A DNA stretch of 64,000 nucleotides, from positions 434,001 to 498,000 of the forward strand of contig NC_012993.1 of the NCBI RefSeq assembly GCF_000026365.1. Reading direction: 5' to 3'. Below the pieces are notes generated by a model, which was given only the letters and a program-made list of their open reading frames with translations, was not told the DNA's origin and did not search any database. Source of the stretch: Zygosaccharomyces rouxii. Taxonomy: Eukaryota; Ascomycota; Saccharomycetes; Saccharomycetales; Saccharomycetaceae. This document shows positions 1 to 64,000 of the stretch, in pieces. Position 1 is the first letter of the stretch. The number at the start of each line of letters is the position of its first letter. A program made the translations under genes and the position numbers.

Positions 1-825
1 ATTGAAACTAGGGAAGATGTTTCTGACCTTTTGAGTCAGGACGAATACATCGATTTAGTGGTTCCTCGTGGATCCAATGCACTTGTGAAAAACATCAAGT
101 CTTCTACCAAGATCCCTGTCTTGGGTCATGCTGATGGTATTTGCTCTGTTTACCTAGATGAAGATGCCGACTTGGAAAAGGCCAAAAGAATCGTTTTAGA
201 TGCAAAGACAAACTATCCCGCCGGTTGTAATGCGATGGAAACTTTGTTAATTAATCCTAAACTTAATAACTGGTGTGAAGTCTTGGAGTCTTTGGCTCGT
301 AAAGGAGGTGTCACTTTGCATGCTACCACAGATGTGAAACAGGCTTATTTGAAATCTTTGGAAAAATCTGGTCATCTAGACGAAGAACTTGAATCTAAGC
401 TTGTCGATGTTGATGAATCTAAGGATTTTGACGGTGAATTCTTGTCTCTAGATTGTGCTGTGGCATTCGTCTCCAGTACACAAGAGGCCATCCAGCACAT
501 CAATTTGCATTCTTCCAAGCATACAGATTGTATTGTCACAGAAAATACACCAAATGCTGAACTCTTTTTGAAGGGTGTAGATTCAGCTGGTGTATATTGG
601 AATGCATCGACAAGATTTGCTGATGGTTTCAGATACGGTTTTGGTACTGAGGTTGGTATTTCCACATCCAAAATCCATGCCCGTGGACCAGTGGGTCTAG
701 ATGGTCTTGTTAGTTACCAATATCAACTAAGAGGTAACGGTCAAGTTGCCAGTGATTATCAAGGTGCAGGTGGCTCTAGAGCTTTTGTGCATAAAGATTT
801 GGATGTCAGTCACGTATCCTTGTAA
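1..825 (+). CDS. PRO2: Gamma-glutamyl phosphate reductase, C-terminal part (5' end outside window)
   Basis: Second enzyme of proline synthesis from glutamate: NADPH-dependent reduction of gamma-glutamyl phosphate to glutamate-5-semialdehyde in the cytosol. The frame is open from base 1, so the gene enters from the left edge; 274 residues are visible, against about 456 for the S. cerevisiae enzyme. The aldehyde-dehydrogenase-fold signature is plain: VVPRGSNALVKNI, PVLGHADGICSVY and the catalytic-cysteine segment NYPAGCNAMETLL, then the C-terminal RFADGFRYGFGTEVGIST and HARGPVGLDGLVSYQY. It converges with DRS2, ending 97 bp from the DRS2 stop codon. In S. cerevisiae PRO2 (YOR323C) neighbours LDB19 (YOR322C), which lies 11 kb away here, so three chromosome I-type genes sit between them. 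Identification is secure; only the 5' end is missing. Confidence 0.96.
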   Translation: METREDVSDLLSQDEYIDLVVPRGSNALVKNIKSSTKIPVLGHADGICSVYLDEDADLEKAKRIVLDAKTNYPAGCNAMETLLINPKLNNWCEVLESLARKGGVTLHATTDVKQAYLKSLEKSGHLDEELESKLVDVDESKDFDGEFLSLDCAVAFVSSTQEAIQHINLHSSKHTDCIVTENTPNAELFLKGVDSAGVYWNASTRFADGFRYGFGTEVGISTSKIHARGPVGLDGLVSYQYQLRGNGQVASDYQGAGGSRAFVHKDLDVSHVSL

Positions 826-922
826 CGATAAACATATAAAATACCTATTAATGCTTAAAATTTTATTATTGTACATACGTATTTGTTATGTATAGGGAAA
901 CTCCCATATTTAGCGCGTGTCA

Positions 923-3900
923 TTACAATTCTAAGGAATCCTCTCCATTCACCAAAGTTGGTTCGTGATTCTCGTCGGAGAATGGGTTAGATGGAACGTT
1001 CACATAGTGATCGTCACTGAAAGGATCAGCCGATGCATCATGCAATTCACCATGTATACCTCTCTTTTGCGTGGTATCATACATTCTGATAATTCTTTCT
1101 TGTCCACCTTCTTCACTTTGAGAGAAAGCAAACCCTCTTTGCTTCTTCATTCTTTGAACTTGTCTCACTTTCCTAATAGCACTCTGGAACTGCTGTGCAT
1201 GAGGTCTGTAATCACTAATGTTAAACTTTTGCATTTCCTGAACCACATGGTACGCTTCAGGTGCATACATCCTTCTATAGTATTTCCACACAAAGTCCCT
1301 CATCAACGCAAACACGGTTAACACTATCAACATTAACCAAAACGTTGCAGATGAATAGGTATGAGAAACAACACCATAATATTCTCTAGATACGTTTGCA
1401 TGAGGAAAAATTGCGGCATAGATTGGGAAGTAAACAATCCAAAGAATGAATGAACCGGGTATGGCTACGAAAGTGAATTTAGTCCATTGATTGGTAACTA
1501 GAGCAGCTTTCCCCAGAACAATTGCAAGACTTGTAGTGAAAACGGCTACACCCCAAGTCCAATGATCAGCAACTTCACCATGCTTGTTCAGCACTGCACC
1601 GCAGCGGTAAAATAAAATTGACCCGACATATATTACTCCTGAATGATAAAAACCATTCATGATCCATCCCCAAAATATGGTTACTGAGAAGAATTGGCCC
1701 TTCTGGCCCAACTTATAAAGTTGAGGATAACGCTCCAATAGACGACTACTGACAAATTGATCAAAAACACCGATTACAAATGGCGGCAATACGGTGAAAA
1801 AGACATTGTAAAATGTGAGTGTCCACGATTCCATTATGGATTGTCCTGAGAATGCGTTTGAAAAGCCGTACCAAAATTGGGTCATGTAGAGTGCGATATT
1901 CTTGTAAAAGGAGTATAAAATTGACATTGAAATTCTTTGGTAAGACCATGCACCATGAACAAGTAGCAACTTCTTCAAATATTTGAATTGTCCAATAGCG
2001 AAATCAGCAGATCTTGATGCCTGTAAACCTTCTTTACCACTGATACCAACACCAACGTGTGCAGCCTGGATCATACTAACATCGTTTGCACCATCCCCAA
2101 TGGCCAACAACAAAGAAGAGGATTTTCTCTTTACCATTTTTACCACCAAAGCTTTTTGCAATGGTGATACACGACAGCATATGACTGCCTTACACATTTT
2201 TCCTAGTGTTAACAAATAATCCTCCAAATCAGGTTCTAAGGCAAACCCTAGGGATTTACCATCAATCACCAGAGCTAAAGTGTCCATCTCTTGCGGTGAG
2301 ATCTTATGTTCATTAATGGCGTCCAACTTTTCAATCATGTTATCGCTCGTCTTTTCTTTAGTGTCTTCATTAATGACCAATAGGTTCATATCTTCACTTA
2401 ATAAACGACAACTCATACCGATGTTAATAGCAGTCTCTTGTCTATCACCAGTCAGGACCCATATTTTCAGACCTGCTTCTTGTAGAGTATGAATAGTTTC
2501 AGGAACTCCATCTTGCAATTTGTCCTCAATAGCAGTAGCACCGAGTAGGAGTAGATCTTTTTCAATTAGTTCTGCAGCATCGTCGAGCTTCTGCTGTCTG
2601 TTATCCAAAGAAGTCGCCGCGGACTCATAAATCTTGCACCATTCAGCGTATTCAGCCTCTCCTATATCTTTCATGGCGACACATAACGTTCTGAAACCCT
2701 CTGAAGCATACTCCTCTAAATGCCTTACGGTACTATCAACGTAGGGATTGTTCTCACTAGCCAATCTATCCATGATAACAGTATCAGCACCTTTACAGTA
2801 AAGCTTGATAGAACCATCAGGTGTTCTGAAAATAGCACTCATACGTTTTCTACTGGAATTGAACTCGCATATTTTTAGGAGTTCGAAAGTTCTTTCCTCT
2901 TCAGTTTCTTCAATGAAAACAACAACCGAACTTGGCTTACGAATAATGAACTTGTAACCCAAAAATGCACCACCTTGAACCAAAGCACCTTCATCAGGAG
3001 AGGCAGCTTGATATTTAATTGATCCATCGGTCTGGATTTCGGGAATAACAGTATGGCATGTAGCCAGTAATGTTAAGAAATTTTCGATCAATGGAGCCTC
3101 GTCATTCGTTGAATCATTTAACCTTTCCTGTAAGTCTTCAAATTTTCTATAACCAACTTCCACACCATCTTCAAATGTTGCATTTTTATCCTCTGGAATT
3201 GTCTCGATGTAACAGCGTCCTGCTATAGAGCAAGATTTGAATTCCATGACGTTTCGAGTCAGAGTCCCCGTTTTGTCGCTAAAAACATATTCAATTTGAC
3301 CCAATTCTTCTACTAACGATGAAGTCCGTACCACCGTTGGCGTATCCGTTTCCTCATCATAGAGATCGAGGTCTGAGGAAATCATAAATGCCTGATAATA
3401 TTTGATAACTTCCACAGTGACAAAAAGCGAAATAGGTACCAAATTTGAAAAAAGAATCCAAAATGTCAGTAAGTCTCTGAAAAAGAGGCCTACTTTATTA
3501 GTCCCCTTCAGATATAGATACTGTAGATGCTTGGAGCCTGCAGTACTCATAATGACGTTACCTATTGCAGAAATCAAAGACAGTACAACCAGTACTCCGA
3601 ACAGCACAGTGATTTGCAAATTAATAATTCTCTCCACAGCGGTTCTCTTAATTGGAGTAGCAGTTGCATTACGCATCAATTTTGTTTCATGACCAGAGAA
3701 AACAACTATACCGAACATCCAAGCGGTATTCCTCAAAGTAGCACCTCTCAAAATCATTTGATCTGGAGTTAAAGGAATTTCTTGATCGTTTAAAATTAAA
3801 GTTCCTTCATAAGTATATAGACTTGAATTGGGCTGTTCCGATTTTATATGACCTTGGATCGATCCCAATGTTCTCACATCAATATACTTGGATGTCTCGG

Positions 3901-4945
3901 GTCTTGACTGCTTGATCTTTAGATTTGTTTCACCATCTAAATTTGCAGTTTCGATATAACATAAACCTTCAGGCTCTGAAGAGGAGAGAATGATCATATC
4001 TGCGGGGATAGGTTCTTCGGATTTCACTTTCACTATGTCACCAACACGAATGTCAATCCACCTTTTTTGTATGAGTCCACCATCCAATTCGGAGAACACT
4101 TCAGTATTTGCATTGTTCAGTTCATTATCTGAATGGACTCTCTTTATGTCTTCCACGCACTCCTTGATAGCAGAAACCACTAATACTACAAGCAAGGTAC
4201 CTACAGTAGTATATCGATTTGTAGGCGACACATTGGGTACCTGTTGAACAACGGACGTGAAAAGAAAGAAAAGATTAGCATATTTTGAAAACTCTTGGAA
4301 TAAAAATTTGGGTAAGAAAGTAGCTGCATTGTATTTGGTAGTGGAAATGTGGTTATCTCCGTACCCTAATCCGTCATTGGCAATACCATCATTGATATGG
4401 ATCAAACGTGGACCGTTCTCATTAGCGGAATTGATAGGTTTCCTTAAAATATAATGGTTGAATAATATTTTAATATCAAACATATTCCTCGATTTCTCGT
4501 ATGTCCCATGGTTATCCACATTGTTGAAGTCTGTCATTTCGAAACTTTGATACCTTTTCTTGTTCATACCAAATCTGTCTCTCATATTTGCGAAAAAATT
4601 GGTAAAGGCATTACCACCAGATCTAGTATTTCTACCACCACCTAGACGTGAGCCATGTCTTGATTCTGCAAACCTATCATCGTTCCAAGTGGCGGCTGTA
4701 TCATCCATGAACGGATTTCCTGTAATATCATTCTCAATATTTTCATCTCTATCTAAATCAATTGTCTCCTGTGGGAATAGATAGTTGGCATTATAGCGAT
4801 TACTGTCGTCATGAATTAGGAAACCGGGGGTTTCTTGTCCTTGTTGTGGCTGTCGTTGCTGTCCTGCTGTAGGTGGATCACTCAAGAAATCCACATCAAA
4901 GAGAACGTCTTCTTCTCCCTCATTTCTCGGTAGAGGAGCAGACAT
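923..4945 (-). CDS. DRS2: P4-type ATPase, trans-Golgi aminophospholipid flippase
   Basis: Flips phosphatidylserine and phosphatidylethanolamine to the cytosolic leaflet of the trans-Golgi network, normally with the Cdc50 subunit, and supports vesicle formation. The 1340-residue length matches S. cerevisiae Drs2 (1355). Visible P4-ATPase marks: LDGETN of the actuator domain near residue 335, the phosphorylation site SDKTGTLT near 555, the hinge GDGANDVSMIQAA near 950, and NLVPISLFVTVEVIKYYQ (TM4 with the P4-type PISL). About ten hydrophobic segments follow the usual P4 pattern. The C-tail has GFAFSQ (autoinhibitory/PI4P region) and two clustered PFSD motifs (DPFSDD and NPFSDE), which resemble the NPFxD endocytic signals bound by Sla1. 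The start is the ATG at 4945; the frame extends upstream by only one GTG codon. It is co-oriented with MAK16 and LTE1, as on S. cerevisiae chromosome I. Confidence 0.97.
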   Translation of the reverse strand: MSAPLPRNEGEEDVLFDVDFLSDPPTAGQQRQPQQGQETPGFLIHDDSNRYNANYLFPQETIDLDRDENIENDITGNPFMDDTAATWNDDRFAESRHGSRLGGGRNTRSGGNAFTNFFANMRDRFGMNKKRYQSFEMTDFNNVDNHGTYEKSRNMFDIKILFNHYILRKPINSANENGPRLIHINDGIANDGLGYGDNHISTTKYNAATFLPKFLFQEFSKYANLFFLFTSVVQQVPNVSPTNRYTTVGTLLVVLVVSAIKECVEDIKRVHSDNELNNANTEVFSELDGGLIQKRWIDIRVGDIVKVKSEEPIPADMIILSSSEPEGLCYIETANLDGETNLKIKQSRPETSKYIDVRTLGSIQGHIKSEQPNSSLYTYEGTLILNDQEIPLTPDQMILRGATLRNTAWMFGIVVFSGHETKLMRNATATPIKRTAVERIINLQITVLFGVLVVLSLISAIGNVIMSTAGSKHLQYLYLKGTNKVGLFFRDLLTFWILFSNLVPISLFVTVEVIKYYQAFMISSDLDLYDEETDTPTVVRTSSLVEELGQIEYVFSDKTGTLTRNVMEFKSCSIAGRCYIETIPEDKNATFEDGVEVGYRKFEDLQERLNDSTNDEAPLIENFLTLLATCHTVIPEIQTDGSIKYQAASPDEGALVQGGAFLGYKFIIRKPSSVVVFIEETEEERTFELLKICEFNSSRKRMSAIFRTPDGSIKLYCKGADTVIMDRLASENNPYVDSTVRHLEEYASEGFRTLCVAMKDIGEAEYAEWCKIYESAATSLDNRQQKLDDAAELIEKDLLLLGATAIEDKLQDGVPETIHTLQEAGLKIWVLTGDRQETAINIGMSCRLLSEDMNLLVINEDTKEKTSDNMIEKLDAINEHKISPQEMDTLALVIDGKSLGFALEPDLEDYLLTLGKMCKAVICCRVSPLQKALVVKMVKRKSSSLLLAIGDGANDVSMIQAAHVGVGISGKEGLQASRSADFAIGQFKYLKKLLLVHGAWSYQRISMSILYSFYKNIALYMTQFWYGFSNAFSGQSIMESWTLTFYNVFFTVLPPFVIGVFDQFVSSRLLERYPQLYKLGQKGQFFSVTIFWGWIMNGFYHSGVIYVGSILFYRCGAVLNKHGEVADHWTWGVAVFTTSLAIVLGKAALVTNQWTKFTFVAIPGSFILWIVYFPIYAAIFPHANVSREYYGVVSHTYSSATFWLMLIVLTVFALMRDFVWKYYRRMYAPEAYHVVQEMQKFNISDYRPHAQQFQSAIRKVRQVQRMKKQRGFAFSQSEEGGQERIIRMYDTTQKRGIHGELHDASADPFSDDHYVNVPSNPFSDENHEPTLVNGEDSLEL

Positions 4946-5363
4946 CACTGATTCAATTGATGATCTGCTTTACTTCCAGTTATTACACATTTATCTCTGT
5001 ACTTCTACAATATGTATCGTTGTGAGCCTAATGTTATAGTACGTAGTAGGGCTTGAACAAAAGCAGCGGTCACGTGAATTAGAAATAGTGATAATACTAC
5101 AAGTTACTAGAATTAAATAATAGTGAATTTTGTATTAAATTTCAGTAATTTTCCCAGCTTCTAGGTGTCGAAATGTAGATATTTATGTACTTCTCATCCC
5201 AATTGATGAAGTTTTGGGTATAGGAGAAGAGATACTGTACATCTTTTATTTCACAAACTATGAACTTCCTAAGCTCATTCATCAAAAAATAATTATTCTA
5301 ATTTACACAGAATGAATGAATGAATAAATATGCAAATTTACCAGTTTAGGTGCTTATGCGCAC
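4946..5363. promoter_or_regulatory. DRS2 upstream / MAK16 downstream intergenic region with one CACGTG box
   Basis: 418 bp between two minus-strand genes. It holds the DRS2 promoter and the MAK16 3' end. A CACGTG E-box (Cbf1/Pho4 type) lies at 5071-5076, about 125 bp upstream of the DRS2 start. The rest is AT-rich, with several short TA-rich stretches near the MAK16 stop that could serve polyadenylation. No open frame worth calling was seen. Confidence 0.4.
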
Positions 5364-6266
5364 TCAAAGAGACACTTCTTGACGAGCAGGGTTTTGTTCT
5401 TGTTCTTGTTCGTATTCAATTTCCACCTTTGGTCTTCTTCTTAGTGGTGCCTTCTTTTGTTTCTTTGTAGCTCTTTCATCATCTTCATCGCTGGATTCAT
5501 CACTGCTGCTGCTACTTTCATCCTCATCTTGCTCATCACCAGATCCTTGTAGCCATTTTTCTAAATCTTCCATTTCCACCAAGTCTTCATCACCATCGTC
5601 TTCGACATATTCAACTTCACCTTCATCACTCTCTTCTTCCTCATCTTCCATTTCTTGGTCGCTGATAGCTTCATTCTCATCCTCCATATGGCCCATAACC
5701 TTTTTCCAGATTTTTTCATCAACATTCAATGGCTTATCACCATAAGCACCACTTTTCAACCTATCCAAAAGTTCCTTTTCGATGGTTTTTTCAATCTTGG
5801 CCGCAGCCAATGCCTTTCTTTCTCTATTCTCTTCTCTTCTCTTTACCTTAGGAGCAACACCGACGTAATGTCTTTCCTCCTCTCTGAGTGCCATACGTCT
5901 TTCGGTAACGGCAACTTGAATCAATCTGGTCAATCTTTGCTTACACTTGTATATTAAAAACTTATTCCAATAGATTAAGTGTTCATCGATTTGCTCTATT
6001 GCCTTTGAATAGTTTTTGGATAATTTGATCCTTTCCCAAAGCTTAGCTGGAGTATGTGCCCTTTCAGCTGTCTTCATGTAAAGGTAAAGCCTACCATTCA
6101 CATTTTTAACAGTTGCATACTTTGAATTAGCTAAGGGACATGAACGTCTATTGCAAAGGCCAGTAACGTTGTATTCATTACGACAGAAATTTTGATTCTT
6201 ATCTGTCCGTATTTTGTAGGAACAGAACTGGTTGTTAATCAGTTGCCAAATAATATCATCAGACAT
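5364..6266 (-). CDS. MAK16: 60S ribosomal subunit biogenesis factor Mak16
   Basis: Nucleolar pre-60S assembly factor that binds early 27S pre-rRNA particles with Rpf1; its mutants lose the killer virus M RNA, hence the name. The N-terminus [20 protein letters not shown] is the family signature, followed by cysteines in [26 protein letters not shown] that bind an Fe-S cluster or metal in this family. The C-terminal third (about residue 195 onward) is a long acidic stretch rich in E, D and S, ending in a basic [13 protein letters not shown] block. At 300 residues it matches the S. cerevisiae length (306). The start is the ATG at 6266; seven upstream codons are open but begin with TTG. The upstream region carries PAC and RRPE elements, as expected for a ribosome-biogenesis gene. 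Confidence 0.97.
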
Positions 6267-6360
6267 CCTTATTCCAAAGAGGTACAATCAAGTATTCAGA
6301 TATCCGCCAACTGTTATCTTGTTGGGAGTAATTGTAATTGTTATAGTAGTGAGATAGTAG

Positions 6361-6421
6361 CTCATCTCATCTCATCTCATCTCATCTCATCGCTTCGAAA
6401 ATTTTTCACTTGAAAAATTTC
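6361..6421. promoter_or_regulatory. MAK16 promoter: PAC motif at the edge of a (CTCAT)6 array, plus two RRPE-like elements
   Basis: Six perfect CTCAT units fill 6361-6390. The last unit runs into CGC, creating CTCATCGC (6386-6393), the reverse complement of the PAC element GCGATGAG. Directly next to it lies GAAAATTTTTC (6397-6407), an RRPE element, and a second RRPE-like TGAAAAATTTC is at 6411-6421. PAC and RRPE are the established paired elements of yeast ribosome-biogenesis promoters (bound by Dot6/Tod6 and Stb3). They sit 95-155 bp upstream of the MAK16 start codon at 6266. Confidence 0.75.
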
Positions 6422-6422
6422 C

Positions 6423-6452
6423 GAGACAGCGACAGCGCCAGCGACAGCGTCA
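6423..6452. repeat. Imperfect 6-bp tandem repeat, GACAGC-like
   Basis: Four to five copies of a GACAGC-type hexamer with single-base changes (GACAGC, GACAGC, GCCAGC, GACAGC, then GTCAG) follow the second RRPE-like box. It sits between the MAK16 promoter and the 3' end of LTE1. No function can be read from it. Confidence 0.55.
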
Positions 6453-6627
6453 GTAAATAAATAAATAAAAATATAAAATAGAATAAAGTTAAATTAAATA
6501 AGAAGTAAAAAAAAATGTTCTCAGCGGCTATCAAATTACCTTCATAAATATTTTTTTTTTCTTCTTTTTTTTTTATTGAAAGCAGAAAAATCGGGAGAAA
6601 ATGCATAATTTGTTATATAAGAGTTTG

Positions 6628-9600
6628 TTATTTGTTTAGTTTGTTTATGATCTGGGTGATCTCATCGTGTGACAGTGCTGTCAAATAAACACATTTACTC
6701 AGCAGTTCATGATCTACAGGGAAGTTGTAAAATTTGGACCATTGAACCCTTTGAATGAAGTTTTTCACAATTTGTACGTTCGTTTCAAATTTGTTGTAAT
6801 TAACAACTTGTTTTTCTTCGATCCAGGTCCTCTTCTCATTATTCAAGGTCAGATCAGATAGATAAACCACTATGAAAGGTGCACAACCTTTGATTGGATC
6901 AATATTGTTGAGTAGTTTTCTGATGTACGAATAATTTTTATCCAAGGATGGCATCTTCTTTAATTCTCCCCAGGTGATGAGATCTCCTGGTTCGATAAGT
7001 CTCCATGCCTCAATGCATTTTTGCACTGTTGTTGAGTTTAATGCAAGAACAATTTCCATTAGAGTATTGTAGTTTTGAAATGACCGACAGTGATCTGCGA
7101 CATGGATAAATCTTTGAATGGTGTTTCTTTTGAGCCTAATGTCCGAAGTTAGAATAATTTCAGAAATTATCCAATCAACAGTAAGGTTAAATCTGGCAAT
7201 GGCAAGGTCTATACCAGATAACGATTCGTTTTGCACCAATAATTGTAACCAACTGGTCACGGTGGGTCCGCGATATTTTAGATTTACGTCTAAAAGATCT
7301 TTCCAATCCACTTCGCTCAACAGCTCCCTTTCAATTAAGGTCATCTGTTGGGCGATTGATAAAGAATCATACATTAAGATAAAAGGAATATGCTGCTCAC
7401 AGTTGTTCACCGTTAAATTTGGATCCTTCATCTCGTATTGATTCAACAAATCTTTGGCCTGTAGTGCTATGTTTTCTTGCTTATCTACTTGAATTTTTTC
7501 CTCCTTTGGCGTATACGGTATGTTCATAATGGTTCGTCTTCTAGTTTCGATGAGTAAGGATTTGCGTTTGTCACCGGGATCTGGTGGTCCTCCATTTACA
7601 TCTGCAATTCCTAACATACTCACTTCACGGGCCAGAATTGAAGCGCTGGAGCTCTGTCGGGAGGGTCCTTTGTCTTCAGAATTTTGTTTCACATCATTTT
7701 CACCACGCTTATATGTACCTTCAAGTTTCATTAGGGCCACATTGACAGGATCATCCACTTCAGAATCCTGAGATATATTGTTCCAATCAAGTGTGCGCCT
7801 CGATTCAGGAGAGGATATTTTCGGTATATTCTTCTGTGTGTCGTCAAGAGTACCTAATAACCTGTCCATGCTATTATCATTTTCTTCAATACCATGGTCA
7901 ACGTTGTCTTGATCTCCCCTTTCCTTTGAAGGACTATCCCTATCCAGTTTACTATCATTATCGTGGGAACCATCGTCATCTTCTTCGAAGAATCTGTTTT
8001 TCAAAGCTTCTACGTTTTTGTCCGGAGATGCATAATCAGTACCTTCATTCTCTGGAGCGAAAAGATATTTACTACCCATACCACCTGTGGATAATCCAAT
8101 ACCATTTTGTGAACCAGTAGTGGAGTAATTAAATGAGGAATCAGTAGATTCTTGCGGTTGTAATTTATTGTTAGGAGCTGGATTTCGATTATTCGCCACA
8201 GATTCAGAGGTAGCCTGTCGATGAATGCTCTCATCGTAAGTTTCAAAAGTATCAGCGCCAAAATCAGGATGATCACTGGAAATAGACTTGATACTAGGTG
8301 TTGCAGAAAGACGGATGTGGTCGGGTCCCAACATTCTACTTCTTCTAGGACTACAGTTAGCCGAAGAAAAAAGCATAGAGGTGTCTACACTTGTCGCTGT
8401 AGATACTCTATTCGACACATATTGCTCAAGTTCGAATAACTCCATCTCTTTTTCTCGAAGTTCTTTGTCCTTGGTAATGTAATCGGGGTCTTGACCAACT
8501 CGTTGGGAGGCAGACCACATGCTCTCTCTAGGGTTGGAAGCAATACGTGTTCTCCTCTGACCTAAACTGACTCTACCACTTGCCCTCCTCACGCTAATGG
8601 TGGGTTGATTTTTATTTATAATTTCGTTTTTAGTTTCACTATCTCTTTCATCTTTATTTTCTTGCCCCACAGTATGCTCCAATTCATTCCCTTGTCCATT
8701 CTCATCCTCATTTCTATCCTTCCTTATATCTTTCAGTTCGTTTCTCGCTTCATTTCCATACTTATCCTCCTTATTGTCGTAAGTTGAAAAACCTTGAACA
8801 TCAGAAATTGAAGAGTCGCTGTCGCTATCATTGTCATTATCATCATCATCAATATCAATTATTCTTTGGTCGTTTGTTGTATTCGTTGTGACAAAAGATG
8901 TCAAGGACTGGGTTTCTTCTCTTTCCAGTTTATTTTCATCTTCAAAAGTGAACTCATGGAGATTAGAATGAGCGTCTTTCCTTTTCAACGAACGAGCTTC
9001 GTCGGGGTAGATTAATGACATTTTCTTTGATTTTCTTCTAGTTGCGTATAAGTTGTTGTTGAATGTGCTAGAAAGATCAGAATCATAGGACACAAAAGAC
9101 GATGTGGAAGCTCCATCATCATGATTGCTGTCTTGCGAAATTTCATGTTGTTCCTGTAAATTGGGCAATTGTCCTTTGGAGGGTGAATTACGTCTGGGTG
9201 ATTGGGAATTACGCAATTTTGTGGGCGTTAAAAAAGTAGATGCAGAATCGGAGCGTGATAATGTACCAAATCCTTTTTTACTACTACTATCGAGTACACC
9301 TGAACCATGGAACACCAGCCTTTGAGGACCTGTATCGTCCAATCTTGGTGTTCCATCTCTGTCCAATGTTTGGCTGGAAATGCTGAACCTGGATTGAGAG
9401 GCACTATTCATGAAAGGGATTGCACTTTGTACTTTTCGTCTTTCAAGAGCAGCAAATGATGGTGAGCCTATGAGGTTTTGGTTTTGTGATTGTTGATGTT
9501 GATGCTGTTGTTGTTGTTTTCGTTGTGTCAATGACCTAGAAAGGGAGAAGACGGAATTTGCAATAGAGTTAACCGTTTGATACAGATTTAAATTATCCAT

Positions 9601-11208
9601 TGCGCTAAATTGCATAATGTCGGTAATTTTCGTTTGATCATCCTGTCCGTTTCTTCTAACCGCCGACGGTATATCTGTAGTCTCCACTACAGTATCGTTG
9701 AGCTCTTTGATTAAATTATTTTCTAAAGTAACCAAAAATTCTACTTCTTCGATGGTTCTAGCGCTTAACAAATCGAACTTGGTTGAAACTAAATTTTCCA
9801 TCTCCCTAGGTGCAAAATTTCTATCTTCTAAGGAACTAATGGATATTACGTATTTCACAAAATTATCCATCTCCTTTTTACCATTCCCGTCCCTTAATGT
9901 GTCATCTTTCGAGAACGAGGACAAGGATGCTCCATCCATATCATTGTGCTTATAATACGCGTGATTTTTCCTCCATTTGCTCAGAAGTCCCATAGCACCA
10001 TGATGAAGCATTGAACTGCGGAAATTCGTTGAAGCTTTACCAATACTTGCCGATCTGGAAGTTCGATTTTTTACTATATTGGACGTTCGATTCATCCCAG
10101 TAACTTTACTCCAACTAACAGATCTTCTCACATCGCCTTTACTATGGTTATGAGAATTAGGATTTTTCATAGGAGGACCATTCTTGTTATCTTCTGGTAA
10201 TTGTAGTATCAGTTCCACTTTCTTTGCTGGCGTAGGAGGTATCACTTTATCAATCCCAGGCGTAGATGGATATTCGACATCTTTCATTACTGTAGATACC
10301 TTCGTCAACCTAGAGAGTCGATTAATTTTTTTCTTCTGGCTTTTCGAAGCACTTCTATTGGATGGAGACAACTCTTGAGTACCAGCTGTAGCGGGCGTTC
10401 TTGGATCTACATTTTTCACATTGGAGTTATCTTGAGGGAAAAGAATCATGGATGCTGTACGATTTTCCCTTTTCTTCTTATCTACTGGTGAAGGTGCTGG
10501 AAGCTGGAACACATCGGAACTTTTGTAAAGTGATAAAACACTCTGATTTCTAAAATTCGGGCTCGAACTACCTTGAATCGCGTAAGAGCTCAATTGGCTA
10601 TCTCTTTTCCTTAACTCGTCTAATTCTGTAAAATCCTTTATTTCGTAAAAAACCCATAGTTCATCTTCTCCTATAGATTTTGGTTCATTTAAATCTAAAT
10701 TTGTCCAAACTTTCTTGGTACAATGGATCCACGATTTTTTCAAATTAAGCATAGTACATCGCACAATTTTAGGTAAATCTTGTAAATATAGATTCAGAAA
10801 TTTGATAAATTGTAATCTTAAATTAACATCCACTAAAAAATCTTGAACGAAATAGTTGAGAATCCAATGTCTCAGAAGAACAAATGTTCGTACCAATGCA
10901 ATTTCACCAATTTTCTTCCGTCTCGTTTTCTTAGCTCTATCAGCCATTATTTCATCGATACACCAATGGAACCTCAAAACTAATAACTCCTGCAACTGTA
11001 ATGGGGACATGAAATTTCTGTATACAAGAAAAAAATCAGAGATAACTGTGTAATCAACAGCGTCTATTGGTGAGGATAGATCTACGATGAGAGCCACGAG
11101 ATCTGTATTTAATACTGACCTCTTGCCTTTAAACCCATCGGGCTCTCTGTACCGAACCACATTACTAGATGGAGTAGGATAGTAATCTGGGCGGCTGAAA
11201 ACGTCCAT
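6628..11208 (-). CDS. LTE1: Mitotic-exit regulator Lte1, RasGEF-like protein
   Basis: Bud-cortex protein needed for mitotic exit at low temperature; it restrains the Bfa1-Bub2/Kin4 spindle position checkpoint. It resembles a Ras guanine-nucleotide exchange factor but acts largely through Ras2 binding at the bud. At 1526 residues it is close to the S. cerevisiae protein (about 1435). An N-terminal RasGEF_N-like segment occupies about residues 15-160. The middle is long, low-complexity and rich in S, D, N and E, with many SP/TP sites that fit Cdk control. The CDC25-homology domain is at the C-terminus from about 1275 (SLSIAQQMTLIERELL, NTLMEIVLALNS, IPF-type VVYLSDLTLNNE). The start is the ATG at 11208; the preceding five codons open only with TTG. 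The order DRS2-MAK16-LTE1 is that of S. cerevisiae chromosome I. Confidence 0.93.
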   Translation of the reverse strand: MDVFSRPDYYPTPSSNVVRYREPDGFKGKRSVLNTDLVALIVDLSSPIDAVDYTVISDFFLVYRNFMSPLQLQELLVLRFHWCIDEIMADRAKKTRRKKIGEIALVRTFVLLRHWILNYFVQDFLVDVNLRLQFIKFLNLYLQDLPKIVRCTMLNLKKSWIHCTKKVWTNLDLNEPKSIGEDELWVFYEIKDFTELDELRKRDSQLSSYAIQGSSSPNFRNQSVLSLYKSSDVFQLPAPSPVDKKKRENRTASMILFPQDNSNVKNVDPRTPATAGTQELSPSNRSASKSQKKKINRLSRLTKVSTVMKDVEYPSTPGIDKVIPPTPAKKVELILQLPEDNKNGPPMKNPNSHNHSKGDVRRSVSWSKVTGMNRTSNIVKNRTSRSASIGKASTNFRSSMLHHGAMGLLSKWRKNHAYYKHNDMDGASLSSFSKDDTLRDGNGKKEMDNFVKYVISISSLEDRNFAPREMENLVSTKFDLLSARTIEEVEFLVTLENNLIKELNDTVVETTDIPSAVRRNGQDDQTKITDIMQFSAMDNLNLYQTVNSIANSVFSLSRSLTQRKQQQQHQHQQSQNQNLIGSPSFAALERRKVQSAIPFMNSASQSRFSISSQTLDRDGTPRLDDTGPQRLVFHGSGVLDSSSKKGFGTLSRSDSASTFLTPTKLRNSQSPRRNSPSKGQLPNLQEQHEISQDSNHDDGASTSSFVSYDSDLSSTFNNNLYATRRKSKKMSLIYPDEARSLKRKDAHSNLHEFTFEDENKLEREETQSLTSFVTTNTTNDQRIIDIDDDDNDNDSDSDSSISDVQGFSTYDNKEDKYGNEARNELKDIRKDRNEDENGQGNELEHTVGQENKDERDSETKNEIINKNQPTISVRRASGRVSLGQRRTRIASNPRESMWSASQRVGQDPDYITKDKELREKEMELFELEQYVSNRVSTATSVDTSMLFSSANCSPRRSRMLGPDHIRLSATPSIKSISSDHPDFGADTFETYDESIHRQATSESVANNRNPAPNNKLQPQESTDSSFNYSTTGSQNGIGLSTGGMGSKYLFAPENEGTDYASPDKNVEALKNRFFEEDDDGSHDNDSKLDRDSPSKERGDQDNVDHGIEENDNSMDRLLGTLDDTQKNIPKISSPESRRTLDWNNISQDSEVDDPVNVALMKLEGTYKRGENDVKQNSEDKGPSRQSSSASILAREVSMLGIADVNGGPPDPGDKRKSLLIETRRRTIMNIPYTPKEEKIQVDKQENIALQAKDLLNQYEMKDPNLTVNNCEQHIPFILMYDSLSIAQQMTLIERELLSEVDWKDLLDVNLKYRGPTVTSWLQLLVQNESLSGIDLAIARFNLTVDWIISEIILTSDIRLKRNTIQRFIHVADHCRSFQNYNTLMEIVLALNSTTVQKCIEAWRLIEPGDLITWGELKKMPSLDKNYSYIRKLLNNIDPIKGCAPFIVVYLSDLTLNNEKRTWIEEKQVVNYNKFETNVQIVKNFIQRVQWSKFYNFPVDHELLSKCVYLTALSHDEITQIINKLNK

Positions 11209-12309
11209 TAGCAGACTTTTCAATAAGCGAGAGTAGAAAGATTATTAAAATCCCAATGGAGTTTCCCAGATACGGCGCTTGTATTCGTCAATTCTATAGA
11301 TCCTCCTTTGTTATAGGTACATACCGTAGGATCCATCTTCGTTTGTTGATCTTCGCATGAGAAGAGCAGATCTGCAAATCACGGCAGACGACAGATGCCC
11401 AAGTAAATATAATAATGATAATAATGATAATAATAGAGTCCATTGGCGGCTAGATACGTAGATCTAACCATTTCAGACGTACTTGAATCGATTTCTAACG
11501 ACGTCATTTGTATAGAAAAATTGCTCGAGGAAGGAAGAAAAATCTATATGAGTTCTGTCGAATACGCCGGGGTTGGTGTAAAATACGAGTCCTGGCGTGG
11601 GTACTGTCGGTCTGAGAGAGATTGGATCCTGTTACAAATAGGAAACAACCATTCAGAAACTGATTGAAGGTATTTTTAACTGGACTTTCTTTGATTTTAC
11701 CCTTAGTATCGCATGTATTTTGACGGGATGTCAAGATAAATTTATGCTATGGAATTCAATTCAATTATGGCAGTTGATACACCGAATGATTCCTGGTAGT
11801 TTAAGATAATTTTGAAATAGTCAACCACCGGAATATATCTGGAAAATACCTTTGTTTCATGGGATTTTTAAAAGTGGATTTGACGGTTCCAAACTCTACA
11901 TCAAAAGCACCAAATCGACCGGCCTTTTTTTATAAGAATGATAAGTATAAAGTGGAATGTTCATGATCCCATCATATGGCCTCCAAAGGGTTCTATGTCG
12001 GCCAACATTTCCATTTTTTTAACCCACCTTCACTTTGCCATCTCTTTAAACGTTCTACGTAGCATGAATTTGAAAAATTTTTGACCCTTGAGGTGAGATG
12101 ACGATAAGAATTCATTCCACAAGGACATATCGTATCATTAGAGTCAGGTAGCAAGTAGCCATTTGGTTGGTATTGAAGTCTGTTGGAAACTATAGATGTC
12201 AATTTAATTTAAAACTAAAATTTCGCCATTTCTACAGAAATTCTTTGCTTAAAGGTTTACCAAACTCTCAATAGACTTATCCCATTAATATACAATCCAA
12301 TCCGACCAT
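11209..12309. other. 1.1-kb intergenic region between divergent LTE1 and LDB19
   Basis: This holds the two divergent promoters. An ATAATG-type microsatellite lies at about 11409-11436. Open frames in it (such as 11443-11667 and its antisense) lack an ATG start or any recognisable protein feature, so I call no gene. No tRNA-like or snoRNA-like structure could be seen. The length is generous for two promoters in this genome, so a small RNA gene cannot be excluded. Confidence 0.4.
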
Positions 12310-14592
12310 ATGAATATGGGACTCTCAAAACTGGTTCATAAGTATAAATATCCAAATCAGAAGCACCCTAATTCTGCTGATACTTTTCGATCAGCTTATA
12401 GATCTCCAGAAGAACATCCCATAGAAATATGCATTGATATTGAATCGCCGCCATGTGTTCTATATGGTACTGCGACTGAATCCTCTGGATCCTTACTTAG
12501 TGGATTGGTTTCATTGAGAGTTAAGAACCCATATGATAGCGTACAGATGGGAAGTTCTGTCACCCCCGTCACCAGTAGAGAAAATAAGAGGAAGAGTACC
12601 GTTGGTGTCAACTTGTCGAACGCATTTTCGAACCTTGCAGTGTCGAATTCACAACCTGCTACGCTATCACCAGCACCTTCTAGTAATTTACAAATTATGG
12701 CTGGTTATACAAAAGTTACTGTAACTTCAGTGATGTTAACATTAGTGCAAAAAGTACATTTCCATAAGCCGTTCATGGCAGATCTGCACTCTATTCAAAC
12801 GTGTATGAACTGTCAATCGAAGACTACAGATATTAGAAGTTGGGATATTCAGAAAAATGCCAAGGATTTGCCAGTAGGGAATTATTCTTTTCCCTTCTCC
12901 TGTTTAATTTCAGGTTCGTTTCCTGCGAAATCAGCATTGGGATCAAACTCAGAGACCCAAATTAAATACGAATTATGTGCTGTGGTTACTTATAAGGATC
13001 CAAGAAGAGGTGCTAGTCCCCATCAAAAGGATCAACTTTTACAGCTGGTTATGCCTGTGCCGGTCACTAGGAGCTTACCACGAGGTCCTGATAAGAATTC
13101 TCTAAGAGTCTTTCCACCAACAGAATTGACGGCTACAGCTGTTTTGCCGAATGTCGTGTATCCTAAATCAACTTTCCCGCTAGAGATGAAGATCGAAGGT
13201 ATATCTATTGGTGATCGAAGGTGGAGAATGAGGAAATTAACTTGGAGAATCGATGAGATAACCCGTATAAGGAACCATGCTTGCGACATTCACAAACATG
13301 AATTGAGGAAGTTGGAAAAATCGGTTAAGGAAAAGGAAGATCATAAATCCAAAAAGCCTAATAATGGGTTGAAAAGATATGGAGATCAGGTTCCTCAAGT
13401 GAGAGTATCTGTCAGTACGCCTGATAATACACCATTGCCCCCTGTTCCAGAAATCCCGGAAGCTCAGGGCCAAAATAGAGATAACAATACACCTGGTGAT
13501 CAAGATCGGGATGCTGATGACGAATCTCAGGCGGGATTCATTCACCCTGATGATGATGCACTAAGACAAGAAATCACTCTGCATCAGCAGAGATTAAGAG
13601 AGCAACAATTGCAGCAAGAATTACAAAGTGATTCAAATCTTTTCACGGAAGAAGTAAGAACTGTCACTAGAGGGGACATGAAAAGCGGTTGGAAGACAGA
13701 TTTCGACAACAAGGGTCAAATTGAACTCATTACAGAAATCGATTGTATGCCTCTAAATTCTGGTGTTACTAACCCAATCACAAGTGTTTCAACCACTAAA
13801 CCTCAAGCCGAATACATTAAGCAAGAGGCTAACGTTGCCTGCGATATTCAGGATCCGGCACTGGGTATCTATGTAAGCCACATTTTAGCGGTAGAGGTTG
13901 TTGTGGCTGAAGAAGCATTACAATATACTAATGGACAGCCTGTAAAGAAATCGGGTGGTCCCAGAAACAGTTCAGATCAAAGGTTAGCGGAATTATCACC
14001 TATGTTGGCTGCTAGAAGCTCTAATAGACAACCAGCCATGAATTCCGAAGAGCTAGGACCATCTCCCTCGACAAACAGTAGCCAATCTTCAGGACAGGGT
14101 AAAAATAACTCTGAAGGATTTGTGCCACGAGTGATAAGTGTGCCCACGGGAGCGGCTCGTGTTCTGAGAATGCAATTTAGAATTCATTTAACTGAGAGAT
14201 CTGGGTTAGGTATTTCATGGGATGAGGAAGTTCCTCCTATTTACCAAGATGTTAAGATGCTTTCACCTCCTAGTTATGCTAGCTCTGTTTCTAACACCTC
14301 AGTGCCTAGAAGCTTATCGCCTCTGGCAAAGGATGAAGCTGCTGGTGGTCCAGAAAATGATATAGTGCCTTTGATGCCAAGTCTACTTCCTACACCACCT
14401 ATGGCTCACCATCATGACTCTTCCAATTCCTTGAGAGGACTAACCACTGTACAGTCGCCCCAGTTAGATTCTGTGGTCAGTATACAGGGAAATGTTCCCT
14501 TCCAAAACAACGCTTTAACCCCACATGCGACGAGGGATATAAGGATTAGGAGTATAACAGAGCTAATGGACTCTGATCGGATAACGCAGTGA
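12310..14592 (+). CDS. LDB19: Arrestin-related trafficking adaptor Ldb19/Art1
   Basis: Alpha-arrestin that brings the ubiquitin ligase Rsp5 to plasma-membrane permeases (Can1, Mup1, Lyp1 in S. cerevisiae) so that they are ubiquitinated and endocytosed. The N-terminal half is the arrestin fold, recognisable from ESPPCVLYG, MAGYTKVTVTSVMLTLVQK, a CMNC pair and the block NSLRVFPPTELTA / VVYPKSTFPLEMK. Two PY motifs for Rsp5 WW domains are present near residues 642 (PPIY) and 653 (PPSY). At 760 residues it is slightly shorter than S. cerevisiae Ldb19 (818). The start is the ATG at 12310; a second in-frame ATG lies two codons later. In S. cerevisiae it lies between PMT3 and PRO2 on chromosome XV; here the adjacent convergent PMT2/3-type gene keeps that link. 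Confidence 0.93.
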   Translation: MNMGLSKLVHKYKYPNQKHPNSADTFRSAYRSPEEHPIEICIDIESPPCVLYGTATESSGSLLSGLVSLRVKNPYDSVQMGSSVTPVTSRENKRKSTVGVNLSNAFSNLAVSNSQPATLSPAPSSNLQIMAGYTKVTVTSVMLTLVQKVHFHKPFMADLHSIQTCMNCQSKTTDIRSWDIQKNAKDLPVGNYSFPFSCLISGSFPAKSALGSNSETQIKYELCAVVTYKDPRRGASPHQKDQLLQLVMPVPVTRSLPRGPDKNSLRVFPPTELTATAVLPNVVYPKSTFPLEMKIEGISIGDRRWRMRKLTWRIDEITRIRNHACDIHKHELRKLEKSVKEKEDHKSKKPNNGLKRYGDQVPQVRVSVSTPDNTPLPPVPEIPEAQGQNRDNNTPGDQDRDADDESQAGFIHPDDDALRQEITLHQQRLREQQLQQELQSDSNLFTEEVRTVTRGDMKSGWKTDFDNKGQIELITEIDCMPLNSGVTNPITSVSTTKPQAEYIKQEANVACDIQDPALGIYVSHILAVEVVVAEEALQYTNGQPVKKSGGPRNSSDQRLAELSPMLAARSSNRQPAMNSEELGPSPSTNSSQSSGQGKNNSEGFVPRVISVPTGAARVLRMQFRIHLTERSGLGISWDEEVPPIYQDVKMLSPPSYASSVSNTSVPRSLSPLAKDEAAGGPENDIVPLMPSLLPTPPMAHHHDSSNSLRGLTTVQSPQLDSVVSIQGNVPFQNNALTPHATRDIRIRSITELMDSDRITQ

Positions 14593-14818
14593 AAAGTTGA
14601 GGGAGAATAAAGGGACATTATTTACATACATTCGTATAGTTTTGTTTCAGTTCCACCTGAAATGAATTGGTTGGGAATTCAAATTTATTTCATTCAAAAC
14701 ATTTGTGCATTCATGAAGGTATTGATTCGATTTAATTTGCTTAAGTTAATTTAGACACATGGAATTTGTTAAATTGTTGAGTGTGTTACAGTTCAATTCC
14801 AAGCCTCACAGAAATGCT

Positions 14819-17071
14819 TCATGGCATTTTGTGCTTATCAGAGATGTACCAGCGCGGTAACCAATCCAAGTATTGGAAATCGGAGATTGCACCTTCCATA
14901 CCAAATGAAATTGGTCCATAATAAAAGAAGCATGCAATGACGGAGATGCCAAATAGAGCATAAATGGCTAATCTCAAAACTTGGTTAGTCTTAGTGACGG
15001 ACCAGCTCTTTAAACCAGCATCGAAAATGTAGGATAAAACAATTAATGCAAAATATAGTGCTGGCAGATAGTGGTGCGCGTAAGTAACTCTGGACATAAT
15101 CAAAAATGGTACGAAATGTGTACCCCAGGCTAGCATGGGGAAAACACCACCGATCAAGAATAAATTGAAATCACCTGGCTTGTTCAAATCGTTGTATTGT
15201 CTTTGCCATCTCAGGACCAAAAGGACAAACAAAACGGCAAATATCCCGACAGCGGCAGTTGAAGCCCAGGTAGAAATTGGAGTACCTAGCAAAAAGTATC
15301 TAATGTTATCATCACTCCATCCACATAGTCTTAGACCAATATTCAAGGAAGGCCATTGCCATGCAGCAGAAGTCAAATAGTCCAATTTATCATTTTCTGG
15401 GATTAAAGCGTTGTTGGTAGCCATCATGGCCAAATTCAAGTGAATAAAGTCCTTGAAGAAATTAGTCTTTGGGAATTTGAAGCCCTCGGGTCTTGGTGGT
15501 AGTAATTCGTTTTCATGAGTTTCGACGTTCCACCAAGTTCTCTTATCTCTTCTGAATGGATCTTTCACACAAGCAACTTCTGATTGTCTGAACCCCCATT
15601 CCGGTAGATGTTGACCGGTTTGAGCCAAATAACAGTTTAACACAGCGTTTTTAATACGGAAGGAAGTAGTCAATGGGTGGATCTTAGAAGTATCTTCAGG
15701 GCCTCTTTGGTCCATCACTTCGATGACCCAGTTATCCTTAACATCACCAATTTCAGCATTACCATAACCAGAAACTTCCCAAGCTTGTCTAGATATAGGT
15801 GCTGGAATAGGATGAGTGTGCAAATTTCTACCGGTGCTTATATGGACCAATCTGTATTCTGTATCCTGTGTAATGAATTCAATATCGGTTTCATTTTCGT
15901 TGTAACCTGGTAAGCCTCTAGGTCTATCAAATTGCCACAAATTGTTTGCATCTTTGAAACCATAGCAAGTGACTTGTTGTTGGTTGGAACCCTCTGGAAA
16001 AGCTTGAATGTGGGAATGTAGCAAAGAACCACCCAAGGCTTGGTTCTTAATAGCAACACGGGATGAACCTAATGCAACATCACGAGGACCTTCACCGACT
16101 CCACTACCTTGCAAATTGGCTTGGAACAAAGATGGCATGTTAGCATCACCAGTACCAGAATGGCTCAAAAGATCAAAGTGAACTTTGAAACAAAGCATGA
16201 AAACGGCAGATGGTATTAAGATCAAACAAACAATTCTAGCAAACCAATGGAAAAAGTAAGTCCTCCAAGACATCTTCTTGTCAGCCAAAAATGTCCACAA
16301 TTCACCCACGGTGTAAATACCAACCACAGTAATGATGAAAAGACCTACCATCTTGACAGAAATGGTACATCCGAGGGTAATACCAGTCAAACTAATCCAC
16401 TTCCACCATTTTCTGGAAAATGGTTGGTTTCTATAACTATGGTAAGTGACAAAGCAATAAAATGAAGCCACTGTGAAGAATAGAAGCATAGAATCCAATA
16501 GGATAAATTTACCTAACGTTGTAAAAGAATTTTCGAACAAAACCAAACACGTAAATAACCAAACAGTTGGTAAAGAGAAACCAATGGATTTAGCGGTAAA
16601 ATATGCCAATGGAACACACAGAGCAGAGAAGGCAGCGTTGAAAATTCTCATCTTGATAAAATCAACCCATTCAGGATAAAACTCACCAGATGTAAAGTCA
16701 TAGGAGCCGTTGTAACCAGCGAGATAACCAGATAGACCAACGAGCATCTTTCCCAATGGTGGATGCACATCGTGATAGAATTCATGTCTCAAATAATAAG
16801 ATCCAAACTTACCAAAATGAGCTTCATCCCAAATCACACGGTTGTTAGCACCGATCTTGTACATTCTAATGAAAAATGCCAATGCCGTAAAAACCAATGG
16901 CATTATCCATGCTTCTATCTTAACCAATGGATCTTGCTCTGTTGATTTTTCCTTTGAGTAATCTTCCTTCTCATCTAAAACTTCTTCTTCATCGCTAGAA
17001 ACCTCCTTCCTGTTCTTCAATTCGGCATTATCTCCCTTGATTCTACCTTCAAAACCAGTAGTGGAAGGCAT
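14819..17071 (-). CDS. PMT2: Protein O-mannosyltransferase, Pmt2/Pmt3 family
   Basis: Multi-pass ER membrane enzyme (GT39) that transfers mannose from dolichyl-phosphate-mannose to Ser/Thr of secretory proteins, usually as a Pmt1-Pmt2 heterodimer. The N-terminal motif [32 protein letters not shown] (its DE pair is catalytic) lies in the first luminal loop. The luminal MIR region spans about residues 310-530 ([22 protein letters not shown]), and hydrophobic helices sit on both sides. At 750 residues it equals S. cerevisiae Pmt2/Pmt3 (about 755). It takes the place of both duplicates: its neighbours here are LDB19 (next to PMT3 on chromosome XV) and FUN26 (next to PMT2 on chromosome I). I use the name PMT2 for this single pre-duplication gene. 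Confidence 0.92.
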
Positions 17072-17491
17072 CTTTTCGGATTGATTCCCTCGATTGCCAA
17101 TTCCTTGATCAATTTGACCTAAATTTTATTCTTTTATTATTGGGAAATGGTCTTAACGGTCAAGGAGAGTTCGAACTCTTGTCGTATTTATTATTTTTTT
17201 TTTTTTTAAAATCGACGTGTTCTTCAAATTTTTTTCTTTTACGTGTTCAAATCACTACAAACGATTTTTCGCGACTGCGTCACGTGAGACGTGTGAGATT
17301 TAAAGTCACGTGGATATCACGTGTCTGGCGCTGATAAGATATATGTAGTATAAGAGTAATGATAATGACACAATTAGTATCATTATCATTGTCATTGTCA
17401 TTGTCACTACCATTATTAGTACTACGTGGGATTATTACAGCTCCTTCCAAAGGTTCTAATAAATTATTTATTTTTTTTTTTGCATTGGTAT
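17072..17491. promoter_or_regulatory. PMT2 promoter region with three CACGTG boxes, and FUN26 3' flank
   Basis: Three CACGTG E-boxes occur within 43 bp at 17281-17286, 17307-17312 and 17318-17323, about 210-250 bp upstream of the PMT2 start. The flanks are GT-CACGTG-A, GT-CACGTG-G and AT-CACGTG-T. CACGTG is the established core for Cbf1 and Pho4. An 11-bp perfect inverted repeat (arms 17358-17368 and 17380-17390, 11-nt loop) lies toward the FUN26 end, followed by a TCATTG-type repeat. Long T tracts are at about 17190-17208 and 17470-17480. Confidence 0.55.
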
Positions 17492-18772
17492 TTAATGGAC
17501 CTTTGAGTAGGATTCGATAATAAATACACAACCGTAGCTGAGAACACTACCAAGCGTAAGACCTGCTGAAACGAAAATATTGGTAAATCCACCAGCTGCT
17601 TCTTTTTCCTCATCGGTTGTTAATGCCTCGGGTACTTTCATGAAACTGATAGAAATTACATGGCCATTGGTGAGACCAAATAAGAATTGTAATAATGTGT
17701 AGAGTAAATCTTTAACCATGGGGGATGATGTATGCTCGCTTGAATTGACCCTACTAAAAAGGAAGAATAGTGGGACAAAAAGCATACGCAGTAGTGAGTA
17801 GACAAAGACCTTAAAAGGAGTAAACTTTGGACTGCGGAACTGTGGCCAATCTGCAATGATACGACCGTAAAGATCACCTAAGTTCCAGATGGTGAAGATA
17901 AATGGGACAAATTGAGAATTGGCCAGTGGTAAACCCTTTACAAGAATGGTTGATGCAAACACAGGGAAGATTAGAGTGACAACAAATGTTGTAAAGATGG
18001 ACAACACCAAATGTTTTAATTTGTCGTAATGGACACTGAAGGGAACTTGTGAAGAGGGAGAGCTTCCAGGACTTACATTGACCAATTTAGCACCAATTTG
18101 ATTCACACGATATAAAATGATCGAAACAATCGATACAGCTGCTGTCGTCAGGAAATAGAACAAGATACCACCGGTACTTTGTCTTGATGGATCACTAGAA
18201 AACGAAATGATGAAGAGAACCACGGACGGTAATACACCGGCCACAGCTTGGCCTACCATGACCGCTTGACTGAAAACAGGACCGTGAACATTCGCCACCG
18301 CCATAATACCGTTCTGTGTCATAGCAGTAGCAACTGAGCTTATGGCGACCAGCACCATGATGGAAATAAAGATGAAGGGTAAAGAGAACCACGATTTCAA
18401 AAGGGTTAGAATGCCCAATATAATGAATACTATAATTTCCCATATTAATCCTCGAACGACACGTTCAGAGTAACTGTGTTGTCTTTTAGCTAGCCAAATA
18501 TTGAACAATGTAGAAGAAACAGTGGATACAGTCATCATAGAGCTGGCAAAGATCTTCGACCATAGGGTATTATCTAGAAATACATCGTGTTTAAAGTATT
18601 GTGATGCCCCCAGGATACAATTCCATGGCCATAGTAACCCAATACCAATAAATAGAAATGTTAGATATTTTGCATCCTTAATCATGGTAATAAACGAATG
18701 CCTTTCCGTACTTTCAGTATAGGAGGAATCCTGTTCATCACGGGGGGAATCTGTATACTCTTCTGATCGCAT
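17492..18772 (-). CDS. FUN26: Equilibrative nucleoside transporter (ENT/SLC29), vacuolar
   Basis: Family role: transport of nucleosides and nicotinamide riboside across the vacuolar membrane. The product has about eleven hydrophobic segments, starting with YLTFLFIGIGLLWPWNCILG, whose GxxxLWPWN is the ENT family mark, and includes SVATAMTQNGIMAVA and the late FIWNLGDLYGR motif (the ENT NxxDxxGR signature). At 426 residues it is shorter than S. cerevisiae Fun26 (517) because the N-terminal cytosolic tail before the first helix is short, about 30 residues. The core is complete, so it is not a truncated pseudogene. It lies between PMT2 and CCR4 in the same orientation, as on chromosome I. Confidence 0.92.
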   Translation of the reverse strand: MRSEEYTDSPRDEQDSSYTESTERHSFITMIKDAKYLTFLFIGIGLLWPWNCILGASQYFKHDVFLDNTLWSKIFASSMMTVSTVSSTLFNIWLAKRQHSYSERVVRGLIWEIIVFIILGILTLLKSWFSLPFIFISIMVLVAISSVATAMTQNGIMAVANVHGPVFSQAVMVGQAVAGVLPSVVLFIISFSSDPSRQSTGGILFYFLTTAAVSIVSIILYRVNQIGAKLVNVSPGSSPSSQVPFSVHYDKLKHLVLSIFTTFVVTLIFPVFASTILVKGLPLANSQFVPFIFTIWNLGDLYGRIIADWPQFRSPKFTPFKVFVYSLLRMLFVPLFFLFSRVNSSEHTSSPMVKDLLYTLLQFLFGLTNGHVISISFMKVPEALTTDEEKEAAGGFTNIFVSAGLTLGSVLSYGCVFIIESYSKVH

Positions 18773-19023
18773 TAAAGGCTCGGTAATGAATTGTTTATTG
18801 CCTCTATTGTATATATCAGAAGGTATGTTCCATATGTTAGTCTTTTGGTCGTAAGGTCCGTTATCGCTCGCTCTTATATAAACAAATCATATAGTAATAA
18901 CAATGATTACAATAAATAGAATATACGTAGATAGAAATGAAAGTGAAATTATATTATGTTACAAATATGACGAGATGATATAGTGTCTATCTACCCTGGA
19001 AGTTTTTATATTACGACGTTGCA

Positions 19024-21597
19024 TTAAATCTTTCTACTGCCACCAGCTCCACCTTTGGTAAACTCAAATCTGGCCAAGATTGGTATATGGTCACTGGGGA
19101 ATTTATCATTAGGGAATCCAATGAATTTTGAGATGTAATCGTCATCGATCTCACCGAGTAATCCGCGAATACGCAATGCTTGTGTGGAGAACCATATGTA
19201 ATCGATGGTACTAGTGAAAGATGGTGTAAAATTCGTTAATGGTAGTTCACCGATGTAACCATAGCCGGATTTCAGACTTAAATTATGGGCAAAATTCTTT
19301 TGCGACATATAACCGAAATCACGACCATCGATGTCCTTATGCGATTGAACATGACCAGTGCTCAATAATTCGTAAACGGCAGAATCCTTTTGAGAGTTGA
19401 AATCACCGCAAATGATAACTGGACTTTTCTTAGGGTCTTGCCTACTACTTGGACTACCATGTTCCTTTATAAGTTCTTCCAAATGATCCATCAGGATACC
19501 AACTTGGAAAGTTTTCACATCATTAAATTGAGGATCCCAGTGTAAATGTGTAGTGGCAATCCAAACAGATTCTCCGCTCTTAAGATGGTTTAGCTTTATG
19601 TAAATTACCACGTTATCCTTATTCATTGCACGGTTCAAATAGTCTTCTGTACGCTGAAATTTCTTATGTTTCATCCAAGTGCTGCTGAAATCAACCTCAT
19701 CTTTGAATTGTAGTTTAAATTCTGATTCTTTGTAAAAGACACAACATCCATCTACCTTCTTGGAATCTTTAGAATGCATTGTCTTAGCTCTTGTCTTCGC
19801 ATGGAATACTCCTGAATAACCTTGCTTCAACATTAGTGGAGCCCAATGTTCTTCATAAGTCTTTGCTTCCACTTCTTGCAGACAGACAATATCGGTCATG
19901 TAGGACATGACTTCTTCCGTCAATCTTTGACGCCTATGGTCCCAACTTAGAGCCCAAGATGGTGTATAACGGTACATCTTAGGGGTAGCGTAATGTTGAC
20001 ATAAGATGTTATAAGACATGATAGTAAAAGACCTCTTAGCAACTTCTTTGTTCAAATTGTCTGTTGCGTTTGATAAAGAATCATAAACTTCACTAACTTC
20101 ACCATCAGTATTAATTTCGATGAATTCACGATCCTTGATTAATGGTACTTCTGGTCTGTTATCTCTTAAGTAAAAAACCAGGCCCGTAACTGATTTCTCA
20201 GTAAGAATTTTTAGCAAATGTCTATCCAACGGATTTCCTTCACATCCCAAGAACTGTAAATTGAACAAATTACCAAACTCCCAAGGTAAAGTGGTAACCA
20301 TGTTATCGAAAAAATATAAATATTTCAATTGATAACAAGATCCCAATTCTCCTGGCAAGGATGTCAATTTGTTATGGGATAGATCCAATACTCTTAAATT
20401 TTTCAACTCTCTAATTTCACCAGGAATACTTGTTAAATTATTACCATTCAAATATAGCCTTGAAAGGAAACTATATTTGAAGAGGTTTGGACTTAAATTG
20501 GAAATCTGTAAATTGGAAAAATCGATTGCGTGCCATAGTTGATCATCAGGTTTTTCAGCCTTTAACGTTATAAGGTTGTTTTCCACTTCATCATCTTCAT
20601 CTATATTGAATTGTGAGAGTTTTTTATGTTGCAAGAGCAATGCTGGAGTCCCCGTGAGTTGGTCCCTTAGAGTATGTAACTCGGTCTTTGGCGTAGTGGG
20701 TGTAGACAACGTGCCATTGGTAGCCACCGTTGCCGAAGTTGAGGTAGCTACAGAACTTGCTGTATTCGCAGTACCATTGTCCTTACCAATCTCAGTGGCC
20801 ATCTCAACTAATAATTGTTTTGTTCTATCCACTAAAGACATGGATGCCTCTGCCATCTGCGGATTTTGCTGCTGGAGAGCAGCAACCTGTGCATGAGCCG
20901 CTAATGGTGTATGACCCATAGTGGGTTGTTGTTGTAAAGATGGCAAAGGCCCACCAATACCAGACTGTCGTTGTTGTTCCAATATTTGTGCCTGTTGCTG
21001 TTGATTGGAAAGATATTTCTTCATGGCATTTTGTCTGGCATAAACATTTGGTTGACCAGTCGATTGCATTGAGACAGCCGCCAGTTGTAACTGTAACTTC
21101 CAAATTGGATTATTCGAAAGTGAATGGTCCTCTAAATGAGGGTGATACAGTGGATTCTTAGCATTGACATTCACTGGGTTACTCATAACCCCCAATGATG
21201 CTGCTGCTGTAGCATTAGGCGGAGCCATACCATTCATCCCCATACCACCACCATTTGCTGCTGCCGCTGCCGCTGCGACTGCAGCTGCATTATTGGCAAC
21301 ATTCAAATTGTTTCCCTGAGCCTGTGCTTGGGCTTGAACTTGTGCTTGAGCTTGTGCTTGTGCTTGAGCCTGTGCCAGCTGAGTTACCAGATGCGTATGG
21401 TCATTAGAATTTAAATTAACATTTTGGTTAATGAGACCTGGTGGCGGCATGCCAGTGGCTCCTGCAGCATTGGGCGGGGCACTACCATGCAACTGTTGAT
21501 GAATAGCCGTAGGCGTGCCCGTTCTCACATTAGACATCATGCTCGCCTGTTGCTGGGGGCCTAGGGCCGGATATCCAAGCAGTGAAGGATTATTCAT
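19024..21597 (-). CDS. CCR4: Ccr4 deadenylase, catalytic subunit of the CCR4-NOT complex
   Basis: Main cytoplasmic poly(A) 3' exonuclease of the CCR4-NOT complex; it shortens mRNA tails. Order: a Q/N/A-rich N-terminal tail of about 340 residues, including an (AQ)n dipeptide run and a poly-A block; leucine-rich repeats at about 355-470 ([32 protein letters not shown]), which contact Caf1/Pop2; then the EEP nuclease domain to the end. Catalytic marks are [18 protein letters not shown] (Mg-binding Glu), [18 protein letters not shown] and the final [12 protein letters not shown]. Length is 857 residues against 837 in S. cerevisiae. The ATG at 21597 begins MNNPSLLGY. Confidence 0.97.
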
Positions 21598-22792
21598 GAG
21601 CTCTTAACAGCAATTTTTTGAATTCTATGTTCTTCTTTTAATATCTTAACTTTCGTTCCCTATCTTCTCTTCAGTCTGATGGCAAACTCTTTTTCACTAG
21701 TTTCCTCGTTTCCACTTCTTCTTTCTCTTTCTCTTACCGCTCAACTTTGGATATATTTCAAACACTTTAAACAATTTTTCCTCCGGATGACCCAATCTTT
21801 TAACTAACAATCAATCAAGTATATCAATCTATCAATCCTTTAGTACTTGGTGGCTCTTACAATTCGTTTGGTAAATCACGTTTATATTTTCCAAATAAAA
21901 GCCAATGGGTCAATTATAACTGTATTTATGAGTAATAGTACCTCGCAAAAAATTTGATAATTGTTCTAAAACGCGTTTAATCCTTCAAAGTTGTCCTTAT
22001 TTTGTTTGGTGTTGATGTTATGATTTGTTATGCAGCTATCTACCACGGTCGATATGTTTTGCTGGCTGGGGGTCCTTGCCAACTCGCTCCATGGGATTTA
22101 CTTTTTCTTTCAGCCCTTTAAATATGCCCGGGTAACGGTTTCGTTATATATGATAGTATTGTGTGATTGTTACGTGTTATGTTAGCCGCTAATGCCTAAT
22201 CCAATAGCGAGTGCTTCTGTACTATACTAATATATATATATGCATGAGAAACTATAGCGTTGGTGGAAGCTGTGAAGAGTTTAATAACGATTTTCGATTG
22301 TCACATTCTAGAGTCTGGAGCTACGTAGCCGCGCGTTCGATTCCCCAAGGAGGTACTCAGAAAATAAAAGAGATTTTTAGTGGTAATAACAAAGGGATGC
22401 ATTGGACGACTTGAATAGGCTACCGAGAATTAGAAAGAATATATTGAATACATAGTTAGACTTCTAAGTACATCTACATGATTGTCCGGGTAATGGTTGC
22501 TGTTTGTATATAAAGAAGAAATTTGCCGATTATCATTGCTAACCTCTAACAGATTCTTAGAAAACCAAAGGCCTTCAATACCTGTTCAAACAAGCGTGTT
22601 TGAAAAGTCTTGAATGTTCCTTCAGTGGAATGTAAAGAAGTGAGGTTGTTCTATAAATTACCCTATTACTGCCTCACGATACTACCATTCCTAGATAGAT
22701 AATCAAGAAGGCTATACATATTTCCCGTGGGAGCCCATCGACTCTTTCATTAGTAGTCTTTGGGTTGTGTGTGAACGTGGGAAAGAAGCTTC
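21598..22792. promoter_or_regulatory. 1.2-kb CCR4 upstream region with two Reb1-type sites
   Basis: The longest gap in the window, between the ATS1 stop codon and the CCR4 start. Two copies of the Reb1 core CGGGTAA are at 22129-22135 (within CCCGGGTAACG) and 22487-22493 (within CCGGGTAAT). Reb1 is an established nucleosome-excluding factor that also terminates transcription. Weak matches to tRNA-type A and B boxes at about 22255 and 22334 do not fold into a tRNA. No protein gene was supported. The size leaves room for an unrecognised non-coding RNA. Confidence 0.45.
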
Positions 22793-23831
22793 TTAACATT
22801 CGCAAATTATCCAAGTTGATGCGTATCCACCGTAAATTCTTAATGTAGCGTTCGAATTTACATTGAAAACTTTGTTCAATGGACTCACAACATTTGAATA
22901 ATCATTTATAGAACCTTGACCATTCGTACGACCACAATTACCGTGTTCTCCCCATCCCCAACAGAACACTTGGTTTTTGTTATGAATTAAGATACCGTGC
23001 TCACTACCAGTAGTGAATGAATCTATTTCCAATGGGTACGGTACTGCGTATAATTGACCATGGTTACCGTTACCGTAAGAGTGAATCGACCTGTTGTAGT
23101 GAATGTGTAGGGATGACCACATACATGAGACCTGAACTGATTTACCTTGCCATTCTTGTAAGCGGAACTCTCGTGGTAAAGATCCTATAGCATGTACAAT
23201 GTAACCATGAATGTCTATTATGAGCATGAAATCTTTTCCCATGGCTACATAATCGATCAGGACTTCTTCGTTTGCATATATCACATATGGACGATCCACT
23301 ATCCTACACTTAGGCTCTTTGATTTGGCATTTGGTATTCGAACCCCATCCAAGCACTCTCGATCCTTTACCACAGGGTTCAACCACTACACAGTTCTGGA
23401 AAGATGAAAAAAGCTTCGATCCTTTTTCGACTTCCATAATCTTCGCAAAATGTGAGGATCTCTTAGTTTCTCCAATACCTAATTCACCCTTTAGCCCACA
23501 CCCTCTAGCCAATAACTGGTTACTGGCATCAATCGCAACTGTAAATTCCCATCCACACGTCACATCTTCGTAAGTACCTTCTATGGGCTGCCACCCAACC
23601 CAATGATCCCCTTCTCTTTCTTTTCTCAAACCTAACTGACCTTGGCTGTTATCTCCACACCCATATAGCCTACCATCCTCAAGCAACAACAAGCTGTGAT
23701 TACCACCACAATTAATTTTCTTCAAATGACATGAATTCACCCATGACAACTCTGGTTCAATCAAATCTTCACAGTGAGAGAGGCCTAAGCTGATAGTTAC
23801 CGTTTGAACCAAAACTGTAAACCTTATTCAT
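22793..23831 (-). CDS. ATS1: Ats1/Kti13, RCC1-repeat protein, expressed through a +1 frameshift at CTT-AGG-C
   Basis: Kti13 pairs with Kti11/Dph3 and supports Elongator-dependent modification of tRNA wobble uridines and diphthamide synthesis on eEF2. The large frame contains RCC1-type repeats (INCGGNHSLLLLEDGRLYGCGDN, VLGWGSNTKCQIKEPK, FCWGWGEHGNCG) but has no ATG before about its 125th codon. An ATG at 23831 in a different frame encodes MNKVYSFGSNGNYQL, which matches the conserved Ats1 N-terminus (S. cerevisiae VYAFGSNGQRQLGLG). That frame meets TGA at 23771-23769. The heptamer CTT-AGG-C at 23789-23783 lets a ribosome shift +1, skipping A23786, and continue GLSHCEDLIEPEL in the large frame. 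The joined product is 345 residues (S. cerevisiae 333). Coordinates run from the ATG to the stop of the shifted frame. A sequencing error is the main alternative. Confidence 0.88.
23783..23789 (-). other. Programmed +1 ribosomal frameshift heptamer CTT-AGG-C in ATS1
   Basis: Codons 15-16 of the ATS1 zero frame are CTT AGG, followed by C. This is identical to the Ty1 and ABP140 frameshift site, where peptidyl-tRNA-Leu(UAG) slips from CUU to UUA while the AGG codon waits for its scarce tRNA. After the slip the next codon is GGC, which gives the conserved Gly-Leu of the first RCC1 repeat. The zero frame stops four codons after AGG. Confidence 0.85.
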
Positions 23832-24095
23832 CGTATTAGTGTGAGTATCTATTGAATTCATCGAGCCTTTTTTCTTAATTCCTTTTTTTTTTTTTCGTGT
23901 ACCTATAACACGTAAGTCTGCTTGAAAGTGTAGGTAGGTCTTGTATTAAAATTTTTCAATTATCTTTTGAAGCTTCTAAGTGTACATCAAAGATAAAGGC
24001 ATTTGAGCCAAGACAACCTGCAGATACAAGAGCATATCTAAGTTCGTTTGCAAAAAGTTGGATACATTAATTCTGTATTTCCGTTACCCACCAGT

Positions 24096-27000
24096 ATGAG
24101 TGAACAAGACGATGAAGTGCAGGTTCCTGAATCCTCTTCCCCCAATACTACCAGGATGCTTTCATCATCGCCGCTGAAACAAGAGCAGGAATCTCAAGAT
24201 GCTGCTGGTATGAGGAATAATCACACCGATACAACATCACTGCTGCGAGACAGATTTAGTTTTACTCCAGGGAATAATCAAGGTAAAGATGATAAGCAGA
24301 GGCCGAATGGTGAATTACCTGCAAATGTAACGGCGAATCCCGAGACTCAGTTGGCAATACTGTCGGGTGAGTTTCCTGATTTTTCACCTACATTGGTTCA
24401 GGCGGTGTTTAAATCCAATTTGTTCAATGCAAAGCTAGCGAGAGAGAGATTGAATAGAATTCGAAGCCAAAGACAGAATTGGTCTGTCAGTTCTAACAAG
24501 AGGAAAACCGGTAGTGGTCAGTTTTCTCAGCAGCTGCAGCTGCAGCATAATTCACCAATGGCTACTAGCAGATTGAGCTCTATTAAGAAAAACGATTCTT
24601 CAAAGATAACTGTAGAAAGGCAGAAGACTTCGATTTTTGATCGTTATTCCAATGTGATGAATCAGAAAGTACGTCCAACGATGACAGATTCTCTGGTCAT
24701 TGATGAAGAATCTCTAGCGAAATTAGGTATTAAATCTCAACCACCTACTACGAAGAGGAGGAAATTGGTTAGAGCTGATGATTTCCACGATAAAAAGAAG
24801 CCCACACAGTTGGATAAAGCCAGAGAGAACCACATGAAAATGAAGAAACGTGGTGGTTCGGATGGTGAAGCAACAGCTGAAGAAGAAATGAGTGGTGATG
24901 AAGAAGGTAGTGCTGATGAGTATGAGGAAAGAACTCCAGAAGTAAATATAGACGAACAGATTTTGCATTTCTTAAACACAGCGGATGCTAGTGATGTGGC
25001 AGATTTAGGTGAAACATCAATGGAAAAGGCCAATATCATTATTTCAAAGAGGCCGTACAATAGTTTGTACACATTCTCACAGTTGGAACTGCTAACGGTA
25101 TCGGAGCAAGAGAAAAAGGCACAAGAAGCTCAAAAGAAGAAGGGTAGACGTGTTCAGCAAAAGAAAGAAGGTGAACGTGTATTAGAAAAAATTAACCAAA
25201 GTATTAAAGGTTATAATGCGATAGACTCTTTGATTAAGAAATGTTCAACTTATGGTAAATTAATAGGATCTCATATGAGGCGATGGGGTATAGATTTAGA
25301 GCATAGTGATAAGAATGGTGAATTAGATTTCATGAGCGTTGATTCTGAAGATGGTGCAGTCGTGGAAGAATTTGACGATAAAGCAGTTAGTAGTTCATCT
25401 ACACCAGCACCTAGTATGCCTAATAGTGGTGAAGGTACCGAAAAAACTAACATACAGACAGGGAAAACCGCCAAGAGTGATCCAGAGTTTGCTGAGATCG
25501 GTGAGGATGAGGAAGAAGAGGAAGCTGATGAAGATGCCGATGGCGATGTAGAATTTCAAGAAAGTGAGGATGAAGACGAAGATTACGGCCATCGTGGTAG
25601 AAGAAGAAATAATGATGTAACGAATCATAAGAATAAACCTACGGCACAACAAAGGGGTTTAGTTAAATTTTTCAAGGGGAAACCACTTCTATTATCCGAA
25701 GATTTAGAATTAAAAGATTATCAACAGACGGGTATCAATTGGTTAAACCTACTTTATCACAATAATATGTCATGTATCTTGGCAGATGATATGGGTTTGG
25801 GTAAGACTCTTCAAGTGATAGCATTTTTAGCATATTTGAAACAGATCAATGAACCTGGTCCTCATTTGGTGGTTGTTCCTTCTTCAACTTTGGAAAATTG
25901 GCTAAGAGAATTTCAAAAATTCTGTCCTGTACTAAAAATTGAACCTTATTATGGTTCTCAACAGGAAAGAGCTGATTTACGTGAAATTCTCGAAAAGAAT
26001 GTTGGCCAATACGACGTCGTTGTGACAACTTACAATTTAGCCGCTGGTAATAAATACGATATTTCTTTTTTGAGAAATTGTTACTTCAATGCAGTGGTTT
26101 ATGACGAGGGGCACATGTTAAAGAATTCGCTATCTGAGAGATTCTCCAAACTGATGAGAATTCAAGGGAACTTCCGTCTTTTGTTAACAGGTACACCGTT
26201 ACAAAATAACTTGAAAGAGCTAATGTCCCTTTTAGAATTTATCATGCCATCACTTTTCGAATCCAAGAAAGAGCACCTAGCATCCATCTTCAAACAAAGA
26301 GCACGTACTACCGATAATAACAAGGATTTTAACCCATTACTTGCCCAGGAGGCCATCAACAGGGCTAAGACTATGATGAAACCTTTCATTCTACGTAGAC
26401 GTAAAGACCAAGTGCTCAAACATTTACCGGGCAAGCATCGTAAAGTGGAAATGTGTGAAATGAACAAACAGCAGCGTACCATTTACAATGAAGAAATTAG
26501 ATTGGTAATGGAACATCGTCAAATGGTCAAGGATGGTGTCTTTCCCAAGGACTCAAAGGAAAAGGCTAAAGTACAATCTTCGAGCTCTAAAAATTTGATC
26601 ATGGCCCTGAGGAAAGCGGCATTGCACCCCTTGTTATTCCGCCATTTATACACAGACGAAGTCATTAGTAAGATGAGTGATGCTATTTTAGATGAACCAG
26701 ACTATGCAGAGAATGGTAATAGACAGTACATTATGGAAGATATGAGCTACATGACAGACTTTGAACTACACAAACTTTCTCGTAATTTCCCAGATACTTT
26801 ATCCAAATTTAAACTACAAAATAACGAATGGATGCAATCAGGTAAGATTGATAAGTTGTGTGAAATTCTCCACCACATCATCGTGGAAAAGAAAGAGAAG
26901 GTTCTCATATTTTCACTTTTTACACAAATGTTGGATATCCTTGAATTGGTTCTGTCCACTTTAAACTACAAATTTCTACGACTAGACGGATCTACTCAAG

Positions 27001-27377
27001 TAAATGATCGTCAGTCCCTAATTGATAAATTTTACGAAGATGAAAAAATTCCAATATTTATTTTATCGACAAAGGCAGGTGGTTTTGGTATTAATTTGGT
27101 ATGTGCCAACAATGTCATTATTTTTGATCAAAGTTTTAACCCACATGATGATCGTCAGGCAGCTGATAGATCTCACCGTGTTGGACAGACCAAAGAGGTT
27201 ACCATTACCACACTGGTTACGAAGGACTCTATAGAAGAAAAAATATTCCAATTGGCCAAGAATAAGCTAGATTTAGATTTCCACGTCTCAGAGGATGACA
27301 AGAAGGCTCAAGATGCCATCGAAAATAAGGTTAGTGATATCTTAGAGGATATTATCTATGATGAGGCCAAGAAGTGA
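24096..27377 (+). CDS. FUN30: Snf2-family chromatin remodeler Fun30
   Basis: Single-subunit ATP-dependent remodeler (SMARCAD1 type) that slides and exchanges histone dimers, promotes long-range DNA end resection and helps silent chromatin. Features in order: an acidic, S/T-rich N-terminus with SSP sites suited to Cdk; a CUE-type segment near residues 85-130 (QLAILSGEFPDFSPTLVQAVFKS); an acidic block around 470-510; the ATPase core with the Walker A motif DDMGLGKTLQV near 565 and DEGH near 670 (motif II in the form typical of this family); TGTPLQNNLKELMSL; and a helicase C domain to about 1050 ending with DRSHRVGQTKEV. Length is 1093 residues against 1131 in S. cerevisiae. I chose the ATG at 24096; sixteen upstream codons are open but begin with TTG. 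It is divergent from ATS1 across 264 bp. Confidence 0.96.
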   Translation: MSEQDDEVQVPESSSPNTTRMLSSSPLKQEQESQDAAGMRNNHTDTTSLLRDRFSFTPGNNQGKDDKQRPNGELPANVTANPETQLAILSGEFPDFSPTLVQAVFKSNLFNAKLARERLNRIRSQRQNWSVSSNKRKTGSGQFSQQLQLQHNSPMATSRLSSIKKNDSSKITVERQKTSIFDRYSNVMNQKVRPTMTDSLVIDEESLAKLGIKSQPPTTKRRKLVRADDFHDKKKPTQLDKARENHMKMKKRGGSDGEATAEEEMSGDEEGSADEYEERTPEVNIDEQILHFLNTADASDVADLGETSMEKANIIISKRPYNSLYTFSQLELLTVSEQEKKAQEAQKKKGRRVQQKKEGERVLEKINQSIKGYNAIDSLIKKCSTYGKLIGSHMRRWGIDLEHSDKNGELDFMSVDSEDGAVVEEFDDKAVSSSSTPAPSMPNSGEGTEKTNIQTGKTAKSDPEFAEIGEDEEEEEADEDADGDVEFQESEDEDEDYGHRGRRRNNDVTNHKNKPTAQQRGLVKFFKGKPLLLSEDLELKDYQQTGINWLNLLYHNNMSCILADDMGLGKTLQVIAFLAYLKQINEPGPHLVVVPSSTLENWLREFQKFCPVLKIEPYYGSQQERADLREILEKNVGQYDVVVTTYNLAAGNKYDISFLRNCYFNAVVYDEGHMLKNSLSERFSKLMRIQGNFRLLLTGTPLQNNLKELMSLLEFIMPSLFESKKEHLASIFKQRARTTDNNKDFNPLLAQEAINRAKTMMKPFILRRRKDQVLKHLPGKHRKVEMCEMNKQQRTIYNEEIRLVMEHRQMVKDGVFPKDSKEKAKVQSSSSKNLIMALRKAALHPLLFRHLYTDEVISKMSDAILDEPDYAENGNRQYIMEDMSYMTDFELHKLSRNFPDTLSKFKLQNNEWMQSGKIDKLCEILHHIIVEKKEKVLIFSLFTQMLDILELVLSTLNYKFLRLDGSTQVNDRQSLIDKFYEDEKIPIFILSTKAGGFGINLVCANNVIIFDQSFNPHDDRQAADRSHRVGQTKEVTITTLVTKDSIEEKIFQLAKNKLDLDFHVSEDDKKAQDAIENKVSDILEDIIYDEAKK

Positions 27378-28537
27378 GAAAGCTTTTTTTGACGATACTA
27401 GAGAAAACTATTATTTAGCCGCCTAAGTAGTATATGATTGTCACTATAAACGGAGCTGGTGCTCCCTTAATTTAATTTTTTTTTTGATCTCCTTCTCCCC
27501 CTCAATTAAAAGGGAGCAGGATAAGGTTGATGGCGTCTAACTAAGGGACCTGTACCTCACTTTTGACTCCATAAAACATTTGCCACCAGATCTCTTTTCC
27601 ATTATAAAAGGGATTATAGTAAGATAGGATCGAAATAGTCTTCTTCAATAGGTTGACACCAGGATCAATTTAGAAAACTGGGATCCTCTCCCATTTTAAC
27701 CGCCCTGATCAAGAAACGTTAATAGAAAGAAGTTTTCCATCTCAAAATATCTTGGTTGGAAACGGGTTCAGGAAGCAGCTAGTCAGAGACAGATTAGCAT
27801 TGATTGGAGCTAATTAGAGTTGAAAGAAAGTATAAAATCGCTACTTTTTTCTCTCCTTTGTCGAGGTGAAGGACATCAATCAAGTAGTACCAAGGGACAG
27901 CACAGCCGTTGATCGACTGCGTCGCTACTATTACCAAGATTGACCTAGTGAATATTGCTCAAGAATTTTTTACCGTGTTTGGGACTATTCAGTCTTGTGA
28001 AACACGTGTACTTGCATTGCATTGCGTTGGCATTCTTTTTTTCGCTCTTTTGGTATACCGAAACGCCTGTTGACCTACTCAGACCATTGAGAGTAAGAAG
28101 TAGAACAGGTGTGTATTTTATCGAATCAAAGTCAGAGTGCTCTCCATTTGCAAACCTCTTTGATTTCTTCTGGTATTGTGCGAAAAATTCTCTAGATTGG
28201 GCTTGACGAAACAGCTTAACTGCAGATCGGGTGGAAGTAAAAACAGGTGAAGGGATTTGATTTGAGAAAAAATCAAAAAAAAAAATAAAAAAAGAAATTA
28301 GGAAAGGTGAGTCCGAGTATCAGGAAGAACTTGGTACGTGATAAAATTATTTACTCTCGATAATCGACAAAGCAACGAAAGAGAAGAATAGTAATCACAA
28401 GTAATATTAGTAACAGGAGTAGCATCAAGTGAGGAGAACACGAAGTAGAAGAAGTATAAGTATAAGTACGAGTACGAGTACAAGGTAGTTCAATCAGGCA
28501 TCACACATAATACAGGACCGTTTGGGAAGACCCAGTT
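27378..28537. other. 1.16-kb intergenic region upstream of GAL11
   Basis: This lies between the FUN30 stop and the GAL11 start, both plus strand. No gene was supported: the longest frame (27955-28206) begins with TTG and has no recognisable feature. The last 250 bp are purine-rich and include a poly-A stretch at about 28268-28292 and a 6-bp RAGTAY repeat at 28452-28481. In S. cerevisiae FUN30 and GAL11 are on different chromosomes, so this gap is an ancestral junction. Confidence 0.4.
28452..28481 (+). repeat. Five tandem RAGTAY hexamers in the GAL11 leader
   Basis: Five consecutive 6-bp units, AAGTAT, AAGTAT, AAGTAC, GAGTAC and GAGTAC, lie 57-86 bp upstream of the GAL11 start, probably within its promoter or 5' leader. 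Function unknown. Confidence 0.6.
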
Positions 28538-29421
28538 ATGAGCTCAGGCGGAAAGGATACGCTGAGTTTGGAGGAGCGATCCAGGAACGTACAGGATCTG
28601 TTGCAGGTGCTAATGGATATCAATGACATTAATGGGGGAAACAGTGATATTGCTGAGAAGATGAAGGTTCACGCCAAAAATTTCGAAGCTGCATTGTATG
28701 CCAAGAGTTCTTCAAAGAAAGAATATATGGATAGCATGAGAGAGAAAGTCAATGCGATGCGTAACACTAGGGACACTCGCAAGAAAGCTGCTGCTTCGGC
28801 CGTTTCGATGGGTGCTGTTAATAGAGCAATGCTCACACAACAGCAACAACAACAGCAACAAAGGTTACAACAAGCTGGAATGGCTGCTAATGGTGGATTT
28901 GTTCCAAATACCTTGAATATGAATTCCCATATGTTTTTAAATCAACAGGCGCAGGTGCGTCAACAGGCTCAACAACAATTGAGAAATCAACAGCAGCAGC
29001 AACAGCAGGCACAACAGCAGCAGCAACAACTTCATGGGCAACCTCAGACACCACAGCTCTCAGCACAACATCAACAGTTGATCAATCAAATGAAAGTTGC
29101 AATTATTCCTAGAGAATTGTTACAAAGGATACCAAACATTCCTCCAGGTGTTAATACTTGGCAACAGATCACAGAACTGGCGCAACAAAAAAGGCTCACG
29201 GCACAGGATATGCAAATTGCCAAAGAGATTTACAGATTACATCAACAGCTTTTATACAAATCTCGTTTACAACAAGCCAGTGTGAATAATAGAATGAACT
29301 TACAACAACAGGAACAGTTGCATCAACAACGTATGGCTGGAGTGAATGGTCTGCAATCACAACAGTCTCAAGGACCTACCCCACAGCAATTGGCTCAGCA
29401 GCATCAAGGTGGTCTTCAACA

Positions 29422-29453
<32 letters not shown>

Positions 29454-32008
29454 AGCAGCAGCAGCAGCAGCCTACAACTTTACAACAGCAGCAGCAACAA
29501 CAACAACATGCTCAGCAGCAGAGATTGCAACAGCAGCAGCAGCAGCAGCAAGCCCAACAACAGCAAGGTAGATCAGTCAAATCAGAAGGTGAATTTCCAA
29601 ACATGTTAAGTCAGATCAATCAAATTTTTACCCCAGAGGAGCAAAGGGCTCTTTTACATGAAGCTATGGAAGCCTGTAAGAATTTTCAAAAGACTCAGTT
29701 TGGTAATAATATGACTGATTCAAACAGGCAGAATTTCATTAGAAAATATATTAATCACAAGGCCATTAAGAAGATCCAGAATGTGAGATTGGCACAAATG
29801 GCCGCTAGCGGAGCTACTCCACAACAGCATGCAGCACCTAATAATCAACGCCATTCAGTTTCGTTACAATCTCAACCTTCAGCTGGTGTAGGTACAGCTG
29901 GCCCCGCTGGCGGTGCCCCTACAGGTGGTCGTCCCAGTAGCTCAACGATCGCAGGTGCCCCTGCTGGTGGTTCTGGTGGTGGAGGCCCTCCTAATAATGG
30001 TACCCCTAATGTGCATAATTCCATGCCTTCACAAGGAGCATTGAATGCTCAATATAACCAAGCCAATTTAAGAAACAATGCTGCTGCTGCTGCTGCCCAG
30101 GGTGGGGCTCCTATTCAACAACCTAATAGAATGGCACAACCGCAGGCAAGGCCGTCTGTCCTACAAGCTTTTGCACCTACTCCACAAGATGTGGAAGTGG
30201 TCAAGAGAATATCTGCAGATGCCGCCAGAACTCCTCTTAGATTATCGGACTTGACCAATACTTTATCACCTCAAGAAAGGGACGAAATTAAACGTATGTT
30301 ACAGATAAATCAACAACTGTTTGCGCAAGTTAGTAATTATGCCCCCCAAGTCTACGTTTTTACCAAGAGTGAAAATTTCTTGAAAGAAGTCTTACAATTG
30401 AGAATATTTGTCAAAGAAATCTTGGAAAAATGTGCAAAGGAAATTTACGTGGTCAAGCTGGATACTGTAGAAAAATTGGTGATCAAATATAAGAAGTATT
30501 GGGAAAGTATGAAGATTCAATTGCTAAGAAGACAACAGTTGATCCAGCAACAACAACAGCTGCAGCAACAGAAGCAGAAGTTGGCAGTTCAGCAGCAAGC
30601 TGCTGGTAATACTCAGGCAGGTCTTAATATATCTCAGCAGCAACAGAGGGTGCAAGGTTCATTGCAACAGATCCAGCAGCAGATGCAACAGAAGCAACGT
30701 CAACAGCAACAGATGCAGCAGCAACAACAGGTCCAGCAACAACCTGTTCCTAAGGTCCCTCCAACTAACAGTAACATAGCGCTTGCTGCCCAAAATGCTG
30801 TAACAAATATGTCAAATCCAAGTGCCAATGGTACTCCTGGTGTCAATGCTGCAGGTGCTACTAATTACCAACCGCCATTGTCAGATGCAAGTATGGGGAT
30901 GTCTGCTGGTTCTGCTGTGGGTGTGGAAGCTCCTAGAACTGGATTGGGGCTCGATTTTATGGGTTCTCCCAATCTTGCCAAAGGCTCACCACCTACTGGT
31001 GCTACTACTGGTATGTCTCCAAAGAGAGAGTTAGCCAAAGCTGCCGCTACAGGTAATTTTACGAAGGCTAGATCTAATAGTTTAAAACCTTCGCCTAATG
31101 CATCTCAATCTAACATGAATACTCCTGTAGTGGTACCCCCACCGACAGGGAGCGGGTCAGCTACACCTGGTGTGTTAAACGTTGGTGATGGTATATCTCC
31201 ATTGAATGGTAAACCATTGGCTGTGGCAAATCATAAGACACCATCTCCATTAACTGTACCATCTATTTCACAAGTTCAAGCAACAGCATCTAACACAGAT
31301 AACCATCCCTTCGAAGAAGAGGAGGATGCTTTGAGAAAAATGAACATCAGGAAGGCAGAAATTATCTCAAGGTTTAAGCATCGCCAAGAAGTTTTTGGTA
31401 AATCGCCTCTGGATATGTTTTTATCAACTTTAGCCGATTGTATTGGCGTTAAGGATGCTAATGTGGAAGCTGTTATGACTATTCCCCCTGCAGTGGTGGA
31501 TCAAGTCAATGGCACTGGGAAGAAGAAGCTGAGTAAAATGGCTCAAAAAGCTAGAGATCAGGATGTCGTGCTCGTCTCCATTAAAGATAATAACAAGTTA
31601 GTCATGGAAAGTAAGACAAATCCTAAATCACAAAGTTATCAAGTTCCTTCCGACGCTCTAGGATCTGTCTTTAAGGATGTCTACGGTACAAGCGACATCA
31701 TGACGATGAATTTCAACGATCCATTTGGTATCTCGAGATCTGTCTCTGATGGCGCTGTTGTAGGATCCAGCCAGATAAATGCTAGGAAGAGAAAGTTGGA
31801 GGAGCTAGAAATAAGTCCGGCTAATTCGGCTAATTCACCTTCCTCCTCTTTAATGAGTGATTCTAAGAAAGTTAAGATAGATTCTCCGGAGGATATGTTC
31901 GTTACGAGGTATGGAGGAGACTCAGATACCAAACAGCTAATGAATACTGGTGTACCGTCAACTAACGTATGGGATTGGAATTATTGGGCTAAACTGGAGC
32001 AGCCGTGA
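28538..32008 (+). CDS. GAL11: Mediator tail subunit Gal11/Med15
   Basis: Tail module subunit of Mediator and the main docking surface for activators such as Gal4, Gcn4 and Pdr1. The N-terminal KIX domain occupies about residues 8-90 (LEERSRNVQDLLQVLMDINDI, FEAALYAKSSSKKEY). A long glutamine-rich region follows with several poly-Q tracts, the longest at about 29416-29470. Activator-binding segments lie between the tracts, for example MKVAIIPRELLQRIPNIPPGVNTWQQITELAQQKRLT. The C-terminal Mediator-association domain includes EEEEDALRKMNIRKAEIISRF and ends NVWDWNYWAKLEQP. At 1156 residues it exceeds S. cerevisiae Gal11 (1081), chiefly through the Q tracts. It precedes GSH2, as on chromosome XV. 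Confidence 0.94.
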
Positions 32009-32519
32009 TCTTTTTATTGAATTTTTCAGTATTGATTTTTCTTTTCGAAATTATATTCGAAATTCAAATGAACCTGATTTAATCTGCATTTATTGATCAA
32101 TTGGCATTAGATGGTGGAAGAAGAATAAGGGGAGATCGAAACTAATCAACTAGGATGTTGTCGGAGTAGGAATAATCAACAGAACGAGATCAAGAATGGA
32201 TTATTATTAAGTACCAACAAAAAAAGTTTAGGGGGGAACTCAAGAGAGCATTACAGTTCTTATCGTAATCTATCAGAATTCCTTTACATATTACTTGCAG
32301 TTTTGTAATTGTAATTTATTTCATGAAAGTTATTTACAGACTTTATTAGTATGTACTTTTCCTTGCTCTTTTAAGAGGTCGGCATCGAGCTGACTAAGTT
32401 GAAGACATTGAAGACAACCGCATAAAGGGGAAGTTTTAAGAGGTTAAAAGGTTAAAAACCTGCTAGATATTAGTATTCCGTTAGATACTTTAGGTGCATT
32501 GAAATAAGTTTGTATTACA
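32009..32519. promoter_or_regulatory. GSH2 promoter region with a Yap1-type site
   Basis: 511 bp between the tandem genes GAL11 and GSH2. TGACTAA at 32391-32397, the reverse complement of the Yap1 site TTAGTCA, is about 125 bp upstream of the GSH2 start. Yap1 control of glutathione synthesis genes is established in S. cerevisiae. Nothing else was recognised. Confidence 0.5.
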
Positions 32520-33971
32520 ATGGCTTCCACAGAAACGCCTAACTTGTCAGATGATGTTATAAAGAGGGACTTGTTACCAGAGATATATCAATGGTCATTG
32601 AGCAACGGATTGATCATGTATCCACCGAATTTCAAATTGGAAAGCGTATCAGTAGCCCCCACAACATTATATCCAACGCCTGTGCCAAGACGGAGTTTTC
32701 AAGATGCAATTGCTGTTCAGAAGGCGTATAATGAATTGTACTGTAATGTCTCTAGAGATGGAAATGAAAATTGGCTTACCAATGAATCTTCTAAGCTAGC
32801 TGAATTTGATTCTGAATTTACTGGGAGATTATGGGGATTGTATCAAAAGGCTTCAAAACAAGGTTATAGTCAAAAGCTAAGATTAGGTGTCTTTAGATCA
32901 GATTACTTGATAGATAAAAGGCATGACGAAATCAAACAAGTGGAATTCAATACCATTTCGGTATCCTTTGGTGGATTATCCTCTAAAGTTGGTCAATTGC
33001 ATAATTTTTTAAACGATTCTGGTAAATATTCTCCTGATAGAGGTTCAGAATTTTATTCAAACGAAATCCCTGTATCAGAGTCTGCTATCAAATTAGCAGA
33101 TGCATTGGCAACAGCAGTGGAGCACTATGAACCCCGCCAACCAAATCCAGTTGTGGCATTTGTTGTACAAGATGGTGAGAGAAATGTTTTTGATCAACGG
33201 ATAGTTGAATACAATTTGTTGCAGAGCCATGGCATACAAACCGTTAGATTTACACTTGAACAAGTAAAGACACATACATTTCTGGAGCCTGATAGTAGAA
33301 GGTTATATTGGAAGAAGAGTGGTCAAGAAATTGCCGTTATTTGGTTTAGGTCTGCATATTCACCTGCAGATTTTAAAACTGAAGAATCTTGGGAAAACAG
33401 ATTAATCTTGGAAACTAGTTATGCGATAAAGGCACCAGATCTTTTAATACAATTGTCAGGTACAAAGAAGATCCAACAGTTGTTAACCAATCCTGATATT
33501 TTAGCTCAATTTGTTCCAGATGAGTCATCAAGAAGCCAATTACTATCAACATTTGTTAACATTTATCCTTTAGATGATTCATCACTAGGTAGAGAAGGTA
33601 AGCGATTGGCCTTTGAACAACCTTTCAATTACGTTTTAAAGCCACAGCGTGAAGGTGGTGGTAATAATATTTACAAAAACGATATACCGGATGCCTTGAG
33701 GAAAATGGATGAAAAGGATTGGGCCGCATATATCTTGATGGAATTGATCCAACCAGAACCTAACAAGAAAAATGTTGTTTTACGTGGTTCAGAATATTAT
33801 AAAGAGCCCATTTTAAGTGAATTGGGAATTTTTGGATGTGTTCTCTTTGATGAATCCGAAATTCATTATAACCAATACTCTGGATGGTTATTGAGATCAA
33901 AATTCAACAGTTCGAATGAGGGGGGTGTAGCAGCAGGATTTGGTTGCGTAGATAGCTTGGTCTTGTATTGA
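32520..33971 (+). CDS. GSH2: Glutathione synthetase
   Basis: ATP-dependent ligase joining gamma-glutamylcysteine and glycine, the last step of glutathione synthesis, in the cytosol. Family marks include LGVFRSDYLID, EFNTISVSFGGLSSKVGQLHNFL, the substrate-domain WFRSAYSPADF and the glycine-rich ATP-grasp segment FNYVLKPQREGGGNNIYKND, with the C-terminal LRSKFNSSNEGGVAAGFGCVDSLVL. The 483-residue length matches S. cerevisiae (491). The start is the ATG at 32520. It converges with the first RRT8/LDS gene, with 49 bp between stop codons. A Yap1-type site upstream suggests oxidative-stress induction. Confidence 0.97.
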   Translation: MASTETPNLSDDVIKRDLLPEIYQWSLSNGLIMYPPNFKLESVSVAPTTLYPTPVPRRSFQDAIAVQKAYNELYCNVSRDGNENWLTNESSKLAEFDSEFTGRLWGLYQKASKQGYSQKLRLGVFRSDYLIDKRHDEIKQVEFNTISVSFGGLSSKVGQLHNFLNDSGKYSPDRGSEFYSNEIPVSESAIKLADALATAVEHYEPRQPNPVVAFVVQDGERNVFDQRIVEYNLLQSHGIQTVRFTLEQVKTHTFLEPDSRRLYWKKSGQEIAVIWFRSAYSPADFKTEESWENRLILETSYAIKAPDLLIQLSGTKKIQQLLTNPDILAQFVPDESSRSQLLSTFVNIYPLDDSSLGREGKRLAFEQPFNYVLKPQREGGGNNIYKNDIPDALRKMDEKDWAAYILMELIQPEPNKKNVVLRGSEYYKEPILSELGIFGCVLFDESEIHYNQYSGWLLRSKFNSSNEGGVAAGFGCVDSLVLY

Positions 33972-34020
33972 TTTTGTTTTTACTTTTTAGAGGACGTCTT
34001 ATGTATTATGGATACATTAT

Positions 34021-35082
34021 TTAAGAACGTTTTTTCTTTATAATATCTATACTCCATCTAGCAGCACCTACTGTATTGCTAGTCATGGTGATGATTGAAA
34101 ATAAAGGTAAAAATTCTAAAATACCTGCAGCCATACCAAAACTGTAAAATAATCCTAAATGTTCATATTCGTAATTTTTGGCCGCCATTGGATCTGTACC
34201 ACTGAGAACGAAATATCTGCCCATGTAAGAAGAAGCTCTCCTTGAACTGATCAATTGGTTTACAATTGGCGGTCCAATTAATGGTATAAGAGATATTCCT
34301 GCTAATATAACCGCTACCAATATTTTTCTCATGATATTTAAAATCCATAGAGGGACTACAAAGCTCCAAAATTCCGCCATAGACCAATGAATTCTATTAT
34401 CAGAATCTGCAGAGACGGTTATAAATTTCGCCCTTGCTAAAAATTCACTTTGACCATGTAAGTAGAGTGTTGTATCAAAAATTTGGTTACTGATATAGGT
34501 TAATATAATTTTTCGACAAACAAGTGCGGTAAGAGCATTTGTTTGTAAAAGCCATTGAATGTGTACAAGTATAAATCCTAGAGGACCTAAAGTCATAACA
34601 GCCCACGCCAAGAGGGCGGGCAAAACAACGACGTAATAGATAGCACCAATTGTCACGAAAGTAGCTGTATAACTTAGAGCAAACACACTAAGTTGGCGCC
34701 AATAGATTTTGTGCGTTAGAACTTCAATGAGACCCTAGTGAAGTTAGCATTCTGCAGTAAAGAAAAAAACGAATGGTATTAGAAAAATGTCATAACGTAC
34801 CAATACGGGATATATGAATGCAAATCCCAGGAAGAAATCGTTTAGGAAATTTTTTTGGATCAGAGTTCGTCTCAATCTGATTGTAGGTACGAGTTCTGAG
34901 AAAAGTTTGTTGAGAGAAGTATTTGACGGTTCCTTTGATTTGGAATTTTCTTTTTTCTGTGAGTTTACCACCAAAGGGAATTCCTGTTGTGAGCCTTGAA
35001 TTATATTAGATATTGGTTTTTCTAGAGCATTATTGTCGCTAGAATTTTTCCAATGGCTTACGAGAACCGTACTATTTGTCAT
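34021..35082 (-). CDS. RRT8/LDS-family membrane protein with one intron (exons 35082-34801 and 34734-34021)
   Basis: The family (S. cerevisiae RRT8, LDS1, LDS2) consists of outer-spore-wall and lipid-droplet-linked proteins of the EI24-like membrane group. Two frames must be spliced. Exon 1 (94 codons from the ATG at 35082) ends FLGFAFIYPVL, at a GTACGT donor (34800-34795). The 66-nt intron has branch box TGCTAAC (34749-34743) and acceptor TAG ending at 34735. Exon 2 opens GLIEVLTHKIYWRQLSVFAL. The junction recreates the family segment seen unspliced in the two paralogs next door (FLYPHKGVQMFLTHK and VIYPFLGVLELVRHG). The predicted product is 331 residues with about four to six hydrophobic helices, including GPLGFILVHIQWLL and ISLIPLIGPPIVNQLISSRR. 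S. cerevisiae LDS2 is, from memory, also intron-containing, so orthology to LDS2 is possible; RRT8 is the alternative. Confidence 0.82.
34735..34800 (-). other. Spliceosomal intron, 66 nt
   Basis: The donor is GTACGT at 34800-34795, the branch sequence TGCTAAC at 34749-34743 (branch A at 34744), and the acceptor CACTAG ends at 34735, only nine bases from the branch adenine. A pyrimidine-rich stretch lies between donor and branch. Removal joins two frames of the same protein family at a codon boundary. Confidence 0.82.
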
Positions 35083-35257
35083 GAACTCTATAGATGGGTT
35101 TGGAAACACACAATTCTGTACTCAGGTCAGACCTTATCTAATTTGTTTTCATTTTTTTTAAAATAGGTGTGTTCTTTTTTTTTTTTTTTCTCCGCGACAC
35201 ACTGACACAAGGTGACATTGTGGTAGCAGAAAAAATAAATTATGTGTTTCGAGAACT

Positions 35258-36544
35258 TTAATTCAAATCCTGAGCTGAATGCGCTTCTTGATCATCTGGG
35301 GCTAACCATCTGGACCCTTCTTCATCAAAATTTTGTACTGTAAGGGAGTCGTTATCAAATTTGGCTCTTATGACACCACCACACTCTTGGCCCGTATAAC
35401 TTTTTGAACATTGCCAGATGTATTGCCCCCTTGTCTTTGGATCCTTGAATGCTCTCCTTAAATCCATAGGTGATCCGCACTTTTTACACTTTGGACATCT
35501 ATCTAAGAACTTTCTTAAATAGCAGCGGTAAGTCAAATTTATTCTTACGTGACCAGAAATTGGATGAGGCTTCAGGGGAGAATTTTTTGAGTGACCATGA
35601 ACACAATGTCTGTATTCTTCCTGAAATCCGGCATGCATAATGACCAAGGTATTATGTGGAGGTCTTATGATGTATATTTGAGAATTAGAAGGGTAATTCT
35701 TTCGAACTCTAAATTCCCTTGAACAACCAAGACTCAATGATGCAATTATGGGTTGAGGTCCAATTGAGGTCATCTTATCAGAGTGCCAATCTAAATTGCT
35801 CTCCTTATAGTATCGATTCACCAATACCACATCGCCTTTCCAATTCGGTGATCTTATTTGATAGGGCAATAGATCTCTTTGAGCAATGCAATCATTTACT
35901 AGGTCCTCGATTAGCAATTGAGCCATCTTCAAATCGTCATCATACTGTGCAATACGACTCAAAGAATAGGAATTGTAATAAATCCTGATATTACCTGCAG
36001 AAATCTCTTCACTAGAGGAAAACATTTTAGTCAAATGGTTGGAAGTACATTTCTTGCCAAAAAGATAGAATTGATTGGGGGTAAAGCTATCATTATCTTG
36101 CGACAGTTTTTTCAGTAAACTGTTAGCTAAAAGCTCAGGTAGAACATTCTTGTGAACAGAAACATATTTAATGTTAGTCTCAATATCTTCCTTAGTAAAA
36201 AGTTCAATAGCTCTATTAGAAATCTTGCCCAATGAGCCCTCAGAAACTGACTTAATCTTATTATTTGGATCCTTGATAAAACTGTTTAAGCTCTTTTGAA
36301 CCTTGGGAGCTGGCGAAACTGCTTCATCTTCATGCTTCCCCTTGGCACATAAAATATCAGTTTCACTAGTCCTTTGAACACCTAGCGAATCGTTTATCAA
36401 CTCTACAGCAGCCTCTAGATTTCCCTCGCAAGAGACCAGAATCTCTAAATAAAACGATTCAGTCTCCGGTGACGCAGGAACAATATCCCGGTAGAGCTTT
36501 GACAATTGTTCAAGCTTCTTCTCAGTTAGACCATCAGTGGACAT
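35258..36544 (-). CDS. CUE - AlkB-like 2-oxoglutarate/Fe(II) dioxygenase - GRF zinc-finger protein
   Basis: A three-domain protein of 428 residues. The N-terminus (about 8-55, KKLEQLSKLYRDIVPASPE to LEAAVELINDSL) looks like a CUE ubiquitin-binding fold. The middle is AlkB-like: metal ligands HSD near 255-257 and a histidine in EEYRHCVHGH near 313, with the 2-oxoglutarate-binding VRINLTYR near 334. ALKBH2/3-type enzymes use these to reverse N-alkyl damage on DNA or RNA bases. The C-terminus (about 350-405) is a GRF-type zinc finger: CPKCKKCGSP, YIWQCSKS, GQECGGVI. To my knowledge S. cerevisiae has no AlkB homologue, whereas other fungi have this domain set. It is inserted in the RRT8/LDS cluster. 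Role inferred: alkylation repair; substrate unknown. Confidence 0.85.
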   Translation of the reverse strand: MSTDGLTEKKLEQLSKLYRDIVPASPETESFYLEILVSCEGNLEAAVELINDSLGVQRTSETDILCAKGKHEDEAVSPAPKVQKSLNSFIKDPNNKIKSVSEGSLGKISNRAIELFTKEDIETNIKYVSVHKNVLPELLANSLLKKLSQDNDSFTPNQFYLFGKKCTSNHLTKMFSSSEEISAGNIRIYYNSYSLSRIAQYDDDLKMAQLLIEDLVNDCIAQRDLLPYQIRSPNWKGDVVLVNRYYKESNLDWHSDKMTSIGPQPIIASLSLGCSREFRVRKNYPSNSQIYIIRPPHNTLVIMHAGFQEEYRHCVHGHSKNSPLKPHPISGHVRINLTYRCYLRKFLDRCPKCKKCGSPMDLRRAFKDPKTRGQYIWQCSKSYTGQECGGVIRAKFDNDSLTVQNFDEEGSRWLAPDDQEAHSAQDLN

Positions 36545-36695
36545 ACCGCATTTTAGTCAAGCAACAACTTTATCCTTTTTATTTTACTACTTATGTTATT
36601 GATTAGAAAGAAGTAAGAGTACATCTTAAGCTGGCAACACATCGAGCGGAATTACGTTGCGACACATGATTGTAATAATAAAGCTATTGGAGGGT

Positions 36696-37610
36696 TCAGA
36701 TAGGTTTCTTTTTAGCTTGATGATCTCTTACCATGCTAATCTCCCACAGAGTACATCCGATCAGATTGGTGCATACTGCAACTCCTGCTAATATCGGGAT
36801 ACTCTCTAGTATACCAGTACTTGCACCAAGTAGAAGCCATCTTGCATAACCACCGTAGTATATTCTGGTCAAGGCACGCTTATCGTATTGCCTAACGTCC
36901 TTATAAAACGGTAAGACGTAGTCGAATCCTCTATGAGGACTTGTATGGAACTTCAGCAGTAATACACCGACGATCGGGATCAGTGAAACCATATACCAGA
37001 CCATAAAGATGCCTAACGCTATCAAGTACTGTACCGTCATTGAAGGAAGGGCCCCACCCCAAAATTCAATAGTTGTCACATAGTGGATCCATGGTATTGC
37101 GTGATCTTCAGGTCTCGGATGTATTGTATCTGGTGTCAACAGTACTGACGACATCTTATGCCTTGTAAATATAAGTCTTAGTAGATTGAGGCCACCTCGC
37201 ACTTTATCCCGTCTCACTTCATGGCAAGCCACCAGATTACTGAATTGAATGCCATGTATTATGGCTAATGGAAATCCCATGGGTCCCAATATACCGTAAG
37301 CGGCTACTGTGAAGGGGAATAGGAATACGAAATAAAGAAATGCCACACATACCAGCTCGACCAAATATGTGACTAGAAACGACATGAGGAAGTAGTAGTA
37401 ATCCCCATGTCTCACCAGCTCTAACACCCCCAAGAATGGGTAAATCACAATACCAATATTGGTGAATAAGTCACTTGTAAAATTCGAAAGTACAAGGATT
37501 ATACAATCTTTGGTATAATGAGCTTCTAGAGTATAAAAATCAATAATGCGTTTAAATGCATTGTTCTTTGGTTGTCCAGCAGGTTGGATGACAGTAGTAG
37601 TATCAGCCAT
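36696..37610 (-). CDS. RRT8/LDS-family multi-pass membrane protein
   Basis: 304 residues from the ATG at 37610, with several hydrophobic helices (FLMSFLVTYLVELVCVAFLYFVFLF, YLIALGIFMVWYMVSLIPIVGVLLL). It shares with its neighbours the core pattern LGPMGFPLAIIHGIQFSNL, a Pro-containing helix ending in a short basic turn, and the C-terminal cap GILESIPILAGVAVCTNLIGCTLWEIS. The S. cerevisiae relatives Rrt8, Lds1 and Lds2 act in spore-wall (dityrosine layer) formation and localise to lipid droplets in sporulating cells. The flanking gene order (GSH2 ... PSK) is that of both YOL048C-YOL047C and YAL018C. I do not assign a one-to-one ortholog. Confidence 0.85.
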   Translation of the reverse strand: MADTTTVIQPAGQPKNNAFKRIIDFYTLEAHYTKDCIILVLSNFTSDLFTNIGIVIYPFLGVLELVRHGDYYYFLMSFLVTYLVELVCVAFLYFVFLFPFTVAAYGILGPMGFPLAIIHGIQFSNLVACHEVRRDKVRGGLNLLRLIFTRHKMSSVLLTPDTIHPRPEDHAIPWIHYVTTIEFWGGALPSMTVQYLIALGIFMVWYMVSLIPIVGVLLLKFHTSPHRGFDYVLPFYKDVRQYDKRALTRIYYGGYARWLLLGASTGILESIPILAGVAVCTNLIGCTLWEISMVRDHQAKKKPI

Positions 37611-37716
37611 GGTGTTAGCGGTAATGCTGACCTAAGTTTGTGGTGGGTTTGAAAAGAGAAGAAGAATTCCAATAGATTTATGTATATTATATCAACTATA
37701 AAAGAATAATGAAATT

Positions 37717-38616
37717 CTACAATTTTTGATCAATGCCCCATAGAGCACCACCAATGGTATTTGTACATAATGCAAATCCTGCCAAAAATGGTATATTTTC
37801 AAGCAAACCTGCTGCTAATCCAAATGCAGCATATTGACCAAATTGATCAAAAATTCTATTATAGCGTTTAATGCTATCAACACCTTGTAATCTCATAATC
37901 TTCGTAAAATATACCTTTGAGATGAATGGTGAAATTAACAGGTGGAAAACAGGTGGACCTAAAAGTGGGAAAGAGGATATCAGTAGTAAGATTAAAAGCC
38001 CAATAAATCCAAGGAAATACTTGATGATTTTTAATGGCACATAAAATACCCAAAAATATAATGTTGAAATGGGGACATAATATTTTATTGGGTCTTTATT
38101 GTAAACAGTTTCTAAGCCTTTTAATTTTAATGTTGTAGAGACCATGTGGTTATTGAAGTGGCATAATCTCATAAACATCATTGTTAACATATTTGTGTGC
38201 AAAAACGAGTGGACCCATGTTAAAATCATTCCTGGTGGTCCAAATACTGCAAAGAACGTTGTATACATCGGTGTAATGGTCCCCCAATAAAACATACTCA
38301 CTAGGGTAAACATTAATAGGTATATTGCTAAGATTCCCAGTATACTCAAGGAATATTCAGTTTTGTGGGTTAAAAACATTTGAACTCCTTTGTGTGGGTA
38401 CAAAAATGCACTACCATCGAAGAATTCATCAACAAAATTCCCACTTGCCTTTGAAACTCTTTTAGTCAGTGATTCGCCTTCCTTCCTAAAAACGTTATGG
38501 CCATAATCCCTGAATGCTAATTGAGAATCAGGATGTTTCTCAAATTGTTGATCATGATCATACTTGTAGATGAAAGCCCCAATGCCGGTAAGAATTAAAG
38601 AACCTCCAAAACTCAT
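37717..38616 (-). CDS. RRT8/LDS-family multi-pass membrane protein
   Basis: 299 residues from the ATG at 38616, starting MSFGGSLILTG. Four or more membrane segments: SILGILAIYLLMFTLVSMFYW, FAVFGPPGMILTWVHSFLHTNML, FLGFIGLLILLLISSFPLLGPPVFHLLI and AAFGLAAGLLENIPFLAGFALCTN. The C-terminal cap (LLENIPFLAGFALCTNTIGGALWGI) aligns with that of the neighbouring paralog. The third member of the cluster, it lies closest to PSK, with which it is divergent, as LDS1 and PSK1 are on chromosome I. That makes LDS1 or LDS2 the likeliest counterpart, but I leave the symbol open. Confidence 0.85.
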   Translation of the reverse strand: MSFGGSLILTGIGAFIYKYDHDQQFEKHPDSQLAFRDYGHNVFRKEGESLTKRVSKASGNFVDEFFDGSAFLYPHKGVQMFLTHKTEYSLSILGILAIYLLMFTLVSMFYWGTITPMYTTFFAVFGPPGMILTWVHSFLHTNMLTMMFMRLCHFNNHMVSTTLKLKGLETVYNKDPIKYYVPISTLYFWVFYVPLKIIKYFLGFIGLLILLLISSFPLLGPPVFHLLISPFISKVYFTKIMRLQGVDSIKRYNRIFDQFGQYAAFGLAAGLLENIPFLAGFALCTNTIGGALWGIDQKL

Positions 38617-39261
38617 ATCTGATTTGCTATAGTGCTGAGGGCAGAAAAGGAAAAAAAGCTAGAGAATACATTCAAAGTATCAATTCTAAGCTACTTGATA
38701 CCATTCTATACCATTTTATACCATTTGGCATTTCTTGTGTCCATTTAAATCCACAGAAGACGATATAATAGTTTATATTAATTTCATTCTTATTTAATTC
38801 TATTTTGTGGCGCGACAGATTTTGTCCGGACCGTAAATCACTGCCGAAATTAACAGTTCCGATTTCTAGACACGTGCCCTAATTTCTGTAAATCCCATAG
38901 CCCTAAACGGTCTTTTTTCCCTTCTACTAAAATTGATCAAAGACAACGTAATATTGGCATAACAAGAAGCCATTTGATCCCATTAAACTCATCGTGAACC
39001 ACAATTCAGCCACTTAAAGGGAGTTCAAGGGTTAAAACATTGATTTATATAATTCACAAAGGTGGATTATCCTATATCGGTATAATAGTTCAGGAGTACT
39101 ATTGAAGTGGGCCGATAAAGAAGAGTAAAAAGAGCTCAAAAAAAGATTGGTTTCAGTTCAATAGGACCATTGGATAAACGCTCAAGATTCGGAGGCCTTC
39201 TTCTCGATAGGTAATTGAAAGCCTTTTTTTTTTAAGAGAAGATTGGTTACCTTCACTCGTT
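38617..39261. promoter_or_regulatory. Divergent LDS/PSK promoter region with Cbf1 and Tbf1-type sites
   Basis: 645 bp between divergent genes. CACGTG and GCCCTAA are fused at about 38871-38882, and a second AGCCCTAA is at about 38899-38906; RCCCTAA is the Tbf1 core. A 10-bp repeat TACCATTYTA occurs three times at 38699-38728. Poly-T and poly-A tracts flank the PSK side. Tbf1 sites are typical of snoRNA promoters in yeasts, but I could not find C/D or H/ACA boxes here. Confidence 0.45.
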
Positions 39262-42200
39262 ATGCCTTATACTGGGACCCATAATGAATCTGGGGCACCT
39301 TGTCATTCGTCTTTAAAGGAAAGACAGTCTAGCTACAATGGTTCACCTAACTTTGTTTCACCGATTTCTTCACATGATAGTTTGGATACCTATAACAATA
39401 CTTTTTCATCCACTGTTGATACCACTAGCGATAGCAGGTCTGCGAAATACATGCCATACAGGGAACGGGTAGGAAATGGTTCAAATGGTTCAAATGATTC
39501 CTTATTAGAAAATGAAGGAAGTAATAAATTGAGTAAAGAATTGCAAAACCAAGGCCCACCAAGGCCCAATCTTTTGGGAAGTCCGGGAAAATCGCAATCG
39601 GTAAATTCCTTAGTGTCAAATGCTACAACAGATGTATATATGGATGAATTATATGAATTACCGAACAAATCTACGCATGTCTATTCCTATAATCCTTTAT
39701 CTCCGAATTCCTTGGCGGTTCGTCTAAGCATTTTGAAACGATCTTTGGAAATTATGATCAAGAATCCTCATATTTTGGAGGCACCACCCATTCGTCCTGA
39801 ACTTGGTAGGAATCATAGTGATGCTGTAGTACAGCAGTCAGAGACATCTGATTCTAGTAAAACCGTTCAACAGAAGGGTACTGCATCGGCAGCAGCCCTG
39901 AAGGCATTCGTCAATAATACCAGTAATAGTTCAGCAAATGCTAGTGCGAATCACACTGCACCTAATACTGCAAATCCTGAGAATCCTTCTTTCTTACCAC
40001 CAAGTGCTGTTCGTCGTAACTTACAGAGGGCTTCCTCCATGGTTTTCCCTCTAGAATATTTGAAGAAATCCGATCCTATGTGTCGTGAAAGGGAGGATTT
40101 GGAAGATTTATTAGTTCTCTTAAACAAGGCATTGGAGGACAACGAATACGAGAATGCTACAGATCTGCATTTGCTCTCTCTTCTAAATATTAATAAATTA
40201 ATGTTGGGTAAAGAGGGCCAAGAAGAAGATATGCGAACATTACAATTAAAGAAAGCTCTTTTGGACAGTTTGGCAGAACCGTTCTTTGAACATTATCACG
40301 AAAAGAGCAGTGATTCTGAAGGCGATAGCGACAATGATAGTGATGGCGATGATGAGGATGAGGAATTTTTAGAACTGCATGCAGGCTCGCAGAGCCCGCT
40401 GAACGTGGGGATACCAGGTCATGAATATGGTCGTGTATTGCATACTTTTACTTCAGGTAAAAATGTGGCACCTCAAGCCATTTTCACTTGTTCTCAACAA
40501 CATCCCTGGGCTTTTAAAGCTGCAAACGATTTAGCTTGTTTGACTTTTGGAGTTTCCAATAATGCCCTGAAGGCTCTTACGCTTTTAGACTTGATTCACA
40601 CAGATAGTAGAAACTTCGTATTGAACAAGATCATGTCCACTGAGGGGCAAGAATTGGTGTTTTCTGGTGAGGTCGTTGCGATTGCTCAACCTGGAAATGG
40701 CACTGGTGGTCCTAATTTAATTTGGGCTTCATTTTGGGCAAAAAGGAAAAATGGTATGCTAGTGTGCGTTTTCCAAAAAGTACCCTGTGACTACGTTGAC
40801 GTTTTACTGGATGTAGAAGATTATTCCATCAAAAGTGTATCTGGAGGAGGAGAATTGTTCTGGGGTCAAGGTGGCGGTGATTCAGTGAAATCATCCACAT
40901 CAGAGGATGCTCTCAGTAAGAAAGACGACAGTGGTAATGAAAAAGAACCCCATTTGAATAAAAAGAAGACAGTTAAATTTGTCCATGAGCATCGTGATAT
41001 TAAGGAAATCAGTGCGTCTCTGGCTCAGTTGATCGATGATGTTTTGCAATCTCGATTGATGGCTGAAGATGATGATCTCTTACCAATGCCCATTAGGGTT
41101 GCTAATCATGTTAACGATACGAGATATTTTACTTTAAACAATCTTTCCAATAATATACCCGGTGCCGTTTCGCTGACAATACTCAACGATGAATTAAAAT
41201 TAAAGATTCACAGTTTACCATATGAAGCTGGGCTGTTTGTAATTGATTCCCATTCTTTGAATTTAATCAGCTCAAATAAATCCATTTTCAAGAACATGTT
41301 TGGTCGTCATTTTGCTGATATGGCAGGTAAACCAATTACAAATATCATACCGTCTTTTGCAAACATGATTCAATTTATTAGGGCAAGCCGTCCGTCTCTG
41401 AATATAACATCTAGGAAAAATAGAGGTTTGGTCCTTTCGGAACATTTCTTTAGGAAAATTCAAGCTGAGATGAATGGTGATCCTGGAAACTTTTATACTT
41501 CTGTGGGTATAGGTGCGTTGCACCGTGATGGGTTCGAGATCAAAGTAGATTTGCAGCTAAGGGTCATGAGCTCCCGGGTTATTTTGTTATGGATAACTCA
41601 TTCAAGAGATGTGGTTGTTAAGGATTATACGTCCACTCCATCTCAATTACGCATTTTGAAAGAGAACGAATTAGCATACGTTAGTAGCACACCAAGCTCA
41701 CGTAGCTCTTCAAAAAGGTCTTCCTCCAAGATTTCATTGACTGCATTGAAAGAGATGGCATCTCATTCCACAAGCGCAAATGGTGATTATGACAAGCAAG
41801 AATCAACAGATTCACCCAACGATAATGATAATGATAAAAATGAGAAAGATAAAGATAAAGATGAAAAACTTGATAATGATGATAAAGAAGGCACTGCTAC
41901 CGCGAAAGATAATGATGATGTTGAAAGAAAACCTGGAATTGAAGATGATGAGAAATCTACCACTACCATTGAGAAGTCCTCCCATCCTGTAGATGTAGAA
42001 AATGATGGTTCTGTGGATATTGGTAATTCAGAATTGCAACGTAAATTAGAGTTAACCAAGATCTATAGTAGGGATAAGTCGCGTTTTGTTAATGATGGGA
42101 ATTTCAAATTAGATCAAGACCTGATTAGGAGTATTACATCCATGCCAACTGAAGAGGTAAAATCAGATAATATATCTACACGTTCGGATTCTGCAGAACC

Positions 42201-43050
42201 AATCTTTTTGCATGCCCCTGTTGACGACATTGGAGCTCAAAAGCATACTAAAAAGTATTCTGATTTTGTTGTTCTACAGAAGATGGGTGAAGGTGCTTAT
42301 GGAAAAGTTAATTTATGTCTCCATAAGAAGAAAAGGTATATCGTTGTGATAAAGCTAATCATTAAGGAGAGAATTTTAGTTGACACTTGGGTTAGAGATA
42401 GAAAGTTAGGGACTATACCTTCAGAGATTCAGATCATGGCTGCGTTGAATAAGCATCCTGATGGTAATATATTGACGTTGATAGATTTTTTTGAAGATGA
42501 CGATTATTATTACATTGAAACACCAGTTCATGGTGAGACAGGTTGCATTGATCTATTTGATTTGATTGAATTGAAGACAAACATGACAGAATATGAAGCT
42601 AAATTAATTTTCAGGCAAGTCGTATCAGCTATAAGGCATTTGCACAGTCAAGGAATTGTTCATAGGGACATAAAGGATGAGAACGTAGTGGTGGATTCCA
42701 AGGGATTTGTCAAATTAATCGATTTTGGATCTGCGGCTTATGTAAAAAGCGGACCCTTTGACGTCTTTGTTGGAACCATAGATTATGCGGCACCAGAGGT
42801 ACTAAGTGGAGAACCTTTTGATGGTAAGCCTCAGGACATTTGGGCTATTGGTGTTCTATTGTACACTATAGTCTTTAAAGAAAATCCATTTTACAATATT
42901 GATGAGATTTTGGAAGTAAATTTGAAATTTCATGGAACGAAAGGTGTGAGTGAGGAGTGCATCAATTTGATAAAGATGATTTTGAATAAAAATCCTTCGC
43001 AAAGACCAACAATTGATGAAGTTTACAATAACGAGTGGTCACAGATTTAA
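39262..43050 (+). CDS. PSK2: PAS-domain protein kinase (PASK), Psk1/Psk2 family
   Basis: Nutrient-sensing Ser/Thr kinase that in S. cerevisiae phosphorylates Ugp1 and translation factors to shift glucose toward cell-wall glucan. The 1262-residue protein has a S/N-rich N-terminus, PAS-like segments in the first half (about 395-560 and 640-780), an acidic D/K/E linker (about 850-920) and a C-terminal kinase domain. Kinase landmarks: MGEGAYGKVNLCL near 1007, VVIKLI (ATP lysine), HRDIKDENVVV near 1134, DFGSAAY near 1154, and YAAPEVLSGEPFDGKPQDIWAIGVLLY. The length lies between Psk2 (1101) and Psk1 (1356), as expected for the single gene that preceded both. The name PSK2 is chosen for the following PEX15; PSK1 would fit the TPD3 side equally well. 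Confidence 0.9.
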   Translation: MPYTGTHNESGAPCHSSLKERQSSYNGSPNFVSPISSHDSLDTYNNTFSSTVDTTSDSRSAKYMPYRERVGNGSNGSNDSLLENEGSNKLSKELQNQGPPRPNLLGSPGKSQSVNSLVSNATTDVYMDELYELPNKSTHVYSYNPLSPNSLAVRLSILKRSLEIMIKNPHILEAPPIRPELGRNHSDAVVQQSETSDSSKTVQQKGTASAAALKAFVNNTSNSSANASANHTAPNTANPENPSFLPPSAVRRNLQRASSMVFPLEYLKKSDPMCREREDLEDLLVLLNKALEDNEYENATDLHLLSLLNINKLMLGKEGQEEDMRTLQLKKALLDSLAEPFFEHYHEKSSDSEGDSDNDSDGDDEDEEFLELHAGSQSPLNVGIPGHEYGRVLHTFTSGKNVAPQAIFTCSQQHPWAFKAANDLACLTFGVSNNALKALTLLDLIHTDSRNFVLNKIMSTEGQELVFSGEVVAIAQPGNGTGGPNLIWASFWAKRKNGMLVCVFQKVPCDYVDVLLDVEDYSIKSVSGGGELFWGQGGGDSVKSSTSEDALSKKDDSGNEKEPHLNKKKTVKFVHEHRDIKEISASLAQLIDDVLQSRLMAEDDDLLPMPIRVANHVNDTRYFTLNNLSNNIPGAVSLTILNDELKLKIHSLPYEAGLFVIDSHSLNLISSNKSIFKNMFGRHFADMAGKPITNIIPSFANMIQFIRASRPSLNITSRKNRGLVLSEHFFRKIQAEMNGDPGNFYTSVGIGALHRDGFEIKVDLQLRVMSSRVILLWITHSRDVVVKDYTSTPSQLRILKENELAYVSSTPSSRSSSKRSSSKISLTALKEMASHSTSANGDYDKQESTDSPNDNDNDKNEKDKDKDEKLDNDDKEGTATAKDNDDVERKPGIEDDEKSTTTIEKSSHPVDVENDGSVDIGNSELQRKLELTKIYSRDKSRFVNDGNFKLDQDLIRSITSMPTEEVKSDNISTRSDSAEPIFLHAPVDDIGAQKHTKKYSDFVVLQKMGEGAYGKVNLCLHKKKRYIVVIKLIIKERILVDTWVRDRKLGTIPSEIQIMAALNKHPDGNILTLIDFFEDDDYYYIETPVHGETGCIDLFDLIELKTNMTEYEAKLIFRQVVSAIRHLHSQGIVHRDIKDENVVVDSKGFVKLIDFGSAAYVKSGPFDVFVGTIDYAAPEVLSGEPFDGKPQDIWAIGVLLYTIVFKENPFYNIDEILEVNLKFHGTKGVSEECINLIKMILNKNPSQRPTIDEVYNNEWSQI

Positions 43051-43487
43051 TTTATTGTAATATTTTAATACTAATAATTTTATTTTATTTTATTTTATTG
43101 ATGATTGTTCTTATTTTAACGGGAAGTTGGGTCTTTCCCGTACCTAAATAGATAATATTCTTTATTTGAAATAAATGGAATATTTTGATTCAAAATTTAA
43201 TGTTTTGTTCCCTAGAATGATTCTTTGGGAACCTACACAGAAAACTTGAGTAAGATTTTTACGTAATATTATTCAACACTAGATAGAATATACAGAATGT
43301 TGTAGCACAATTTAAGATATACTTATATGAGGTTATCTATTTTATATTATTTTATTTCACTATGACATGTATTTTATACTGGAAGACTTCTATACAAAAT
43401 CCGAAAGCGTGCTGTTGACACTTTAAACAAAGGTTGACTCCATTAAGAAACTACTTCATCCATTACTCACTACTCAAGACTACCACA
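43051..43487. other. AT-rich intergenic region between PSK and PEX15 with a TTTTA repeat
   Basis: 437 bp, strongly AT-rich, with about four tandem TTTTA units at 43078-43099 and further TTTTAT-type runs near 43340. It contains the PSK 3' end and the PEX15 promoter. No gene, and no exact ARS consensus that I could confirm by eye. Confidence 0.4.
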
Positions 43488-44600
43488 ATGGCAACAGCCA
43501 ATGGAATGAATGGTATTTCACATCCCCCAGTAGCAACTACGCTTGATGAGTTGTTGAAAGATGATAAGTTTGGGTTTGAAGAGTCGCCAGTGTCGAACAG
43601 GAACTACAATGAAGGACAGCTATACCAACTGTGTTTAGCGTCTTTCATAAGGGGTGATTCCAAGGATTGTCTAGAGAAAATGTACGAATTTGGCTTTTTA
43701 GAATCGCAAATATTAGCTGAGAACGATCAAGTGTACGCATTATTCCAAGGTGCCTGTGATGCCATCAAGAATTTCAACAGTCTAGGAACTAATTTGCAAA
43801 AAGTGATTAGAGCGACGTTTACTGGTGATACCAATCACCTTGAGAATCACATTGCTGGTAAACCAAGATCATTTGAAATTGCCATCTTAAACAGATATTA
43901 CAGATGTTGCGCCAAAGTGCTGCAGATGGATTCAGCTGTCAATGGACCCCAAATTAGTTACTTGGAGACCAAGGTAAGGAATGATATTGATAAACACAGC
44001 AGCGTACCATTATTTCAAGATCCAGAGTCTATCGTGGAACTAGAACAATTGGCCGAAACGTACATTTTTCACATCCTAGTAGGACTAATGCATAAACAAG
44101 TCTCCTCATATCTTTACAAAAGGCTTTGTGAATCTGCCTCTGGTCTCTCTGACAATTTAAACAATATTATTGGAAACGGAAAGACAGTAGAGCAAAGGAT
44201 ATTAGAACGATTGGAGTCTAAAGAACGAAAATCCAAGAAGTCTCGCAGTATAACTAGCTCATCACGACCCCATAGAGATACGACTACTACTGAAAAAAAA
44301 TTACCTAGCCCAGAATCACCAAAACAAGTTCAACAATTCCAGGAGCATGATCAGCAGCAGGGGCAAGGACAAGGGCAGGAGCAGCAATTACAGGCGGCAC
44401 CTAAATGGCTCCACATATGTTACAGATATATCAACAGGTTTAAATTTTCCCGCCAGACCCTAGTAATAGCTCTACTGTTGCTGTTACTATCTGCAAGAAA
44501 AATCAGGGGAATATCGAGAATACCTAATTACATTGCGCAAACTACAAGAGCTGCTGCACCCCATCTCCGAAACTTACTAAGACTTTTATCGAGCATTTAG
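43488..44600 (+). CDS. PEX15: Peroxisomal tail-anchored protein Pex15
   Basis: Receptor in the peroxisomal membrane for the AAA ATPases Pex1-Pex6, which recycle the matrix import receptor Pex5. From the ATG at 43488 the product is 370 residues (S. cerevisiae 383); an 18-codon open extension begins with TTG and is left out. The N-terminal domain is helical (NEGQLYQLCLASFIRGDSKDCLEKMYEFGFLES). A K/S-rich then Q/G-rich linker spans about residues 245-305. A single hydrophobic segment, TLVIALLLLLLSARK, at about 322-336 is followed by a basic luminal tail, the layout of a tail-anchored protein. Sequence recognition is moderate because the family diverges fast, but the position after PSK matches YOL044W. 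Confidence 0.85.
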   Translation: MATANGMNGISHPPVATTLDELLKDDKFGFEESPVSNRNYNEGQLYQLCLASFIRGDSKDCLEKMYEFGFLESQILAENDQVYALFQGACDAIKNFNSLGTNLQKVIRATFTGDTNHLENHIAGKPRSFEIAILNRYYRCCAKVLQMDSAVNGPQISYLETKVRNDIDKHSSVPLFQDPESIVELEQLAETYIFHILVGLMHKQVSSYLYKRLCESASGLSDNLNNIIGNGKTVEQRILERLESKERKSKKSRSITSSSRPHRDTTTTEKKLPSPESPKQVQQFQEHDQQQGQGQGQEQQLQAAPKWLHICYRYINRFKFSRQTLVIALLLLLLSARKIRGISRIPNYIAQTTRAAAPHLRNLLRLLSSI

Positions 44601-45073
44601 ACGCTGTACTATATACTAATGATTATGATGATATGAAGATAATCCTCGAGAGATCCCGAAACTACTCTCCCTCACAATAAAAACCTCAGGTATCTGGTAA
44701 AAATATTCAATCAATGGTATATCTATCCAGCTCTTCGAATTTTAACCATTTAATTTTAAATATTTGGTACAAAGAAGATGTCAGTATTATCGTCACTAAT
44801 TACGAATTTATATTACCCGGACAACTAAAGGATGGGAAAAAACAAAGGGGGGCCCAAGACAAGTAATACAAATCAAAGATAACCTGCTATATAGCCAACT
44901 CCAAAGGCAAGAGTTGAAGGAAAATTTAAATTCAATAAAGGTCCTTATAAAGCTCCTGTGTGGAGGTTTTCACCATTAAAAATTAATTGATATAAAATTC
45001 AGAAGTTTTGTTTCATCTACCCTTGTCAATTTTCCATTCGAATAGCAAATTCACTACTATAAACTAAAAAACC
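44601..45073. promoter_or_regulatory. TPD3 upstream region with a Reb1-type site
   Basis: 473 bp between PEX15 and TPD3. TTACCCGG at 44813-44820 matches the Reb1 consensus, about 255 bp upstream of the TPD3 start. A run of G/C (GGGGGGCCC, about 44849-44857) stands out in otherwise AT-rich sequence. No gene was seen. Confidence 0.45.
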
Positions 45074-46909
45074 ATGGCTACTGAGACAGCTGATGACAAT
45101 AGTCTTTATCCATTGGCATTGCTTATGGATGAATTGAAGCACGATGATATCGCCAATCGTGTAGAGGCGATGAAGAAGTTAGATACAATTTCAGTGGCGT
45201 TAGGCCCAGTGAGAACTAGAGAAGAGTTAATTCCATTCCTAGTGGAAGTTGCTCAGGATGACGAAGATGAAGTTTTTGCAGTTTTATCGGAGGAGCTAGG
45301 TAAATTTGTGCCATACGTTGGCGGGCCTGAGTATGCTACGATTTTGCTGCCTCCATTAAACATTTTGGCATCTACAGAAGAAACCCTTGTCAGAGAGAAA
45401 GCGGTAGATTCTTTAAACCAAATTGCAGAGCAGTTGTCTCAAGAACAATTGTTCCACGATTTTATTCCATTGATTCAACATTTAGCGGACGCAGATTGGT
45501 TTTCGTCTAAAGTTTCAGCATGTGGTCTTTTTAAAGCCGTTATTGTTCGTGTTAAGGACGATTCTTTGAGAAAGGAGCTTTTATCTCTTTATTTACAATT
45601 AATTCAAGATGATACTCCTATGGTAAGAAGAACTGCGGCCAAAAATCTACCTCTTTTGATCGATCTACTCACCCAAAATCTGGATCTTTCAACCAATGAA
45701 GATTGGGACTACATATCGAGCATGTTTCAAAAGATTATCAATGACAATCAGGATTCGGTGAAATTCTTAACCGTCAATACATTGATTTCTATTTTGCAAT
45801 TTTTTAACGCCAAGAAAGACTATTCGCATACCCAAGATCTTTTGGAATCTTCTAAAAAATTAATTGGCGATGAAGCATGGAGAGTTCGTTACATGGCTGC
45901 TGATAGGTTTGATGATTTAGCTTCTCAATTCGAAGGTCATGACGTGTATATTGGAGAGTTGGTACAACCATTTCTAACCCTTTGTGAAGATAATGAAAGT
46001 GATGTGAGGAAAGCAATTGCTAAACAACTCCCTGGATTTGCATCTTTAGTCAAGGATCCATCTGTGGTTTCAAATAAGATACTGCCTGCAGCACAAAGTT
46101 TGAGTATGGATGAAAGCGAAATTGTAAGAGCTTCTTTGGCTGTAACTGTAACAAATTTGGTATCCTTAATGACTAAAGAGGAAGCTATCGACCATTTGCT
46201 ACCAATATTATTAAACATGTTGAAAGATGAATTCCCTGAGGTACGTCTAAACATCATTGCTAATTTGAAAGTGGTTAATGACGTGATAGGTGTAGATTTG
46301 TTATCAGAATCGTTATTACCGGCAATTACAGAATTGGCTAAGGATGTAAATTGGAGAGTTAGAATGGCAATTATTGAGTATGTGCCAATTTTGGCGCAAC
46401 AGTTGGGTGTACAATTTTTCGATCAACAGTTAAGTGATTTGTGTTTATCATGGTTATGGGATACCGTTTACTCCATCAGAGAAGCTGCTGTTAACAATTT
46501 GAAGAAACTAACAGAAATTTTTGGAAGTGATTGGTGTCGCGAAGAGATAATTTCCAAGCTTTTAAAATTCGATTCTCAATTATTGGAAAATTTCGTTTAC
46601 AGATTTACGCTTCTAGCGGCTTTGACTACACTTGTGTCTGTAGTGGATAAGAAAGTGATTGCTGAAGATATTTTACCATTTGTATCACGTCTGGCGGATG
46701 ATTCTGTTCCAAACATTAGATTTAACACAGCCAAATCTTACGCAAAGATCGTGGAACGTTTAAGCCAGGACAGTAACTACAGTGGCTTGATCAAGCATAC
46801 CATCTTGCCCTCTTTAGAGAAATTACGCCAAGATGAAGATTTCGATGTGAAATATTTTGCCAATCAAAGTCTGGAGAAATGCAATATTACCTTGTGGATG
46901 CGAAATTAA
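45074..46909 (+). CDS. TPD3: PP2A scaffold subunit A
   Basis: Scaffolding A subunit of protein phosphatase 2A that holds catalytic subunits (Pph21/22) and a B subunit (Cdc55 or Rts1). The whole 611-residue protein is a HEAT-repeat solenoid with the roughly 39-residue period of the family. Examples of the repeat pattern are DDTPMVRRTAAKNLPLLIDLL, DEAWRVRYMAADRFDDLA, DNESDVRKAIAKQLPGFASL, DEFPEVRLNIIANLKVV, DVNWRVRMAIIEYVPILA and DTVYSIREAAVNNLKKLTE. It ends MRN. Length is near S. cerevisiae Tpd3 (635). It converges with the NTG2-type gene. Confidence 0.97.
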   Translation: MATETADDNSLYPLALLMDELKHDDIANRVEAMKKLDTISVALGPVRTREELIPFLVEVAQDDEDEVFAVLSEELGKFVPYVGGPEYATILLPPLNILASTEETLVREKAVDSLNQIAEQLSQEQLFHDFIPLIQHLADADWFSSKVSACGLFKAVIVRVKDDSLRKELLSLYLQLIQDDTPMVRRTAAKNLPLLIDLLTQNLDLSTNEDWDYISSMFQKIINDNQDSVKFLTVNTLISILQFFNAKKDYSHTQDLLESSKKLIGDEAWRVRYMAADRFDDLASQFEGHDVYIGELVQPFLTLCEDNESDVRKAIAKQLPGFASLVKDPSVVSNKILPAAQSLSMDESEIVRASLAVTVTNLVSLMTKEEAIDHLLPILLNMLKDEFPEVRLNIIANLKVVNDVIGVDLLSESLLPAITELAKDVNWRVRMAIIEYVPILAQQLGVQFFDQQLSDLCLSWLWDTVYSIREAAVNNLKKLTEIFGSDWCREEIISKLLKFDSQLLENFVYRFTLLAALTTLVSVVDKKVIAEDILPFVSRLADDSVPNIRFNTAKSYAKIVERLSQDSNYSGLIKHTILPSLEKLRQDEDFDVKYFANQSLEKCNITLWMRN

Positions 46910-47060
46910 AATGGAACTTGCGAGTCTTTAAGTTTATTTCTCTTGAAACAAAACGAAATTAATTATAAACATTGACAACGAATTCAGATTAAACTATGTA
47001 CAGCGGAGATATCCATATAAACGCATATTTTGTTGAAATTGTAATAGTATTTACAAACCT

Positions 47061-48143
47061 TCACTCCACATCTTTTTTATTTAAATCCCAGTATTCCAAC
47101 CATTGGGAAAAATCCCCTCTTGTAGCACGACCTTCAGTTTTAGCTTTTTTATTCATTATCTTTGGATCAACAGCATTACAAACGTCATTTGCCAAACATA
47201 AATCACACCTTTTTCCTCTTGACATGCAAATTACCTGACCGAATCCAACCAATAACGGATTGATTTCATACCACAATTCTCGAGGTAACCACGATTCTAA
47301 TTGTTTCCTAGTATGTTCTGGAGTCTTGCATTTCTTGGCATCAACCCATCCCCACATTTTACATAACCTATCGACGTGAAGATCAACACCAATCCCATCC
47401 ATTTTACCCCAAGCCTTTTGCAATGCTAGTATCCCCATCTTGGGCCCTACACCAGGAAGAGATAATATACCTGGTAGATCCGTTGGTATATCAGAGTCAA
47501 ATGTATTAACTAAGATTTGTGCCATTTGCTTCACATATTTTGCCTTCCTTGTATGAAATCCAACAGATTTAATCAATTCATCCAACTTCTTCTCATCAAT
47601 CCTAAGTAATGTCTCTAAAGTAATACCTTGAGTGATCTTAAACTCTTCCATCGAATATTGCATAATATTTTCCATTGCCTGTGCAGTAACTTCATCCTTT
47701 GTCTGTGAAGAGAGCATTAAAGCTGTTAAAAGTTGTAATCGATAATTTTTAGGCTCAATATCCACTTGTTCAATACCGCAGTGACCGCTAACTGTTATTG
47801 GCAATGATGCACAACCAACGGTATCCACAGGTGTCATCAGTTTAGATCTCATCAGCCTAATTTTACAGTAAATCGTCTTGAAATTGCTTGGTAATGGTTC
47901 GCATCCAGGTCGAGATACGAATATGCTTGAGTCTAGGGGTCGACTCCAACGTTCTGGAGAATCATCTGTCAGTTCTTTAATGTACTGGAAATATGCTTTA
48001 GAATCTAAGTTTTTGATATAATCCACATCAGGGTTCACTTGCTGATGCATCAGCTTTGGCTTCTTTTCAAAATACTTGGATTTCACTTCAGCTCCTTCTA
48101 TGGATACTTCCACATGTTCACGTTCACGTTTAACTCTACCCAT
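47061..48143 (-). CDS. NTG2: Endonuclease III-type DNA N-glycosylase/AP lyase with 4Fe-4S cluster (Ntg1/Ntg2)
   Basis: Base-excision repair enzyme that removes oxidised pyrimidines and cuts AP sites. The helix-hairpin-helix motif LPGVGPKMGILAL carries the catalytic lysine at about residue 235, and the catalytic aspartate lies in GIGVDLHVDRLC. Near the C-terminus are four cysteines (about 306, 313, 316, 322) with spacing C-x6-C-x2-C-x5-C, the endonuclease III iron-sulphur cluster. In S. cerevisiae Ntg2 keeps this cluster and Ntg1 has lost it, so this pre-duplication protein has the ancestral Ntg2-like form; I use NTG2 on that ground. Length is 360 residues (Ntg2 380). The basic MGRVKRERE start could serve nuclear import. 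Confidence 0.92.
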   Translation of the reverse strand: MGRVKREREHVEVSIEGAEVKSKYFEKKPKLMHQQVNPDVDYIKNLDSKAYFQYIKELTDDSPERWSRPLDSSIFVSRPGCEPLPSNFKTIYCKIRLMRSKLMTPVDTVGCASLPITVSGHCGIEQVDIEPKNYRLQLLTALMLSSQTKDEVTAQAMENIMQYSMEEFKITQGITLETLLRIDEKKLDELIKSVGFHTRKAKYVKQMAQILVNTFDSDIPTDLPGILSLPGVGPKMGILALQKAWGKMDGIGVDLHVDRLCKMWGWVDAKKCKTPEHTRKQLESWLPRELWYEINPLLVGFGQVICMSRGKRCDLCLANDVCNAVDPKIMNKKAKTEGRATRGDFSQWLEYWDLNKKDVE

Positions 48144-48401
48144 CTCATAATGATTACCAGCAGGTCAAAGGCCGGTATAGTGAATTAGTACCTCGAACAG
48201 TTTTAAGATCGATCTTCGTTCATCGAACATCCTCGCTCTTAAGTTATCACCTGTTTTTGAAAAGAACAAACCAAACCCAAAAAGTTTCTAGATTAGAGCT
48301 CTTTGAGAGCTTCTAACGGCTTAAATAAAGATTTTAAACTGATTCTACAGGTCTGAATTCATATAATTGCTATTTCTCTCGTGTCCCTACTTCCCCTAAA
48401 C

Positions 48402-49472
48402 ATGACATTAGGACGTTTGTTAATACCAGTAAGGTCAAGTATACCTGGGTCCAATCCTGCTAAACTGAGTGTTCTGACCTACAATATGCTCTCACCCTAC
48501 TATATGTGGCCTCAAGTCTATACGTATGTCCCAGATGAGTACAAGAAATGGAATTACAGACACAAGCTGCTGCAAAAAGAAATTCTGGGACTCTACAGAG
48601 CAGATATTATGTGCTTACAAGAATTGACATCACTTGATTATCAGCAGTACTGGAATAAGGTTTTAATGGAGAAATATAACTATGGTTCGAAATATATTGC
48701 CAAACCGCCGCCAAAATATTGGGAGAGATCTCTTAGTGAGATGGATGGCGTTGGTGTCTTTTACGATCTCAACAAATTCGACTACATCTCATCGACAGGT
48801 ATTTATTTGAATGATCTTTTTGGTACATTCGATTTAAAGGAGCAGAATTATTTGGAGCATAAAATGTTACAGCTAACTGATGGACAGGGAAACCCCATGG
48901 AGAAAATGACACTTTCTGATGTTCTCAAGGGCCGTAATCAAGTGTGCATGTTTGTTTCCTTGAGACACAAGGCTACAAATACTTTCCTAATTGTTATCAA
49001 CACCCATTTATATTGGAAATACGATGAAGTTAAATTGGCCCAATGTATGATTATTATGAGACGATTGAGTAAAATAATTAAAGACCTACTGATTGGTGTA
49101 CAGGATACGACCTACAACAAGGTTAAAATAATCTTTGCAGGTGATATGAATTCATCAAGAGACTCTTTGGTGGTCAAATTCCTCAAGGGTGATCCTGTGA
49201 GTCATGAAAATTTGAAGTTAATCAACCCAATGCGACCCTATCTAAACAGGGTTCTGTACGACAACATTCCAGAGGATTTGTTTGTCCATACATGCTTCTC
49301 AGGTAAATTAAAGGGAATTTTCGACTACATCTGTTATCATAGCGATGATTTGGCTCCGAGGAAGGTTTTGGGAGTATCTGATGATTTAAAGATTGATCCA
49401 GAAATGGGATTACCAAATGCATCACATCCAAGCGATCACATCCCAATCATGATGGAATTCCAACTACTATAG
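48402..49472 (+). CDS. NGL1: Putative endonuclease/exonuclease/phosphatase-fold protein Ngl1
   Basis: Ccr4-related nuclease-fold protein; S. cerevisiae Ngl1 is reported in mitochondria and its substrate is unclear. EEP landmarks: LSVLTYNMLSPYYMWPQ, the metal-binding Glu in IMCLQELTSLDYQQYW, INTHLYWKYDEVKLAQC, FAGDMNSSRDSLVVKFL and the C-terminal HPSDHIPIMMEFQLL. It has no leucine-rich repeats, unlike Ccr4 elsewhere in the window. From the ATG at 48402 it is 356 residues (S. cerevisiae 363); seven open upstream codons begin with GTG. The N-terminus MTLGRLLIPVRSS is basic and uncharged by acids, compatible with mitochondrial targeting. It is divergent from the NTG2-type gene. Confidence 0.92.
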   Translation: MTLGRLLIPVRSSIPGSNPAKLSVLTYNMLSPYYMWPQVYTYVPDEYKKWNYRHKLLQKEILGLYRADIMCLQELTSLDYQQYWNKVLMEKYNYGSKYIAKPPPKYWERSLSEMDGVGVFYDLNKFDYISSTGIYLNDLFGTFDLKEQNYLEHKMLQLTDGQGNPMEKMTLSDVLKGRNQVCMFVSLRHKATNTFLIVINTHLYWKYDEVKLAQCMIIMRRLSKIIKDLLIGVQDTTYNKVKIIFAGDMNSSRDSLVVKFLKGDPVSHENLKLINPMRPYLNRVLYDNIPEDLFVHTCFSGKLKGIFDYICYHSDDLAPRKVLGVSDDLKIDPEMGLPNASHPSDHIPIMMEFQLL

Positions 49473-49638
49473 AGACCTCATATTTGAACCTAAGACCATG
49501 CTCTCATTGATTTTTGTCAATGCACGTTAATAGTGAGTCGGTGAAAAATTTGTGACGCAAAGGCTTAATGAACTCTTCTCTAATGAACAATCTTTCTCGA
49601 GGAAACAAGAGGTTAACTGAATCAAAACCAGTTTGACG

Positions 49639-50103
49639 ATGACTGTAATGACGCCGACTCAAAGTTATGCGGAAATGTCAGGAATACCGAATTACATGAT
49701 TTCAGACGGTAATCAAGCTCAATTGCAACAGGTTCATCACGATGATCCCATTAGTAGGAATGCTCGAATAAGGTTAGATTACAAGAAGTCCTTCCAAGAC
49801 GACCTAATATTTTTTCCTGAACCCAAAAATGAAAATTTATCGATGATTGATACCAATTTTGTGTTCCAGAGACCACAGCATAAAGACCAACATAATAGTC
49901 AAAAGGATAATTTAGTACTCCTGATGGCCTTGAAAAGGCAACAACAGCAACAACAACAGTTTTACCAAAATCAGTTAGCCATGCGTAAGGGAGCCAATGA
50001 TACCTTTTATCATCAACCGCTACAACATGAACAGCATTATGGGGAAAATTACATGTCCCCGCAAAACGTTTACAACTACATGAATTTGAGGGCAAGAGGA
50101 TAA
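49639..50103 (+). CDS. Hypothetical protein, Q/N/H-rich, unrecognised
   Basis: A 154-residue frame from the ATG at 49639 (two codons upstream are open but begin with TTG). I do not recognise it. It is polar and low-complexity: a Q-run in LMALKRQQQQQQQFYQNQ, H/Q-rich stretches, and an acidic-aromatic patch FQDDLIFFPEPKNEN. It ends VYNYMNLRARG. No signal peptide, membrane segment or catalytic motif is visible. The two short motif-like ends (NYMISDG, NYMNLRARG) could be partner-binding peptides, as in small RNA-decay or transcription adaptors, but that is speculation. S. cerevisiae has no gene that I know of at this place (NGL1-NOP12 or NTG1-SYN8). A 114-codon antisense frame is open over part of the span, so coding status needs evidence. 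Confidence 0.5.
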   Translation: MTVMTPTQSYAEMSGIPNYMISDGNQAQLQQVHHDDPISRNARIRLDYKKSFQDDLIFFPEPKNENLSMIDTNFVFQRPQHKDQHNSQKDNLVLLMALKRQQQQQQQFYQNQLAMRKGANDTFYHQPLQHEQHYGENYMSPQNVYNYMNLRARG

Positions 50104-50226
50104 TGACACTGTAACGATAGTAGTAATAATAATGATAATGATCGTAATAACGTTGTTTTATTAATTTATACTATAACTCCTCCTCATAGGAAGTGTTCTT
50201 TCGTTTTATTCTTTAAAATACAACGC

Positions 50227-51078
50227 TCACAGTACTGCCAGTAGCAGAATTAGTATTAGTATTAATACCACGATGGTAAAGCAAGGTCCATTTTCTCTAG
50301 CACTTCTTTCAAAACTTTTTAACCGCCTTTTAGCTCTATCCAAATTACGACCGCCGTTGTCCAAAAGACTTTCTAAATCGTGTAAAACTTGATCATTTTG
50401 TTCGTTAACTTCATCATTGATACTTAGGGAAATTCCATGTGTAGTTCTTATCGATCCGGATAATCTTTCCAATTGCGAATCTTGTTCTAATAACTGTTGT
50501 TGTTGCTGAATGAAAAGATCCTGATTTGAAACTTGCGGTGATATTACAGACGTCGTCTGTTCTAGTGCATTGGAAGAATCAAATAATTTTTGCCTCTCTT
50601 GTTCAATGTCATCAATATTAGCGTTTTCATTACCACTTGGTTGATCGGGTTCATCCTTGTATGGTACGAAATTTTGATTTGGGTCCTCTTCATAACTTAC
50701 TAGATTATCATCCCTAAATCTAACTTTCTTGGTAGTATCTCGAAATGTGGAATTAGCACTCGTTATACTACTCCCATCAGTAATCGTTATAGGTGCTGCC
50801 TTTCTCTGGGGTATTTGAAACTGGTACAATTTAATATCAACTGCCTCATCTGGTATATCCGTTAAAATATCGTTATAATTCTTGGCGTATTCCTCCAGTT
50901 CTTCAAATGAATTTTCATTGGCTTCATTTAATGAATCTAACACTTTATTAAGTTGCTTCTTTAAATTGACGTTATCATTATTGGATGGTTCGATCTTTAA
51001 CACGGTGACTAGTCTTTTACGTTCTTCTACAATATCAACGAGCCTATCTAACTCATAAGAAAGTTGCAAGGATTCCAT
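50227..51078 (-). CDS. SYN8: Endosomal SNARE Syn8
   Basis: Qc-type SNARE for fusion at endosomes, related to mammalian syntaxin 8. It is 283 residues from the ATG at 51078. The N-terminal helical region starts LQLSYELDRLVDIVEERKRL. The SNARE motif lies at about 187-250 (DSQLERLSGSIRTTHGISLSINDEVNEQ, DLESLLDN, then LDRAKRRLKSF), with the central glutamine replaced or shifted in a way I cannot place by eye. The protein ends in a membrane anchor, FTIVVLILILILLLAVL. Length is slightly above S. cerevisiae Syn8 (255). It converges with the hypothetical gene and lies in tandem with NOP12, combining a chromosome I gene with a chromosome XV gene. Confidence 0.9.
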   Translation of the reverse strand: MESLQLSYELDRLVDIVEERKRLVTVLKIEPSNNDNVNLKKQLNKVLDSLNEANENSFEELEEYAKNYNDILTDIPDEAVDIKLYQFQIPQRKAAPITITDGSSITSANSTFRDTTKKVRFRDDNLVSYEEDPNQNFVPYKDEPDQPSGNENANIDDIEQERQKLFDSSNALEQTTSVISPQVSNQDLFIQQQQQLLEQDSQLERLSGSIRTTHGISLSINDEVNEQNDQVLHDLESLLDNGGRNLDRAKRRLKSFERSARENGPCFTIVVLILILILLLAVL

Positions 51079-51257
51079 ACCAATACTTATACCGTCTTAT
51101 GGTTGAGTATTTCCTTCCATGTATATATGTTTTAAGGTTGTATGTATGTTAAAGGACCTCGCACGAGAAACCTTAGGACCGCATCGCAGATCATCTGAAG
51201 GTCAAATATCAAACTATTCAATACCTATTTTACACTATTTATTGGATTGTAATTACT

Positions 51258-52583
51258 TTATTTATTATTCTTCTTATGAGCTTGAGATCTCTTAGTGACT
51301 CTGCCTGACTGGGATCTCTTCTTTCTCTTCTTCAAGATTGCTGATGGTTTAGAATCCGCCTTTGATGCTCTTATACCTTCAACTGTAATTTCCTTACCCA
51401 ACTGAGCAGAATCTGCCTTGTTTAACACTTTCTTGGCTCTACCTAATTTTGTCTTATGGGAATCACTCAACTTATTCATGATACCATTTTGTTTTAACGA
51501 CTGAGCACCGTTCTTATTACTGGATTTCTTCAAATTCCTGCATCTGGTAACACGTAACTTTCTTGATTTACCATTCGATTCCAACGGCTTATCATTTAAC
51601 AACAGGGCTTTGCTCACATTGGGGAAATCCTTGAACTGAACATAGGCAAAGCCTTTACCCATGTTAGTCTTTGGATCTCTAATGATACGAACGTATTCAA
51701 TTTCACCACAGGAACCGAAATGTCTCCAAAGACTTTCCTCATCCTCTTCAAAATCCAAGTTTCCAACGAATACCGATCTTTTGTTATCATGTTTAGCTGG
51801 ATGAGTGACAGAATCCACTCTTAGGTGACGATCCACAAACACTTGACCGTTGAGACGCGAGCAAACGGATGATACCGAATTCTTGTTCTTGTAAACCACG
51901 TATGCATTGACAGATCCTCGAGATTTGTGTAATTTTTGTTGTACAAAGGCAACTTTACGTGGTAATGGTACTTCAAAGGAAATAGATCTGAATCTAATGC
52001 TTTCAAGACCCTTTTCATCTTGGAACAATTTTTTGAACTGACGGTGAAGAGACTTATTTGGAATCACATCAGCTGGCACATTACCAACGAATACTGTTCT
52101 CTCAGCCTTTTCCAACTCATCTTCCTTGAGATCAATCTTTTTAGCACCTTCTTGCGGACGTTCATCTTGTTGTGGTTTTTCAGCCTGTTTATCTGCGTCA
52201 CCTGCATCTTCTGCAGGCTCTTGGTCCATCAGTTTAGCGAAATACCTTTCCTCCAATCCTTCATCCTCATCGCTGTGGCGTTTTTTCGATTGTGATTTGG
52301 GTTTGGATTCAGGCAGTGGTTCAGGCAGTGGTTCAGGTGCTTGTTCCTCTTCAGATTCTTCTTCAGATTCTTCTTTACTTTCCTGCTCAGACTGCTGCTC
52401 AGGTTCCTTTTCTGATTCACTCTCATCCTTCTTAGCTGGCAAGTCTGGTAGAACTGTTCTTTTCCTTGCATTCACAACATTCTTATCAATGGGTCCACTC
52501 GATGTACTAAACAATTTGCCCACACTAGACTCTATTTTTGCATCATTTACACTACCGAAAAGGTTTTCCACAGAAGAAGACAT
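51258..52583 (-). CDS. NOP12: Nucleolar RNA-binding protein Nop12
   Basis: Pre-60S assembly protein that helps 5.8S rRNA fold and 25S processing. Order: an acidic, S/E/P-rich N-terminus (about 45-110) with a repeated EPLPEPLPE stretch; a first RRM-like domain at about 163-262 ([27 protein letters not shown]); a second RRM at about 269-352 ([33 protein letters not shown]); then a strongly basic C-terminus ([24 protein letters not shown]) for nucleolar targeting and RNA contact. Length is 441 residues (S. cerevisiae 459). The promoter has two PAC sites and an RRPE site, the expected ribosome-biogenesis signature. Confidence 0.95.
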
Positions 52584-53056
52584 GGCAAATTTAGCTAAAG
52601 ATCTTACTATGGCTCGAAACAGCTTCTTTAACCGCCTTTATGAGCTGCGATGAGCTGCGATGAGCTTCTTTATATGAATAGTTTCTTGATACTACGGGCC
52701 AATATTTGAAAAATTTTCAGAATCACGTGATATTTACCTCCCCAAATCTTGCTCCAAATAAACCAATTAGCCGCTGAGCGTTTCTGAGAGCCCTCATATT
52801 TGTTCTCGACAATGCAAAGATGCTCTAGTGCATTTCACTAGTTTGTTTTATCTCTCCCTTTTGCCCAATTAAACCTCTGTTTTGGTTTAACATGGATTTA
52901 AGAGTCCCCTTTACAAGAAAATCTAAAGTTGTACCAACATTAAACAACAAACAAAGGCAAAAAAGGAAGCAAGATTGATAGATCTTCAACTTACCCCCGT
53001 CAGATTAACGGTATTGATTGAATTACGAATCAAGCTATTGCCAGACACAAGTTTGG
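52584..53056. promoter_or_regulatory. Divergent NOP12/DEP1 promoter: two PAC motifs, RRPE and CACGTG
   Basis: GCGATGAG (PAC) occurs at 52647-52654 and again at 52657-52664 as part of a 10-bp tandem repeat (TGAGCTGCGA). A palindromic RRPE, TGAAAAATTTTCA, is at 52707-52719 and a CACGTG box at 52724-52729. The PAC and RRPE sites are 64-136 bp upstream of the NOP12 start and so most likely serve NOP12. The DEP1 side is A-rich with no recognised site. Confidence 0.7.
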
Positions 53057-54304
53057 ATGGATTCACACCGGGATAATATAAATACTGATCAAGAAGAACA
53101 GAAAAACGTTTCTAGTAGAGTAGCTTCGAATAATAATAATAACAATTATAACGAGAATCTCTTAGATTATTATATTCCAAGTGATGCTGATACAGAGAAA
53201 ATGAGTGAAGAAGCAGATAATGGGAATCAACATCCGAAATTGGAGGAATTAGTTGAAAACAAGAGAACTAATATTGATATGGATGATAAAGAAGAACCTG
53301 AATCTAAGAGACCAAAAACTGATTCACAAGTACCTCAGGAGTCACAAGCGTCCGAGACAACGGCAATTCCCGACGATGAAGGTGATGTGGAGGAAGATGT
53401 AGAAGAAGAGGCCGAAGAAGAAAGTAGTGAACACAAGACGGCGAATGTTAAAGGTACAGGCGCAAGCGTAAGTGTAGATGCAGATGCAGACGTTGATGTA
53501 GAAGAAGAAGAAGAAATTGAAGAGATGGGAGAAGAGGAAGAAGAGGAAGATTCAAAAGAACGTGAGATTTCTAAACGTTTTTCGTCAATGCTATCACCCA
53601 TTGAAATGGAGGAACAACGACAAACTGCATTACAGGAGATTACGGATATAGAATACAAATTTGCCGAACTGCGTCAAAGGTTATTCGAAAACAAAATACT
53701 TAGATTAAAGACAGAGCTACAAATGTGTGTGGAGGGATCACATCCGAGATTACAAACTTATTACCAAAAAATCGCATCGATAAGGGATCACAAACTTAAA
53801 AGAGCCTATCAAAGGCAAAAATATAACATGCAATGCATCGATACAGAGACAAGAGCAACAAGAACACACATTCACCAGGATTTCCTTAGAAAAGCTAGTG
53901 ATCTACGCAGCAAACTGTTAACAGATACTACCCAAACTTGGTATGATATCAATAAGGAAAGAAGGGAGATGGATATAGTTGTTCCCGAAGTGAATTATCA
54001 CGTACCTGTGAAACTAGCAGGCAAGACATTGAGTTGTATTACTGGTTATGCGGGTCCCGCACAACAGCGGTATCCCGGTGAACCTCTACCGGAAGATTTA
54101 GAATGTGAAAATATTACATTCAAATATCGTTCCAATGCGGTGGATAAGTTGGAGGTAATCGTTGACCGTATGAGACTCAACAACGAATTAAGCGATTTGG
54201 AAGGTTTGAAAAGATATTTCCATGGGTTCCCCGGTGCACCGAATCTAAGCGGCTTAAGAGATTCCGAAATATATGATGATTTACTACGTTTACAAAATAG
54301 ATAA
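53057..54304 (+). CDS. DEP1: Rpd3L histone deacetylase complex subunit Dep1
   Basis: Subunit of the large Rpd3 (Rpd3L) histone deacetylase complex; a Sds3-like protein that supports complex integrity. The conserved core begins near residue 180: SPIEMEEQRQTALQEITDIEYKFAELRQRL, then LRLKTELQMCVEGSHP and IASIRDHKLKRAYQRQKY, a coiled-coil Sds3-like module. The C-terminal block is DKLEVIVDRMRLNNELSDLEGL and FHGFPGAPNLSGLRDSEI. The N-terminal 170 residues are acidic and low-complexity. From the ATG at 53057 it is 415 residues (S. cerevisiae 405). The S. cerevisiae N-terminal motif with SSDAGTEKM has a counterpart here (IPSDADTEKM), so the downstream ATG at that motif is not the start. Confidence 0.93.
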   Translation: MDSHRDNINTDQEEQKNVSSRVASNNNNNNYNENLLDYYIPSDADTEKMSEEADNGNQHPKLEELVENKRTNIDMDDKEEPESKRPKTDSQVPQESQASETTAIPDDEGDVEEDVEEEAEEESSEHKTANVKGTGASVSVDADADVDVEEEEEIEEMGEEEEEEDSKEREISKRFSSMLSPIEMEEQRQTALQEITDIEYKFAELRQRLFENKILRLKTELQMCVEGSHPRLQTYYQKIASIRDHKLKRAYQRQKYNMQCIDTETRATRTHIHQDFLRKASDLRSKLLTDTTQTWYDINKERREMDIVVPEVNYHVPVKLAGKTLSCITGYAGPAQQRYPGEPLPEDLECENITFKYRSNAVDKLEVIVDRMRLNNELSDLEGLKRYFHGFPGAPNLSGLRDSEIYDDLLRLQNR

Positions 54305-54401
54305 TAATATAATTATTATTATTTGTTATCGTTTTCTTTATACGTAGTTAATACTATAAAACAGTACAAAAAATTAGCTCTCCAAGCTAAAAGGAAACAC
54401 C

Positions 54402-54827
54402 TTATTTCAAAGGCATGAAACGAGAAGTGGTAGCACCGGCTCTACCATGTCTCACAGGAGTGTAAGAGATGGAAAATTCAGCCAAGTAGTGACCAACCAT
54501 TTCTGGTCTGATTTCCACTTGGTTGAAAACCTTACCGTTGTAGACACCGACGACGGAACCAATCATTTCTGGGAAGACGATCATGTTTCTCATGTGAGTC
54601 TTGACAACATCTGGCTTTTCGTTTTCAGGAGCAGCCAATTTAGCAGCTCTCAATTTCTTCATGAAACGAGCTGGCTTGTGACCTAACCCACGGGCGAATC
54701 TTCTTCTGATTCTAGCAGGTGCCAACTTGATGAACTCTTCATTTGACATAGTCAAGAGTTGTTCCAAATCGACACCTCTGTAGGAGTAAGTTCTGAAAGT
54801 TCTCTTCTTTGGGGCAGTGGTGGACAT
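54402..54827 (-). CDS. RPS15: 40S ribosomal protein uS19 (Rps15)
   Basis: Essential 40S head protein (bacterial S19 family), needed for export of pre-40S particles. The 141-residue product (S. cerevisiae 142) has the expected [23 protein letters not shown], the S19 core [44 protein letters not shown] and the C-terminal [18 protein letters not shown] that reaches the decoding centre. No intron, as in S. cerevisiae. Divergent from RPP2A, conserving the YOL040C-YOL039W pair. Confidence 0.98.
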
Positions 54828-55425
54828 CCTTGGCTTCTCTGTGATTTCTCACCTTAAGATTTCAATATTGTAGTAATGCAACTTTTTGATTACTTTGACT
54901 ATTACTTAGTTGTACTTTGTCACTGAAACTTTTCAGGTCTGAGTCGCATCGCTGCGTCGGGCCCCTTGCCCGGGAAGCCAGGCTAGAGTTAGGCGGGAGC
55001 CATGCGGAATCCAGGCGGAATCCAGGCGGAAGCTAGGTGGAGGCTAAGCGAGGGCTAGGCAGAAGGTAGACGGAGCGTTGCTCCGGGAGTTAGACAGAGA
55101 CAAAGCGGATTCTGGTGGGAAGCTCGCTCGGTCGAGTTCGCGTCGTCCCCACGCATAAGAGTTCGAGTGACTGTTCCCATAAAGCTAAACACCACATACA
55201 TAGAATGACTTTTTTTTATCCGTTATGGAGGAGCTGCAGATTCCCTCTCACTACATTCCATTGACTCCCGGTGTCCGCCTGGCAGGACGCAGACGCACTA
55301 CACAGTTGAAATTTCAACACCTTACCGACCTATCGATAACGATAGTGGTGATTGGTAGTGTTAGGTTTTACGAGGACAATTCATCTAAATTTAATAGACG
55401 AATTCAGCCAAGATATCATAAAAAA
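54828..55425. promoter_or_regulatory. Shared RPS15/RPP2A intergenic region with a GC-rich block
   Basis: About 600 bp between divergent ribosomal protein genes. The middle (about 54940-55160) is much richer in G and C than anything nearby and contains the 11-bp array at 54977-55075. No exact Rap1 consensus was found by eye; the nearest is a weak CACCACATACAT at about 55190-55201. An ATG at 55225 opens a 67-codon frame in phase with RPP2A, but family conservation points to the start at 55426. Confidence 0.55.
54977..55075 (-). repeat. Nine tandem degenerate 11-bp units resembling the IFHL ribosomal-protein promoter motif
   Basis: Read on the plus strand in steps of 11: GCCAGGCTAGA, GTTAGGCGGGA, GCCATGCGGAA, TCCAGGCGGAA twice, GCTAGGTGGAG, GCTAAGCGAGG, GCTAGGCAGAA, GGTAGACGGAG. 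The consensus is G-CYAGGCGGA-R. The reverse complement of its core, TCCGCCTAG, equals the IFHL motif described for Ifh1/Fhl1-bound ribosomal protein promoters. All units point the same way and lie one helical turn apart. Role in RPS15/RPP2A co-control is inferred. Confidence 0.75.
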
Positions 55426-55740
55426 ATGAAGTACCTAGCTGCTTATTTGTTGTTGAATGCTGCTGGCGCTGAACCAAGTGCCGAAAAGGTGAAGGCTGTT
55501 TTGTCTTCCGTTGGTATTGAACCAGAAGAAGAAAAGGTTGGCGCTCTATTGACCTCCCTTGAAGGTAAGAACGTCGATGAATTGATCGCTGAAGGTAACG
55601 AAAAATTGTCATCAATTCCTTCTGCTGGTCCAGCTCCAGCTGCAGGTGCTGCTGGCGGTGACGAAGCTCCAAAAGAAGAAGCTAAGGAAGAAGCTGCTGA
55701 AGAATCTGACGATGAAATGGGCTTCGGTTTGTTTGATTAA
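55426..55740 (+). CDS. RPP2A: 60S acidic ribosomal stalk protein P2 (Rpp2A)
   Basis: Part of the lateral stalk that recruits translation GTPases. The sequence [26 protein letters not shown] is the P2 N-terminal dimerisation domain, followed by an alanine-rich hinge and the invariant C-terminal [13 protein letters not shown] shared by all stalk proteins. Length 104 residues (S. cerevisiae P2-alpha 106). The start is set at the ATG at 55426 by family conservation, although the frame stays open upstream to another ATG at 55225. Confidence 0.97.
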
Positions 55741-55857
55741 GGAGTGTAAATTGTCTATTTTGTAATAATCGTATAGTTAATCTTACTAGTGCATATTACG
55801 AGGTGTATTTCATTTATTGTAGTTACTGTGTGTTCTTGGTGCTTATTCATCGATGAA

Positions 55858-55867
55858 GCCACAGTTT
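55858..55867 (-). promoter_or_regulatory. Met31/Met32-type site upstream of CYS3
   Basis: GCCACAGTTT on the plus strand is the exact reverse complement of AAACTGTGGC, the established Met31/Met32 binding sequence. It is 86 bp upstream of the CYS3 start, fitting sulphur-amino-acid control by Met4. Confidence 0.65.
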
Positions 55868-55902
55868 GTTCATCTGATGACATAAAAAGGCCATAGATTT
55901 GA

Positions 55903-55924
55903 GCTCATCTCATCTCATCTCATC
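55903..55924. repeat. CTCAT pentanucleotide repeat upstream of CYS3
   Basis: About four CTCAT units lie just before the CYS3 start codon, probably in its 5' leader. It is the same unit and orientation as the six-copy array upstream of MAK16, but without the CGC end that makes a PAC site and without an RRPE nearby. Confidence 0.6.
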
Positions 55925-55952
55925 ACAACTAGAATAGCATATATCATTCGTT

Positions 55953-57128
55953 ATGGTTTTAAAAGCTACTGACAAGTTCGCCACAAAGGCAATTCATGCT
56001 GGTGCTCACGTTGATGTTCACGGTTCCGTTATTGAACCTATTTCATTGTCGACCACTTTCAAGCAAAGTGCTCCCGCCCAACCATTAGGTGAGTACGAGT
56101 ATTCTAGATCTCAAAATCCAAACAGAAAAAACTTAGAAGATGCTATTGCTTCATTAGAAAACGGTAAGCATGGGCTAGCCTTTTCATCAGGTTCTGCTAC
56201 TACAGCCGTCATTCTTCAATCTCTACCTCAGGGATCTCATGCAATTTCCATTGGTGATGTGTATGGTGGTACCCATCGTTACTTTACTAAAGTTGCCAAC
56301 GCACACGGTGTGGATGTATCTTTCACCAATGAATTGGTCAAGGATTTGCCATCTTTGGTCAAACCAAATACTAAATTGTTGTGGATCGAGTCACCAACTA
56401 ATCCAACTCTTCAAGTTACAGATATTGCATTGGTGAACAAAACCGTTAAAGAATTGAACAAGGATATTTTAGTCGTTGTCGACAACACTTTCTTATCCCC
56501 ATACCTGTCCAACCCATTGGACTTTGGTGTTGATGTTGTGGTCCACTCTGCCACCAAATACATTAATGGTCACAGCGATGTTGTTCTTGGTGTGCTTGCC
56601 ACTAACAGCACTGAATTATACGAAAGATTACAATTTCTACAAAATGCTATTGGTGCTATCCCATCACCATTTGATGCTTGGTTAGCTCACAGAGGTTTGA
56701 AGACTTTGCACTTGCGTGTTAGACAGGCTGCTACTACCGCTACTAAAATTGCAGAATTTTTACAATCCAATGATAGGGTCATTGCTGTCAACTATCCTGG
56801 TTTAGCCTCCCATCCTAGCCATGATGTTGTTCAAAGACAACACCGTGATGGCCTTGGTGGTGGTATGATCTCCTTCAGAATTAAAGGTGGTGCTGAAGGC
56901 GCTGCTAAGTTTTCTTCCAACACTAGACTATTTACACTTGCAGAATCTCTAGGTGGTATTGAATCTCTACTGGAAGTTCCTGCGGTAATGACTCATGGTG
57001 GTATCCCCGAGGATCAAAGAGAAGCAAGTGGTGTTTACGACGATTTGATTAGATTATCTGTTGGTATTGAAGATACTGAAGATTTGCTCGAAGATATCAA
57101 ACAAGCTCTAAAGAGTGCTTCCGCTTAA
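55953..57128 (+). CDS. CYS3: Cystathionine gamma-lyase
   Basis: PLP enzyme that cleaves cystathionine to cysteine, 2-oxobutyrate and ammonia, the last step of reverse transsulphuration. Cys/Met-metabolism signature: FATKAIHAG at the N-terminus, EYEYSRSQNPNRKNLEDAIASLE, the PLP-binding block VVHSATKYINGHSDVVLG with the Schiff-base lysine at residue 202, and SLGGIESLLEVPAVMTH at the C-terminus. Length 391 residues (S. cerevisiae 394). The start is the ATG at 55953. A Met31/Met32-type site lies upstream, matching sulphur-limitation control. In S. cerevisiae CYS3 follows DEP1 on chromosome I; here the RPS15-RPP2A pair of chromosome XV lies between them. Confidence 0.97.
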   Translation: MVLKATDKFATKAIHAGAHVDVHGSVIEPISLSTTFKQSAPAQPLGEYEYSRSQNPNRKNLEDAIASLENGKHGLAFSSGSATTAVILQSLPQGSHAISIGDVYGGTHRYFTKVANAHGVDVSFTNELVKDLPSLVKPNTKLLWIESPTNPTLQVTDIALVNKTVKELNKDILVVVDNTFLSPYLSNPLDFGVDVVVHSATKYINGHSDVVLGVLATNSTELYERLQFLQNAIGAIPSPFDAWLAHRGLKTLHLRVRQAATTATKIAEFLQSNDRVIAVNYPGLASHPSHDVVQRQHRDGLGGGMISFRIKGGAEGAAKFSSNTRLFTLAESLGGIESLLEVPAVMTHGGIPEDQREASGVYDDLIRLSVGIEDTEDLLEDIKQALKSASA

Positions 57129-57290
57129 TAGATAGATTTAATAGAGACGGTTTCTATATGTTTATATATACACATAAAGTTCCTAGTGAAAGTTAGTTAT
57201 ATACACGTTTACGTTTATCTTATCGCGAGTTAAAGACTCGATCAAGTACTAACCACTCTTAAGGCCAGGGCGACAGGTTGAATACTCTAG

Positions 57291-58517
57291 ATGAAGCTCT
57301 TACCGGTGGCAATAGTTGGGTTAACTAATATACTCCCCATTTTAGCCAATCCTATTAAAGCTACATTATCACCAGAATCTAACACTGTGGAAACCTCAAG
57401 CCTCTACGTGGGAGACAGTTTAGTGTGTAATCAAGAAGGTTGTTATCCTAAATTATTCGAAGCCGATAACGATTGGAAAACTGTAAAAGAAGGGCAAGTG
57501 TTACCAGGAGGGCTAGATATTAGAATGAATTTGGAAACTGGTTTAAAAGAAGCTAAGTTGTCGGACAATACTGCACACACGGATACTCCAAACGATGCTA
57601 ATGCTGTGGTACCTGTATCAGCTCCATCAGAAGATACAGAATACTATGAATTTACTAATGATTTCGAAACCGTTGATAAGCTTCTACAAAATTTACACAG
57701 CAGTGAAGAGGTTGTGAAATTAGAGAATAAACTTGATGATTTGATAGTTTTTGCTCATGACTACAAGCATGGTTCCAAGATTATTACACATGAGTTTGAG
57801 CTATTGAGAAATATTGCTCTACAGCAGCAGCTGCCTACATCCATTAGAGAATTAGGAGTTAGAATGATTGTGAGTTGTCTGAGAAATAACCCTAAATCCA
57901 TCGAATATGTGCAAGATACCCATCCAGAATTTGTTCATCAAGTTTTCCAAGAGTTGGAGAACGGTGTTGAAGTTTCTAATCCTGCACCTAGTACTATAGC
58001 ATTGGCAAAGAGGTACCTTTCAGTGTTAGACGAACTTCTTTCTTCCACTTATCATTTCACGAAGGATCAAATGTTAACTTTAAAAAAGATATATGAAATT
58101 CAGGATAAACAGATCAGAATCAAAGTATTGGAATTGATTTCAAAATATTTTGGTCCCACCCAGCAACCTCATTTGAATAAAAGAGACATTGTAGATACAG
58201 CTCCAAACGTCAGCGAATGGGCTCAAGAGTTACAAAAATGGATTCAAGATGATGGTATTGATGAAATCCACACGAGGAAGTTCTTTAACAGTTTGTACAA
58301 TATCAAGACTCAGTTGGGATCAGATATCAAGGTAGATTCGTCATTCATCAATTGGCTTTCCCATGAAACTGAAAAAAGGAAACAAAATGTTGAGAATCAA
58401 AACCAGAATAGAGATTTAGAACAGGATTCCTTCGATAAAAGATTGATCGAAAGTAGACATTTAGTCTTTGGTAATCCAATGGCACATCGTGTAAAGCATT
58501 TCAACGACGAGTTGTAG
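57291..58517 (+). CDS. SIL1: ER nucleotide-exchange factor Sil1
   Basis: Exchange factor for the Hsp70 Kar2/BiP in the ER lumen, assisting protein translocation and folding. A signal peptide is visible (MKLLPVAIVGLTNILPILA, with cleavage after A19 likely). The following VCNQEGCYPKLFEADNDWKTVKEGQVLPGGLDIRMN is typical of the family. The body is an armadillo-like helical solenoid (about 120-330), for example QQQLPTSIRELGVRMIVSCLRNNP. The C-terminus is NDEL, a variant of the HDEL retrieval signal, confirming luminal retention. Length 408 residues (S. cerevisiae 421). It converges with OPI10, only 37 bp between stop codons, as for YOL031C and YOL032W. Confidence 0.93.
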   Translation: MKLLPVAIVGLTNILPILANPIKATLSPESNTVETSSLYVGDSLVCNQEGCYPKLFEADNDWKTVKEGQVLPGGLDIRMNLETGLKEAKLSDNTAHTDTPNDANAVVPVSAPSEDTEYYEFTNDFETVDKLLQNLHSSEEVVKLENKLDDLIVFAHDYKHGSKIITHEFELLRNIALQQQLPTSIRELGVRMIVSCLRNNPKSIEYVQDTHPEFVHQVFQELENGVEVSNPAPSTIALAKRYLSVLDELLSSTYHFTKDQMLTLKKIYEIQDKQIRIKVLELISKYFGPTQQPHLNKRDIVDTAPNVSEWAQELQKWIQDDGIDEIHTRKFFNSLYNIKTQLGSDIKVDSSFINWLSHETEKRKQNVENQNQNRDLEQDSFDKRLIESRHLVFGNPMAHRVKHFNDEL

Positions 58518-58554
58518 ATTTTTATATATATATACATATGTCACCTGAAGATAT

Positions 58555-59292
58555 CTAAGAACTAGTAACCTCGTCTAAAAAGTTACCATCATTTGCCAGC
58601 CGACTCTTGAACTTTTCCCACCAAGTGTCAAACCTTTTGATGGAAACGTTACCAGCGGAATCCAGAAATCCCGACAGATAGTTATATGCATGTTGTACAA
58701 TCTTACCCGCCAACTCTTGAGTCAGGATAGGGTACACATTAGCCAACTTACCAACGGTGTTAATACCACGATTGCTGTCTCTAGAGAGAACAAGGGAGGA
58801 TGTATCATTTTTCTGTAATTGCTGCTGTTGCTTCCACTGCTCTATCGTTGCCATACCTTGATCCCTTGGTTCTATTGAAATTCCAATGATTAATTCCGAG
58901 ATGTTGTGTAATCCATTGAATTGCCTGTCAGCTGCAGCACCAGCAGCAGCAACGTCTTCATCTTCCATATCAATTTCACCTAGTCCATCTACTCCATTCC
59001 CAGTCGTACCTCGAGAAACATCACCATTGGGCAATCTCACCTTAAATATGGCACTTGGCTTCTCTGCACCTAGGTAACCAAACAGTTGAAAGTCTTCAGT
59101 TGGTCCTAATTTGAAATAGACAGTTGAAACGAAATTTTCTGGGAAAGTAACATTCGGTAGTATGAATAGTGTTATATGTGAATAAGATTTGGGTTTCGTA
59201 GATGAAAGCACAATAGTGTGCTGAAGGCCATTAGAATTGGGCACTTCCGTCGAAAGTTGTAGTGGATTACCAGAGGCAATAGCGGCAAACAT
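58555..59292 (-). CDS. OPI10: Opi10, Hikeshi-family protein
   Basis: Homologue of human Hikeshi, which carries Hsp70 into the nucleus on heat stress; the S. cerevisiae mutant overproduces and excretes inositol. The N-terminus MFAAIASGNPLQLSTEVPNSNGLQHTIVLSSTKPK and the block ITLFILPNVTFPENFVSTVYFKLGP are family hallmarks, as is ISELIIGISIEPRDQGM. The C-terminal domain runs ELAGKIVQHAYNYLSGFLDSAGNVSIKRFDTWWEKFKSRLANDGNFLDEV. The frame extends 49 codons upstream to a TTG without any ATG, so the ATG at 59292 is the start and gives 245 residues (S. cerevisiae 246). Residues 135-165 form a variable G/A/E/D-rich loop. Confidence 0.95.
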   Translation of the reverse strand: MFAAIASGNPLQLSTEVPNSNGLQHTIVLSSTKPKSYSHITLFILPNVTFPENFVSTVYFKLGPTEDFQLFGYLGAEKPSAIFKVRLPNGDVSRGTTGNGVDGLGEIDMEDEDVAAAGAAADRQFNGLHNISELIIGISIEPRDQGMATIEQWKQQQQLQKNDTSSLVLSRDSNRGINTVGKLANVYPILTQELAGKIVQHAYNYLSGFLDSAGNVSIKRFDTWWEKFKSRLANDGNFLDEVTSS

Positions 59293-59473
59293 GATCCCAG
59301 TGGCTTGAGTCAGTGAGGTGGATTTGTTGAATAAGTAGAGTCGGTCAGGTTCCTTATAACCCTTGAGATAAGGACCTGTGTAGGCTCGAACTATCGAGAA
59401 CTTTCTTCCGATTCTGCACACGTGATGCTCGGAGTTCAAGTGATTAGAGTATTATATACAAGTTCTTCTTAGT

Positions 59474-61075
59474 CTATAAGCGGTTCTCCAAGTATTTACA
59501 AGCTTCATCCAGTCTCCTGTGCGTTTCCTCTAGTCCCAGTACGTCTACAAGGACAGGTATCTTAGCGCCAGGTTTAGAGCCGGCGAGCGCGAACCTTAGG
59601 CATTCGAAAATTGGTCTCTTGGAAATAGACATTTTCTCTGCAGTCTGTTTAATCAATTTTTCAGCATTCGTAGCATCTAAGCTATCTTGAAATCCTTGTA
59701 GGATGTACCACGCTTGCTGCAAGTCATGAGCAGCCAAATACTCTTGAACAGAGTCAATCTGATCGTAATTTGGTCTTTCAAAGAAATAGGAAAACGTATC
59801 GTTGAATTCGTAAATGGTCGTGAGTGCCTTACCACATTTCTGTAAAATTGTGGTCACCTTGTCGTCGGTTGCCAGGTTAGAACCATATTTCGATTGTACC
59901 AACGGTATCACTTGCTCGGCAACCTGTGGTAATTGTGATTCTAGTTGTAATTGCAAATAATGTTTATTGAAAAACCACAGTTTCTTTTCATCAACTTTTG
60001 CGTTACCTTTGGTCAAATAGTTCAAATTAAAGACCTGTTCGAACTGTTCTAATGAAAGACATTCATGGCTAGCTGCTGCCAAATCTCTCGGTGGTGACCA
60101 TCCGAATAACACAGAGAAATTAACCAGGGCCTCAGGTAATATACCTTTCCTCTTTAAATTTATGACTGATGAATCTCCCTTTCGTTTGCTCAATTTTTTA
60201 TCTTCGGTTGTAGTCAATAATGGAATATGAATGAATTGCGGAGGCGACCATCCAAATGCATTGTAAATGGCCAGATGTTTCTGAGTCGATGGCAACCATT
60301 CCTCCCCTCTAATTACGTGTGTAATCTCCATGAGATGATCGTCGATCACATTGGCAAAATGGTAAGTGGGTAAATTATCCGACTTCACTAGAATGGGGTC
60401 ATCGTATCTCACATCGTTGGCGTTCACTTGCGGTTGAATGTCTAGCGTACCATGCAGCAGATCTTGAATGATTGGGTACTTCTCAGGAGCACGCAGTCTA
60501 ATGGTATAAGCTACATCATTGTCTAAATTCTGTTTAATTTCATGGGGACTCATGTGAGCACAATGTCTATCATAACTAGCAGTGGTTGGTGGTTGTAATT
60601 TTCTAGCACTCTCCCTCAGATCCTCTAACCTCTCCTTGGGGCAAAAGCACCTGTAGGCATGTCCTGATTCCAATAGTGTGCCAATGTATGAACGATATAT
60701 CTCGGTCCTCTCACTCTGTCTATATGGTCCGAATGGCCCGCCAACCATGGGTCCCTCATCGTAATGCAATTTGCACCATCTTAAAGAATCGTAAATATTC
60801 TCCTCTGCGCCTTCTACAAGCCTACTCTGATCAGTGTCCTCCAACCTCAATATAAATTGACCTCCGGTGTTTTTAGCCAAAAGGTAGTTGTAGAGCGCTG
60901 TTCTTAAAGACCCCATGTGAAGCAGACCGGTGGGCGAAGGAGCGAATCTAGTCCTTACAGGATGTTTGGGATGAATATCCTTACTTGGTTTCTTGGATAC
61001 TAATGATTTCTTGGGTAAAATCGATGATAGGTTCAAAGTCCCATGGAACCTTCTATAAAATGTCTTGACGCTCAT
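59474..61075 (-). CDS. MSE1: Mitochondrial glutamyl-tRNA synthetase
   Basis: Class I aminoacyl-tRNA synthetase charging mitochondrial tRNA-Glu (and tRNA-Gln for later transamidation). The N-terminus MSVKTFYRRFHGTLNLSSILPKKSLVSKKPS is basic, hydroxylated and free of acidic residues, a mitochondrial presequence. The catalytic domain has RFAPSPTGLLHMGSLRTALYNYLLAK (HIGH-type motif HMGS, about 53-56), LRLEDTDQSR, and KLSKRKGD (KMSKS-type, near 292). The middle contains HVIRGEEWLPSTQKHLAIYNAFGWSPPQFIHIPLL, and the C-terminal anticodon-binding region is helical. Length 533 residues (S. cerevisiae 536). In tandem with OPI10, as YOL032W-YOL033W. Confidence 0.96.
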   Translation of the reverse strand: MSVKTFYRRFHGTLNLSSILPKKSLVSKKPSKDIHPKHPVRTRFAPSPTGLLHMGSLRTALYNYLLAKNTGGQFILRLEDTDQSRLVEGAEENIYDSLRWCKLHYDEGPMVGGPFGPYRQSERTEIYRSYIGTLLESGHAYRCFCPKERLEDLRESARKLQPPTTASYDRHCAHMSPHEIKQNLDNDVAYTIRLRAPEKYPIIQDLLHGTLDIQPQVNANDVRYDDPILVKSDNLPTYHFANVIDDHLMEITHVIRGEEWLPSTQKHLAIYNAFGWSPPQFIHIPLLTTTEDKKLSKRKGDSSVINLKRKGILPEALVNFSVLFGWSPPRDLAAASHECLSLEQFEQVFNLNYLTKGNAKVDEKKLWFFNKHYLQLQLESQLPQVAEQVIPLVQSKYGSNLATDDKVTTILQKCGKALTTIYEFNDTFSYFFERPNYDQIDSVQEYLAAHDLQQAWYILQGFQDSLDATNAEKLIKQTAEKMSISKRPIFECLRFALAGSKPGAKIPVLVDVLGLEETHRRLDEACKYLENRL

Positions 61076-61427
61076 TCATCCACACCAGTATAAAAACAAC
61101 CTAAAACGACTCGTTACAACGATTAAAACAGGCCTAAATGTCCTATAAACGGCTCTAGTAGTTGTTGATACCTGTATTATTGAAGTTTATCACTTGACTA
61201 TATTATTTGTCCTATCTTAAGGCGAGAAGCAATATCGAAAATTTCATCTATAACTTTTACTCAGCACAATCGAAGAATCGACTAAAGTGGCACACAAAGA
61301 CTTTCAAATCCACTGAAATCGTTTCACTGGTGAATTTTCGAGTACCAGGTTTATTATACCTCTTTAAATCATCGTTTTAAGCATCAAATTGGGTGAGTGA
61401 CGTTCAGAATTATAGGGAAACACAGAG
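61076..61427. other. MSE1/SAN1 divergent intergenic region
   Basis: 352 bp containing both promoters. AT-rich, with no transcription-factor site that I could name with confidence and no open frame. It marks the point where chromosome XV-type gene order (SIL1-OPI10-MSE1) gives way to SAN1. Confidence 0.35.
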
Positions 61428-62523
61428 ATGAATGGCGCAGGTGATAGTCGAAATCTTGAACCACAAGATTCTAGTGGTGGACCTCCTGGTCAACCAGCAG
61501 AAGATTCCAATAGTGATGGTAATCAAAGAGCCACCAGGAATATTACCGTATCGATCCAGTACTCCTACTTTACACCACATAGATTTGCGAACTTAAACAA
61601 CAATAATGATAATAATAATAATAATGATCAAGAAGTGCCAGCCAATGATCCGGGTATTACTATTCCAGGATTAGGTTTTCCTGTTGTTGGTAACGAAGGT
61701 AATGGTGGTGGTGTAGCCCCAGAAGGTGGTAACAATCCTGATCCTGCTGCGGCTGCTGCTACTAACGCTGTTAACGCTGCTGCTAATAATGCTGCTCGCC
61801 CTGATGGTGCCCTAGTGCTTTCCTTCAGGGACGTTCCAGTATCAACACCACAGGAACGCTTGGAATCAATCATCTCAATAGCGGCAGAGCTGGCTATGCG
61901 TCGTTTTAGCGATATCATGTCCATACCCAAGGGTATCACTAGGGAGCAATTTGAACAATTACCAGTGGTTCAAGTCTCCAGCTTACCTGAGAAGCAAGAT
62001 ACTATTTGCAGTATATGTTATGAAAATTACGAAGATGAGCCCAGTACACCCTTGAAAAGAGCTAGAGATGGAGAGGATATGGAAGATGAGGAAGATTTGG
62101 ATTCTGTTAAGAAAAGAAGATCTGAATCCCCAGGTTCATCAGAAACTATGGAAACTGCACCAAGCCATCCATTAGAGCATAGTGATAATCAAGAGGAAGG
62201 AAACGGGTCACACGTGCATGAGGAGCAACGATCAGAAACTGCACAACAACAACCAGAGGCACCTCAGCAGGACTCATCTCAGCAGGGTGAAGAGTCGCAA
62301 AAGAAGTACTTGCATTCACCTGTTCAATTGCCATGTGCACACATTTTTGGTAGAGAATGCTTGGACAAGTGGTCTCAAATTGAAAACAGTTGTCCATTAT
62401 GTAGACGTAAGATTGTGGAAGTTCAACCTGAACAAAGACCTGAACCAGGTAATCCTGCAGGTACAACTAATATGGAAGCATTTGAAAGAATTAGGCAGTT
62501 GCTTTACAACTCGCCGGCAGAGC

Positions 62524-62554
<31 letters not shown>

Positions 62555-63770
62555 GCAGCAGCAGCAGCAGCAGCAAGAGCAACAAGGTCAGCAACAACAA
62601 GCTGGTGAGGGTTTTACCGCTACAGGCGAATTGGATCCACAATCCTTTACTGTTTCAAGATCAGGTATTGTATTCTTAAGACCTGGTCTACAACAAGGTG
62701 GTGAAAACGCAAATCAACCACCTCCACCCAATGTGTCCCAAACTCCATTAGATGGAACTGGAAACCAAGCTACGAATGAAGCCCCAGCGGCAAGAGATGA
62801 TGGAGCTACTCCTAATGAAAACAACGATAATACCGGTCCCTTAGGAGGTGACTTAAACAGTAGAAGAATCCATTGGATGCCTTTACCATTGACTTCAATA
62901 CGTATGGACAATGGATTGGAAGATAGGGAAGGTCAAGGTCAACATGATAGGCTTGTGTCCATTTTAGACCACATCTTTAATGCTGCTCGTAATGATAGTA
63001 ATAACAATAACAATAACAACAACAACGATGATGCTGGCAACAACGACAACCAAGAAAATAACAACGAGAATGATAACATTAATAATAATGATGATAATCG
63101 CCGTGAGATTCCTCCTGCTCCAGGTTTTGTTACATTACCAGTGATTAGACCACCGGTGGCTACTATACCAGGCCCTGCATCGTTCGCTAGAGCTGCTACT
63201 CCTGCACGGGACCAATCTGCAGCTGCTGCAGATGCTTCAGCATCATTAGCTCCAGGGACAACAGGTTCACCTGCTGCTTCTGCTCCTTCACCTACTCCTG
63301 CTTCTGCTCCTTCACCTGCTTCTGCTCCTGCCCCTGCTTCTGCTCCTGCTCCCACTCCCGTTTCCGCCGCAAATGCAAATCCACCACCAACACCATCAAG
63401 AAGAAGATCTTTTTTAGATAACATACTAAGAATAACCAATTTGAACAGAACTTTTGGTAGATCTCGTAATAACAATAGCAGTAATGACAATAGTAACAAT
63501 ACCACCAGCAGTACCGATAACAATGACAACCAATCGCATCGCAATAACAATATGTTTAATTCTGGTGTGGCAAGTTATAGAAACCAGGGTGGTCGTGTCT
63601 CTACATTCCACATACACAATGGTCCCCTACCGTTCCTGCTGAGAAGACGCCAAGGTGCTAACCGTGACGACAGTAGTAATGATGCTAATGGCACTAGTAA
63701 TGATAATGACAACAGTAATATTGGATCGAGTCCCTCACACTCAAGGGGTAACCAAGAAGCATCACAGTAA
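61428..63770 (+). CDS. SAN1: Nuclear protein quality-control ubiquitin ligase San1
   Basis: RING E3 that recognises misfolded nuclear proteins directly through its own disordered regions and marks them for the proteasome. The conserved N-terminal RNITVSIQYSYFTPHRFANL and LVLSFRDVPVSTPQERLESII identify San1. The RING is split: the first cysteines in TICSICYENYEDE near 193-200, then about 100 inserted polar residues, then LPCAHIFGRECLDKWSQIENSCPLCRRKI near 300-328. The rest is low-complexity: poly-Q at about 366-385, N/D-rich runs, a Pro-Ala-Ser repeat near 620-650 (about 63270-63360), and the conserved SGVASYRNQGGRVSTFHIHNGPLPF near the C-terminus. At 780 residues it is longer than S. cerevisiae San1 (610). 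Confidence 0.93.
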
Positions 63771-64000
63771 CGCCGATTTCATTTTGTTTTGATTCTCACT
63801 CGTTAACGTAATATTACGCTATTTTCCCTGATGCAAATTGGAAGAGCATTTGTATTTGCATATAATCCAATCTCATGAAACTCAAACGATGCAGGGTCTC
63901 TCAGGAAATAGTAGTACATAACATGATCATTATATTATATTATTTTATTTTAGTATTTTTATTTGAATTACTGGCATCTCACCTGGCGAACATGAAAGAC

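Follow-up and report, generated by a model that had tools for sequence, protein, structure and literature searches.

The heptamer CUU-AGG-C is a site of +1 ribosomal frameshifting in budding yeast, and the same seven bases serve Ty1 and ABP140 (PMC12661321, in the part of the text available). In S. cerevisiae reporters, as given in the same part, the shift rate is about 40% for the bare heptamer, about 60% in the context of ABP140 and about 20% in that of Ty1, and the contexts of YFS1 and LLP1 leave the basal rate unchanged. The slippery tRNA in the Ty1 model is tRNA-Leu(UAG) (PMC4627075, available sections). Chromosomal yeast genes of the +1 kind are few, the accessible texts naming OAZ1, ABP140, EST3, YFS1 and LLP1, with BIR1 added in Z. 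parabailii. For YFS1 (YPL034W), the published layout has a Cys codon, UGY, before the shift site and UNAC after it, and 52 of 81 homologues need the shift, which indicates that this frameshift is ancient (PMC12719033, available part). Shifting on S. cerevisiae ABP140 is stimulated by a stem-loop upstream, and LLP1 (YJR112W-A), which is also named for Z. parabailii, carries the same heptamer behind a short ORF1 (PMC12661321, same part).

Here, we analyzed the Zygosaccharomyces rouxii genome (7 contigs, 9,764,635 bases) and, within it, a window of 64,000 nucleotides (C4:434001-498000) that contains a gene split between two frames on the minus strand. The start codon ATG lies at 23829..23831 (window positions, minus strand, here and below) and pairs with Met1 of S. 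cerevisiae Ats1. From this ATG, the zero-frame ORF1 (23769..23831) reads MNKVYSFGSNGNYQL up to the slip site, where CUU is codon 15, and in full translates as MNKVYSFGSNGNYQLRPLSL before a TGA at 23771-23769. The heptamer CTT-AGG-C occupies 23783..23789, where ORF1 and ORF2 overlap; its CTT is a zero-frame codon, and the zero frame and the +1 frame meet here. The base skipped in a +1 shift would be the A at 23786. ORF2 (22793..23785), in the +1 frame from GGC to its stop, encodes the rest of Ats1/Kti13 with its RCC1 repeats and stays open for 330 codons after the slip site; from stop to stop this body ORF covers 22793-23827, or 344 codons. The letters and positions that the initial annotation gave for the ATG, the heptamer and the TGA were all as stated. 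Its observation that ORF2 has no early ATG also stands, but the first ATG, which it put at about codon 125, is found by count after 130 codons, 116 codons past GGC. The letters contain an additional in-frame ATG at 23859..23861, 10 codons upstream of ATG 23831 and 24 codons before the heptamer, the use of which would lengthen ORF1.

Reading CTTA as a single Leu step yields a protein of 345 amino acids. In a sequence search of the PDB, the best 3 of 34 matches were chains of S. cerevisiae ATS1 (4x33_B, 4d4q_A and 4d4o_A; E about 1e-71), with propellers of RPGR and UVR8 next, at E values of about 1e-28 or weaker. The alignment to S. cerevisiae Ats1 starts at residue 1 and spans residues 1-342. 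In the two best alignments, which we inspected, the junction is free of gaps: MNKVYSFGSNGNYQL followed by GLSHCED is placed against MSCVYAFGSNGQRQL followed by GLGHDED, and by eye 10 of 15 residues before the junction and 6 of 11 after it are identical. ORF2, which has no start of its own, completes the conserved protein in the +1 frame, and the earlier prediction that a +1 shift at CTT-AGG-C would continue with Gly-Leu in exact register is confirmed. Pfam finds RCC1 repeats in the 345-residue protein. The neighboring genes encode PMT, nucleoside transporter, LRR plus nuclease, and SNF2 domains, in agreement with the gene order PMT2-FUN26-CCR4-ATS1-FUN30 that we take to hold on S. cerevisiae chromosome I. 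A full-length best match, the RCC1 repeats and the gene neighborhood, the latter judged against this assumed order, identify the gene as an ATS1/KTI13 orthologue; on these sequence grounds, the split gene is the ATS1/KTI13 of Z. rouxii.

Since the two frames join exactly at a heptamer on which ribosomes are known to skip, Kti13 probably depends on the skip, and we hold it to be quite likely that the full-length protein is produced by +1 ribosomal frameshifting at CUU-AGG-C. Ribosomes would initiate at AUG 23831, arrive at CUU, decoded by tRNA-Leu(UAG), and pause at AGG, awaiting the scarce tRNA-Arg(CCU). The peptidyl Leu-tRNA would then slip from CUU to UUA, at a rate that we can only infer, and GGC would be decoded in the +1 frame, giving NYQL-GLSH and then the remaining propeller. 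Non-slipping ribosomes would end at UGA with a 20-residue peptide, and this early stop might expose the ATS1 mRNA to nonsense-mediated decay. With the bare heptamer at about 40%, Kti13 output would be moderately lowered rather than abolished. Thus, the original interpretation as a +1 frameshift is borne out in its two frames, in the heptamer, which is exact, and in a junction that matches to the residue; the frameshifting itself is the part that we infer.

ATS1/KTI13 is probably an additional CUU-AGG-C +1 gene, belonging to a known kind but new to it as a gene. The split gene resembles YFS1 in that CUU-AGG-C follows very soon after the start, ORF1 is short and the functional part lies in the +1 frame. 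It differs in distribution: the YFS1 shift recurs among homologues, whereas the ATS1 split is known from one genome. S. cerevisiae Ats1, unlike the YFS1 homologues that need the shift, aligns as one protein, and we presume the S. cerevisiae gene to be in one frame. ABP140/TRM140 has the same heptamer, is likewise a tRNA-modification gene and has the same layout in Z. rouxii; its ORF1 is long, whereas that of ATS1 is short, and in place of the stem-loop described for S. cerevisiae ABP140 the ATS1 site has no stable fold. LLP1 shares the heptamer and the short ORF1, but is a small protein unrelated to Kti13. Ty1 gag-pol has the identical heptamer and presumably the same tRNA slippage, but is a retrotransposon that makes two products in a set ratio, whereas ATS1 would make one functional product. 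The initial annotation knew of no described frameshift in ATS1, and this agrees with our searches of open-licence papers for frameshifting in ATS1/KTI13/YAL020C and for Z. rouxii ATS1, in which we came across none. By word search, neither ATS1 nor KTI13 is named in Fenton 2025 or Ivanov 2025, nor in the first 300,000 of the 475,107 characters of the Atkins 2016 review.

Two established CUU-AGG-C genes are carried by the same genome in the expected layout, from which their use of the heptamer may be deduced. Searched with a tolerance of up to 3 mismatches, the pattern for the Abp140 actin-binding peptide matches the genome once, without mismatch, at C6:576854. A heptamer lies in frame 687 bases downstream (C6:577541), preceded by 229 codons of ABP140. 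There the zero frame ends with ADNSL-RRD and a stop, and the +1 frame begins with GVTKEI and runs into the methyltransferase domain. At a second locus (L073), the zero frame reads MTKQRMQC-L-RRN and a stop, and the +1 frame reads GVTKKGQRCRIQ and contains a T5orf172 domain (Pfam). We identify L073 as the YFS1 orthologue because it matches the description of UGY before and UNAC after the site. Together with suitable tRNA genes, the layouts of ABP140 and YFS1 argue well, by analogy, for the step from heptamer to +1 frameshift at ATS1. The sequence that follows the slip site is nearly shared by ABP140 (L099:788-802) and YFS1 (L073, reverse strand), reading CTTAGGCGTGACTAA and CTTAGGCGTAACTAA, and both genes read L-GVTK in the +1 frame; ATS1 is without this shared sequence.

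Gene counts place the host tRNA set in line with what CUU-AGG-C slippage requires: tRNA-Leu(UAG) without a GAG or AAG competitor, and little tRNA-Arg(CCU). For tRNA-Leu(UAG), five of six pattern matches were confirmed by ARAGORN in intron mode, and the sixth resembles tRNA-Asp by eye. A strict pattern for a Leu-GAG gene gave no match, and a looser one gave 15, none with GAG at the anticodon by eye. A Leu-AAG pattern had 27 matches, each of which, by eye, falls in the D-loop of an Ile or Ser tRNA. As no Leu-GAG or Leu-AAG gene was found with these three patterns, although an atypical gene might escape them, CUU is probably read by tRNA-Leu(UAG) only. A pattern for tRNA-Arg(CCU) had three matches, two of which ARAGORN confirmed as genes and one of which does not look like a tRNA by eye. 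S. cerevisiae has a single copy (PMC12661321, available part), and we count this difference against the frameshift reading. In the ORFs of the window, AGG is used at 10.4 and GGC at 5.4 per 1000 codons. AGG is thus uncommon here yet not very rare, a further point against our preferred explanation. A tRNA-Ile-like gene on the minus strand at C3:734469-734512 has CTGATAA where other copies have CTAATAA, which by eye suggests that its anticodon is GAU instead of AAU; a nuclear yeast tRNA with GAU would be unusual.

To assess chance, we simulated single-base insertions of every base at every position of the 28 other long ORFs of the window, with ATS1 excluded. An in-frame CTT-AGG-C was created at the insertion in 5 of 198,096 cases; under an alternative definition, in which nearby heptamers are counted and 60 bases are dropped from each gene end, in 3 of 185,328. 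The initial argument that a random indel would rarely make this heptamer is therefore upheld by simulation. Over the whole genome, CTTAGGC occurs 346 times on both strands, and 95 of these sites were covered: 91 in fetched loci, which were taken in list order from contigs C1 to C5 and not chosen by content, 3 more in the window, and ABP140. Reading-frame gain was largest at ATS1 among the 94 CTTAGGC sites examined. A site counted as two-frame when an ATG preceded it in the zero frame by 5 codons or more, the +1 frame gained at least 100 codons and the +1 ORF had no earlier ATG. Three of the 94 sites have this arrangement (ATS1, YFS1 and L066); among random positions drawn from these loci, 15 of 10,920 have it. 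An open frame of 713 codons runs on the strand opposite L066, and because of this we set the locus aside as a chance case. Another locus, L007, was discarded, as its +1 frame belongs to a long ORF that is open before the heptamer is reached, and the large gain has no other source. The heptamer appears to be tolerated in frame elsewhere, as 6 of the 91 fetched sites have CTT-AGG-C in frame within an open frame of at least 120 codons, these frames being putative genes, and we count this against the frameshift reading. By phase, the 91 loci divide into 6 in frame, 15 in the other possible sense phase, 30 with no long frame and 40 antisense, and the depletion of in-frame heptamers (6 vs 15) is not significant (P = 0.085). 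CTTAGGC is found 346 times and its reversed string 820 times, both genome-wide and on both strands, a comparison made with no codon-aware control; genome-wide avoidance of the heptamer is only suggestive.

If one base in CTTA were surplus through an assembly or sequencing error, a C, T or A would look alike, since TTA, CTA and CTT all encode Leu. The locus is known from a single genome sequence, TT in CTTA is a two-base homopolymer, and no other long ORF of the window has its first ATG so late, except for one at the window edge and a 124-codon frame of questionable coding. However, such an error would need to have hit precisely the heptamer at which +1 shifting is possible, as 5 of the simulated 198,096 insertions do. 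General frame breakage is not seen in the window; for the other split gene there, a short intron is the best reading. We regard an error as improbable. A dead gene, in which a recent null mutation in the strain leaves no useful full-length protein, would account for a frame that is formally broken. Against this, ORF2 stays free of further stops for 330 codons, conservation covers the 15 N-terminal residues, and the heptamer at the break gives about 40% shifting in S. cerevisiae (PMC12661321, available part), so that loss of the gene is very improbable. A hidden intron that joins the frames, or an independent start for ORF2, is the kind of explanation that has a precedent in LLP1, once mis-annotated as intron-containing in S. 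cerevisiae (PMC12661321, same part), and in the split gene at 34021-35121 of this window. Splicing at ATS1 was rejected because conserved codons adjoin the junction on both sides and leave no room for an intron. An internal start was rejected because the first ATG of ORF2 drops 131 residues, including the first RCC1 repeat match. We consider either of these extremely improbable.

A more serious question concerns age and purpose. A young, tolerated one-base insertion may have made the heptamer, with about 40% slippage yielding enough Kti13, and the site would then be recent and non-regulatory. This overlaps with frameshifting at CUU-AGG-C as we prefer it, being the same on slippage and different on age and purpose, and we judge it close to an even call, falling slightly on the doubtful side. 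The Z. parabailii genome paper, in its available part, names OAZ1, ABP140, EST3, BIR1 and YJR112W-A as +1 genes and not ATS1, from which the site may be recent. Provided that the authors of that paper went through all genes, the split dates from after the separation of the Z. rouxii and Z. bailii lineages or is confined to this strain. In the part of its text available, a pseudogene survey covering Z. rouxii lists as shift genes EST3, OAZ1 and ABP140. Kti13 is also an accessory protein, without which about 15% of Elongator activity is left in S. cerevisiae (kti13 deletion; PMC10468694, available part). No stimulatory RNA structure was found near the ATS1 site, a point for the young insertion and against our preferred explanation: three stretches were folded, and none beats its shuffles (z 0.50, 1.29 and 1.55). 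A scan of two contig collections (genome contigs and viral contigs) found no relatives of the genome. Should the site prove young, it would show a shift-dependent gene right after its origin, with a cost and fate that are traceable.

The KTI13 product supports wobble-uridine modification and diphthamide synthesis, both of which guard translation accuracy. As loss of Elongator is reported to make the reading of AGG need the rare tRNA-Arg(CCU), a simple feedback could act through the A-site AGG of the KTI13 heptamer. Tukenmez et al. state tRNA-Arg(CCU) to be essential in an elp3 mutant, the reason given being that modified Arg(UCU) tRNA is needed for good AGG reading (PMC4627075, available sections). 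Since Kti13 supports Elongator, a loop is plausible: Elongator modification of the wobble uridine would let the abundant tRNA-Arg(UCU) help to read AGG, and low Kti13 would lead to slower AGG reading, more CUU-AGG-C slippage and restored Kti13. We think it rather unlikely that such a sensor loop operates. The published elp3 data on this point are mixed, and the sites in the table differ from CUU-AGG-C. Shifting at CUU-AAA-C rises tenfold, there is no significant change for CUU-AGA-C (ratio 0.80) or AAA-AGG-C (0.74), and CUU-AGG-C is not among the rows shown (PMC4627075, Table 3, as available). The loops of antizyme and bacterial RF2 would be comparable if a shortage of Kti13 slows AGG and thereby gives more shifting and more Kti13; they are autoregulatory +1 systems, whereas a loop at ATS1 is hypothetical. 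If true, it would, together with ABP140/TRM140, make +1 frameshifting a recurrent control point of tRNA-modification genes in budding yeasts.

The second two-frame gene of the window (34021-35121, minus strand) gave no Pfam or PDB match for its product, which we take to resemble the LDS1/RRT8 family. Its two frames are joined in phase by a putative intron of 66 nt, with GTACGT at 34800, GCTAAC near 34748 and an AG that ends at 34735.
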